Of a stretch of 39,688 bases of DNA, positions 1-39,688 are shown in pieces. Origin of the DNA: a virus; IMG/VR virus record IMGVR_UViG_3300017659_000002, positions 1 through 39,688 of that record, one strand, 5' to 3'. Each line of letters opens with the position of its first letter. Position 1 is the stretch's first letter. The notes below the pieces were generated by a model. That model was not told the DNA's origin. It made no database searches and saw only the letters and a list, made by a program, of their open reading frames with translations. The position numbers were made by a program, and so were the translations under genes.

Positions 1-123
1 CGCCAGCCCTGCACCTCGTCGGGGTGGTAGAGCACGATCTGTGTCGGGTTGCCGAGCCGGTCGCGGTCCGCGGTCTTCCCGTAGGTGTTGCCGCGCAGCA
101 AGATCGACATCATGTACTGATAC
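1..123. repeat. Terminal direct repeat, left copy
   Basis: This stretch is base-for-base identical to 39566-39688. It lies inside the portal gene, and the portal reading frame continues smoothly from 1 to 39565 across the join. The simplest reading is an assembler overlap left when a circular or circularly permuted molecule was linearised, which gives a unit of 39,565 bp. A true terminal repeat inside the portal gene would be unusual for a phage with this HNH/terminase layout. Confidence 0.97.
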
Positions 124-407
124 GTCCAGTCGCCCAGGCCGTAGCCCTCGCCGGACGGATCGATCAGAACCTGGGGCAGCGGCACCTCGCGGCGAGCCGC
201 GCCTGTCCCCTCGTACACGTCGACGGGCAGCGTCGACACCAGCGAGGACACCAGGTCGGTGGCCGCCCACACAGCGACCTTCTGCAGGCTGGACTCGGTC
301 CGCGTCAGGTTGATGCTCGCGAACGTCGAGCCGGTCGACGCCGGCCGCGGGATGGGCTGCTCGACGAACGGGCCCCGCTTCTCACGCTGGGTGAAGAACA
401 GGCTCAC
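1..407 (-). CDS. HK97-family portal protein, N-terminal part (split by window ends)
   Basis: This is the first part of the portal, the dodecameric ring through which TerL pumps DNA into the prohead. The GTG start at 407 overlaps the TGA of the upstream small gene (GTGA), so it is translationally coupled; the upstream GGAGG helps as a ribosome site. The first residues are VSLFFTQREKRGPF, followed by the typical portal stretch LQKVAVWAATDLVSSLV. The frame is open through base 1 and resumes at 39565 on the circle, ending at 38812, for about 386 residues in total. That is near the usual length for this portal family. Confidence 0.93.
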   Translation of the reverse strand, partial: MSLFFTQREKRGPFVEQPIPRPASTGSTFASINLTRTESSLQKVAVWAATDLVSSLVSTLPVDVYEGTGAARREVPLPQVLIDPSGEGYGLGDWTYQYMMSILLRGNTYGKTADRDRLGNPTQIVLYHPDEVQGW

Positions 408-580
408 CGTGTCCTCCAGTCCGCGAGCAGGCAGAACACGCCCGCGAGGGCGAGGCCGGCGGGCGCGTACACCTGCCAGGCCGCAGCCGAGATCAGCACC
501 GCACCGGCCACGCCGGGCAGTCTCGCGGCCGCCCAGCCGCACGCCGCAGCCAGGGCGCCCAAAGCTTTCGCCCTGGTCAT
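404..580 (-). CDS. Small membrane protein between terminase and portal
   Basis: A 58-residue protein starting with ATG at 580, eleven bases after the terminase stop, and ending in a 4-base overlap with the portal start. It begins MTRAKALGALAAACGW and holds one or two hydrophobic stretches (about residues 7-32 and 36-52). It has no recognisable domain. Its position in the packaging operon and its coupling to the portal suggest a real gene. Function unknown. Confidence 0.7.
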   Translation of the reverse strand: MTRAKALGALAAACGWAAARLPGVAGAVLISAAAWQVYAPAGLALAGVFCLLADWRTR

Positions 581-591
581 ACGGGCCCCTC

Positions 592-2073
592 TCAGAAAAT
601 GTTGTCCATTGGGTCGATGGCTTCCTCGACGTCCGCGCCGAGCCCCCACTTGGCGAGCGTCGCCGCCACCAGCGGACTGATGTCCACGCTCACGATCCGC
701 CGCGCCCACGCCCACGAGTCCCCGAGCGGACGCTTCTGCGCACCGGCCAGGGCCGACGCGAGGGGCGCCTCGTCGAAGTGCGTCAGGGACTGCTCGGTGA
801 CCGCGTCGTAGAACTGGCCACAGGCCGCCGCCATGTCCCGCGCCTTGGGCTGCACGACCGTGATGCCGAGCCCGTATTCCTCGTCCTCCAGATCGCCGAT
901 CAGGGACCCGGCGGGACTGGCCGGGTCGACCACCCAACAGCGCGGATCCCACTTGGCATGCAGTTCCTTGGCCCGCTCCACAATCCAGCCCGTACCGGGC
1001 CGGTGGTCCACGACGGTGACGTGCACACCGCCCCGCCACCGGAACGCCGCACAGATCGCCGCGTGCGAGCGCTCGGGCGTCATGTCGATGGCGAACGCCA
1101 CCGGCGCCGAACGTTCGGCGTCAGCGACCGCCAGGGCCCGCCACGCCTCCTCGCCGATGACCTGCCAGGTGTCGGCCTCGTCGGACGGGTAGTCGCCAAC
1201 GCCGAGACGCTCACGGGCGTACCCGTCTTTGGACAGCGTGGCCCGCTCACGGGCGACCTTCTCCAGCGTCAGCCGGTAGCCGATCGCCGGGTTCGACTTC
1301 AGTACCGCCTCGTCGGAGGCTGCGTCGTCGTGCGCCGTGCAGTCCGCCGGGCACTCGTCGGCGTGCGGATCGACCGACCACTCGAAGTACGACAGGGACG
1401 GATCCGGTGTGCCGGCCTCCAGCGCGGCCAGCGCCCGGCGCCGCAGACGGCCCAGCTGCACCGACGGGGCGCCGATACCGGCGCTGCCCAGGTACCAGAT
1501 CTGGGGATCCGGCACGGCCGCCATGGTGGGCAGCAGGGCATCCATCTCGTTGTCGCCCAGGATCATGTCCTCATCCATCACGTTGCAGTGCCCGGTAAAG
1601 CCACGCCCGGACCCCTTGCTCCTGGCGATGAACCGCAGCAGCTGCCCCGTGTGCAGCTCGATGCCTTCCTCCCCGACTGTCTGCCGGTAAGTCTTCACGC
1701 GTTTGTGCAGGTCAGGGGTACTACGAATCAGGCGCTCAATGCGCTTGAACGCGTTCTTCGCCGTCTTGAACTCGTGCGCGCTGTGGAGGATCAGCTGCTC
1801 GCCGCCGATGAACAGACCCCACAGCTCGCGGGCCTCGATCACGCCGCCCTTGCCGTTCTGGCGGGGAACGTTGACTCCGACCTCGAACGACGCCCAACTC
1901 CCGTCCGGCTTCTCACCCATGCCGACGCGGAGGATGTGCTGCTGCCATGGATCCAGCGGCAGGCCCGCCCTGGCGGCCAGGTCGATTGCCTCCTGGCCCG
2001 CGCTGGACACGGACGGCGGCGCCACCTGAATCGGCGGCACCTGCCAGCCGTAGATCGGGCCGTCATCACTCAC
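592..2073 (-). CDS. terL: Terminase large subunit
   Basis: 493 residues; the ATPase motor and nuclease that cuts and packages DNA. Walker A lies at residues 66-77 (VNVPRQNGKGGV, the PRQNGK form common in actinophages). Walker B ends in DE at 167-168 (CNVMDEDM). The C-terminal RNase H-like nuclease has acidic residues at D330 (FAIDMTPE), D383 (VVDPASPA) and D452 (LGDSWAWARR). The GTG start at 2073 was chosen because it overlaps the small-subunit stop by 8 bases; upstream in-frame sequence is the other frame of TerS and reads as low-complexity Arg/Ser. The product acts with the portal encoded downstream. Confidence 0.95.
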   Translation of the reverse strand: MSDDGPIYGWQVPPIQVAPPSVSSAGQEAIDLAARAGLPLDPWQQHILRVGMGEKPDGSWASFEVGVNVPRQNGKGGVIEARELWGLFIGGEQLILHSAHEFKTAKNAFKRIERLIRSTPDLHKRVKTYRQTVGEEGIELHTGQLLRFIARSKGSGRGFTGHCNVMDEDMILGDNEMDALLPTMAAVPDPQIWYLGSAGIGAPSVQLGRLRRRALAALEAGTPDPSLSYFEWSVDPHADECPADCTAHDDAASDEAVLKSNPAIGYRLTLEKVARERATLSKDGYARERLGVGDYPSDEADTWQVIGEEAWRALAVADAERSAPVAFAIDMTPERSHAAICAAFRWRGGVHVTVVDHRPGTGWIVERAKELHAKWDPRCWVVDPASPAGSLIGDLEDEEYGLGITVVQPKARDMAAACGQFYDAVTEQSLTHFDEAPLASALAGAQKRPLGDSWAWARRIVSVDISPLVAATLAKWGLGADVEEAIDPMDNIF

Positions 2074-2341
2074 CAGCGGCCTGCTCGCGTGCTTCGGCTC
2101 GGCGCTTCGCTCGCTGCTGAGCAATGTCATCGACGGCGTCCCCCTTCGATTCCACAGGCGCGAGGCGGCGCAGGTCGGCGACGATGGCCCGGAGCTTGTC
2201 AGCGGCGACGGCCTTGGAAGCTGCGACGTCGGTTGCGTCGATGGCCCGCGCGAGATCGAGGGCGACAGCCGCCATGCCGGGCGACGTCTTGTCCGCGTGA
2301 AGATCTTCGAGCTCCTCGGCGATCTTGTCGGCAACGCTCAT
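2066..2341 (-). CDS. terS: Probable terminase small subunit
   Basis: 91 residues, helical and acidic (MSVADKIAEELEDLHADKT...), lying directly before and overlapping TerL, where the DNA-recognition subunit of the terminase is expected. The ATG at 2341 has GGGGG five bases upstream; a GTG at 2347 is also possible. No diagnostic domain is visible by eye, so the call rests mainly on position, size and charge. It would bind the neighbouring non-coding region (2348-2509). Confidence 0.65.
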   Translation of the reverse strand: MSVADKIAEELEDLHADKTSPGMAAVALDLARAIDATDVAASKAVAADKLRAIVADLRRLAPVESKGDAVDDIAQQRAKRRAEAREQAAGE

Positions 2342-2347
2342 GATCAC

Positions 2348-2509
2348 CCCCGGTAGTGACGGAGCGTCACATCACGCTGAGTGACGCCCGCTAAATCGCT
2401 AGCGCTCGCTCCAGCGGATTAGGGCCGTTCAGATCGGCCGCGCAAAAAATCGGGCGAGAAGGGCGTTTGGGTCGCCCGGGAAGGCCACCAAAAAGGGGCC
2501 GGGTCGTGA
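2348..2509. other. Non-coding region, candidate cos / terminase-binding site
   Basis: 162 bases without a convincing gene between the P-loop gene and TerS, in an otherwise packed operon. It contains an inverted repeat GTGACG-GAG-CGTCAC (2356-2370) and a further direct GTGACG at 2381. An A-rich tract and a poly-T on the opposite strand lie near 2443-2493. In HNH-TerS-TerL phages the cohesive-end site usually lies here. The exact cut site cannot be seen from sequence alone. Confidence 0.45.
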
Positions 2510-2947
2510 TCACCAGTCGAGCGGTGACTGCCTCGCGACCACGTGAGCGGCGGCCGGCCGGGCGTTGTACCAGCGGCTCGCTACTCTGCGCATCTCCGGG
2601 TCGCGCATGGCCTCGATGCGCTGCATGACGACCTGCCTGCCGGGGTCGACGGTGACCATGCGTGCGTCGAGCCGCTTGTACTTGGCCCGTGCCTTGGCAC
2701 TGGGCATGGTGTGGATCAAGTACACGTCGACCTTGTCCCGCAGGGCGAACGCCTCGTCCATGGCCGCGTAGCGGGCACGGTGGGCGACGCGTAGCTGCAG
2801 TGGGTCTTGGTTCCAGCTCGGGGCGCCGGGGCCGGCGAGTGCTTGGGTGATGCGGTCAAGGTCAATGACGATGTCGCATGCCTTGGCGTGCGCCTCGATC
2901 CAGCTGGACTTACCTGCGGCCGGCGGCCCGGTGACCACGATCAGCAC
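2510..2947 (-). CDS. P-loop NTPase / kinase-like protein
   Basis: 145 residues. The N-terminus is a clear Walker A loop, VVTGPPAAGKSSW (residues 4-16), followed by a nucleotide-kinase-like DIVIDLDRI strand and an Arg-rich middle (RVAHRARYAAMDEA). This resembles small AAA-type or polynucleotide-kinase-like proteins found beside HNH and terminase genes in actinophages. It has a GTG start at 2947, six bases after the preceding gene. Substrate unknown; DNA-end processing is one possibility, by inference only. Confidence 0.75.
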   Translation of the reverse strand: MLIVVTGPPAAGKSSWIEAHAKACDIVIDLDRITQALAGPGAPSWNQDPLQLRVAHRARYAAMDEAFALRDKVDVYLIHTMPSAKARAKYKRLDARMVTVDPGRQVVMQRIEAMRDPEMRRVASRWYNARPAAAHVVARQSPLDW

Positions 2948-2953
2948 GCTGTG

Positions 2954-3076
2954 TCACCCCTGGCGCTCGCTCGCAAGCCACATGGCTGGTTGAAGTGAGA
3001 GCCTGCCGTCAGGGTGCCGGTCCCACCAGTAGTGCTTACCGAACAGCATGAACGTCCGGAGCGACTCGTATCGCAT
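2954..3076 (-). CDS. Short hypothetical protein
   Basis: A 40-residue gene (MRYESLRTFMLFGKHYWWDR...) rich in aromatic residues. The ATG at 3076 overlaps the HNH stop by one codon's worth of sequence and has GGAGG eight bases upstream, which supports translation. The same frame is open further upstream but reads as an Arg/Pro-rich shadow of HNH. No domain recognised. Confidence 0.6.
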   Translation of the reverse strand: MRYESLRTFMLFGKHYWWDRHPDGRLSLQPAMWLASERQG

Positions 3077-3078
3077 CG

Positions 3079-3357
3079 TCACCACCTCCGCGAGGCTCGC
3101 TGCTGCACCCTGGGCGCCGTCCGGTTCCCTCGGCTGCTGTTGCATGCGCGGTGCGCGCTGCGGGCGTTGGCGGGGTCGAGGAGGCTGCCGCCCTTCGAGA
3201 GCGGCACCTCGTGGTCGAGGGTGAAGGCGAGCGGGTGGGTGCGGCCGTCGACGTTGGCGGGGATGTTGTGGCCGCAGATCCAGCACGGATGCCTGGCCGC
3301 CTTCACGGCGGCGACGAGGCGGCGGTAGGGGCGCCCGTTGCGGACATTGCCAGCCAC
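3079..3357 (-). CDS. HNH endonuclease
   Basis: 92 residues. The zinc-finger half CWICGHNI, the HNH core LDHEVPLSKGGS and the closing AHRACNSSRGN carry the expected His, Asn and Cys residues. HNH proteins next to terminase genes in HK97-like cos phages stimulate the terminase nicking reaction; here TerS and TerL follow on the same strand. The GTG at 3357 was preferred to the GTG at 3366, because AGGAGG lies eight bases before the former and touches the latter. Confidence 0.9.
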   Translation of the reverse strand: MAGNVRNGRPYRRLVAAVKAARHPCWICGHNIPANVDGRTHPLAFTLDHEVPLSKGGSLLDPANARSAHRACNSSRGNRTAPRVQQRASRRW

Positions 3358-3372
3358 GGGCGCCACCTCCTG

Positions 3373-3624
3373 TCAGTCCTCGTCGAGGACCTTGGCGCGC
3401 GCGGCGTCGGCCTTGCGGTTGAGCGCGGTCGTCATCCTGAACACGGTGAAGGTGAGCAGCAGGAAGGTGACGACGAGCAGCACCTGAGTGATCACCGAGA
3501 CGATGGCGATGTTCCTTGTAGCGCTCGCGATGATCAACGCGATCACGATGCCTGCGGCCCAGCCGAGCCAGAGCTTGACCTTCTCGGCTCTGACGGCCGT
3601 CTGTACCTCGTTGTAGCTGGCCAT
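3373..3624 (-). CDS. Two-helix membrane protein
   Basis: 83 residues starting MASYNEVQTAVRAEK. Two hydrophobic segments follow (about 19-35 and 41-63, IVSVITQVLLVVTFLLLTF), then a charged tail. The ATG at 3624 has GGGGGAA just upstream. The reading frame is open for longer upstream, but that part crosses a terminator-like hairpin and is low-complexity. It lies between the early/late boundary and the HNH gene. Function unknown. Confidence 0.75.
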   Translation of the reverse strand: MASYNEVQTAVRAEKVKLWLGWAAGIVIALIIASATRNIAIVSVITQVLLVVTFLLLTFTVFRMTTALNRKADAARAKVLDED

Positions 3625-3643
3625 GGTTCCCCCAAGGGCGTGG

Positions 3644-3662
3644 TGATGCTGAGGGAGCATCA
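3644..3662. promoter_or_regulatory. Perfect 7-bp hairpin upstream of membrane gene
   Basis: TGATGCT-gaggg-AGCATCA forms a perfect 7-bp stem with a 5-base loop, 20-38 bases upstream of the start codon at 3624. It could be an operator or a leader hairpin; there is no T-run to make it a terminator. Confidence 0.4.
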
Positions 3663-3713
3663 TGCGCCGCCTGGAGACTGCGTGATGGGGGTGTGGCCGT
3701 CTCGTGACACGGA

Positions 3714-3748
3714 GAAGCCCCCGCCGGGGGGACCGTTGCGGGGGCTTC
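3714..3748. terminator. Terminator-like hairpin at early/late boundary
   Basis: GAAGCCCCCGC and GCGGGGGCTTC form a perfect 11-bp GC-rich stem with a 13-base loop. It lies in the 197-base gap between the early gene ending at 3822 and the membrane gene starting at 3624, so early transcripts would meet it before reaching the late genes. No T-run follows on either strand, as is common in high-GC actinobacteria. Confidence 0.7.
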
Positions 3749-3796
3749 GTCGTGCGTCTGTGTCGGCAGCGCTTGGGCATGCCTGTTGTGCCTTGA

Positions 3797-3825
3797 GTGT
3801 TACAGCAGGTCAGGTGAGTGGTCAA
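3797..3825 (-). promoter_or_regulatory. Candidate minus-strand promoter before late genes
   Basis: On the minus strand TTGACC (3820-3825) is followed after exactly 17 bases by TAACAC (3797-3802). The -35 box is good and the -10 box weak. It overlaps the stop of the preceding gene and points at the late operon. The hairpin at 3714-3748 would be met within about 80 bases of transcription. Confidence 0.35.
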
Positions 3826-4001
3826 GCTGCCTTGGCCGGTGCGGGGGCTTGCAGCTCGCAGAGGTCGACGAGGGCGCGTCCGGTGCGGTCGTGGCCGTGG
3901 CGGGTGAGCGTGCCGCGGTGGAGTCGTACGCGGAGGGCGCCGGGCTTGATGCCGGTTGCTGCGGCGGCGGCGTAGATGTCGACGATGACGGGTTGCTGCA
4001 T
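3822..4001 (-). CDS. Small HTH DNA-binding protein
   Basis: 59 residues. The segment VDIYAAAAATGIKPGALRVR followed by RHGHDRTGRALVDL reads as a helix-turn-helix with a short wing, like MerR/excisionase-type folds. The ATG at 4001 lies 17 bases after the preceding stop; GGGGAC overlaps the expected ribosome site. It is the last early gene before the terminator and the late region, which makes a role in the early-late switch possible, by inference. Confidence 0.6.
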   Translation of the reverse strand: MQQPVIVDIYAAAAATGIKPGALRVRLHRGTLTRHGHDRTGRALVDLCELQAPAPAKAA

Positions 4002-4018
4002 GTCCCCATGATGCCCGG

Positions 4019-4396
4019 CTATGGCCGCCACTCCTCGCGGTAGCCGGGCCGGTCCGCGTAGGGCAGCGCGAGCAGCTTGACGGCGCCATGCAGGGCGAGC
4101 AGGGCGCCAGCGGATGCGAGGTCCTCCGGGTGAGCGCGGCGGTTTTCCATCGCGCGTTCGTGCCGCTCGACGAGTTGCCGCTTGGCGTCGATCTCGCGCA
4201 GCACCCGCGCCGGATCGTGGGCGGCGATGTGGTCGGCGTCTGCTGTCGTCAGGGCATCGGTCATCCAACTGTCCTCGACGCCGTAGTAGACGCCGCGCCG
4301 GCCGTCCGTCGACCAGTTGGGGACGTGTGCCGCCCGCGCGATCCGTTCGTCCTCGTCGAGCCGGGCGCCGAGCCACTGTGCGATGTCGTCGGTCAT
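4019..4396 (-). CDS. DUF6221-like actinobacterial protein
   Basis: 125 residues. The opening MTDDIAQWLGARLDEDERIA and the ending LLALPYADRPGYREEWRP match the pattern I know for the DUF6221 family of Streptomyces and its phages. The middle holds VLREIDAKRQLVERH, a conserved helix. The ATG at 4396 was chosen over 4405 because AGAGGA lies at normal spacing from it. Function unknown. Confidence 0.8.
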   Translation of the reverse strand: MTDDIAQWLGARLDEDERIARAAHVPNWSTDGRRGVYYGVEDSWMTDALTTADADHIAAHDPARVLREIDAKRQLVERHERAMENRRAHPEDLASAGALLALHGAVKLLALPYADRPGYREEWRP

Positions 4397-4412
4397 GGGG
4401 TCCATCCTCTCG

Positions 4413-4508
4413 CTACGGCTGCGGGTGGCCGCAGTCCTTCACCCACCAGCCGCACACGGCGCAGTAGTCGTAGGCGGCGCGTAGGGCTGTCAACAGGCTG
4501 TGGATCAT
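4413..4508 (-). CDS. 31-residue Cys/His micro-protein
   Basis: The ATG at 4508 overlaps the TGA of the upstream membrane gene (ATGA). The product contains CAVCGWWVKDCGH, a CxxC...CxH set able to bind one zinc ion. Tight coupling and the metal-binding pattern argue for a real gene despite its size. Several other small genes in this operon share such motifs. Confidence 0.55.
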   Translation of the reverse strand: MIHSLLTALRAAYDYCAVCGWWVKDCGHPQP

Positions 4509-4864
4509 TGGTCGTTCGCGTCCTTCGTGATGTGGAGGTGGGTGTGGCCGGGTCGCTTGGCCAGAGCGAAGCTGTAGATCAACATCCCCTTCTGGCTTTC
4601 AGAAGGGGTCACGCTGAGAAGCTCTTGACCAGCACATTCATCGCAGGAGGGGGTCCGCTCCTCCGGTGGGGGAGTGGCGGACGAATCGGACATGCGGCGT
4701 CGTGCGGCCCGCCACACGGCGGCCATGCCGACGACCCACACGGTGATGACTCCGGCCGTGGACGAGCGGGCGAATACGACGGCGAGGGCCAGGCCGACCA
4801 GGGCCACGAGGACGCATCCGCCGGCCGCCCGGCTTGGCTCCCGCTCGTCCTCGGGCTCCGCCAT
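4505..4864 (-). CDS. Membrane protein with cytoplasmic tail
   Basis: 119 residues beginning MAEPEDEREPSRAAGG. Two adjacent hydrophobic helices follow (about 15-31 and 36-50), then a hydrophilic tail with CDECAGQELL and a C-terminal TKDANDQ. The ATG at 4864 overlaps the upstream stop (TGATG), supporting this start over the longer open frame. Unknown function. Confidence 0.65.
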   Translation of the reverse strand: MAEPEDEREPSRAAGGCVLVALVGLALAVVFARSSTAGVITVWVVGMAAVWRAARRRMSDSSATPPPEERTPSCDECAGQELLSVTPSESQKGMLIYSFALAKRPGHTHLHITKDANDQ

Positions 4865-5370
4865 CACAGGGCCCCGTACACGCGGTCGCCGAGCCCGTTG
4901 GCGGCCATTGCGAGGGGCACCGCGGCGAACCCGGCCACGCCCGCCGACGTGCCGAGGGTGATGCCGCACCAGGCGCCGCGCTTGATCTCGGAACTCCACT
5001 GCGACCGCTTCGCGGCGGCGATCATGGCCACGGTCAGGATCAGGACGACCGCGACGCCAGGACCAGAGAGCGGTACGAACGTGCGGCGCGCGGCGAGCTG
5101 GCCGACGCTGCCGCCGACTCCCCAGACGAGGGCGGCGTCCCCCAGCCAGTCGGAGAGCCCCAGGACGGCGCTGGACGCCGTGCCGACGAGTCCGCCGACG
5201 CCCAGGGTGGTGAGGCAGCCGTAGGCCCATGACAGGAGGAACGGAGCGAGGCTGGCCGCGTGCTTGAGGGGGTCTTTCATGAGGGCCTTGCGGCCGGGCC
5301 ACCAGGTGATGACCTGGTGGACCAGGATGCAGATGCCGACGGTGACGCCACCGTAGGTCACGTAGTTCAT
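4864..5370 (-). CDS. Multi-pass membrane protein
   Basis: 168 residues starting MNYVTYGGVTVGICILVHQV. Four or five hydrophobic segments can be seen: about 8-22, 40-60, 78-92, 108-128 and 140-160. The frame is open upstream but turns into Arg/Pro-rich shadow sequence, so the ATG at 5370 is preferred. It sits among small membrane proteins in the early operon. It is not a recognised holin or transporter. Confidence 0.7.
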   Translation of the reverse strand: MNYVTYGGVTVGICILVHQVITWWPGRKALMKDPLKHAASLAPFLLSWAYGCLTTLGVGGLVGTASSAVLGLSDWLGDAALVWGVGGSVGQLAARRTFVPLSGPGVAVVLILTVAMIAAAKRSQWSSEIKRGAWCGITLGTSAGVAGFAAVPLAMAANGLGDRVYGAL

Positions 5371-5378
5371 GCGGGGGC

Positions 5379-5525
5379 CTATCGGAGGATTGCGACGCCG
5401 AGCGCCGCGAGGGTGAGGACCAGGGCGCACGTGCCAGTGATCGGCGGCACGGTGCGGACGTCGACCAGGACGAGGCCGAGCAGACCGAGGAGCATGGCGA
5501 GCGCGAAGAGCCCGGCGAGGATCAC
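5379..5525 (-). CDS. 48-residue membrane protein
   Basis: GTG at 5525 overlaps the TGA of the upstream HTH gene (GTGA). The product is almost wholly hydrophobic, with two helices (VILAGLFALAMLLGLLGLVL and CALVLTLAALGVAIL) joined by a short polar turn. Coupling to the neighbours supports a real gene. Function unknown. Confidence 0.6.
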   Translation of the reverse strand: MILAGLFALAMLLGLLGLVLVDVRTVPPITGTCALVLTLAALGVAILR

Positions 5526-5917
5526 GAGGCGGCGCGCTGCGCGGCCCAGCGGGCGCGGATGCGCTCGGCGTGCCAGTGCAGGAGTTCCTCGGCGACGTCC
5601 TCGGCGGGCCGCTTGTGCGAGGCGGCGATGATGCGCAGGTCTTGGCCGAGCGTGAGGCTTGGGGCGAGCGTGAGCCCCTCGGGGCCGGTCCGCAATCCCG
5701 GTGGCACATTCGGAGCCGGTTCGTCCTCGGTGGGTGCCTCGTCGGGTGCCTCGTCCGAGGCCGGGTCGGGTTCGGCGGCCGGGGGCCGGTTGAGTAGGTC
5801 CCTGCGTACGGTCTCGCGGGAAACGCCCAGCTCATCGGCGATCTGCGCGGCGCTCATGTGGCGGTCGGTGAGGTGTGCGACGACGATGCGCCGGACCTCA
5901 AGCGAGAGCACGCTCAT
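5522..5917 (-). CDS. HTH protein with Pro/Glu linker
   Basis: 131 residues. The N-terminus has a clear helix-turn-helix, MSAAQIADELGVSRETVRRD (residues 21-40), of the DeoR/resolvase-like type. A Pro/Glu/Asp-rich linker (about 45-75) leads to a helical C-terminus (LGQDLRIIAASHKRPAEDVA). The start overlaps the preceding stop (TGATG). A role as an early regulator or replication accessory is possible; no specific family was recognised. Confidence 0.75.
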   Translation of the reverse strand: MSVLSLEVRRIVVAHLTDRHMSAAQIADELGVSRETVRRDLLNRPPAAEPDPASDEAPDEAPTEDEPAPNVPPGLRTGPEGLTLAPSLTLGQDLRIIAASHKRPAEDVAEELLHWHAERIRARWAAQRAAS

Positions 5918-6294
5918 CACGCGCCGCCCTGCACGGCGGCCGCCCCGTCGGCGGCGGCTCGAAGGATGAGCGCGTACTCGCCGCGTGTGATGTCGCGTGC
6001 GACGAGGGGCATGCGGCGCTGCAGGACGCGTTCGAGCTCGTCTGTCGCCTCGGTGAACCCGTACTCGCGCGTCGCGAAGGTGCAGGCGAGGGCGAGCCGG
6101 GTCTGCTCCAGCACGCGGTCCTCGGGCCGGTGACTGGTGAGCTTGTCGGCGATGGCGACGAGCAGCGTCGTGGCGACCGCGTTGAGGGATGCAGCCGACG
6201 CGCGGGCGAGCGCCTCGTCCATGTTGGGCGCACTGTTGCGGGTGGGGGCGGTCGAGTGTTCACGCACGGAGGGGCGCGTGGAATGATCGGTCAT
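5917..6294 (-). CDS. Hypothetical early protein
   Basis: 125 residues (MTDHSTRPSVREHST...). The first 25 residues are polar; the rest is helical (LNAVATTLLVAIADKL, LEQTRLALACTFATREYGF). The ATG at 6294 has AGGAG at good spacing. I do not recognise a family. Confidence 0.65.
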   Translation of the reverse strand: MTDHSTRPSVREHSTAPTRNSAPNMDEALARASAASLNAVATTLLVAIADKLTSHRPEDRVLEQTRLALACTFATREYGFTEATDELERVLQRRMPLVARDITRGEYALILRAAADGAAAVQGGA

Positions 6295-6391
6295 GCCGAC
6301 TCCTGGTCTAGTCAGGATGTGCGGTAGAGGGTCGGGCGGTGCGCGCGCCTCGGGTGCTCCAACACCTGAGAGCTGCTGTCCGGCCCTCGTT

Positions 6392-6679
6392 CTATTCGGT
6401 TGTGCTGGCGTCCTTAGTGGGCGCCTTCTTGCGCTGGTCCTTCTTGAGGGCCTGGTCGATAGCGGTCCAGCTTCGGCCAAGGGCGCGAGCGACCTCGGCC
6501 TTGGAGCCGAGTTCCCTTACGCCTTCGCGCAGGGCTTCGGCTCGTCGTGTGGCGGAGTCAGAGGCGAGGAGGTTCAGCTGCTCCAACAGCTTGTCCTCGT
6601 CGCGGATCCGGTCCCGCCAGGGCTTCGGTTCCATCCCTGCGACCATATCCAACTGGGGGGTTGGATGCAAGGTCTTCAT
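6392..6679 (-). CDS. HTH protein, early operon
   Basis: 95 residues. The C-terminal half contains SKAEVARALGRSWTAIDQAL, a helix-turn-helix of the sigma/resolvase kind, then a Lys-rich tail. The ATG at 6679 overlaps the upstream TGA (ATGA); later ATGs at 6646 and 6634 are also possible. A perfect inverted repeat at 6647-6666 lies within its 5' end. It could regulate its own operon, by inference. Confidence 0.7.
   Translation of the reverse strand: MKTLHPTPQLDMVAGMEPKPWRDRIRDEDKLLEQLNLLASDSATRRAEALREGVRELGSKAEVARALGRSWTAIDQALKKDQRKKAPTKDASTTE
6647..6666. promoter_or_regulatory. Inverted repeat at the 5' end of an HTH gene
   Basis: ATCCAAC-TGGGGG-GTTGGAT has perfect 7-bp arms. On the minus-strand RNA it ends one base before the internal AUG at 6646. 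It could be an operator for the HTH protein it overlaps or a translational hairpin. Confidence 0.4.
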
Positions 6680-7320
6680 GCAGCGTGCGCAGTCTCGAAC
6701 TCGGCTTGTGCGGCCCGGAATTCGAGCCATCGGGTCGGCGGCCACTCCGTCGAGCACCAGGCGCACCGCGGCGTTGTCTGCCCCGGCCGGCGCAGCACGA
6801 CGGCCCCGCACAGGACGCCGTCGACCTTGGTGGGGCAGTAGCCCATGCGCTTCGGGCGGTCGGCCGGGTCGCTCGGGTCGACGATCGATGTGGCCGCGCC
6901 GTGGAGCTCGCGGAGCTCCTGGGCGAAGGTGCCGGCCTGTTCCCAGCCGTCGGCGATCCACAGGACGTTGTCGCGCAGGCCGCGGACGGCGCGGGCGAGG
7001 CGCTGCTCGTAGGGGCCGCGGCGGCGAGCCTCGGGCCAGCCGAGGGTGTCGTGCATGGCTGAGCGCCAGTCTTCACACCAGGTGACGATGCCGCCCTCGC
7101 TGCGCAGGCTGAGCGGGTCCTCGGCGACGGGGAGCGGCGGCGTGGCCTTGCTCGTGGCGACGCGTTCGGCCGAGCCGCGGGCGCCTGGCTGCAGGAAGAG
7201 GGCGAGCGCGTTGTACAGGCCGGGGAGCGCGGCGAGGCGCTCGACGGTCAGGTTCGTGCAGCCGGGGCACAGGTAGCCGGTGGTGAGGCCACGCTCGCAC
7301 AGGTCGCAGATGTGGGTCAC
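6676..7320 (-). CDS. Zinc-ribbon protein, hypothetical
   Basis: 214 residues with two metal-binding clusters: CDLC plus CPGC near the N-terminus (about residues 5-22) and CPTK...CGAVV...CAWC near the C-terminus. The middle is helical with WCEDWRSAMHDTLGW and LRDNVLWIADGWEQAG. The GTG at 7320 overlaps the preceding stop (GTGA). Similar two-ribbon proteins occur in Streptomyces prophages, but the function is not known to me. Confidence 0.75.
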   Translation of the reverse strand: MTHICDLCERGLTTGYLCPGCTNLTVERLAALPGLYNALALFLQPGARGSAERVATSKATPPLPVAEDPLSLRSEGGIVTWCEDWRSAMHDTLGWPEARRRGPYEQRLARAVRGLRDNVLWIADGWEQAGTFAQELRELHGAATSIVDPSDPADRPKRMGYCPTKVDGVLCGAVVLRRPGQTTPRCAWCSTEWPPTRWLEFRAAQAEFETAHAA

Positions 7321-7829
7321 GGGCGCTGCTCCTGGGTCTCGTCGAGGGCGGCGAGGGTGTCGCATGGGTAGTCGGTGACGACGCCGAGGCAGCGCCATTC
7401 GCCGTCCCATCCGGAGCACCGCATGCAGATGGTGAACGGGCCACGCTGCATGGGCTGGTGTAGGGCACGCACGCGCTTGACGGCGTCCTCGGCCTGCTCG
7501 GCGCGAAGGCACTGGGCCATGAGGTCGCGGTGGCACCCGCGGTGTACGAGCGCGTCGGCTGCGGTGGACTCCATGGCGCGCGTCATGGCCTCGGCCCGAG
7601 CCTCAGCCTGCTCCAGCAGCGGCGTAAGGATCTGCACATGCCGGAGGTTGCCGCGAGCCACGGCGCGCGAGGTGTCGGCGTCGCGGATCTCGGCCTCGAC
7701 GTACCGGCGCAGCTGCTGCGCCTCGGCCTGGGTCATGGGCAGGCCGCGCTCGATGCGGGCGAGCAGCACTCGCAGGCTGTTGCGGCGGGCGTGGCGCAGC
7801 TGCTCCTCGTCGGTCGGCTTCAGGATCAT
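7317..7829 (-). CDS. Coiled-coil protein with C-terminal Cys motif
   Basis: 170 residues. A long charged helical region (about 10-110, e.g. QLRRYVEAEIRDADTSRAVA) is followed by FTICMRCSGWDGEWRCLG with Cys pairs. The ATG at 7829 has GGAGGG at good spacing; its stop overlaps the next gene. Not recognised. Confidence 0.7.
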   Translation of the reverse strand: MILKPTDEEQLRHARRNSLRVLLARIERGLPMTQAEAQQLRRYVEAEIRDADTSRAVARGNLRHVQILTPLLEQAEARAEAMTRAMESTAADALVHRGCHRDLMAQCLRAEQAEDAVKRVRALHQPMQRGPFTICMRCSGWDGEWRCLGVVTDYPCDTLAALDETQEQRP

Positions 7830-8035
7830 GCGGCCCTCCGGTGAGTGGTGCACGCGGTGTCGTGCTCGGCGTCGGCCGACGTCCACGCCGTCTCGCAGCA
7901 GGCGCCGCCAAGAGCGACGGCGGCCGCGTCCTGGGCGGCGGTGGCTGCGAGGTTGACGATGCGGATACGGGCGGTGGAGTGGCCCCAGATCCAGCCGAGA
8001 GAGAGGGCGAGTAGGGCGACGAGTAGGTAGGTCAT
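7826..8035 (-). CDS. Small single-pass membrane protein
   Basis: 69 residues. An N-terminal hydrophobic helix (MTYLLVALLALSLGWIWG) is followed by a soluble part with a CC pair and a further Cys. The ATG at 8035 has AAGGAGG upstream and overlaps the previous stop. Function unknown. Confidence 0.65.
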   Translation of the reverse strand: MTYLLVALLALSLGWIWGHSTARIRIVNLAATAAQDAAAVALGGACCETAWTSADAEHDTACTTHRRAA

Positions 8036-8184
8036 CGCTGCGCCTCCTTGTGGGCGGTGAGGCGGGTGCGGTGGACGTCGTGGTGCCGGACGCGGGTGCC
8101 GGAGTGTGACGTGCACGGCTGGCCGGGCTGGGACTGGCACGTGGGGCACGGTGCGGCGAGCGCGGCCTGCTGCTCCTCGGTCAT
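8032..8184 (-). CDS. Small zinc-finger protein of actinophage type
   Basis: 50 residues carrying CPTC, then GQPCTSHSGTR and HHDVHRTR. This CxxC...PC...SG...H..R arrangement is typical of a small zinc-finger domain widespread in actinobacteria and their phages. The ATG at 8184 is followed by a clean frame that ends in an overlap with the next gene. Confidence 0.7.
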   Translation of the reverse strand: MTEEQQAALAAPCPTCQSQPGQPCTSHSGTRVRHHDVHRTRLTAHKEAQR

Positions 8185-8203
8185 GGTCTGCTCCGTGTGG
8201 TGT

Positions 8204-8365
8204 TCAGAGGTGGTTGGTGGCGAGGCGGATGGTGCGGATGGGGGCGCCGGTGAGGTGCTGGCCCCAGAGGTCGTCGTGCCAGCTGCTGCGGGGCAGGGGG
8301 CGGGTACAGCGGCAGTCGCCGGTCGCGGGGAGGAAGTGGCCGCAGCGGCCGCGGCGGACGGGCAT
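8204..8365 (-). CDS. 53-residue Cys/His-containing protein
   Basis: MPVRRGRCGHFLPATGDCRC opens the protein, giving a C..H..C.C set close to the N-terminus. The ATG at 8365 has GAGGAG at ideal spacing. It belongs with the neighbouring micro-proteins. Function unknown. Confidence 0.6.
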   Translation of the reverse strand: MPVRRGRCGHFLPATGDCRCTRPLPRSSWHDDLWGQHLTGAPIRTIRLATNHL

Positions 8366-8375
8366 GGTCGGCTCC

Positions 8376-8528
8376 TCAGCTGGTGTCGGGGCGGACGTGC
8401 GGGGCGGTGATGTGCCAGCCCTCGGCGCGGAGTTGGGCGACGGCCAGGCGGCCGAGCTTCTCGGGCGAGGCGGTCGGGTGCTCGGTGCGCACGGCGGCGA
8501 TGACGGCGGCGACGGCGTCGGGGATCAC
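8376..8528 (-). CDS. Hypothetical 50-residue protein
   Basis: The GTG at 8528 overlaps the upstream stop (GTGA). The protein is a compact helical domain (IPDAVAAVIAAVRTEHP, KLGRLAVAQLRAEGWHI). No family recognised. Confidence 0.6.
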   Translation of the reverse strand: MIPDAVAAVIAAVRTEHPTASPEKLGRLAVAQLRAEGWHITAPHVRPDTS

Positions 8529-8731
8529 GCGACGGCCCTCCCTTCGGTGGCGTGGGGGCAGTCGCCGACGCGGACGCGGGCGAGCAGCTGCTCGACCTCG
8601 CGGCGGCCGGTGGCGCGCTCGTGGGTGCCGCAGGCGCACAGCCAGTCGGCGACGGGCAGCTGCTCGCGGTCGAGGCCGCGGACGTTGAGGCCGGCGGGGA
8701 TGCCCTCGAGGAGGGCGGGCTGCTCGCTCAT
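8525..8731 (-). CDS. Hypothetical 68-residue protein with Cys/His motif
   Basis: The start codon overlaps the preceding TGA (ATGA) with GAGG upstream. The middle contains WLCACGTHERATG and the end GDCPHATE, four Cys/His that could hold zinc. Unknown function. Confidence 0.6.
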   Translation of the reverse strand: MSEQPALLEGIPAGLNVRGLDREQLPVADWLCACGTHERATGRREVEQLLARVRVGDCPHATEGRAVA

Positions 8732-9294
8732 GCGACCTCGCCCCCGCTCTCGACGCCGAGGATGCGCCGCGGGTCGATCGGCTCGGGCCGCTCTCCCGGG
8801 GCGAAGGCGATGCATCCACAGCGGTTCTTCTCGTCGCCGAACTGGCACACCCCGCCTGGCGTGTGCCAGTTGTACGGGTGCGTGCAGACCGCGCAGGGCG
8901 TAGCCAGAGAGACGGGGCGCTTGCGTTCGGCGTGTGTCTCCTCGGCGGCCAGGGCGGGGAGGCCCTGCTGCTCGCGGAGCAGCTCGGCGAACTGGTCGCC
9001 GGACATGGTGACGAACCAGCGGCCGGGGTCGGTTGTGCCGCGCTTCTTGTGCCACACGACGCCGAGCGAGGCGCCGTCGTTGTGGCGCTCGCGCTCGGCC
9101 TCGGCGACCCAGCCGGGCAGTTCCTGCCGGGCGCAGTTCTTGACCTCGATGACGACGCCGGGGATTCCGGCGATGTCGCCGCGGTCGTGGGTGCCGTTGA
9201 GGGTGCGGCGCTCGACCTGAACGAACCCAGCGGCCCGCAGGAAGCGGACGACCGCGGTCTCAGCGGCGGTGCCTTTGGCCTTGGATCGGCTCAC
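8728..9294 (-). CDS. PD-(D/E)XK nuclease, resolvase-like
   Basis: 188 residues. The N-terminal domain has E12 (TAAETAVV), D40 (DRGDIAGI) and E50-x-K52 (VVIEVKNC), the order seen in small PD-(D/E)XK nucleases such as archaeal Hjc or phage VRR-like enzymes. A C-terminal Cys cluster follows (CAVC, C...CGC at about 130-165). The GTG at 9294 overlaps the upstream stop. It probably processes branched replication or recombination intermediates near the candidate origin; substrate inferred. Confidence 0.8.
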   Translation of the reverse strand: MSRSKAKGTAAETAVVRFLRAAGFVQVERRTLNGTHDRGDIAGIPGVVIEVKNCARQELPGWVAEAERERHNDGASLGVVWHKKRGTTDPGRWFVTMSGDQFAELLREQQGLPALAAEETHAERKRPVSLATPCAVCTHPYNWHTPGGVCQFGDEKNRCGCIAFAPGERPEPIDPRRILGVESGGEVA

Positions 9295-9638
9295 AGCAGG
9301 GTCTCCTGTACGGGGTGGGGCCGACAGTGGTGGTCGGCGATGACGGTGTGGGTGCAGCGGCCGGCGGCGATGTGCTCGGTGCTGCGCCAGCGGATGCGGG
9401 CGGTGACGAACTCGCGGTCGACGAGGCACCAGGTGATGCGTCCGGCGAGGCGGGCCAGGATCTCGGCGGCCGGGTCGAGCGGCGTCGGGTCGGCGTGCAC
9501 CTCGACGGCGGCGACGCGGTCGGGGGTGCGGGCGGTGAGGGTGTCGGCGCCACAGCGGGGGCAGGGCCGGAGGCGGGGAAGCTCGGCGGATGCCTGTGCG
9601 TGGTCGGCCGCGGTGGGCTTCGGCCGACGGGCGGTCAC
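9291..9638 (-). CDS. Hypothetical protein with zinc-knuckle motif
   Basis: 115 residues starting at the GTG at 9638, which overlaps the stop of the repeat-bearing gene. CPRCGADTL lies near residue 27, and GRCTHTV with DHHC near the C-terminus complete a possible metal site. The middle (LDREFVTARIRWRSTEH-like) is beta-rich. Not recognised. Confidence 0.6.
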   Translation of the reverse strand: MTARRPKPTAADHAQASAELPRLRPCPRCGADTLTARTPDRVAAVEVHADPTPLDPAAEILARLAGRITWCLVDREFVTARIRWRSTEHIAAGRCTHTVIADHHCRPHPVQETLL

Positions 9639-9928
9639 GGTCGGCCGCCATGACGCTTCGCATGACGCATGACGCTTATGACGCGTACTTCGGGATGACG
9701 GCCCGTGGGCGTGCGCGCGCACGCGATAGAGAGGAACAGGGAACGAAGCGTCATAAGCGTCATAAGCGTCATGGCCTGGGGTGATGGCCGCTTCGATGCG
9801 TCATGAGAAGCGTCATGATCTTGGAGTGATGCGTCATGGGAGAGCACTGCGTGAACGGCTCCCACGCCACAAGAGCCTCGGAGGGCATGACACATCGCCG
9901 GAATCGCATGACACATCGGGCGGCTCAT
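9635..9928 (-). CDS. Repeat-encoded 97-residue protein carrying the iteron array
   Basis: ATG at 9928 overlaps the primase stop (ATGA), and its own stop overlaps the next start (GTGA), so it looks like a true operon member. The protein is strange: it begins MSRPMCHAIPAMCHALRG, then has HDASLQDHDASHDAS and MTLMTLMTL. These are the translations of tandem 9-bp DNA repeats. The coding sequence may exist mainly to keep ribosomes moving through an origin, or the peptide may bind the repeats; both are inference. Confidence 0.55.
   Translation of the reverse strand: MSRPMCHAIPAMCHALRGSCGVGAVHAVLSHDASLQDHDASHDASKRPSPQAMTLMTLMTLRSLFLSIACARTPTGRHPEVRVISVMRHAKRHGGRP
9650..9837. repeat. Iteron-like 9-bp repeat array, candidate replication origin
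   Basis: Ten copies of a 9-mer close to AAGCGTCAT fall in 188 bases. Four are in one orientation (ATGACGCTT/AT/GT at 9650, 9662, 9669, 9678). Three are perfect tandem copies in the other (9746, 9755, 9764), followed by copies at 9796, 9808 and 9829. A related pair GCATGACACATCG lies at 9885 and 9906. The array sits directly after the primase/helicase gene, the usual place for a phage origin. Confidence 0.7.
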
Positions 9929-12444
9929 CGGGCACTCCCGGTGCGCTCCTGGAGCCGGATGCCGTCGAAGAACCGGAAGTGCATGTTGCGGTCCGAGCGG
10001 AGGTTGTACGGCGGCTTCTTGAGGACCCCGGCGAACTTCTTGGGGGTGACGGGCTCCTCGCCTTCCTGCTCGCACCACGTCTCGTAGGCGTCGCGCAGGA
10101 CCTTGCTCGGGGTCTGCATGCCGGGCGTGCTGGGGATGCCGACGGTGCACATGTCGGACACGAACCGGCCGACGGTGTCCTGCTCGCCCTGGTAGTCATC
10201 GGTCGCGGTCTGTACGGCGGCCGGGGTGGTGAGTCCGTGAGCGGAGTAGTCGGCGGCCCCGCGGATGAGCCAGGCGAGGATGGCCGGGCCCTCCTGGTCG
10301 ACGAGGTACTCCTCGAGGCTCGTGTCCCGCAGGTGCTCGGGCACGGTGTTGAGGAACGGGACGAGGCGCAGGCGCCGCCAGAACGCGGGACCGCCGGTGC
10401 GGACGGCGGGCCGGTGGTTGCCGAGGAGCCACAGGGTGTGGGTCGGGGCGAAGGAGAAGAAGTCCTGCCGCATGAACCGGCCGGTGATGATGTCGCGACC
10501 GGTGAGCATCTTGATCCGGGCCTCGGCGAAGCGTTGTCCGTCGTCGAGTTCGGAGGCGACGACGAAGCGGGCGCCGGCCAGCCGGGCGATCTCGGTGGGG
10601 TGGTTCGTGGCCGAGGAGGCGAGGAGCATTTCGGAGGGGGCGCTGATGCTGTAGCCGGTCTCTCCGATGCCGACGATCCGCATCACCGTGTCGGCGAGTG
10701 TGGACTTGCCGTTGGCGCCGTCGCCGAACGCGAAGGGCAGGAGCTGCTCGGTGACGGTGCCGATGAGGGAGAGGCCGAGGAGGCGCTGTACGTAGGTGAT
10801 CAGGTCGGGGTCGCTGCCGAAGGTGTCGGCGAGGAACGCGTCGAAGCGGGGAGCGGGCGCTTCGGGGTCGGGGGCGACGGCGGTGGTGCGGGTGTGGAGG
10901 GCGGCGGGGTCGGGGGTGCTGATGTCGCCGGTGCGCAGGTTGACGACGCCGCCGGGGGTGTTGAGCTGCCAGGGGCTGGCGTCGAGGGTGGCGAGCGGGG
11001 CGACGATGCGCGGGTCGGTGCGGGCGACCTTGACCATGGAGTCGAGGCCGCGGGCGGACAGTGAGCGGGCCTTGTGCTGCAGGTCGCCTTCGCCCTCGGG
11101 CAGGGATCGGGCGATGTCGCGGGCGAGTTCGGCGACGTGGCCGCGTTCGTCCCATGCCCAGCGGTGCCCGTCCCAGGTGAGCCATCCGCGCTGCGGGCAG
11201 TAGCGGATGGCCTGCTCGTTCTCGTCGACCAGGCGCAGGGCGTTGCCGTCGTCGGTGCGGGTGTAGACGCCGGGTCCGGCCTCGGCGGTGGGCTGGGGCT
11301 CGTCGACCTGGAGCGCGGCGCTGCCGTCGGTGCGGGGGGCGGGGACGGAGGCGAGGCGGCGGGCGGGTGCAGGGGCGGGCTGGCCGTAGCCCTGGGTGCG
11401 CAGGGCGCGGGCGGCGGCGCTGTGGTCGCCGCCGTGTTCGAGGAGGGCGTAGGCGCCGGGCTTGGTGTAGGGGCGCTCTGCCTCGAACTCGGTCGACGTG
11501 GTGAAGACGTACAGGCGGTCACGCTGTGGGTCGCGGCCGGTGCTGGCGGAGATGCCGATGGTCTTGCCGGGGCGCCGCCAGTAGGAGGTGTGGCCGTGGG
11601 TGAGGAGCAGCTGCCAGCCGTGGGGCTTGAGGATGTCGGTCCAGCTGGTGCGCTGCTCGTAGTCGTCGAGGGGGGACAGGCCGCCGGTCGTGGCCGCGGG
11701 GCCGGTGCCGAACAGGAAGGCGGCCGTGTCGTCGCCGGGCGCCGCGGTGGGGGTGGGGTCGCCAGGCTGCGGCATCGTGTCAAGCATGCGGGCGATGGCG
11801 AACAGGGCGTCTCGCTCGTCGGCGGTGATCTCGGCAATGGCGCCGGGCCCGCCGGCGAGCTGCTCCCACGGGCGGCCGCTCGGGTGGACGGGCCCGTGTG
11901 AGGGGGCGGTGACGACGAACCCGCCCTCGCCGCGCGTCTCGATGAGGTCGCGGATGAACACCTTGTCGGGCTTGTCGGCGAGGACGGCGCACTCCTGGTC
12001 GTCGAGCTCGTCGGGTTCGGCGGGGCGGCGGGCGAGCTTGGTGTTGCTGAGGACGGGGCCGCCGGTCACGCGGTAGATGAGGTGGTATCCGCCGGACGGG
12101 GTGCGCTCGCAGTACCCGCGTTTGATGGCGTCCCAGATGCCGCCGAGTCCGGACGCCTCGACGATTTCGCCGAAGGCTGTGTGCACGTCCTCGTCGACGG
12201 CGCGGCCCTCGAACTCCAGCATCTCGAGGTGGCCGGAGACGGCGCCGAGGATGATGCCGAGGCCGGGGTGCCCGTCGGCGAACCACGCGTGCAGCTGCTG
12301 CTCGTCGGCGCGTTCGGTCTGCGCCTGCTTCCACTGCCCGGCCGGGGCCTTGGTGCCGTTGGCGGCCGCACGGACGACGCTCGCGCCAGCAGCGTGCCAT
12401 GCGTGCGCCGCGGTGAGCGTGTCCTGCGTGGGCGTGGTGCTCAA
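9925..12444 (-). CDS. Primase-polymerase / SF3 helicase, P4 family
   Basis: 839 residues; the main replication initiator. The N-terminal third resembles bifunctional primase-polymerase domains (GLGIILGAVSGHLEMLEFEG, then RTPSGGYHLIYRV). The C-terminal third is a D5/P4-type superfamily-3 helicase with Walker A FGDGANGKST (about 573-582), Walker B FVVASELDD (about 626) and a motif C Asn in LLGNHRP (about 675). The TTG start at 12444 is chosen because GAGGAG lies eight bases upstream and the protein begins LSTTPTQD; earlier sequence in frame is low-complexity. It overlaps the repeat-bearing gene. Confidence 0.92.
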   Translation of the reverse strand: MSTTPTQDTLTAAHAWHAAGASVVRAAANGTKAPAGQWKQAQTERADEQQLHAWFADGHPGLGIILGAVSGHLEMLEFEGRAVDEDVHTAFGEIVEASGLGGIWDAIKRGYCERTPSGGYHLIYRVTGGPVLSNTKLARRPAEPDELDDQECAVLADKPDKVFIRDLIETRGEGGFVVTAPSHGPVHPSGRPWEQLAGGPGAIAEITADERDALFAIARMLDTMPQPGDPTPTAAPGDDTAAFLFGTGPAATTGGLSPLDDYEQRTSWTDILKPHGWQLLLTHGHTSYWRRPGKTIGISASTGRDPQRDRLYVFTTSTEFEAERPYTKPGAYALLEHGGDHSAAARALRTQGYGQPAPAPARRLASVPAPRTDGSAALQVDEPQPTAEAGPGVYTRTDDGNALRLVDENEQAIRYCPQRGWLTWDGHRWAWDERGHVAELARDIARSLPEGEGDLQHKARSLSARGLDSMVKVARTDPRIVAPLATLDASPWQLNTPGGVVNLRTGDISTPDPAALHTRTTAVAPDPEAPAPRFDAFLADTFGSDPDLITYVQRLLGLSLIGTVTEQLLPFAFGDGANGKSTLADTVMRIVGIGETGYSISAPSEMLLASSATNHPTEIARLAGARFVVASELDDGQRFAEARIKMLTGRDIITGRFMRQDFFSFAPTHTLWLLGNHRPAVRTGGPAFWRRLRLVPFLNTVPEHLRDTSLEEYLVDQEGPAILAWLIRGAADYSAHGLTTPAAVQTATDDYQGEQDTVGRFVSDMCTVGIPSTPGMQTPSKVLRDAYETWCEQEGEEPVTPKKFAGVLKKPPYNLRSDRNMHFRFFDGIRLQERTGSAR

Positions 12445-12480
12445 GGTGCGTGCTCCTCGGGGCGAGTTGAGTGGTGGTCC

Positions 12481-12516
12481 GCCCGCCGCCGCGCGGCGGA
12501 TCCTGCGGCGGCGGGC
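12481..12516. terminator. Perfect GC hairpin between SSB and primase genes
   Basis: GCCCGCCGCCGC and GCGGCGGCGGGC form a perfect 12-bp stem with a 12-base loop, just after the SSB stop. With no T-run it is probably an attenuator that lowers primase transcription relative to SSB. Confidence 0.6.
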
Positions 12517-12532
12517 GGCGCTGGGGCGGGGA

Positions 12533-13129
12533 CTAGAACGGGGGTTCCTGGCCCTGCTGCGGGATCTGCGTGGCGAGCGACGCGGTGGCCGGGTTCTGCT
12601 GGGCGGCCGCGTACTGCTGCGGAGTGAGGCCGGGCGGCGGCCCGGCGATCTCGCCCGTCTGCGTGTTGACCTGCTCGCCCGTGCCGAGGTGGGCGGTGGC
12701 CGCCGCGACGTACTGGGCATCGAACTGCTTGGGCGCGTTGAACCGGGGGTTCGACTTCTGCCCGTCGTGGGTGTAGCGGATGGTCAGCTGGCCACCGACC
12801 TCGAGGCCGCGGGCGCCGGCCGCACGGACGGCCTGCGCGACGGCGTTCTTCATCTGGCCCTTGACGTACAGGCGGCGGGTGCCGTCGTCGTCCTGGACAT
12901 CGGGGTCACGCTCGTTGGTGGCGAGGGTGACGACCATCTGCATCTGCGGCTTGCCGTCGTCCCAGAACTTCAGGTCACCGGTGGTGTAGTCGCGCTGCTG
13001 CTCGACCGTCGGCTGCATGGTGATCTGGCCGGTGACGGTGGCGCCGATCGCGGGGAACTTGGCGGACGGGACGCTGCCGCCCATGAGGAAGTCGTCGGCG
13101 GACGGCGCGGGCTGCTGGGGTGTGGTCAT
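12533..13129 (-). CDS. SSB-like single-strand DNA-binding protein
   Basis: 198 residues. The fold looks like an OB domain (FPAIGATVTGQITMQP, MQMVVTLATNERDPD, RRLYVKGQMKNAVAQA). It is followed by a Gln/Pro/Ala-rich linker and a short acidic tip, GQEPPF, reminiscent of the SSB C-terminal peptide that recruits replication partners. The ATG at 13129 has AGGAG upstream. It lies between the exonuclease and the primase. Confidence 0.75.
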   Translation of the reverse strand: MTTPQQPAPSADDFLMGGSVPSAKFPAIGATVTGQITMQPTVEQQRDYTTGDLKFWDDGKPQMQMVVTLATNERDPDVQDDDGTRRLYVKGQMKNAVAQAVRAAGARGLEVGGQLTIRYTHDGQKSNPRFNAPKQFDAQYVAAATAHLGTGEQVNTQTGEIAGPPPGLTPQQYAAAQQNPATASLATQIPQQGQEPPF

Positions 13130-13141
13130 TGCTGGGTGCTC

Positions 13142-13966
13142 CTATGCGATGAGGGATTCGAAGCCGTGCCGCTGCTCGGCAGGCTGTGCATTGCCCGGGC
13201 ATCCGGCCGTGAGGTCGGTGGATCCGGGCTTGGACCACGGGCAGAACCGGCACTTGGCCTGGTCGCTCGTGGGGACTTGGGCCCACCAGTCGTGGGAGTA
13301 GTTGGACGCCGCGGCCTCGGGTGCGTCGAGGCGGGCGCGGATGACGTCGAGGCGGGCGAGGGCGTCGAGCGCGACCTGCCGGTCGTAGGGCTCGGTCCAG
13401 ACGTGGACGCGGAGCTCGTGGTAGCGGCCGACGAAGCAGATGGCGACGCGCTGCGGGGTCTCGCCTGCGTTCTCCTGGCCGAGGCCGTAGAGGTGGGCCT
13501 GCGTGCGGTACTGAGGGCCGGGGCCCTTGCGCCGGTACTCGTCGAGCGTCGTGTGACCGACGAGCTTCCAGTCCCACACGGTGCCGGTGGCCCGGTCGTA
13601 CAGGTCCGAGGATCCGACGACGGCGACGGCCTCGATGGGGTGCGGCCGGACGGTGACGCGTTCCTCGACCTTGTAACGGGCCTGGCCGGTGGCCTGGTCC
13701 ACCTTGTTTCGCTCGGTGAACGTCTCTTCCATCCACGTGTGGAAGCCGGTGCCGATGACGGACGCGATGGGGTCGCCGTCGGGGCGGGCGGCCGGCCAGT
13801 CGAGGAGCTTGTAGGTGAGGTGCCGCTCGCACGGGTCGCCGACCTCGCTGGGGCCGAGGCGCTTTTGCAGGGACCGCGGCGAGTTGGCGGCGGCGTGCAC
13901 GATGAGGTCGGCGATGCGGCGTGCGAGCTTCTCGCCGATCTCGTCGCTGCCGGTGGTCTTCGCCAC
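13142..13966 (-). CDS. Cas4/RecB-like exonuclease, probable Fe-S protein
   Basis: 274 residues. RecB-type motifs are visible: GTGFHTWME (H76), SSDLYD (D121) and VWDWKLVG (D132, K134). Four cysteines are placed as in Fe-S cluster nucleases: C46 (GDPCERH) near the N-terminus and C239, C242, C256 near the C-terminus. In phages such enzymes trim DNA ends for recombination. The GTG start at 13966 has AAAGG upstream. Its coupling to the SSB gene suggests a recombination pair. Confidence 0.85.
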   Translation of the reverse strand: MAKTTGSDEIGEKLARRIADLIVHAAANSPRSLQKRLGPSEVGDPCERHLTYKLLDWPAARPDGDPIASVIGTGFHTWMEETFTERNKVDQATGQARYKVEERVTVRPHPIEAVAVVGSSDLYDRATGTVWDWKLVGHTTLDEYRRKGPGPQYRTQAHLYGLGQENAGETPQRVAICFVGRYHELRVHVWTEPYDRQVALDALARLDVIRARLDAPEAAASNYSHDWWAQVPTSDQAKCRFCPWSKPGSTDLTAGCPGNAQPAEQRHGFESLIA

Positions 13967-13997
13967 GGTGGTGCCTTTCTGCTTGGTGCGGTGGGGT

Positions 13998-14037
13998 GGC
14001 CGGGCCCGCTGGGGGGATGGGGAGGGCGGGCCCGGCC
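13998..14037. terminator. Perfect GC hairpin before exonuclease gene
   Basis: GGCCGGGCCCGC and GCGGGCCCGGCC give a perfect 12-bp stem with a 16-base loop, right after the stop at 14048. It lies in one of the few gaps of the early operon, and is an attenuator candidate. Confidence 0.55.
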
Positions 14038-14047
14038 GGTTCGTGGG

Positions 14048-14221
14048 CTACTGCTCGCCGCTCGGCGGTGGGTTGAGGCCGAGGGCGTCGAGCAGGTCGC
14101 GCAGGTCGTTGCGGTCGCGGGCGTGGCGGAGCACGAAGCGGGAGGCGTCGCGGCGCTGCTCCGGCGTGAGCTCTCCGGCGAGGAGAGTGCGCATCTCAGG
14201 CGGCGCCAGTTCGCTGCCCAT
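14048..14221 (-). CDS. Hypothetical 57-residue protein
   Basis: Charged and helical (MGSELAPPEMRTLLAGELT..., RNDLRDLLDALGL). The ATG at 14221 overlaps the stop of the upstream micro-gene by one base (TGATG). No domain recognised. Confidence 0.55.
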   Translation of the reverse strand: MGSELAPPEMRTLLAGELTPEQRRDASRFVLRHARDRNDLRDLLDALGLNPPPSGEQ

Positions 14222-14304
14222 CAGCGCTCGCCGCCCTTCACTACGGCGATGCAGCCGAGGGCGTACAGGGCGATGGCCCCGAGGGCAATGAGGACGGCGG
14301 TCAC
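14221..14304 (-). CDS. 27-residue single-helix membrane peptide
   Basis: The GTG at 14304 overlaps the upstream stop (GTGA), and its TGA overlaps the next ATG. The product is one hydrophobic helix (TAVLIALGAIALYALGCIAV) with a KGGER tail. Coupling on both sides is the main support. Confidence 0.45.
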   Translation of the reverse strand: MTAVLIALGAIALYALGCIAVVKGGER

Positions 14305-14798
14305 TCGTCGGCCTCCTCGTCGTACTTGGAGTCCAGCTCCAGGGCGCTGACGATGTAGCCGGTGGTGATCTCCTCGCCGTCGCTGATTTCCGCGGCCAGC
14401 TCGGCGACACGGTCCTCGTCGTCCTCGATCCAGTCGAAGAGAGCGAACGGGAACTCGCGGCGGATCATGGCCTCGCAGTGCGCACGGGCGGCGGCCTCGG
14501 TGCCGTAGTGGCCGAGGGTGATACCGGAGTCCGGGTGTTCCGCGCGGTAGACCACCGTCGACGCGGTCTCCAGCTCGGCGATGCGGTCCCGCAGCGCGTG
14601 CTCGACCTTCATGCGCTCGCCGCGCTCCAGCACCAGCCGCGCAACCGTGGCCGCTGCATCGGCGAACTCGGCGGCGTGTTCCGGGGAGTTGAGGAGACCA
14701 GCGGCGTCGAGGGCGGTCGCGATGCCGGCGGGGACGCGGTCCTGCTCGATGGCGGCGAGGATGACCCCGGCCGCGGAGTTGATGGCGCGCGTGTTCAC
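14301..14798 (-). CDS. Hypothetical acidic early protein
   Basis: 165 residues from the GTG at 14798, coupled to the upstream stop (GTGA). Contains a helical region (AAATVARLVLERGERMKVEH), then VYRAEHPDSGITLGHYGTEA, which looks like a small beta-sheet unit, and a very acidic C-terminus (YDEEADE). Unknown function. Confidence 0.65.
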   Translation of the reverse strand: MNTRAINSAAGVILAAIEQDRVPAGIATALDAAGLLNSPEHAAEFADAAATVARLVLERGERMKVEHALRDRIAELETASTVVYRAEHPDSGITLGHYGTEAAARAHCEAMIRREFPFALFDWIEDDEDRVAELAAEISDGEEITTGYIVSALELDSKYDEEADE

Positions 14799-15175
14799 TG
14801 AGCCACCGCCGCGGCGTCGGCCGGGCCCTGCTCGGCGTCGCTCGTCGGCGGGTCGGTGAGCGTCCACGCGACGACGCGCACGCCATCCATGTCGCGGGCC
14901 GCCTCGATGTGGATCGAGCCGTCCTTTCGCGTCGTCATGGTCTCGGTCAGCATCTGGTCGTCACGGAACTGCCGCAGGCCCGGGATGTCCATGTGGAAGT
15001 AGAAGCGGAGCTCCGGCGCGTCCGCGGTCCACGGGAACACCCTGACCTCGAAGTTGGTCGGCAGCGTGGCCGTCTGGCTGATGAGGGTCTCGGCCAGGGA
15101 CAGCGCGGCCATGTAGCTGTTGCGCTGGGTGCTGTCCTCGGCGGACTGCGCGGGTTCGGTAATCTGTGTGGTCAC
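14795..15175 (-). CDS. Hypothetical early protein
   Basis: 126 residues from the GTG at 15175, which has AGAGAGG at normal spacing. NFEVRVFPWTADAPELRFYF and DGVRVVAWTLTD suggest an alpha/beta fold with paired strands. Not recognised. Followed without a gap by the next gene. Confidence 0.65.
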   Translation of the reverse strand: MTTQITEPAQSAEDSTQRNSYMAALSLAETLISQTATLPTNFEVRVFPWTADAPELRFYFHMDIPGLRQFRDDQMLTETMTTRKDGSIHIEAARDMDGVRVVAWTLTDPPTSDAEQGPADAAAVAQ

Positions 15176-15260
15176 GGTGACCTCTCTCTGGTGGGGTTGC
15201 CGGTCGTGGTCGCTCGGGCCTGCAAGCAGCGAGCGGCCATCGGCGTTTCTGGGGTCTGTG

Positions 15261-15530
15261 TCAGGCGGTCCGCACGACCGCGCCGCGAGGCGGCAGCGGG
15301 CGCAGGTGGGCCATGGGGTGCGCGCTCTGCGAGGGCGCGGGAACGATGGCCAGTGGGCCGGTCGTCGGCTCGTGGTGGTGCAGGGCGTCGATGCGGTCGA
15401 GGTCCTCGTCGGAGAACGTGACCGCGCGGCCCTTCTTGCTGTGGGGCAGGCGGGCGATGTGCCGCCGCAGCCACCGCTCATCGACGCGGAGGATGTCCGC
15501 GGCTTCGGCGTAGGTGTGACGGCGCTTCAT
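15261..15530 (-). CDS. Excisionase-like HTH protein
   Basis: 89 residues. MKRRHTYAEAADILRVDERW begins a winged HTH of the HTH_17/excisionase type, with GRAVTFSDEDLDRI as the wing and helix that follow. The ATG at 15530 overlaps the stop of the Cro-like gene (ATGA). Second gene of the early leftward operon, a common place for a directionality factor that would assist the integrase at 17-18 kb; function inferred. Confidence 0.65.
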   Translation of the reverse strand: MKRRHTYAEAADILRVDERWLRRHIARLPHSKKGRAVTFSDEDLDRIDALHHHEPTTGPLAIVPAPSQSAHPMAHLRPLPPRGAVVRTA

Positions 15531-15823
15531 GCCGGCACCGAGGCGAGCGGCGCGGCCCGTCGGTTGTCGTCGGCGGGGACGGCGCGGCCGGTCGGGGCCC
15601 AGAGGATGAGCAGGTCGACGCCGATCACGCGGCATATGGCGTGCGCGACGACGTCCGGCTGTGTCTTGGTATGGCCGTTGAGTAGGGCGTCGATGGTGCT
15701 GGACGGGACAGGGATGGCGGCGGCGAGTTCGCGCCCGCTGATCTCGCAGCCAGTGCCGGTGCGCTCCATGAGGGTGCGCAGGAGATCGGGCCTGATCAGC
15801 TTGTATCGAAGTTGGGATGCCAT
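15527..15823 (-). CDS. Cro-like XRE regulator, first early gene
   Basis: 98 residues. The HTH core is CEISGRELAAAIPVPSSTID followed by ALLNGHTKTQPDVVAHAICR, an XRE-type pattern. The ATG at 15823 has AAGAGG at good spacing. It is transcribed away from the repressor-like gene and starts the early operon. It probably binds the 18-bp operators between them. Confidence 0.75.
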   Translation of the reverse strand: MASQLRYKLIRPDLLRTLMERTGTGCEISGRELAAAIPVPSSTIDALLNGHTKTQPDVVAHAICRVIGVDLLILWAPTGRAVPADDNRRAAPLASVPA

Positions 15824-15843
15824 GGGCGTACCTCTTGGGCGAA

Positions 15844-15861
15844 GTGTCCAAAGAATTGGGC
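15844..15861. promoter_or_regulatory. Operator copy 1 of the immunity region
   Basis: GTGTCCAAAGAATTGGGC. It contains the symmetric core CCAA-N4-TTGG and shares both ends with the two other copies at 15893 and 15961. It lies downstream of the predicted early promoter, between it and the Cro-like gene. Confidence 0.7.
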
Positions 15862-15869
15862 AGGCCTGC

Positions 15870-15899
15870 AGCATGTCAGAAGTCTGGGCGCCGTGTCCA
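15870..15899 (-). promoter_or_regulatory. Candidate early leftward promoter
   Basis: On the minus strand TGGACA (15894-15899) and CATGCT (15870-15875) are 18 bases apart. The -35 box lies inside operator copy 2, and copy 1 lies just past the expected start point. A bound repressor would block it, as expected of an early lytic promoter. Confidence 0.4.
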
Positions 15900-15910
15900 G
15901 ATTTTTGGGC
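15893..15910. promoter_or_regulatory. Operator copy 2 of the immunity region
   Basis: GTGTCCAGATTTTTGGGC, same ends as copy 1. It overlaps the -35 box of the candidate early promoter. A weaker related sequence lies at 15874-15892. Confidence 0.7.
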
Positions 15911-15960
15911 GCCGTGTCGCACTCGTTTCGGTCAAGCTCGTGACGTGGACTGGCCGAGGC

Positions 15961-15978
15961 GCCCAAGAACCTGGACAC
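15961..15978. promoter_or_regulatory. Operator copy 3, inverted
   Basis: GCCCAAGAACCTGGACAC; the opposite strand reads GTGTCCAGGTTCTTGGGC. It is inverted relative to copies 1 and 2 and nearer the rightward regulator gene, so it may control that promoter. Confidence 0.7.
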
Positions 15979-16085
15979 TGTGACCACGTGGCATGGGGGA
16001 TCGCTGCTTTGAACAGCGCATATGCCATCTGCGTATCAGTGGCCGCATGGACATCAGGCAGCCCATAGCCACCGGGGAGACGAGG

Positions 16086-16511
16086 ATGATGACGGCCGAG
16101 CAGACGGCGGAGCGGACTGACCTATCCGATCTGGTGCGCGACCGCATGGAGGAAGTCGGGCTCAGTTTCCGAACCCTCGCGGACGCCTGTATCGACCCCG
16201 AGGACCGGGATGCCGGCCCTCTCTACAAGCGCGGCACCATCGAAAACCTGACCAAGGCGCGCAGCGTCAAGGCGCCGACGGAGGGGCAGCTCCGCGCACT
16301 CTCGGTCGCGCTCTCCCTGCCGCTGCTCGCCGTTCAGCAGGCCGCCGCAGCGCAGTTCTTCGGCATGGTGTCGGAGCGCTGGACCGACCGACGAGATGCT
16401 CGTGTGCTCGTGGCTCGGATCGATGAGCTCGACGAGGAAGGCGTGGCTGAACTGGACGAGTTGGCGCAGATCGTGCTGCGCCGACGTGGGCGCCAGTCCC
16501 GCGATGACTGA
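16086..16511 (+). CDS. Probable immunity repressor (HTH)
   Basis: 141 residues. The N-terminal half is an HTH-like domain (SDLVRDRMEEVGLSFRTLAD, then KRGTIENLTKARSVKAPTEG), and the C-terminal half is helical and acidic (VLVARIDELDEEGVAELDEL). The ATG at 16086 has GGGGAG at normal spacing; the frame is open upstream to 15993, with weaker start candidates. Divergent from the Cro-like gene across the operator region, it is the best candidate for the repressor that keeps lysogeny. Confidence 0.7.
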   Translation: MMTAEQTAERTDLSDLVRDRMEEVGLSFRTLADACIDPEDRDAGPLYKRGTIENLTKARSVKAPTEGQLRALSVALSLPLLAVQQAAAAQFFGMVSERWTDRRDARVLVARIDELDEEGVAELDELAQIVLRRRGRQSRDD

Positions 16512-16683
16512 CTCCGACTGGAATTAGTACTACTTTCAGTTACCTCTCAGTGCACTCTGGTCACAACTTGATCGGTCTGGCACAGTCAGTGATCCGCCTG
16601 GGGGGCGTGTCGGATCAGTTCGCTCACGCATTCGAACGTATGGACGAATGTGGGGGTTGTAGCCATGCAAAGGGGCACGACCG

Positions 16684-17178
16684 ATGGCAGATGACGGCGG
16701 CGCGCAGGCACAACTAGAAGGCGAAGGCGAGGCTCAGCCACACGCGGAGTTCGACATGGAGTTTGTGTCCGAACTGCCCGGCGGAAGAGCGATCGTGCCC
16801 GCCGAGAGGGAAGGCAAGTTCGTCTTCCTGGTGGCGAGCGGCGCGATGACTCAGCAGTGCTTCGACGAAATGCTCCACCACTTGCAGGTCATAGTCGGCA
16901 GCGGCCGATGGCATCAGAACTGGCCCGACACTCCGGCGCCCACGGCCAGCCAGCAGCCCACCGCAGCATCGTTCGACATGGAGTACCGGCCTGCCCTCCC
17001 GAACGGGGCCGCCATCCTCCCCTCCGAGGAGCGCGGCCGGTTCGTCTGGCTCGTTGCGGCCGGCGCCATGACGCAGCAGTGCTTCGACGAGATGCGCGAG
17101 TACCTGCTTCACATCGTCGGCACCGGCATGTGGAGCCAGAACTGGGACGGCGAGCCACCGCCCCAGCCCGGCCTCTGA
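16684..17178 (+). CDS. Protein with a tandemly duplicated 60-residue domain
   Basis: 164 residues. Two copies of one unit are seen, at about 23-82 and 96-154. Each begins FDMEF or FDMEY, has LPGG/LPNG, then a nearly identical GAMTQQCFDEM and ends in HQNW/SQNW. The flanking ends are acidic or Pro-rich. AAGGGG precedes the ATG. It lies between repressor and integrase on the repressor strand, so it is probably expressed in the lysogen. Family not recognised; a superinfection-exclusion or host-interaction role is only a guess. Confidence 0.75.
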   Translation: MADDGGAQAQLEGEGEAQPHAEFDMEFVSELPGGRAIVPAEREGKFVFLVASGAMTQQCFDEMLHHLQVIVGSGRWHQNWPDTPAPTASQQPTAASFDMEYRPALPNGAAILPSEERGRFVWLVAAGAMTQQCFDEMREYLLHIVGTGMWSQNWDGEPPPQPGL

Positions 17179-17181
17179 TCT

Positions 17182-18480
17182 CTAGGCGGTGCGCACGACG
17201 GTCAGCCCGTCCCGCGGGGCGGGCTGACCCATGGCCGCCTCGATGGCCGCTGTGATCTCCCCGTCCAGGGCGCGCACGAGATGCCCGTACCGGTCCACGG
17301 TCGTCGTGATGCTCTCGTGGCCGAGGCGGGCCTGGATGGCAGGCAGCGGAATGTTCGCTGCGATGAGCCAGGACACGTGCGTGTGGCGCAGGTCGTGCAG
17401 GCGCGGACGCTTGGTGAGGCCCTTCTTGATCGCCTCGCCCAGCGCGCGCTCCCATTTGCGGTGGTAGAAGTTCGAGTGTCGCCACGCCTTGCCCATCCCG
17501 CCACGGAAGAGCCAGTCTTCCGGGCCGCGGCCAGCGATCTGCCGGCGGACCATGTCCATCTGCGTGTTGTTCAACGCGATGATGCGACGGCCCTTGCGCG
17601 TCTTGGGCGGCCCGATCTCGAACGTGTTGTCCTCCTGGCGCTTCCACGCACGCTGGATGTTGACCGTCTTCTGACGCAGGTTCACGTCACGGGTCTGCAG
17701 TGCGGTCGCTTCGCCCCAGCGCAGGCCGGTACCGACGAGGAAGTCGAGCAGGTCGGCGGCGTTCGGGTCGAACGCGCGGAGCTCGGCGCTGATGCGGGCG
17801 TATTCCTCGCGCTCGAGGAACGTCATGTCTTCTTCGGTGTGGTCATCGCTGCGGGGCAGGCTGGTCTTGGCGCAGGGGTTCGTGGAGCGCAGCGGCTGCT
17901 CGGTATCGAGGGCGGCCTGGAAGATGCAGAACAGCAGACCGTGCCGGTTGGCGATGGACTTGGGGCTCGCCTTCTTCCGGAGCCACAGCTTCGCGTTGTC
18001 GGGATCGCGGATGCCGTCCTCTTGGGCGCGTACCCAGTCGGTGACGTCGTCCTGCGTGACGGTGCAGAGCGTTGCCTCCGTCGTCATGCCGTCCTTGCGG
18101 ACGTGGACGAGGCCGCCGAGTCGTCGCTCGGTGCCGTCGGCTCCTTTGTGCAGGATGCCGGCGAAGTGCTTTTCGATGTCGCGCTTGTAGTCGATGCGTG
18201 TGCGGGCGTCGACTCCCGTGAGCCGGTCGACGTAGCGGTGCGCCCATTCCAGGAACGGAACGTCGTCGGGGCTCGTGTCAGGCTCGACGAACCCGAGGCC
18301 CTTGGTCCAGCCGTGCGGCCACTGCTGGCCGTGCGCATCTACCAGCTTCTTGAAGTCCTCGGCTGATTGCTCGTCGCCGAACTTCTCGTCTTCCCAGGAT
18401 CCCCCTCGCCCCCCTTGCAACCAGCGGACCTGATAGGTCGCGGAGCCGTCCTTCTTCTCGCGCTTCCTGATGCTCGCCAT
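17182..18480 (-). CDS. int: Tyrosine integrase
   Basis: 432 residues. It catalyses site-specific recombination between attP and the host attB. The N-terminus has a small arm-binding domain (MASIRKREKKDGSATYQVRW), then a core-binding helical domain (about 70-200). The catalytic residues are R254 (GTGLRWGEA), K293 or K295 (PPKTRKGRR), H362 and R365 (LHDLRHTH), H388 (LGHES) and the nucleophile Y398 (DRYGHL). It ends three bases from the convergent duplicated-domain gene. No strong ribosome site is seen before the ATG at 18480. The tRNA-like attP lies about 110 bases upstream. Confidence 0.96.
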   Translation of the reverse strand: MASIRKREKKDGSATYQVRWLQGGRGGSWEDEKFGDEQSAEDFKKLVDAHGQQWPHGWTKGLGFVEPDTSPDDVPFLEWAHRYVDRLTGVDARTRIDYKRDIEKHFAGILHKGADGTERRLGGLVHVRKDGMTTEATLCTVTQDDVTDWVRAQEDGIRDPDNAKLWLRKKASPKSIANRHGLLFCIFQAALDTEQPLRSTNPCAKTSLPRSDDHTEEDMTFLEREEYARISAELRAFDPNAADLLDFLVGTGLRWGEATALQTRDVNLRQKTVNIQRAWKRQEDNTFEIGPPKTRKGRRIIALNNTQMDMVRRQIAGRGPEDWLFRGGMGKAWRHSNFYHRKWERALGEAIKKGLTKRPRLHDLRHTHVSWLIAANIPLPAIQARLGHESITTTVDRYGHLVRALDGEITAAIEAAMGQPAPRDGLTVVRTA

Positions 18481-18548
18481 GCAGGCACAGTAGGGGCGGA
18501 TCGGGGCGGGTGTGTGGCCATTGTTTGGCCAAGGGGCCGGACATGACG

Positions 18549-18580
18549 AAGGCCCGGCCTGCTTTCGCAGGTCGGGCCTT
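18549..18580. terminator. Strong hairpin next to attP core
   Basis: AAGGCCCGGCCTGC and GCAGGTCGGGCCTT pair over 14 bp with one mismatch around a TTTC loop. It lies directly downstream (on the minus strand) of the tRNA-like segment, where a host tRNA terminator would be. It may be part of the shared attP/attB sequence. Confidence 0.75.
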
Positions 18581-18590
18581 GATCATTCAG

Positions 18591-18612
18591 GGTGAGTGAC
18601 GGGACTTGAACC
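18591..18612 (-). other. attP core: copy of a tRNA 3' end
   Basis: The minus strand reads GGTTCAAGTCCCG then TCACTCACC. TTCAAGT fits the T loop, and CACTCAC fits the 3' strand of an acceptor stem followed by a C discriminator. A C at that position pairs with an extra 5' G only in tRNA-His, so tRNA-His is the best guess for the target. The 5' side does not form the T stem (TCAGG against CCCGT), so similarity starts inside the T arm, as expected for an attP that rebuilds the 3' end of the tRNA on integration. Confidence 0.7.
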
Positions 18613-18715
18613 TGATTTTTGACCCTCATTTGACCTGCGGCGATGCGCAAAACCCTGCCAAATCGGGCGAGTTCGATACCAGTCGGCGTCACTTGGAGCG
18701 TCCAGAACCGAGGCG

Positions 18716-18733
18716 GTTTGGCCGCGGCCAAAC
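18716..18733. repeat. 18-bp perfect palindrome
   Basis: GTTTGGCCGCGGCCAAAC is fully self-complementary. Its half GTTTGGCC recurs at 18523-18530 on the other side of the att core (there as GTTTGGCCAA). It may be an accessory protein or arm-type integrase site. Confidence 0.6.
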
Positions 18734-18808
18734 GCCCGTTGGCGGGTGCTCAAGGTGCGGCGCGGGTGAGTGCAAAGAGGCCCAACCGACGCAGCTGGAA
18801 CGTGAAGA

Positions 18809-18834
18809 CGCCCCCAGCCATAAGGCCGGGGGCG
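18809..18834. terminator. Hairpin in attP flank
   Basis: CGCCCCCAGCC-ataa-GGCCGGGGGCG gives an 11-bp stem with one mismatch and a tetraloop. It would stop transcription entering or leaving the cargo region. Confidence 0.55.
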
Positions 18835-19010
18835 CCCTCGCGGCCGCACCTCCTACGCCTGGGGGGCAGAGGGAGGGGGCCGGTCTGTGCAGCTCACGCG
18901 TAATGCTTCGGTGCGCCCCACCTCGGGGCAACGCCCATTAGACAGCATCACTCGAACGTGTGTTTCATTCCCGAAAGGCTTGCGGATCAACCGGAGCGCC
19001 GACTGTCAGA

Positions 19011-19028
19011 TGTACCAAGCATGGTACA
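19011..19028. promoter_or_regulatory. Operator-like inverted repeat before small XRE gene
   Basis: TGTACCA-AGCA-TGGTACA, perfect 7-bp arms, 33 bases before the GTG at 19062. The size and spacing suit an XRE dimer, probably autoregulation by the gene it precedes. Confidence 0.6.
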
Positions 19029-19061
19029 GACAATGATCACCTGAGTGACCAGCGTTAACGC

Positions 19062-19292
19062 GTGCCAACTGACCCCCTGCCCGACTGGGTACCGACCCGT
19101 CGCCGCGCCATCGGGGACCGAGTGCGTGCCGAACGTGTGCGCCAGCACCTGACACAAGAGCGACTCGGCGAACTCGCCGGCCTCGACCGCAAGACGGTCA
19201 ACCGCATCGAGCAGGGAACCCACGCTGCACTGATCGACCACCTGCTCGTGATCGCTGACGCGCTCGACGTCGACCTGCGCGACATCGTGTAG
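19062..19292 (+). CDS. Small XRE-family regulator
   Basis: 76 residues made of one HTH_XRE domain: AIGDRVRAERVRQHLTQERL, then GELAGLDRKTVNRIEQG, then a helix LIDHLLVIADALDVDL. GTG start; no clear ribosome site, so it may be leaderless or start at a later codon. It faces away from the integrase and has a perfect palindrome upstream. It may control cargo genes or host genes in the lysogen. Confidence 0.8.
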   Translation: MPTDPLPDWVPTRRRAIGDRVRAERVRQHLTQERLGELAGLDRKTVNRIEQGTHAALIDHLLVIADALDVDLRDIV

Positions 19293-19293
19293 G

Positions 19294-19335
19294 GGGCGGG
19301 CCGCTCCCACTGCTCGGCCGACGAGCGGCCCGCCC
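19294..19335. terminator. Bidirectional terminator after XRE gene
   Basis: GGGCGGGCCGCTC and GAGCGGCCCGCCC form a perfect 13-bp stem, starting two bases after the XRE stop codon. Confidence 0.75.
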
Positions 19336-19338
19336 TGT

Positions 19339-19374
19339 CCCGCCGCCGATCAAGCTTCGGCACCCGGCGGCGGG
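19339..19374. terminator. Second terminator, for convergent gene
   Basis: CCCGCCGCCG and CGGCGGCGGG pair over 10 bp around a 16-base loop, just after the stop (19379) of the minus-strand gene. It serves the opposite direction from the neighbouring hairpin. Confidence 0.65.
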
Positions 19375-19378
19375 AGTC

Positions 19379-19564
19379 TTAGTCGGCCTGTGTCTCGCCA
19401 GGCTTGCGCGGCCAGCTCGTGCCGGTGCGGAAGCCGTTGCGGAGCGGGCCGCTGTAGAAGTGCTTGTGCTCGCCGTGGTGGCCGGCGGACAGGGTGCACC
19501 GGCGCGTGCTCTCGGGCTGCCGGATGAAGCAGATGCCGGGGATCTCTACGTGCCCGGCGCTCAC
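19379..19564 (-). CDS. Small Cys/His protein of the cargo region
   Basis: 61 residues from the GTG at 19564, coupled to the upstream stop (GTGA). Contains RRCTLSAGHHGEHKHFYSG, a C..GHHGEH.H pattern seen in small streptomycete proteins next to XRE regulators. Metal binding is possible; function unknown. Confidence 0.65.
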   Translation of the reverse strand: MSAGHVEIPGICFIRQPESTRRCTLSAGHHGEHKHFYSGPLRNGFRTGTSWPRKPGETQAD

Positions 19565-19887
19565 AGCCGCCGCCCCTCGCGGAGCGCGCGCCGCAGCTCC
19601 GCCGAGTCGGGGCAGTAGGCGCCGTTGTCGGTGCACTGCTCGCACATGGTGGTGTGGGTGACGAGCTGCACGTACACGCGGTCACGGGCACAGTCCGGGC
19701 AGGCGCGCGGAAACAGACGCCGGCCGGAGCTCTCGTCGTCGCGCTCGCCCAAGTCGACGGCGGGCCTGCCAAGCAGCACCGTGTCGCACCAGGCGCAGGA
19801 CCGGCCGCACTGCTGGGCCTCGCTCATGCTGCCGACGGGCGGCACTTCGACCGGGAACGTCTCTGTCGGTGCGTGGACGGTGCTCAT
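19561..19887 (-). CDS. Zinc-ribbon-like protein of the cargo region
   Basis: 108 residues. Three Cys pairs are seen: CAWC (about 32-35), CPDC (about 63-66) and CEQC (about 82-85), plus a later Cys, enough for one or two zinc sites. The ATG at 19887 has GGAGG eight bases upstream. It is divergent from the large XRE gene, an arrangement common in Streptomyces chromosomes. Confidence 0.7.
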   Translation of the reverse strand: MSTVHAPTETFPVEVPPVGSMSEAQQCGRSCAWCDTVLLGRPAVDLGERDDESSGRRLFPRACPDCARDRVYVQLVTHTTMCEQCTDNGAYCPDSAELRRALREGRRL

Positions 19888-20073
19888 GACGCCACCTCCA
19901 GGCGGGGCAGGGGATCCTCGGAGAGGGCCGCTCCGCCTTTTGCCGCAGGGATGCGGCCCGTACTCTCGTCCATGTCGACGCTCCTGGGGTGTCGGCCGTC
20001 CCCGGGGCCGTTCGCGCGGCTGCCGGGATTCACGACCACCCTTCGCCTCGGCGCACGCCTTGCCATCCCACCG

Positions 20074-20095
20074 ATGGGTATCCCCCTCATGGGTA
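20074..20095. promoter_or_regulatory. Direct repeat upstream of XRE/TPR gene
   Basis: ATGGGTA occurs at 20074-20080 and 20089-20095, with CCATCCC nearby in inverted form. It is a candidate operator in the 241-base divergent gap 19888-20128, which is otherwise featureless to me. Confidence 0.35.
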
Positions 20096-20128
20096 GGGCC
20101 GCCCGTACCGCCACGATCGGGGGATCCT

Positions 20129-21412
20129 GTGCCAGTGATCCAGCCGCCAACGGCCCTGCCACCTGCTGTCCTTGACCTGCCAGAGATGCAGCACGCCCTT
20201 AGTTGTCACGACTTCGGGGCCGTCTTCAGGCTGGCCCGCGAGCAGGCGGGCATCAGCTACCAGCGCATCGCCGCCGAGTGTGGGATCAAGCCCGAGCGGG
20301 TCGGCGCCCTCGCGCGTGGACGCGGGCGGGTCGAGAGCTACGAGAAGATCGCAGTCATCGCTGATGCGCTCCGCATCCCCGGCAGCATGGTGGGCTTAGC
20401 CCCCCGCCCGTGGGAGACGTCCACTAACCCCGCTGTGCCCCGCCGTGGCGTACTCCAGGCGGCGGGCGCCGTCGGTCTGGCGGCGAGCCTGCCCGACGTA
20501 CTGTCGCCCACCGGCTCCCGCCGAATCGGCGCCGGAACCATCACCCGCCTGCGCGAGCGCACCGCACGGCTCCGCCGTCTCGACGACGTGCTCGGCGGCG
20601 GCGACACGTACCGGGTGTACAGCGCCGAGTACCAGGCCACCAAGCGGATCCTGCGTACCGGCACCTACAGCGACGCAGTCCTCCGCGAGCTACTCGCCCT
20701 ACTTGCGGAGCAGGCGCAGCAGGCGGGATGGGCAGCGTTCGACGGCGGCCGAGAGCGCGAGGCCGCAGCGCTGTACCGAGAGAGTCGGTCGACCGCCGAG
20801 GAGGCGGGCGCCGGCGACCTGGCACGCAACGCGCTCGCGTTCCTGGCGTACCAGGCTGGCCCGACTGACGCGCGAGGGGCGGCGACTATCGCGGCGCACT
20901 CCTGCGAAGCCATCACCGAACAGACCCCGGCCACTGTCCGGGCCTTGCTGTGGGAGCGGTACGCGTGGGCGCTCGCTGTCGCTGGCGATGCCGCTGGAAC
21001 AGAGGAGGCCCTACACACGGCCGGCGCCGCTCTCGAAGCAGACGACGCCGAAAACCCGCAGCCTGACTGGTCGGCATGGGTCGGGCGGGCGGAGCTGGAC
21101 ATCATGGCGGGTCGTTGCTGGACGGAACTGCGGCGCCCGCTCCGCGCGGTGCCACTCCTGATTCGAGGACTCGGCGGGTTCGACGACGCTCACGCGCGGG
21201 ACAAGGCCCTGTACCTGACCTGGCTGGCCGAGGCGTATGCGACTGCCGGGGAGGTCGAGGAAGCCGTCGCGGTCGCCGTCCGGGCCGTCGAGCTGGCGGA
21301 CGGGGTGGCGTCTGCCCGCCCCCGCCGGCGCATCGAGCACGTCGTGACTCGTCTCGCACTTGACCATGGCTCCGTCCCAGCGGTCGCCGAACTCGTCGAG
21401 CGCACTGCCTAG
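20129..21412 (+). CDS. XRE regulator with TPR-like sensor domain (host-like)
   Basis: 427 residues. The N-terminal XRE HTH is AVFRLAREQAGISYQRIAAE then CGIKPERVGALARGRGRVES. PRRGVLQAAGAVGLAASLPD follows, a Tat-like segment typical of a large Streptomyces regulator family, not an export signal. The rest is helical repeats of TPR type (YRESRSTAEEAGAGDLARNA, WLAEAYATAGEVEEAVAVAV). GTG at 20129 with GGGGGA upstream, or GTG at 20135. It converges with CutA and overlaps its stop by four bases. It looks chromosomal in origin. Confidence 0.85.
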   Translation: MPVIQPPTALPPAVLDLPEMQHALSCHDFGAVFRLAREQAGISYQRIAAECGIKPERVGALARGRGRVESYEKIAVIADALRIPGSMVGLAPRPWETSTNPAVPRRGVLQAAGAVGLAASLPDVLSPTGSRRIGAGTITRLRERTARLRRLDDVLGGGDTYRVYSAEYQATKRILRTGTYSDAVLRELLALLAEQAQQAGWAAFDGGREREAAALYRESRSTAEEAGAGDLARNALAFLAYQAGPTDARGAATIAAHSCEAITEQTPATVRALLWERYAWALAVAGDAAGTEEALHTAGAALEADDAENPQPDWSAWVGRAELDIMAGRCWTELRRPLRAVPLLIRGLGGFDDAHARDKALYLTWLAEAYATAGEVEEAVAVAVRAVELADGVASARPRRRIEHVVTRLALDHGSVPAVAELVERTA

Positions 21413-21729
21413 TTGGCGAGCGTCCGCTCGATCCACGCCAGGTAGGGGATCGAGCCTGTCTCGATCGCAGTCCCGATGACCTCGGGGTTGTCCCACGGGT
21501 GATGCTCGACCAAGTGCGCCTCCAGCTCGGGGTACTTGGCGTCAGTCGTCTTGAGGAGCAGCTGGTACTCCTCGCCGGTACCGAACTCACCCGCATGCCA
21601 GAACGCACTGGTGACGGGACCGATGATCTGGGCGCCCGCAGCGAGGCGGGCTCGGACGGCGGACTCGGCCAGGGCTACGGCCTCGGCGCGAGTCGCGGTG
21701 GCGGTGGACACGTTCAGGAAGTCAGCCAT
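21409..21729 (-). CDS. cutA: CutA-like divalent-cation tolerance protein
   Basis: 106 residues, the usual CutA1 length. Family signatures are VTSAFWHAGEFGTGEEYQLL, then LKTTDAKYPELEAHLVEHHP and IPYLAWIERTL. CutA proteins form very stable trimers; roles in metal tolerance have been proposed, but the exact function is unsettled. Such a gene is unexpected in a phage. It lies tail-to-tail with the XRE/TPR gene and would follow the late operon if the IS30 element were absent. Confidence 0.88.
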   Translation of the reverse strand: MADFLNVSTATATRAEAVALAESAVRARLAAGAQIIGPVTSAFWHAGEFGTGEEYQLLLKTTDAKYPELEAHLVEHHPWDNPEVIGTAIETGSIPYLAWIERTLAN

Positions 21730-21785
21730 CCCGCGAGGCTACAGACCCCGGACGTGCGAAAGCGGCCCCGCCCTCCCGACTTCCG

Positions 21786-23090
21786 TTCTAGTGGTCGTCG
21801 CAACACCCCAGTTCAGAGGGTGCGATGGACTTCAAGATTCGGGAGAACCGGCAGGAGGCTGTCGGCCGTAAAGCCCTGGTCCGTGAGCGAGCTGAATACT
21901 TCCGGCTCATGGACCAGGGCTTCACCAACACAGAGGCTTGCCGGATCGTCGGGATCAACCGGCGGACTGGCAAGCGATGGCGGCACGGCCGCCAGGCCAC
22001 GGGCGTGACACGGGGTGCTCCACCGGTCCGCAGACCTCTGTCGCCCGACAGGCCGTCCCGCTACCTGCGAGAGCCCGAGCGCATCCACATCGCCGACCGG
22101 CTGCGAGAGAAGGCGTCGATCCGGCAGATAGCCGCTGAACTGGGCCGCAGTCCGTCCACGATCAGCCGGGAGATACGCCGCAACGGCATGCCGCTGCGCA
22201 GAGGCACCTCACGCTGGGCCTACCGGCCGCACGCCGCACAGTCCCGTGCCGACGCCCGGAGACCTCGCCCGAAGCCGGGAAAGATCGGCCAGAACCCCGC
22301 ACTGCGCGCCTTCATCCAGGACCACCTCGCGCGCCGCTGGAGTCCGGAACAGATCTGCCAGGCTTTGCGGACACGCTTCCCCGACCGGCCGGAGATGCAC
22401 GTGACCCACGAGACCATCTACCAGGCCCTCTACGTCCAGGGCCGCGGAGAACTCCGCCGCGAGCTGACCAAAGCACTGCGCACCGGACGGGCCATGCGTC
22501 GGTCACACCGCCAGTCCTACAAGCGCCAGCCCCGCATGTCCAAGGACATGGTAATGATCAGCGAACGGCCGGCCGAGGCCGCCGACCGGGCGATCCCAGG
22601 TCACTGGGAGGGCGACCTCATCATCGGCAAGGCCCACAAGTCCGCGATCGGCACCCTGGTCGAGCGTTCCAGCCGCTTCGTCACCCTCGTCCACCTCCCC
22701 GAAGGCCGTCAGCCTGCCCAGATGCGTGACGCGCTCATCCAGACCGTCTCCGCCCTTCCCGCTCAGCTGCGACGCTCTCTCACCTGGGACCAGGGCTCCG
22801 AGATGCATCTCCACCAGGACTTCAGCATCGCCACGGACATGCCGGTCTACTTCTGCGACCCGGGCAGTCCATGGCAGCGCGGGTCGAACGAAAACACCAA
22901 CGGCCTGCTGCGGCAGTACTTCCCCAAGGGCACGGATCTGTCCCGCTGCGGGCGCGCGGAGCTGGACGCCGTGGCTGCCGAACTGAACAGCCGCCCACGC
23001 AAAACGCTCGGCTGGGAAACCCCAGCCGAGCGTCTCGCTAAGCTCCTGGCCACAACCAGTTGATCACTTGTGTTGCAACGACCCCTGGAA
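21786..23090. mobile_element. IS30-family insertion sequence
   Basis: About 1.3 kb with one transposase gene. Imperfect terminal inverted repeats match at 18 of 21 positions: 21786-21806 (TTCTAGTGGTCGTCGCAACAC) against the complement of 23070-23090. The true ends may be a few bases further in, near 21791 and 23085. I could not find a matching target duplication for any of these ends. It sits between cutA and the last lysis-region gene. Confidence 0.85.
21825..23063 (+). CDS. IS30-family transposase
   Basis: 412 residues. An N-terminal HTH (NTEACRIVGINRRTGKRWR) and a second HTH (ASIRQIAAELGRSPSTISRE, about 97-116) are typical of IS30. The DDE catalytic residues are D264 (HWEGDLIIG), D322 (LTWDQGSEM) and E356 (QRGSNENTNG), and the IS30 ending GLLRQYFPKGTDL is present. 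The frame is full length, so the element may be active. Confidence 0.95.
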   Translation: MDFKIRENRQEAVGRKALVRERAEYFRLMDQGFTNTEACRIVGINRRTGKRWRHGRQATGVTRGAPPVRRPLSPDRPSRYLREPERIHIADRLREKASIRQIAAELGRSPSTISREIRRNGMPLRRGTSRWAYRPHAAQSRADARRPRPKPGKIGQNPALRAFIQDHLARRWSPEQICQALRTRFPDRPEMHVTHETIYQALYVQGRGELRRELTKALRTGRAMRRSHRQSYKRQPRMSKDMVMISERPAEAADRAIPGHWEGDLIIGKAHKSAIGTLVERSSRFVTLVHLPEGRQPAQMRDALIQTVSALPAQLRRSLTWDQGSEMHLHQDFSIATDMPVYFCDPGSPWQRGSNENTNGLLRQYFPKGTDLSRCGRAELDAVAAELNSRPRKTLGWETPAERLAKLLATTS

Positions 23091-23119
23091 TTCGCCCGAG
23101 GGAGAGCGGGGCCGTCGCT

Positions 23120-23797
23120 TCACGTGTACTGGCGGCGGGTCGGGTCGAGGCCGAGGGACAACAGGCCGCCGCCCTGCTTCTGCTTCTCTGGCGTTGGCTG
23201 CCCTGTACTGCGGCAGGTGTAGTGGGTGGACCCGTCGCCGTCAGGGGTGCACTCGTAGGTGACGCCCGCGCCGTCCGTGTACGTCCAGCCCGACGGCGCC
23301 GGTCCCGTCTCGCCCCGCTCACCCGCCGGCCCTTCGGGCCCGGGCACGGTCGAGTCGGCGCCCGGCTCTCCTTGTGGACCTTGCGGGCCGGGCACTGTGG
23401 AGTCGGCGCCGGATGCGCCAGGTCGGCCGGACGCACCAGGCGACGGGGTGATGGTGGGGGCAGGCTTGCCGGGTTCGCCCTTGGGGCCGGGCGGTCCGGG
23501 GATGGGGACGGGGACCTTGGCGCGGTCGGGGAGGTCCTCGACGGCCTTGGACGGGTCGGGGGCGGCTGGCTTCTCGCCCTTGGCCTGGAGCTGGGAGCGG
23601 AGTTGGCGGACGTCTCCTGCGAGGGTGGAGACGGCGCTGCCGCGCAGGTCTGCCTCGGTGGCGAGTTGGTCGGCGCGTGCCGCCTCGTGGTCGATGCGCT
23701 GCCAGATGAGGATCATGGCGCCGGTCAGTGCGAGGAGTGCGGCCGCGATCCACAGGAGGTGACGCCGTCGGGCGAATGCTTTCTCGGCGCGGGTCAT
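23120..23797 (-). CDS. Membrane-anchored collagen-like protein
   Basis: 225 residues. A charged start (MTRAEKAFARRR) and one membrane helix (about 14-32) are followed by a coiled coil (about 33-70). A Gly-X-Y collagen stretch comes next (about 88-165, e.g. IPGPPGPKGEPGKP and PGPQGPQGEPG), then a small C-terminal domain with two Cys. The ATG overlaps the preceding stop (ATGA). Last gene of the late operon; a cell-surface or spanin-like role is possible. Confidence 0.8.
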   Translation of the reverse strand: MTRAEKAFARRRHLLWIAAALLALTGAMILIWQRIDHEAARADQLATEADLRGSAVSTLAGDVRQLRSQLQAKGEKPAAPDPSKAVEDLPDRAKVPVPIPGPPGPKGEPGKPAPTITPSPGASGRPGASGADSTVPGPQGPQGEPGADSTVPGPEGPAGERGETGPAPSGWTYTDGAGVTYECTPDGDGSTHYTCRSTGQPTPEKQKQGGGLLSLGLDPTRRQYT

Positions 23798-24060
23798 GGA
23801 TGCCCCCCGAGCTGCGTCACCAGTAGCCGCAGGCGGGCCACTTCGAGTTCCAGCATCTGCACGTTCGCTTCGGCCTTGGCCTGGTCTGCTTCCGCCTTGT
23901 CTCTCTCGGCGACCAGGCGCGCCGTCAGGTTGTCGTAGCCGCCGATGACTCCGCCCTCCCGCTGGGTTCGCCCTGCGATCCGGGAGCCGTACATGGCTGC
24001 CACTCCGGCCACGGCGGCGCTGCCGAGAACGCCTAGGGCTGTGACTGTGGCGGCATCCAT
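23794..24060 (-). CDS. Holin-like membrane protein with coiled coil
   Basis: 88 residues. One N-terminal membrane helix (TALGVLGSAAVAGVAAMYG) and a long coiled coil (about 45-82, LVAERDKAEADQAKAEANVQ). The ATG at 24060 has GGGAGGG upstream. Its location beside the endolysin fits a holin or accessory lysis protein; not proven. Confidence 0.65.
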   Translation of the reverse strand: MDAATVTALGVLGSAAVAGVAAMYGSRIAGRTQREGGVIGGYDNLTARLVAERDKAEADQAKAEANVQMLELEVARLRLLVTQLGGHP

Positions 24061-24093
24061 GTGCGCCCTCCCGGTTGCGCTGGGTGGGCTGGG

Positions 24094-24297
24094 TCAGATG
24101 CCCGTGACAGGGGACGCGGGCTCTTCGGGCTGCCGGTTGGGCACGGCCCAGGTGAAGCCGAGCGCGGCGAGGATGGCCAGGCCGGCGGCCCAGCCCTCGG
24201 CGGCGGTGATGGTGTCGTCCGCGAGCGCGGTTGATACCGACCCGGCGCCAGCCACGGTGGCGGCAACGACCGCCTTCCAACAGCGGGAGATCTTCAT
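24094..24297 (-). CDS. Putative holin
   Basis: 67 residues starting MKISRCWKAVVAATVAGAGS, with a second hydrophobic helix (GWAAGLAILAALGFTWAV) and a polar tail. Two helices and small size suit a holin that releases the endolysin encoded directly upstream. The ATG at 24297 has GTGAGG at good spacing. Confidence 0.65.
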   Translation of the reverse strand: MKISRCWKAVVAATVAGAGSVSTALADDTITAAEGWAAGLAILAALGFTWAVPNRQPEEPASPVTGI

Positions 24298-24305
24298 GTC
24301 GGGCC

Positions 24306-25055
24306 TCACTTCTTGGGGAGCTTGAGGGTCTGGCCGGACGTGATGTCGTCGGCGTTCTTGAGCGCGTTGAGCTTCGCGATCTCGGCCCAGCGGTTGCCGT
24401 CGCCGAGCTTGCTTGCGGCGATGGACCAGAGGGTGTCGCCCTTGCGGACGGTGTACGTGGTGGTGGGCTTGAGGCGGTCGCGGATCTGGCCGCGCAGCCA
24501 GTCCATGCCGAAGCCGCGGGGGTCGACCTTGCCGGGCTGCCACTCCAGGTGCCCGATGACGGAGCGCTCGGACCAGCCGTGCTTGCGGCAGATCGCGGCC
24601 GACACCTTCTCGATGGCTTCGAGCTGGGCCGCGGGCCACGGGTCCTTGCCGTCGCCGAGGTTCTCGCACTCGAAGCCGTAGAAGCGGGCGTTGCCGTCGG
24701 TGTTCGCCTCGTTGTCGGCGGGCAGCGCACGCTCGTCGATGACGGCGGCCAGGACGTCGTCGTCGCCCAGGCCTGCGTGGTTGGCGCGGCCGTAGCCGAC
24801 GAGGTGCACGGTGCCGTCCTTGGCGATGACGCCGTGGCACAGCGGGCCGGGCAGGTCGCTGTGCCCGTCGCGGCAGATCGCGACTGTGGAGGCGGTGCCC
24901 TTGGTGACGGTGTGGTGGATCATCACGCCGTTGACCGGGCCCCACGCGCCGTGACCAGCACGGTTATGGGTGCGCCAGTTGCCGACCTCGACGACCCGCA
25001 GGCCCTCGGCGCGCAGGGCAGCAATGAAGTCGGCGGCAGACAGAGGCTTGGCCAC
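24306..25055 (-). CDS. Endolysin: amidase plus LysM
   Basis: 249 residues. The N-terminal N-acetylmuramoyl-L-alanine amidase (amidase_2/PGRP type) shows zinc ligands near H47 (GVMIHHTVTK), H169 (VIGHLEWQPGK) and D178. A C-terminal LysM domain (about 201-247, TVRKGDTLWSIAASKLG) binds peptidoglycan. It cleaves the cell wall at the end of infection. No signal peptide, so a holin is needed. GTG start at 25055, with AAGGA upstream. Confidence 0.92.
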   Translation of the reverse strand: MAKPLSAADFIAALRAEGLRVVEVGNWRTHNRAGHGAWGPVNGVMIHHTVTKGTASTVAICRDGHSDLPGPLCHGVIAKDGTVHLVGYGRANHAGLGDDDVLAAVIDERALPADNEANTDGNARFYGFECENLGDGKDPWPAAQLEAIEKVSAAICRKHGWSERSVIGHLEWQPGKVDPRGFGMDWLRGQIRDRLKPTTTYTVRKGDTLWSIAASKLGDGNRWAEIAKLNALKNADDITSGQTLKLPKK

Positions 25056-25056
25056 G

Positions 25057-25545
25057 TCAGATTCCTTCGGGGGTGATGGCGAGCTTGAACTCGGCGAGGG
25101 TGATGCGGACGCTCTTCGGCGCGGTGTGCCCCGCGAGCAGGGCGATGGGCGTGCCGGGGTGCACGAACATTTCGTGGGTCTTGTGGAAGCACTGGATGCC
25201 GGGGGTCGGGGCGCGGTGCTCGGTCGCGGTCGAGTCGGCGCCGGTCGACAGGTCGAGCGGGTCCCGCACGTAGCGGTCGCGCAGCTCGTCGTAGTCGCCG
25301 GCCTCCCAGTAGATGAGGGACGTCAGCGTTGCCCAGCCCTCGATCGTGGGCCAGATCAGCCCGGACCGGTCGTCGCGCTGCCAGTCCCGTACCTCGTAGC
25401 CGTGCGGGTCCTGCTGCTCGTGCATGCCGTGCGGGTCGTAGGACTCGGCGCCGGCGGCATACGGGAACCGGACGATGTTGTACGTGCCTCCCGTAGGGAT
25501 GGACTGGGGGGTGTCGGTCTTGAGGGAGCAGACGAGGACAGCCAT
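25057..25545 (-). CDS. Hypothetical late protein before endolysin
   Basis: 162 residues starting MAVLVCSLKTDTPQSIPTGG. The body contains VRDWQRDDRSGLIWPTIEGW and a beta-rich C-terminus (KSVRITLAEFKLAITPEG). Its position after the tail genes suggests a small virion or lysis-associated protein. GGAGG precedes the ATG. Family not recognised. Confidence 0.65.
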   Translation of the reverse strand: MAVLVCSLKTDTPQSIPTGGTYNIVRFPYAAGAESYDPHGMHEQQDPHGYEVRDWQRDDRSGLIWPTIEGWATLTSLIYWEAGDYDELRDRYVRDPLDLSTGADSTATEHRAPTPGIQCFHKTHEMFVHPGTPIALLAGHTAPKSVRITLAEFKLAITPEGI

Positions 25546-25566
25546 CACGCCTCCAGGCATGAGGAA

Positions 25567-25591
25567 AGCCCCGGCCGGATGGCTCGGGGCT
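25567..25591 (-). terminator. Terminator between tail and lysis genes
   Basis: On the minus strand AGCCCCG-N11-CGGGGCT is followed by TTTCCTC, a stem plus T-rich tail. It would reduce read-through from tail genes into the lysis genes. Confidence 0.6.
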
Positions 25592-25606
25592 GCGGGGCGG
25601 GCTCGG

Positions 25607-26125
25607 TCAGCTGACGGCTTCGTAGCGGCCGCAGGCATACAGGATGTCGCCGGCGGCGTACACGAACGGCAGGGTGGAGTCCCAGATGCCGCTCGCGTCG
25701 GCCCGGTTGGAGACGATCGTCCTGAACACGCCCCCATTCGAGGTCGAGTAGATCGCGTTGCCGCTGTAGTGCAGGGACGTCGACGAGTCGAACGCGTCCA
25801 CGTTGACGATGCGTTGGGTGACCCCTGCTGCGGGCGCGGCGGGGAGGCCCAGCATCCAGTTTTCCGAGCCGCCGCCAGACCCGGCCGCGGTGGTGGACCC
25901 CCACGTCAGCTGCGCCACCCAGTCGACGGTGCGGCCGACTTTCAAATACCGGCCGGTCAGCGTGCCGTTGCCGAGGGTCGGGCTCGTGCCGGTCTCGGCG
26001 AACCAGCCCGGGCTGTAGGTGTTCCAGGCACCGAAGAACGAATTGAACTGGTCGCGGATCTCGGTGTTCATGTAGGCCGCGGTGACGACTTCACCGACGG
26101 ACCAGGTGCGCGGAGCGGACGTCAC
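25607..26125 (-). CDS. Minor tail / receptor-binding-type protein
   Basis: 172 residues. The N-terminus RTWSVGEVVTAAYMNTEIRD is a motif common to tail-fibre-like proteins of streptomycete phages. The rest is beta-rich (LTGRYLKVGRTVDWVAQL, GVFRTIVSNRADASGIW). GTG start overlapping the upstream stop (GTGA). A role in host-surface contact is inferred. Confidence 0.75.
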   Translation of the reverse strand: MTSAPRTWSVGEVVTAAYMNTEIRDQFNSFFGAWNTYSPGWFAETGTSPTLGNGTLTGRYLKVGRTVDWVAQLTWGSTTAAGSGGGSENWMLGLPAAPAAGVTQRIVNVDAFDSSTSLHYSGNAIYSTSNGGVFRTIVSNRADASGIWDSTLPFVYAAGDILYACGRYEAVS

Positions 26126-26586
26126 TTCTGGGCCTCCTGTCCTACTCTGCTCGGCTCAGTCGGCGGGATCGGCGCATCTGTCGGGCGGTCCGGGTTCTTC
26201 GGGTCGTTCGGGTCCCACCACATCCGCAGGTTCGGCCGCGGCTGCTTGAGCAGCTGGGCCTCGATCGCCTGCACCTCGGCGGGCGAGGGCACGATCATGG
26301 CGACCCAGCCGTAGCCGCAACCGGTACAGGCCCAGCGGGGATCGGTCGGCGAGACGACGCATGCGCTGCCGCAGACGCACTCGGCGAGCCACCGGTTCGC
26401 ATCCACGCGCGCGTAGAGGGCGGGCTCGTCGACGAGCGTCTCGGCCGGCATCTCGACGCGGCGGCCCATCTGATACTCGAACCAGGTGAACACCAGCTCG
26501 GCGGGCGGAACATCGGCCCACGCGTCCCGAGGAAGGGAGGACGGCGGCACGAAGTACGAAGTAGCGCGCACGACGGCGAGGGGCAT
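26122..26586 (-). CDS. Hypothetical tail-region protein with zinc ribbon
   Basis: 154 residues. The middle holds CVCGSACVVSPTDPRWACTG and CGYGW, a zinc-ribbon pattern. It then has a helical stretch (PSPAEVQAIEAQLLKQ) and a Pro/Asp-rich tail. The ATG at 26586 has TTAGGAG upstream. Similar proteins lie after the minor tail gene in streptomycete phages. Confidence 0.7.
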   Translation of the reverse strand: MPLAVVRATSYFVPPSSLPRDAWADVPPAELVFTWFEYQMGRRVEMPAETLVDEPALYARVDANRWLAECVCGSACVVSPTDPRWACTGCGYGWVAMIVPSPAEVQAIEAQLLKQPRPNLRMWWDPNDPKNPDRPTDAPIPPTEPSRVGQEAQK

Positions 26587-26595
26587 GCAGAGCTC

Positions 26596-29046
26596 CTAAT
26601 AGGCGAGGCGAGTGGTGGAGTCGAGCACCGAGTACGCCGCGTCGTCCAGGACCCATACGGAGTCCGTGGACGAGGCTGACGTGTGGAACGTGATCACGTG
26701 GCTGTTGTGCTTGATCGTCTCTGTGTATCCCTCGACGGTGACGCGCATCGTGGACGCGGTCGCTTGCGCGGGCAGGTTGTTCACAGAGAAGAAGCTGCCG
26801 ATCTCGGCGTCGAGGATGTCCAGATACGAGGCCATCGTGAACGCCTCGATGGGCACCTCTCTCAGCTCGGGTGAGGGGTTGGCGTAGCGGGACACCAGCC
26901 AGGCCGCCGCGTCCAACACCGAGTTGTCGCTGGTCTTCAGGATGTTCAGATCCTGCGGGTACTCACCGAACGCAAGGATGGACGACGGCGCCGACACGCG
27001 CTGCGTCGCCCCGCCCGGCCTGCTCGCGTCGACCTGGTTCACCATCTTCTGGTCGTCATCGGCCAAGCTGATGCCGGGCTCCACGTCGGCGTAGTTGATG
27101 GTGAAAGTCTCGGACGACGGGGACGGGTTGTACCGCACGTCTCGTGACTGGTAGGCCAGGCCGTACCAGTCGCGTTCCGCCCACAGGCGGCCGCTCTCGG
27201 TCGACTCGATCTCCCGCATCCTGGCCACGACTCCCGTGCCGCCGGGCCCCTGCCCAGCCACCGCGTCATGCGTGGTGCCCCAGATCGTCACCGAGGCCAG
27301 GCCCGCGTATCGGGCGAGCCGTTCGATCCGCGCGTCTGCGGTCTCGCCCGCAAAGCCGGTGGTGCCGGCGGTGTAGTGCAGCGGTGCGAGTGTGGCGCCG
27401 ATCGGGCTCGTGGCGTGCGAGAGGACCACGTGGGCGATCTGGCCGTTGAACAGGCGCGTGCCGCGGTATCCGCCTACGTGCAGGAATCGCAGCGACGACA
27501 CGGTGACGGCGGCCAGCCCAGCGCCGATCTGAACGCCGTCCACGTAGATCCGTTTGTTGGCGTCGTCGAAGTAGACGTGGTGCCAGTTCCCATCGGTGAC
27601 GGTCCCGGCGATGGGCAGGACGACCGGGGGCGTGCCGTCGTTCGTCGTCTCCACGGTGAGAGACCCGGACGAGTTGATGCCGAGGATCAGCTGGTTATCG
27701 AGGTTGGCGGAGTACAGGCCGAGGATCGCCCTGCTCGCCGTGGTCGTCTTGAACCAGCACTCGATCATGGGCAGATACGTCGTGTCGTCCGCCTCGAACG
27801 CCCCGCCCAAGTCGGCCGTCAGGTACTTGCCTGCCGTAGCCGTGGACGGGGTGAACGTTACTGAGCTCTCGCCGGTTGCGGCCAGGCCGTCGCTGCCGAA
27901 CTCCAGGGTGCCGCCGGATCCTTGCTGCGTGAGGACGAGGGCGCCGCACCCCTTGCCGGACAGGTCGCCCGCGGCGAGCGAGCCATCCGGCTCGGACAGC
28001 GGGTAGTACGCGGACAGGAAGTCGAAGATTCCGCTGACGTCCTGGGCGAGGATCTCCTCGCCCAACATCGATTTGAGGGCGGGCAGGCGGTTGAGGCGCT
28101 TGAACAGATCGGTGCACGAGATCTGGACCTTGCTGTACAGGCCCTCCCACTCGACCGGCCATTCATTGACCATGCCGTAGAAGCGGGGCCGGACGCTCGC
28201 GCCGACCAGGTCGAACTCGGCGTAGTCACTGACGCCGCCGGACCGGAACGCGGCGAACTCGACTTGCTCAACGTCCGTGCCGACCCATGCCGGGGTGGCC
28301 AGGGAGCGGCGCACGGTCCAGCCGAAACCGTCCGCGCTCGTCTCGAAGTACACGGTTCCGCTGCTCTCGCGGATGCGCAGCCACGCGTGCTGGATCGCGT
28401 TGTACGTGAGGATCGTCGGCGAGGCATCGGTAGAGCCCACCTCGTTCAGGGCCCGTAGCTCGCCGTTGAGCGCGTTGTAGTACCAGCGGAAGCGGGTGCC
28501 GCTGGTCGCGGAGTGGATGTACATGCTCACCGACGCGGACGAGCTACCGCCGGCCGCCGGGACGGTGGCGAACTTCGCGGTCACCTTGGACCCGGTGAGC
28601 TTCCACTCGCGGTTGCTGCGGTAGAACGCACTGACGCCGCCTCCGAGGGGCAGACGCATCCGCCCCTCGGGTTCCGCGGCCCCGCCGCCCGTGGTCCACA
28701 GCGACGGGTCCAGCACGCCGTCGTCGAAGTCGTCCCCGAGCTGGGACAACAAATATGGCGACGCCCCCGACTTGGACGGCATGACGGCCACCGAGACGCG
28801 GATGGGCGCGTTGCGGCGGACGAACGGGTAGTAGGGCGAGTTGGGATTGCCCGGGGTAAGCGCGCCATCGGCGTTGTCGAGTACGAGCGTCGCCGTCCCG
28901 GGCTGGGTCTCCGACAGTTCGTCGGCGGCCCCCCGGGTGACGGTGACGCCCTGCACCGTGTCGACGCGCTGGGTGATGTCGGTCCAGGTGATGGAGCTGG
29001 TGTTCTGCACCAGGCCGCCCCAGCCCATCTCTACCAGCAGTGGCAT
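26596..29046 (-). CDS. Large minor tail protein with LamG-like domain
   Basis: 816 residues. The N-terminus (WTDITQRVDTVQGVTVTRGA, then TATLVLDNADGALTPGNPNS) is typical of the actinophage baseplate/minor tail protein that follows the tape measure. A LamG/concanavalin-like domain lies at about 400-560 (IECWFKTTTASRAILGLYS, DGNWHHVYFDDANKRIYVDG). It may bind cell-surface sugars. The C-terminus is a baseplate-type region. Confidence 0.85.
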   Translation of the reverse strand: MPLLVEMGWGGLVQNTSSITWTDITQRVDTVQGVTVTRGAADELSETQPGTATLVLDNADGALTPGNPNSPYYPFVRRNAPIRVSVAVMPSKSGASPYLLSQLGDDFDDGVLDPSLWTTGGGAAEPEGRMRLPLGGGVSAFYRSNREWKLTGSKVTAKFATVPAAGGSSSASVSMYIHSATSGTRFRWYYNALNGELRALNEVGSTDASPTILTYNAIQHAWLRIRESSGTVYFETSADGFGWTVRRSLATPAWVGTDVEQVEFAAFRSGGVSDYAEFDLVGASVRPRFYGMVNEWPVEWEGLYSKVQISCTDLFKRLNRLPALKSMLGEEILAQDVSGIFDFLSAYYPLSEPDGSLAAGDLSGKGCGALVLTQQGSGGTLEFGSDGLAATGESSVTFTPSTATAGKYLTADLGGAFEADDTTYLPMIECWFKTTTASRAILGLYSANLDNQLILGINSSGSLTVETTNDGTPPVVLPIAGTVTDGNWHHVYFDDANKRIYVDGVQIGAGLAAVTVSSLRFLHVGGYRGTRLFNGQIAHVVLSHATSPIGATLAPLHYTAGTTGFAGETADARIERLARYAGLASVTIWGTTHDAVAGQGPGGTGVVARMREIESTESGRLWAERDWYGLAYQSRDVRYNPSPSSETFTINYADVEPGISLADDDQKMVNQVDASRPGGATQRVSAPSSILAFGEYPQDLNILKTSDNSVLDAAAWLVSRYANPSPELREVPIEAFTMASYLDILDAEIGSFFSVNNLPAQATASTMRVTVEGYTETIKHNSHVITFHTSASSTDSVWVLDDAAYSVLDSTTRLAY

Positions 29047-29055
29047 GGCCGCCTC

Positions 29056-32000
29056 CTATCCCTTGATGCGGACGGTGCCCTGAGCGCGCCCGTACCTGAG
29101 CAGGACCCGCTCCAGTTCGCGGGCCACGGCGACCGGGTCCATGGCCTTCTCGACGACGACGTTGATGTTCGTCACCGATCCGCCAGCCCCGGCGACGGCA
29201 GGCTTGCCCATGACGGGGCGGGTGGCGGCGACGCGGCCAGCCACGGCGCCGAGGGCGCGGTCGAGGGTGGGCATGCGGTCGACCAGGCCCACGGCCAGGC
29301 CTTCGGTGGAATGGCGTCCCACCTGCGCCATGACGGTGGACGGGCTCTTGATGCCGAGCGCCCGACGGATGGCCTTGTCCATCCCCTTGGCGATCTTCAG
29401 CATCTGCTTCTCGATGGCGTCCTGCTGGGATTGCAGCCCCTTGAGGAATCCCTTCCCCGCGTTCTTGCCCGAGTCGTACAGGGCATCAGCGCCGGACTTT
29501 CCGAGGGATTCCGCCTGGTCATTGATCTTGTACTGAGTGGAGTTGATCTCCTTGAACAGCTTGGAGTTCGCCCCCGCCAGAGCAGAGGCGTAGGCGTAGC
29601 CCTCCTCCGGCCCCATCTCCAAGATCTCGCGCAGCATCGTCTTGTTGAGGCCGCGCTTGGCGAGGGTCTTGATGTACGAGCTGAACGTCTTCATCTTGGC
29701 GAGCCGCTGCTGCAGCTTGGAGTTGATGCCCGATGCGGTGACCTGGTCGTCACCCTCGAACATGCCGCCCAGGCTGGCGCTCTTCTTCGCACCGACCCTG
29801 GTCGTCTCGGCGAAGTCCTTGGCGCGTTTCATCGCCGCAGCGATAGCGTCCCGCTTCCCCGCCAGGCTGGTCAGGGTCTTGGTCTGCCGGTTCACGTAGG
29901 CCACGAGCCGGTTGTCCTTGGACCCGGAGAAGGCACTCCAGATGTCCTTGGCCAGATCCTTGGATGTCGCCTTGATCTTGTCCTTGGATCCGGTCATGCC
30001 CTTGATCAGGCCGCTGCCCACGTCCTTGGCGAGAGCCGTGGTGCGCTTGGACGGGGACGCGATCTGCAGCTCCGTCTTGATGCCGGTCACGACCGCGGCC
30101 GCCATCCGGCGCGCAGCCGTGTCGACCAGGCCCGTGCTCGCGCCCATGCCGGCGGCCAGGCCGCGGGCCGTGTCCGCCCCAGCGCCGGTCATGCCGCCGG
30201 ACGCGAGGCCCGGCAGGTTCAGGCGGCCCTCGTTGACGGCGTTCATGAACGCGACGCCGTACTTCTTCACTGCGGCGCTACGCATGACGAACTCAGTGGC
30301 GGAGACCCGGGCCATGGCACCCGAGCCCATGAAGGCCAGGATGCTGTCGGATGTGGCAGTGCCGGGCCCGTCGACGTACCCGCCGCCGGGGAACGACTGG
30401 ACGCCGCCACCGCCCGCGTAGCCAGGCACACGCCCGCCACGAGCCAGCCGTCCGAACTGTGCAGGCGGGGGCTTTCCGACGGACACGAACCGGCTGTACG
30501 AGGTGAGCGTGATGCTCTTGTCGTGCAGATTGTTGATGGCTCTGGCCACTGCAGAAATGCTGCCGAGCGCCTGGCCGTTCGCCGTATACACGGCGGTCTT
30601 GCCGTTGGGAAGCTGCCTCGTCTTCAGGCCCACCGCTTCGAGCGCCTTGATAGCGGCACCGTTGAGCGTGTCCACCTTGACGGTCTTAGCGCCCGGGGTC
30701 CTTCTGATCGCCGCCTGGACTGCCTCCAGCCCGGTGACCGCTTCCTGACGCTCCAGCTTCACCAGGGTCTTGATCTGCCCCGGCGTCCCCAACAGGGTGT
30801 TGACGTAGGCGGTGGCCTTCTTCTTGTTGCCGTCGAACGCGTCCGTCGCGAGCCGCATCATCTCGCCGCGCAGCTGGGACGACTTGTTCGTCATCGATGC
30901 CAGCGAGTCGCCCGCCGCGAGACCCGACGCGATCAACTCGTCCTGAGCCTTGGCGGCCTGGGACATGGCCGTGCCGTTGTTCCTGCCGGCCTCGGTGCTG
31001 ATGTCGAGGGTCGAGCCGTTCTTCTTGAACGCCGCCGTCAGGTTGTCCAGCCCTGCCTCGAAGGAGATTTGCGCATCGTAGGCGCTGCGGTTGACGTCGT
31101 TCAGGGCGACGATGCTCTCCCGCAGCCCGTCGGCGCTCTGCTTCTGCGCGTCCAGTTGGAGCTTCGTCTTCTGTGCCTGCGAGCCGAAGATCCCCATTGC
31201 CTGGGCGGCGAGCTGCTGCTCGAACTTTGAGTCGGCGAGTGCCGACTTGTAGTCGTTGAGCTGGCTGGTGAACTTCTTGGTGTCGCGTCCGCCCTTGCCG
31301 TACTCCGCCGTGAGCCGCTTGAGGGCGGACGCCGCGAGGTCTGCCTGACCGTTCGAGACGAGCCCGGCCAGGGACTTGTCGATCGAGTCAATGTTGGCTT
31401 TGGCGTCTTTGACCGGGGTGGAGTCCCAGTCGCCGATGCCGCCCAACGTGACGATCCACTGCTGGACGTTCTCCATATTCGACGGATCGGTCAGCGCGCC
31501 GATCTTGTCGTGCAGGCCGCCGAGGTCGGAGCCGAAAGCCTTGGCCGCCTCCCCGGTCACCTTGCCCGTAGCACCCAGCTGACGTAGTGACACGGTGAGC
31601 TTGTCGACGTCCGGCGGTGCGGTCTCACTGCGCGCCGCAATCTCGGACAGGGCGATCAGGAGCAAGCCGATCCCGGTACCCGCCATGGCGACCTTCGCCG
31701 TACGCGACAGGGCCGCAATGCCCACACGCACCGCGGCGAGACGCGTCGGTGCAGCAGCGGCCGCCGTGTTCATCGCAACGATCTGCCCGGCGAACGCGAT
31801 CATCGCGCTCCGCCCGGCAGCCAGGCCGAGGGCCGCCAGCTTGGTGACCTTCAGTGCGACCGCGAGCTGCAGGATCATGGCGATGGCCGAGGCGGGGACG
31901 GCGGACACCAGGTCGGCCAGCACCTTGACGACTTGCAGCATGCCGACACCCACGTCGGCGCCCGCGTCGAGCAGGTGCACCAGCGCTTCACCGACGCTGC

Positions 32001-32856
32001 GCAGCACGCTGGCCACAGCGGGGCCCTGAGCGTGCGCCCAGTCCATGAAGGCGGACAGGCCGCCGCCCATGGCGCCGGTGTCCGCGACGCGGAGCAGGTG
32101 CACGATCTCGTCGTTGACCTTGCGCAGCGTGCCCGTCGCAAACGCCGTGAACTTGCTGTTCAACCTGTCCAGGCCGGGCGAGGCCATCTCGCCGCCGATG
32201 ACCGTCATGAACCGGTCGGCCTCGGCAGACGTCCCCTTCACCAAGTCCTTCGTCTTGGGCAGCAACGAGTTGGCGATCGAGACGCCCTTGATAAACGGGC
32301 CCATCGTGTCGCCCGCGAGACTGTCAGACCAAGCCTTGGTCTCGTCCTTTAGGACGCTGACCGACGCCGCAGCTTCCCGCGTCTTGGGCGGCAGCTGCGC
32401 CATGACCCGCTGATATTCGATCTGCGCCTGGACGGCCTCCGTCGAACGCGCGCCGCTCTTGCCGACCGCGTCCTCATACTTCTTGTGAGCCTCCGAGGCA
32501 TCACCGATCGCAGAGATCTGGGGAATCATCGCGGCGACCATCACGCCGGACGCCACGGCCACCGCGCCTGCACCAGCGGCGATCGGTGCGAGCGAGGCGG
32601 CGGCCGGGATGGCGGCCGGGGCCAGGCTGATCGCGGCCTTCTTCAGAGCCTCAAGCGACTTGGCCCCCAAGTCACTGTCGCGGTCGAGGTCGGCCAGGTT
32701 GCGGGTCGCGTTGTTGGTGAACCGGCGCATCGCGGCGTCGCCGTTGATGGACGCCGCCATAAGGCGGCGGCCGAGGCGGTCCGCCGAATCGCCCGCCCGG
32801 TCCAGAACCCGAGAGAGCTGGTCCCGGCCGGCGAGGATGAAGTCGAGGCGGGGCAT
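29056..32856 (-). CDS. Tape measure protein
   Basis: 1266 residues, the longest gene, starting MPRLDFILAGRDQLSRVLDR. Helical throughout, with hydrophobic stretches (about 80-115 and 330-410, e.g. ASLAPIAAGAGAVAVASGVM), repeated KTT/GDKS-type helices and a C-terminal segment INVVVEKAMDPVAVARELER typical of actinophage tape measures. It sets tail length and helps DNA entry. The start overlaps the GT stop (TGATG). By the usual 1.5 angstrom per residue rule the tail would be near 190 nm, an estimate. Confidence 0.93.
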   Translation of the reverse strand: MPRLDFILAGRDQLSRVLDRAGDSADRLGRRLMAASINGDAAMRRFTNNATRNLADLDRDSDLGAKSLEALKKAAISLAPAAIPAAASLAPIAAGAGAVAVASGVMVAAMIPQISAIGDASEAHKKYEDAVGKSGARSTEAVQAQIEYQRVMAQLPPKTREAAASVSVLKDETKAWSDSLAGDTMGPFIKGVSIANSLLPKTKDLVKGTSAEADRFMTVIGGEMASPGLDRLNSKFTAFATGTLRKVNDEIVHLLRVADTGAMGGGLSAFMDWAHAQGPAVASVLRSVGEALVHLLDAGADVGVGMLQVVKVLADLVSAVPASAIAMILQLAVALKVTKLAALGLAAGRSAMIAFAGQIVAMNTAAAAAPTRLAAVRVGIAALSRTAKVAMAGTGIGLLLIALSEIAARSETAPPDVDKLTVSLRQLGATGKVTGEAAKAFGSDLGGLHDKIGALTDPSNMENVQQWIVTLGGIGDWDSTPVKDAKANIDSIDKSLAGLVSNGQADLAASALKRLTAEYGKGGRDTKKFTSQLNDYKSALADSKFEQQLAAQAMGIFGSQAQKTKLQLDAQKQSADGLRESIVALNDVNRSAYDAQISFEAGLDNLTAAFKKNGSTLDISTEAGRNNGTAMSQAAKAQDELIASGLAAGDSLASMTNKSSQLRGEMMRLATDAFDGNKKKATAYVNTLLGTPGQIKTLVKLERQEAVTGLEAVQAAIRRTPGAKTVKVDTLNGAAIKALEAVGLKTRQLPNGKTAVYTANGQALGSISAVARAINNLHDKSITLTSYSRFVSVGKPPPAQFGRLARGGRVPGYAGGGGVQSFPGGGYVDGPGTATSDSILAFMGSGAMARVSATEFVMRSAAVKKYGVAFMNAVNEGRLNLPGLASGGMTGAGADTARGLAAGMGASTGLVDTAARRMAAAVVTGIKTELQIASPSKRTTALAKDVGSGLIKGMTGSKDKIKATSKDLAKDIWSAFSGSKDNRLVAYVNRQTKTLTSLAGKRDAIAAAMKRAKDFAETTRVGAKKSASLGGMFEGDDQVTASGINSKLQQRLAKMKTFSSYIKTLAKRGLNKTMLREILEMGPEEGYAYASALAGANSKLFKEINSTQYKINDQAESLGKSGADALYDSGKNAGKGFLKGLQSQQDAIEKQMLKIAKGMDKAIRRALGIKSPSTVMAQVGRHSTEGLAVGLVDRMPTLDRALGAVAGRVAATRPVMGKPAVAGAGGSVTNINVVVEKAMDPVAVARELERVLLRYGRAQGTVRIKG

Positions 32857-33514
32857 CAGTCACCGCCTTCCGCTAGCTGCTGAGCCTGGAATGCGTCGAT
32901 CCAGTCGACGAGCTGCTCGAAGTCGCCGACCGTCAGGTCGTCGACATCGCGCGGGGGGATGTGGCAGATGTGGCCGAGGAGTCCGAGGTACTGATCTCGG
33001 ACGACGCCGATGTCTGGGTCTCGGGTGTCTGCGGGCCGTTCGGCGTGGGGACTGTCGCCTCGCTCGGCGAGCTGGGCTCGGCCACCGGGCCGGGCTGGTC
33101 TTTTGGGGCCGCCACCCTCGCGGCAATGAGGGCACGCGCGTGCTCAGGGTCGGCGCAGATATCCGGCAGCTTCTCCAGGGCGCGGCCGACGTCCTCGCGG
33201 GTGATCTCGCTGTCGCCGTCCAGGACGGCGAACGCGACCTCGACGTAGTTGATGGCCTCCTGCTGGTCGAAGCGGCACACCATCTCGTCGATACCAGGGT
33301 CGAAGTCGCCCAGGCGCAGCGACGGGTTATCGCGCTTCTTCAGCACCCAGACGATGCCGCGCATCGCGTCGAGGTCATCCTCACCGAGGCTCTCCTTGAT
33401 CTCGCCCCACTTCATGTCGACGGAGCGGGACACGATGGACGCCTCGGACACCTTCAGTGTCTTCACGTCGTAGTGCTCGGGCTCGCCGCCGGCGGGCGTG
33501 TAGACGATGATCAC
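32856..33514 (-). CDS. Tail assembly chaperone GT, -1 frameshift product
   Basis: A product of about 219 residues made by a -1 slip at 33101-33107. The first 138 residues are those of the G protein. The frame then continues through IGVVRDQYLGLLGHICHIPP and DLTVGDFEQLVDWIDAFQAQ to a TGA at 32856. The T part has no start codon of its own, and its sequence matches the usual GT ending just before the tape measure. GT helps fold and assemble the tape measure and tail tube, as known from lambda and many siphoviruses. Confidence 0.88.
32933..33514 (-). CDS. Tail assembly chaperone G
   Basis: 193 residues. The N-terminus MIIVYTPAGGEPEHYDVKTL leads to a helical region (MKWGEIKESLGEDDLDAMRG, NYVEVAFAVLDGDSEITRED). 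The C-terminal third is Pro/Ser/Thr-rich, as often seen in the unshifted frame past a slippery site. It lies between tail tube and tape measure, the standard place. Confidence 0.85.
   Translation of the reverse strand: MIIVYTPAGGEPEHYDVKTLKVSEASIVSRSVDMKWGEIKESLGEDDLDAMRGIVWVLKKRDNPSLRLGDFDPGIDEMVCRFDQQEAINYVEVAFAVLDGDSEITREDVGRALEKLPDICADPEHARALIAARVAAPKDQPGPVAEPSSPSEATVPTPNGPQTPETQTSASSEISTSDSSATSATSPRAMSTT
33101..33107 (-). promoter_or_regulatory. Programmed -1 frameshift slippery site
   Basis: The minus strand reads C-CCA-AAA in the G frame, a perfect X-XXY-YYZ heptamer. After slipping, the reading frame runs 81 more codons to the GT stop. No obvious pseudoknot was checked. Confidence 0.88.
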
Positions 33515-33522
33515 TGCTGCTC

Positions 33523-34035
33523 CTATTCGAGGCGGCGCCGCACGTCGTCGACGACGCGGGCCACTTCACGTTCGATGCGAGGTCGGTGCTGGCGAATGGT
33601 CTTGTCCCACCAGCCGGCGGGGGCGCTCTGCTGCGCCCAGCGGCGCTTGTTGCCGAACACGGGGTGGCGTAGCCGTCCCTCGTTGAGGCGGTTGACGACG
33701 CCCATGGGGATGTCGGGCGGCAGGCGGCCCTTGTCGACCCACACCGTCGCGCCCGGATCCCCGGAGGTACGGACCGAGATGCGTACCGCCTCGGCGATCG
33801 AGGCGCGCAACGGGCGTGTGGTCGGCGAGGGGCCGCCGCGCTTGCCGGCGGCCCGGCCGGACGACGAGATGTCCAGGGAGCGGATTGCGCTCTGCAGGTC
33901 GTCGCGCAACGGCTCCGCGGCTCGGCGGATGCGGCGCTGCATCGAGCGGCGGATGTTTTCGTGACCCGCCGCTCGAAGCCGTTGCTGCAGTGTGAGTAGC
34001 TGCCCGGTGCCCAGGATGCGGAAGTTCGAGGGCAT
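33523..34035 (-). CDS. Tail-completion / HK97 gp10-like protein
   Basis: 170 residues, Arg-rich and helical at the start (LLTLQQRLRAAGHENIRRSM), then VRTSGDPGATVWVDKGRLPP and a closing RPRIEREVARVVDDVRRRLE. The basic, Gly-His-containing pattern resembles HK97 gp10-like and minor tail proteins. It lies unusually after the tail tube gene, not before it. Moderately sure. Confidence 0.6.
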   Translation of the reverse strand: MPSNFRILGTGQLLTLQQRLRAAGHENIRRSMQRRIRRAAEPLRDDLQSAIRSLDISSSGRAAGKRGGPSPTTRPLRASIAEAVRISVRTSGDPGATVWVDKGRLPPDIPMGVVNRLNEGRLRHPVFGNKRRWAQQSAPAGWWDKTIRQHRPRIEREVARVVDDVRRRLE

Positions 34036-34041
34036 GGACGC

Positions 34042-35028
34042 CTACAGCGTGATGTCCGTCGAGATGTACTCGATCTTGGGCTGGTTCGTTCCGTCGTACA
34101 GGCCGGTGAAGTTGAACGTCGGCTTCACGACGTCGAACCCGTCCGCGGTCGGCGGGCCCTCGTCGAAGCGGATCGCGGGCAGCGTGATCCGGAACGTCTC
34201 AAAGTACGTGGCCGCGATGAGCGGGCCCACGAACTCCCACACCAGGCTGATAGCCCCGTCCGAGGTGTGCAGGTCGTCGAGGATCGTGTCGACGTAGTCC
34301 GTCTCCAGCGAACCAGTGATCTTCACCTGGTCGTTGCTGATGGGTTCCTTCTTGAGTCCGGCCTGCCCGGCGTAGAACCGCTCTGTGGCCTGCGGCCGCT
34401 CGACCTTGACGCTCACCTTGCGGACCCCGTCGCGCGCCGTCTCCGTACCGAACGGACCGGTCTTGACGGCCATCTGTCCGAAGTGGAACGGCGACATGGC
34501 CGGGTAGCTCGCGGTCGCCAGGGTCTGCGCCTCGTCGCACGTCTTGCCGTCGAACTCGAACGACCCGGTGAGCATGCCGCCCACCTCACAGGCGAACTCG
34601 CCCGAGGTGACCTTGCAGCCCAGAAAGGTCTTGTCGGTCACGGCGCCCGTGGTGAGGGGCAGCCCCTTCTGGATCGTCAGGCTCTTGCCTGCGGTGTCCG
34701 CGAGCGTGTGCGTCTGCAGGTACGCCGGGCCCGCGCCCTGCTGCACCGGCGTCACGGACGTGCCCATGAGCGCCTGCAGCAGCACCCCCATGCCCTTGTT
34801 CGTGACCTCCAGATCGACGGACCCGGTCACCTCCTGGCGCGTCAGGACGCGCCGCGACGACAGGGCGAGCAGGCGCCCCGCGGCGATGCCGGCCGACTGC
34901 GCGGTGGTCTTCTTGAGGACCAAAGATTCCTTGGTGAACTCGATGAACTTGGCCGGCGCAACGAACGTGCCGTAGGTCGTCTCGGCCGAGATGCCGAGCT
35001 GGGCGCCGAGCCCGGATCCGATCGCCAT
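34042..35028 (-). CDS. Major tail tube protein
   Basis: 328 residues starting MAIGSGLGAQLGISAETTYG, a very typical actinophage tail-tube N-terminus. It continues with FIEFTKESLVLKKTTAQSAG, GSVDLEVTNKGMGVLLQALM and a beta-rich body ending PKIEYISTDITL. It polymerises into the tail tube around the tape measure. Confidence 0.9.
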   Translation of the reverse strand: MAIGSGLGAQLGISAETTYGTFVAPAKFIEFTKESLVLKKTTAQSAGIAAGRLLALSSRRVLTRQEVTGSVDLEVTNKGMGVLLQALMGTSVTPVQQGAGPAYLQTHTLADTAGKSLTIQKGLPLTTGAVTDKTFLGCKVTSGEFACEVGGMLTGSFEFDGKTCDEAQTLATASYPAMSPFHFGQMAVKTGPFGTETARDGVRKVSVKVERPQATERFYAGQAGLKKEPISNDQVKITGSLETDYVDTILDDLHTSDGAISLVWEFVGPLIAATYFETFRITLPAIRFDEGPPTADGFDVVKPTFNFTGLYDGTNQPKIEYISTDITL

Positions 35029-35031
35029 GGA

Positions 35032-35235
35032 TCAGCCCTCCTTCTGCAGCGACTTCGCCGCGCTCTTCGTGGGCTTGGCGCCCGGATCCTCGACGGCCTC
35101 CCACGTCTGCGGCTGGCAGACGTAGCCGTCGAACCTGTCGTCCGGAACCTCGATCACCTGGTCCGGCTCGACGCTCTTGTCGCCGAGCTCGGGCACGGTC
35201 ACCGGCTCCGGGCCAATGAGACGCACACGCGCCAT
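35032..35235 (-). CDS. Small head-tail region protein
   Basis: 67 residues (MARVRLIGPEPVTVPELGDK...), with beta strands and a Lys-rich end. AAGGAG lies at good spacing before the ATG at 35235. Small proteins of this kind lie before tail-tube genes; function unknown. Confidence 0.7.
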   Translation of the reverse strand: MARVRLIGPEPVTVPELGDKSVEPDQVIEVPDDRFDGYVCQPQTWEAVEDPGAKPTKSAAKSLQKEG

Positions 35236-35251
35236 GGGGAAACTCCTTGGG

Positions 35252-35716
35252 TCAGATACGGGCACGGCAGGTGACCGCGAACGCGACGCCCGCAAGGGCG
35301 CCCTCAGACTGGGCCTGCGTCAGGTTGCCGGTGGTCAGATGCGCCCACAGGACGGCGCCGCCCAGGGTCGGCGCGGTGGGCGCGGCGTTGGTCGCACGCA
35401 GCGCTTCCTCGACGGCGCCGACCAGCTCGAACGCTTTCGAGCGGCGCACGGCCATGTCCTTGTCGCCGCTGCGGGATTCGGCGTAACAGCTGATCTCGAA
35501 CTCCTCGTCACGGGTGCGGGCTCCCGCGCCGTTGAAGTCCTGAGTGAGAGCGACGGCCGCCTCCCCGCCGGGCTGCCAGCCGACGTGAATGCGGTCCCGG
35601 TCGGTGAGGTTCACCGACTCGGGGCCGTCCACGATGCGTACCTCGGCCAGGGCGGGCGCGGCCCGCAGGATCGCGAGCAGCGCATCGACGGCGGCCGGTA
35701 CTCGGGAGGTGAGCAT
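35252..35716 (-). CDS. Tail terminator-like protein
   Basis: 154 residues. MLTSRVPAAVDALLAILRAA is the usual helical opening of tail-terminator proteins, followed by DRIHVGWQPGGEAAVALTQD and DEEFEISCYAESRSGD, beta strands with a similar order. The start overlaps the connector stop (TGATG). Position and pattern support the call. Confidence 0.7.
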   Translation of the reverse strand: MLTSRVPAAVDALLAILRAAPALAEVRIVDGPESVNLTDRDRIHVGWQPGGEAAVALTQDFNGAGARTRDEEFEISCYAESRSGDKDMAVRRSKAFELVGAVEEALRATNAAPTAPTLGGAVLWAHLTTGNLTQAQSEGALAGVAFAVTCRARI

Positions 35717-36273
35717 CACGCCACCCCCGGCGGAGCCTTGAAGGATTCGAGCAGCTGCAAGACCCGGTTGGGCACGGCGTACCCGAACCCGGGAACGGGC
35801 TCGGTCACGCTGAAGTCGTCGCCGCCGCCGATGCTGCCCATTCCCCGCGACGCCCCGTACTGGGTGCGCCACAGGTGCTGAAGCAGGATGAGCGCGGCGA
35901 GGCGGACGGTGGGTGGCACGGTGCCGCGTCCGGCGGTGTAGGCGGCCGTCCACGGCCCGCCGTAGAACGTGCTGCCGTCCACGCGCCGGATGACGCCGTG
36001 GTCGGTGTCGACGACGACGTCCCCTGTCGCCAGGGGCAGGCCGCCCGCCAGTACCGGCGTGAGCGACGTCAGCGACACGACGGGCACCTGCGTCAGGCAC
36101 AGGGTGGTGCCGCGGCCGCTCACCGTCTCAGTGACCGTCCGGTTCTCCACCGGGCCGATGTACCGCTCGATGACCGCGGGCAGCGCGTCGATGTACGCCT
36201 GCAGCTCGATGTCGTGGCTGTTGCTGTCGATGTCGAGCTGGGCCTTGGCGTCGGCCAGGGTGAGCAGAGCCAC
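35716..36273 (-). CDS. Head-tail connector, gp6-like
   Basis: 185 residues. ALLTLADAKAQLDIDSNSHD and ELQAYIDALPAVIERYIGPV are the helical N-terminal pattern of HK97 gp6-like adaptor proteins. A beta region (CLTQVPVVSLTSLTPVLAGG) and a helical end (RLAALILLQHLWRTQYGAS) follow. It closes the portal-tail joint. GTG start at 36273. Confidence 0.82.
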   Translation of the reverse strand: MALLTLADAKAQLDIDSNSHDIELQAYIDALPAVIERYIGPVENRTVTETVSGRGTTLCLTQVPVVSLTSLTPVLAGGLPLATGDVVVDTDHGVIRRVDGSTFYGGPWTAAYTAGRGTVPPTVRLAALILLQHLWRTQYGASRGMGSIGGGDDFSVTEPVPGFGYAVPNRVLQLLESFKAPPGVA

Positions 36274-36288
36274 GACGACTCCCTTCGC

Positions 36289-36558
36289 TCAGGCCGTCTC
36301 GCGCGCAGCGGGGACCGCACGCTCCAGGGAGGCGCCGAGTCGCAGGAGTTCGGCCGCGACTTCCTCGGCTCGGTCATCGCGGCCGTAGCGGACGTAGCCC
36401 GCGCGCTCGCGATGCAGCGCCTCGATGTGGGCCTCCTCGCCCGGCGACCGGGGAGGTGCCTGTTCGGCGGGTGCGTCCTCGCCCGGCTCGTCTGCCGGCG
36501 GGGTCTGCTCCTCGGGTTCCGCGGGGGCCGGAGCCGGCTGGGTCTTGCGTGCAGCCAC
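36289..36558 (-). CDS. Hypothetical head-region protein
   Basis: 89 residues. The first half is Pro/Glu/Ala-rich and disordered-looking; the second half is a charged helix pair (EEAHIEALHRERAGYVRYGR, AEEVAAELLRLGASLERA). GTG start. Lies between capsid and connector, a common place for a small head protein of unknown role. Confidence 0.65.
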   Translation of the reverse strand: MAARKTQPAPAPAEPEEQTPPADEPGEDAPAEQAPPRSPGEEAHIEALHRERAGYVRYGRDDRAEEVAAELLRLGASLERAVPAARETA

Positions 36559-36579
36559 TGGTCTCTCCTGTCAGCAGTG

Positions 36580-36609
36580 GGCGCCGGGCAGCTGCTGTTG
36601 CCCGGCGCC
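36580..36609. terminator. Hairpin after the capsid gene
   Basis: GGCGCCGGGCA and TGCCCGGCGCC form a perfect 11-bp stem with an 8-base loop, 8 bases after the capsid stop. Such hairpins usually lower expression of downstream genes relative to capsid. Confidence 0.68.
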
Positions 36610-36616
36610 GTGCGGG

Positions 36617-37984
36617 TCAGAACGTCGGGGTGATCAGGCCGGTACCGGCGATCACACTGATGGACTTCGGGTAGCGCTCGCTGTGGAGAGCGGCGTAGTT
36701 GAAGAACCGCAGCAGCACAGACAGCTGGTCGGCCTTCGTCTCGCGGAACGCCTCGGCCTGCGGCGAGCCCTCAAAGAGGATGATGTCGTCGGCGCGGAGG
36801 ATGATGATCCGGTCCTCGTTGGTGCCCGCTCCGAGGTTGGTCGGGATGTTCGGGTCGACGAACACGGGCAGGCCCTGCAGCGTGCCGACGAATCCCTCGG
36901 ACACGACGTCGCCCATGGCGGCCAGCATGTTCTGCGGCATGTTCGCCACCGGCACCACGAGCGGCCGCCCGGCGGTGTCGACCTGCGCGGTGTGCCACGC
37001 CCAGCGGCGCGGGTGCATGAGGACCGTGTCGGCCGGCATGAACCGCCCGGTGTGGATCTGCTGGATACCGTCGGCGACCTTCGGGTACAGCTCGCCCACA
37101 GTCGGCGTCGCGTCCGTGTACGTCACAGCGTTGAGGCCCGAGACGTTGAGCAGGCCGCGCTTGCCCGCCGCGTTGTTGTTCAGGACGAACGTGTCGAGCT
37201 TGACCGCGTAGTCGGCGGCCAGGTCGGCGAGCAGGATCGCGTCGAGATTGATCGGCGACTGGTCGAGAGCCTGCTGCGAAATGACCTGCTGGCCCGCGAG
37301 GGTGGCCACGTTCGCGGTGACGCTGGTCGACGTGGCGTCGGTGTTCTGCACCGCGGTGTTCTGCGTGGCCTGCTCCGCCGTAGCAGTGCCGGACGCGACC
37401 TTGGGCAGGTTGATGCTGTCCGTGCCGGACGGCAGGGGCTGCGGGCGGACGCGGTCGGCGGCGACGCGGCCGGCGCGGGCGAGCGCCACGTACTCGTTGA
37501 CCATCCACAGCGGCGGCACGAACTCGCCGACGCTGCCGTCGGTCGTGGTCAGCGCGCGCTTCTCGATGACCTCGCGGTCGTTGCGCGCCAGGCGCTCCAC
37601 GGCCTCGCGGTTGCCGTTGACCTGCGCGCGGAACAGGTCGCGGAAGTACGAGGTCTGCCCGCCCTTGCGGTAGGTCTCCGGCTCAGACACGACGGTGACG
37701 CGCTCGCGCCGCTCGCCGGCCTGGCCGTGCTCGGCGAGGACCTCGGCGGCGCGCTGCTCGCGCTGCTCGTCCCCCTCCAGATCCTTGATCTTCGCGGACA
37801 GTTCCTCGATCTCGGTGTCCTTGGCCTTGACCGCGTCGCGCTTCTCGTTGAACCGGGTCATCTCCTCCTCGGAGAGATTGCGGTTCTCAGCCGTGGGCGC
37901 GGTCAGGACGGAGTCCATCTCGGTCTTCAGCGCGGCCCGGGCTTCGAGCGCGGCGGTCATCTGCTTACGCAGGTAGGCGAGCAT
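36617..37984 (-). CDS. HK97-type major capsid protein
   Basis: 455 residues. The first 100 or so are a charged helical delta (scaffold-like) domain (FNEKRDAVKAKDTEIEELSA, KIKDLEGDEQREQRAAEVLA), which the protease would remove. The shell domain follows (GSVGEFVPPLWMVNEYVALA, INLPKVASGTATAEQATQNT, MHPRRWAWHTAQVDTAGRPL). AAGGGAG precedes the ATG at 37984. Confidence 0.95.
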   Translation of the reverse strand: MLAYLRKQMTAALEARAALKTEMDSVLTAPTAENRNLSEEEMTRFNEKRDAVKAKDTEIEELSAKIKDLEGDEQREQRAAEVLAEHGQAGERRERVTVVSEPETYRKGGQTSYFRDLFRAQVNGNREAVERLARNDREVIEKRALTTTDGSVGEFVPPLWMVNEYVALARAGRVAADRVRPQPLPSGTDSINLPKVASGTATAEQATQNTAVQNTDATSTSVTANVATLAGQQVISQQALDQSPINLDAILLADLAADYAVKLDTFVLNNNAAGKRGLLNVSGLNAVTYTDATPTVGELYPKVADGIQQIHTGRFMPADTVLMHPRRWAWHTAQVDTAGRPLVVPVANMPQNMLAAMGDVVSEGFVGTLQGLPVFVDPNIPTNLGAGTNEDRIIILRADDIILFEGSPQAEAFRETKADQLSVLLRFFNYAALHSERYPKSISVIAGTGLITPTF

Positions 37985-38125
37985 GGCTCGCTCCCTTCAT
38001 GAGTGTTGGGTTGGGTCGCGCCCGCGGAACCGTCCGGGTGGTGGTCCAGGTGGTGACGCTCTCGGGCGTGCCGACGAGCGCTCCGGCGTGGACTCCGGCG
38101 CGTCAGGTGGTGCAGGCGGAAACGG

Positions 38126-38800
38126 CTACAGGGCCAGTGCGGCAGCCTGTGCCTGGTACAGGGACAGCGGGTGCAGGTCCGCCGCGGGGGCGGGCTGTAG
38201 GCGCCGCTGCAGGCGCTCGTACAGCGCCCGCGCGTCCGCCTCGTCGAGGCGGTCGAAGTCGGCCGCGCGCATGGCGCCGACCGACGTGGCAGGGTTCGCA
38301 CCGAAGTTGACGACAGACACGTCGCCGCGGTGCAGGTCGACTTCGAGGATGTCGCGCTGGTCGTAGTCGGGTGACCACTGCTGGCGGGTCACGCGGAACG
38401 CAAAGCTCATCTCGTCGACGCTGCCCTCGTCGAGAGCGGCGAGCATGTCGCCGACGTCCGAGCGCTTGGTGTTCACGTCGGCCTCCATGTGCAGGCCCGT
38501 CGTGTCCTCGGACAGGCGCAGGCTGCCGGCCTTGGTGTACGCCATCGCCAGGCCGCCATGGTTGAGCAGCAGCTGAACCTGCGGGTTCTCGGCGAGGGTC
38601 TTGGCGAACGCACCGGTGCGCACGACCTCGGAGTACGGGCCGAGCCAGTCCCACATCTCGAACGGGGCCTCGGTCACCGAGGCGTATCCCTCGACAGTGG
38701 ACACTCCGCTCACGCCCTTCTTGGCGCGGACTTCGAGCTGCACGGGGTACGCGCGACGCTCGGTACCGGACGACTTCGCCCGATCACTCTTGACGCTCAC
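38126..38800 (-). CDS. HK97-family prohead protease
   Basis: 224 residues. VSTVEGYASVTEAPFEMWDW opens the domain. H81 (LLLNHGGLAM) and S132 (VDEMSFAFRV) are the likely catalytic pair, with HRGDVSVVNFGANP as the conserved closing motif. It cleaves the delta domain of the capsid protein encoded next. The GTG at 38800 has AAAGGGG at good spacing and lies 11 bases after the portal stop. Confidence 0.92.
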   Translation of the reverse strand: MSVKSDRAKSSGTERRAYPVQLEVRAKKGVSGVSTVEGYASVTEAPFEMWDWLGPYSEVVRTGAFAKTLAENPQVQLLLNHGGLAMAYTKAGSLRLSEDTTGLHMEADVNTKRSDVGDMLAALDEGSVDEMSFAFRVTRQQWSPDYDQRDILEVDLHRGDVSVVNFGANPATSVGAMRAADFDRLDEADARALYERLQRRLQPAPAADLHPLSLYQAQAAALAL

Positions 38801-38811
38801 AGCGTCCCCTT

Positions 38812-39688
38812 TCACTGGCCGGTCTCTTCTGGCTTCGCGGTGGCGAGCGGCAGCTGCTTGTCGCCGCCGGGCAGCGGCGCCATGTCCTCGATGTCGCGCG
38901 CCTCGTTCGGCACCATGAACTGATTGCGCAGCGCGATGGCATGGGCCTTGTACCGAGTCAGCAGGTCCGTGCGCGCCAGGGCAGAGCGGTTGAACTTCAC
39001 GTACTGGCCGGCAGGCAGCAGCCCCGTGAACATGCGCTCCGTGCGCACGAGCCACCGGTCGAGCGCGTAGGTCAGCAGGTCGAGTGAGCGCTGCTCGACG
39101 TTCGCGTAGGTCATGCTGCCGCCGGTCTCATAGCCGAGGATCTCGGGCATGCCCGGCCCGTACACGCGGGCGCACTCGGCCGCGGTGTACTTCTGCGTCT
39201 CCAGGAACTGCGACTCTTCCGGGGCCACCTGGATCTGCTGGTACTTCCAGCCCTGTCCCAGGACGACCGGTTCGCGGGTGCCGCGCAGCGCGGACATGAA
39301 CCGTTCCTTCGCCGTCTGCGCCTGCTTCGCGTCCAGCGCCTGCTCGTTGGTCAGCAGCCCCGAAGGGTGCGCGCCGTCCTCGAACCACTGGATCCCGAAG
39401 CGGGTCGCCGCGATACCGAGGCCGATCGTCTGCGCGTGATGGGCAACCGGCGACAGGCCGAGCAGACGGCCAGGGATCGAGTAGGCGCGCTGGTGCCACA
39501 TGTCCGCCGGCTCGTCGACCAGCTCGCCGCACACGCGCCAACGGGGCAGGCCGTCCTTGGGGTCGCGCCAGCCCTGCACCTCGTCGGGGTGGTAGAGCAC
39601 GATCTGTGTCGGGTTGCCGAGCCGGTCGCGGTCCGCGGTCTTCCCGTAGGTGTTGCCGCGCAGCAAGATCGACATCATGTACTGATAC
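38812..39688 (-). CDS. HK97-family portal protein, main part (split by window ends)
   Basis: This is the rest of the portal gene whose start is at 407. Positions 39566-39688 duplicate 1-123, so the gene is read 407 to 1, then 39565 to 38812. Portal motifs are SILLRGNTYGKTADRDRLGN, RFGIQWFEDGAHPSGLLTN, SQFLETQKYTAAECARVYGP and the closing FNRSALARTDLLTRYKAHAI. The protein ends just before the protease start. Confidence 0.95.
   Translation of the reverse strand, partial: YQYMMSILLRGNTYGKTADRDRLGNPTQIVLYHPDEVQGWRDPKDGLPRWRVCGELVDEPADMWHQRAYSIPGRLLGLSPVAHHAQTIGLGIAATRFGIQWFEDGAHPSGLLTNEQALDAKQAQTAKERFMSALRGTREPVVLGQGWKYQQIQVAPEESQFLETQKYTAAECARVYGPGMPEILGYETGGSMTYANVEQRSLDLLTYALDRWLVRTERMFTGLLPAGQYVKFNRSALARTDLLTRYKAHAIALRNQFMVPNEARDIEDMAPLPGGDKQLPLATAKPEETGQ
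39566..39688. repeat. Terminal direct repeat, right copy
   Basis: Identical to 1-123. Removing one copy gives the circular unit and restores a single intact portal gene. Confidence 0.97.

Follow-up and report, generated by a model that had tools for sequence, protein, structure and literature searches.

What does a dense array of 9-bp repeats do in a short open reading frame between a phage primase-helicase gene and the gene that follows it? The window analysed here is the whole stretch of 39,688 bp of viral DNA. An earlier note, made from the letters of the window, had proposed that the array is a replication origin embedded in a translated gene. Our analysis indicates that the array is very probably the DNA replication origin of the phage. 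This reading draws on the anatomy of the array, on covariation and on relatives that are annotated or published. The frame across the array is a separate matter and is treated separately below.

The repeat array and its initiator gene

The whole 39,688 bp was scanned for AAGCGTCAT with up to one mismatch. Ten copies were found, all of them at 9650-9837 (188 nt). None was observed outside this interval; the expectation over the full 39,688 bp is 4.9 matches. By a rough Poisson calculation, the chance of ten copies within 188 nt is about 1e-23. The ten 9-mers reported earlier were thus recovered, together with the three perfectly tandem ones, which are the block B copies at 9746, 9755 and 9764 (9746-9772, 9-bp period). 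The description of two blocks in opposite orientation was right for the four minus-strand and six plus-strand copies, but it overlooked a third block with two variant copies, ATGACACAT, at 9887-9895 and 9908-9916. The total is therefore 12 copies in three blocks (Table 1). On the minus (coding) strand, the primase stop codon is followed 9 nt later by the two copies of block A, then by the six opposed copies of block B with the tandem ones as the last three, the core, the four copies of block C facing B, and the next gene. Blocks B and C form a dyad with two arm pairings. The first has arms of 16 bp (9669-9684 and 9748-9763) and a loop of 63 nt, and the second has arms of 17 bp (9668-9684 and 9757-9773) and a loop of 72 nt.

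Table 1. Positions of the array, the frame and the neighbouring genes in the window.
Feature	Position	Strand	Remark
Next gene, small CxxC protein (phrog_16156)	9291..9638	-	GTGA coupling to the frame through the array
Coupled open frame (97 aa, P0001) through the array	9635..9928	-	shares ATGA with the primase stop and GTGA with the start of the next gene
Iteron block C	9650..9686	-	four copies (9650, 9662, 9669, 9678); coding-strand orientation GCGTCAT
Dyad formed by blocks B and C	9668..9773	.	two arm pairings
Putative origin core, 59 nt, between convergent blocks C and B	9687..9745	.	alternating run GCGTGCGCGCGCACGCG at 9709-9725
Iteron block B	9746..9837	+	six copies (9746, 9755, 9764, 9796, 9808, 9829)
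Iteron block A	9887..9916	-	two variant copies ATGACACAT (9887, 9908)
Initiator (primase-helicase) gene	9925..12453	-	PrimPol (PF09250), D5_N/SF3 helicase (PF08706, TIGR01613) and C-terminal domain
C-terminal winged-helix (Pox_D5-like) domain of the initiator	9928..10242	-	proposed iteron reader

The core is GC-rich, and on the coding strand GTTCC comes before the CG run, as it does in several relatives. This run (17 nt) is one of two alternating purine-pyrimidine runs of at least 14 nt in the window. We tentatively suggest that it may be a melting or Z-DNA element. The other run, TGCACGTACACGCG at 19667-19680, has no flanking iterons. Further repeats were seen elsewhere in the window: an imperfect 21-bp inverted repeat at 15893-15978 (score 15, 44-nt loop), and CCAAGGAC, which occurs five times in 300 nt at about 29800-30100 inside a long gene (29056-32856).

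The window iteron forms one array in the whole record. The record appears to be a complete circular genome (about 39,565 bp) that was cut inside the portal gene; the window ends, 1-123 and 39566-39688, are identical over 123 bp, and the portal gene continues through the junction when they are joined. The GC skew of the window has no turning point marking the array and is uninformative as an origin marker. No Rfam match to 9200-10300 was obtained up to E=1. The search for close DNA relatives gave one weak match among phage records, located in the primase, and none among plasmid records.

The initiator gene was delimited with an approximate start codon, and its longest frame reaches 12720. The protein matches TIGR01613 (phage/plasmid primase, P4 family; a C-terminal model) at 4.9e-84. 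Its last 105 residues are Pox_D5-like. PF03288 was found at the C-terminus in 12 of 13 members, and the window protein itself falls just under the curated cut-off. With a PrimPol domain, a D5_N/SF3 helicase and a C-terminal winged helix, the window initiator is a P4-family PrimPol/D5 protein. The AlphaFold model of the C-terminal domain (mean pLDDT 78) gave its best matches to the RFX DNA-binding domain on DNA, to D5-family PrimPol chains and to Cdc6/Orc1 on origin DNA. The model of the whole initiator was of moderate quality (mean pLDDT 72.8, pTM 0.42) and matched D5-family dodecamers and double hexamers; the D5 relatives in the PDB include dodecamers and one head-to-head double hexamer. Structure 7ola, which we take to be SaPI5 Rep, is a sequence relative of the initiator (E=3e-4).

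The reading frame across the array

The frame reads HDAS three times and MTLMTLMTL, as the earlier note had stated, and its ATGA and GTGA overlaps with the primase and the next gene were confirmed. The same arrangement was found in 19 actinobacterial loci in which the primase ends with [AG]TGA. In each, the frame from the overlap is open and reaches the next gene with a terminal [AG]TGA or TGATG. The other two forward frames are interrupted by 2-7 stops. The probability of an open frame in shuffles was 0.05-0.29 per locus. The coupling has exceptions. The frame runs on for 196 codons in L021/L184, the array of phage RootBeer lies past another gene, and the frame is uncoupled in loci where the primase ends with CTGA.

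An open and coupled frame in 19 loci is what would be expected of a genuine repeat-containing protein gene, in which the DNA repeats follow the peptide repeats. However, the substitutions outside the iterons are flat by codon position (0.354/0.340/0.346). The dN/dS of the frame is 0.80, and 0.95 in a second family, compared with 0.34 and 0.15 for the primase. Many columns in the more distant members align partly out of frame, and the peptide has no Pfam or NCBIfam match. In addition, iterons are present on both strands, and comparable arrays in many other relatives are non-coding. With even substitutions across codon positions, a dN/dS of about 0.8-0.95 and no purifying selection detected, 9635-9928 was rejected as a protein-coding gene, and we consider that explanation highly improbable. 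The proposal of an origin in a translated gene thus holds for an open and coupled frame in the actinobacterial loci, but not for a conserved peptide. Since the frame is open and coupled while selection at the protein level is absent, it is kept open for something other than its peptide. The likeliest reason would be a relay that brings ribosomes from the primase gene into its downstream neighbour, a reading that we believe and doubt in equal measure.

Relatives and known origins

Relatives of the window primase-helicase were collected as 336 loci, of which 253 were unique with enough downstream sequence, and these were grouped into 71 clusters at 70% identity. Because the clusters were gathered by similarity to this primase-helicase, the following frequencies hold for its relatives only. 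An inverted repeat with a score of at least 14, no more than 230 nt 3' of the primase gene, was present in 37 of the 71 clusters, compared with 0/71, 0/71 and 1/67 in three control regions and 0/426 shuffles; about half of the clusters missed this threshold within the 230 nt. An alternating purine-pyrimidine run of at least 14 nt was present in 38 of 71 clusters, compared with 0, 0 and 1 in the controls and 2.8% of the shuffles. The runs consist mostly of CG steps. Where an inverted-repeat locus had a run of 10 nt or longer (32 loci), the run lay in the loop in 28. The modal repeat lag was 9 in 40 of 74 clusters 3' of the gene, compared with 4 of 74 inside the gene as a control. Of 33 full-length relatives, 25 had a single 7-mer in five or more copies within the 350 nt downstream of the gene, compared with 10 of 165 control segments. 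The layout extends far beyond actinophages. The iteron sequences themselves vary widely among the relatives (GCGTCAT, AGTACCCC, AGTGACAG, AGGGACAG, AGTGCCG and others). Such an array lies directly after the primase in MarkPhew and about 0.3 kb after it, beyond the intervening gene, in RootBeer. When the region 3' of the primase was scanned, no array was found in Arthrobacter phage Shambre1, and neither an iteron array nor a strong inverted repeat in Bordetella phage BPP-1. A stem-loop has been published for BIP-1, a near-twin of BPP-1 (PMC4234260).

The inverted repeat might instead act by itself as a hairpin or cruciform, with incidental direct repeats, as a stem-loop origin of the pRN1 type. 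In pRN1, a stem-loop of about 100 nt (21-nt stem, 58-nt loop) 3' of ORF904 is essential, and its sequence is not conserved. Replication needs the symmetry of the stem, and a lethal stem change is rescued once symmetry is restored; for the pRN plasmids, the authors were unable to find an origin of the AT-rich iteron type (PMC4234260). ORF904 has the same PrimPol-SF3-WH domain order as the window initiator, and the window agrees with the pRN1 geometry (stem of about 20 nt and loop of about 60 nt, 3' of a PrimPol-SF3-WH gene) in its arms of 16-17 bp and loops of 63-72 nt. Some arms in relatives reach past the iterons (L126, L127). Moreover, 33 of 47 columns that differ between tandem copies in one arm are mirrored in the other arm, a count that is biased because the inverted repeat was picked for the identity of its arms. 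On the other hand, the arms are tandem repeats in 42 of 43 inverted repeats, with a period of 9 in 26 and 10 in 9. In the window the arms are clear tandem iterons, and both the window and its relatives have additional iteron copies beyond the dyad. A pure stem-loop is therefore judged unlikely.

The layout is shared by two annotated relatives. In the record of phage P4, crr is annotated directly 3' of alpha; its type 1 repeats, at 4314 and 4323, have a 9-bp spacing and are opposed by inverted copies at 4366 and 4384. This is the same layout as that of the window array. In contrast, P4 has two separate sites (ori1 and crr) where the window has one array, and the P4 core is without CG alternation. 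The window array does not belong to the bipartite type of P4 because a second iteron site is absent. The record of Streptococcus phage Sfi21 has a 302-bp non-coding origin annotated immediately after the primase gene. Within it, tandem units make up an 18-bp inverted repeat, CTTTAGTTACTTAGTTAC, whose 71-nt loop carries an AT-alternating run. The position 3' of the primase and the inverted tandem units around an alternating loop are shared with the window, whereas the AT-rich core, the 8-bp period, the non-coding annotation and the low-GC Firmicute host are different.

In the PICIs the origin lies on the 3' side of the initiator gene, and its two sets of iterons enclose an AT-rich region (PMC6092414). 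SaPI5 Rep and the Cch2 type of PICI and SCCmec elements resemble the window system in their self-loading D5-type initiator, in the origin directly 3' of its gene and in the iteron sets, and the C-terminal domain of these initiators reads the iterons (PMC7581432; PMC6092414). The window array likewise lies immediately 3' of the initiator gene with two iteron sets. However, the AT-rich region between the iterons is absent, its place being taken by a GC-rich core with an alternating CG run, and the array falls outside the PICI type because its core is not AT-rich. The window origin also differs in lying in an open coupled frame of a full phage.

Among openly accessible papers, no literature was found that combines iteron, primase and actinobacteriophage, or prim-pol and iteron. 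The description of the arrangement as poorly described was only partly right, since the SaPI/PICI, P4, Sfi21 and pRN1 origins are of the same kind. The kind is already known, while the CG-rich core, the matched swapping of iterons and C-terminal domains and the open frame across the origin look undescribed. Good support for an origin that is coupled to a primase of the P4 type comes from the TIGR01613 match, from the recurrence of the layout and from the two phages with annotated replication elements.

Iterons, the initiator C-terminus and a proposed mechanism

The relation between the iterons and the initiator was evaluated by Mantel tests on 24 actinobacterial loci. The iteron distance correlated with the distance of the C-terminus (r=0.68) and of SF3 (0.60), and hardly with that of PrimPol (0.13). 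The partial correlation was 0.41 for the C-terminus given SF3 (p=0.0005) and 0.03 for SF3 given the C-terminus (not significant). The C-terminal partial correlation was weaker (0.26, p=0.063) when the loci were thinned to 11 well-separated ones. Over all pairs, C-terminal identity was 0.656 with the same iterons and 0.566 with different iterons, which is the expected direction but confounded with core identity (0.841 vs 0.812). Judged from these comparisons, the divergence of the iterons parallels that of the C-terminal winged helix in the initiator.

This covariation also bears on whether the array might be a set of repressor operators that control the replication operon and contain no origin. 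Clustered inverted and direct repeats are known at operators too, and the array sits inside the operon. However, it is found at the 3' end of the primase-helicase gene and recurs beside the same gene in unrelated hosts, its sequence tracks the C-terminal domain of the initiator itself, and its counterparts in P4 and Sfi21 carry replication annotations. Operators without an origin are thus very unlikely.

In one clade (L374, L376 and L379), the primase is 47-48% identical to that of the window and no array lies 3' of it. The earlier note had named relatives with the same primase but no repeats at this place as a refutation. This clade lacks the array here, yet an iteron-dyad element of the same kind lies about 7-9 kb from the primase (near 14150-14400 in L374, 17860-18100 in L376 and 2450-2700 in L379). 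Over about 60 nt, including ACGCGCGCAGGGAA, the three cores are almost identical, and the iterons differ (AGTGACCG, CAGGGCGCG and GGGGCGCGAT, respectively). Therefore, the core is conserved and the iterons are exchangeable, and the distant arrays indicate that both the adjacency to the primase and the coding frame are dispensable. Arrays away from the primase in three relatives would also suit a packaging, partition or incompatibility site that lies beside the window primase by chance, and iteron arrays can serve partition or incompatibility. Against this, replication is favoured by the association of the array with the initiator and with the C-terminal domain of this protein, and by the resemblance to the annotated elements of P4 and Sfi21, so that a chance neighbour has little probability. 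The array may still have one of these functions as a second role besides replication.

For the replication origin, the following mechanism is proposed. The C-terminal winged helix of the primase-helicase would bind the iterons, and from subunits on the two opposed blocks a pair of helicase rings would form face to face. Between the blocks the core would melt, and the PrimPol domain would prime both strands, giving bidirectional replication. The frame across the array would carry ribosomes over from the primase gene into the following gene without encoding a selected protein. More generally, P4-family (PrimPol/D5) replicons across bacteria may share a modular plan of convergent iteron blocks of about 9 bp and an alternating, Z-DNA-prone core. 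In this plan the core would be kept and the iterons exchanged with the C-terminal winged helix of the initiator, which would create new and mutually compatible specificities, and the actinophage origin would lie inside a translated, non-selected relay frame. Taken with all its parts, this plan has about an even chance of being right. The recurring layout brings together the formerly separate descriptions of the Sfi21 origin, P4 crr, PICI iterons and pRN1 stem-loops. It also provides a simple rule for finding candidate origins in a very common family of phage primase-helicases: the first few hundred bases past the 3' end of the gene are searched for tandem iterons, each about 9 bp long, that are inverted on either side of an alternating core.

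Natural swaps make it testable how a helicase-initiator changes its origin specificity, and whether an alternating GC-rich core stands in for the usual AT-rich melting element. Such swaps are offered by the three phages with one core and three iteron sets and by two prophages (L089 and L090) in a single strain, Nocardiopsis salina YIM 90010. The latter are the cleanest case, with near-identical primase-helicases and different iterons and C-terminal domains. This swap and the covariation described above give indirect support to iteron binding by the C-terminal domain of the initiator. One interpretation is that selection for non-interfering origins in co-resident elements may have driven this swap. 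The two proteins are 93% identical in PrimPol, 94% in SF3 and 65% in the C-terminus, and their iterons are unrelated (AGTACCCC vs AGTGACAGC). The DNA identity of the two prophages is 0.33-0.50 over the array and returns to 0.91 just after it.
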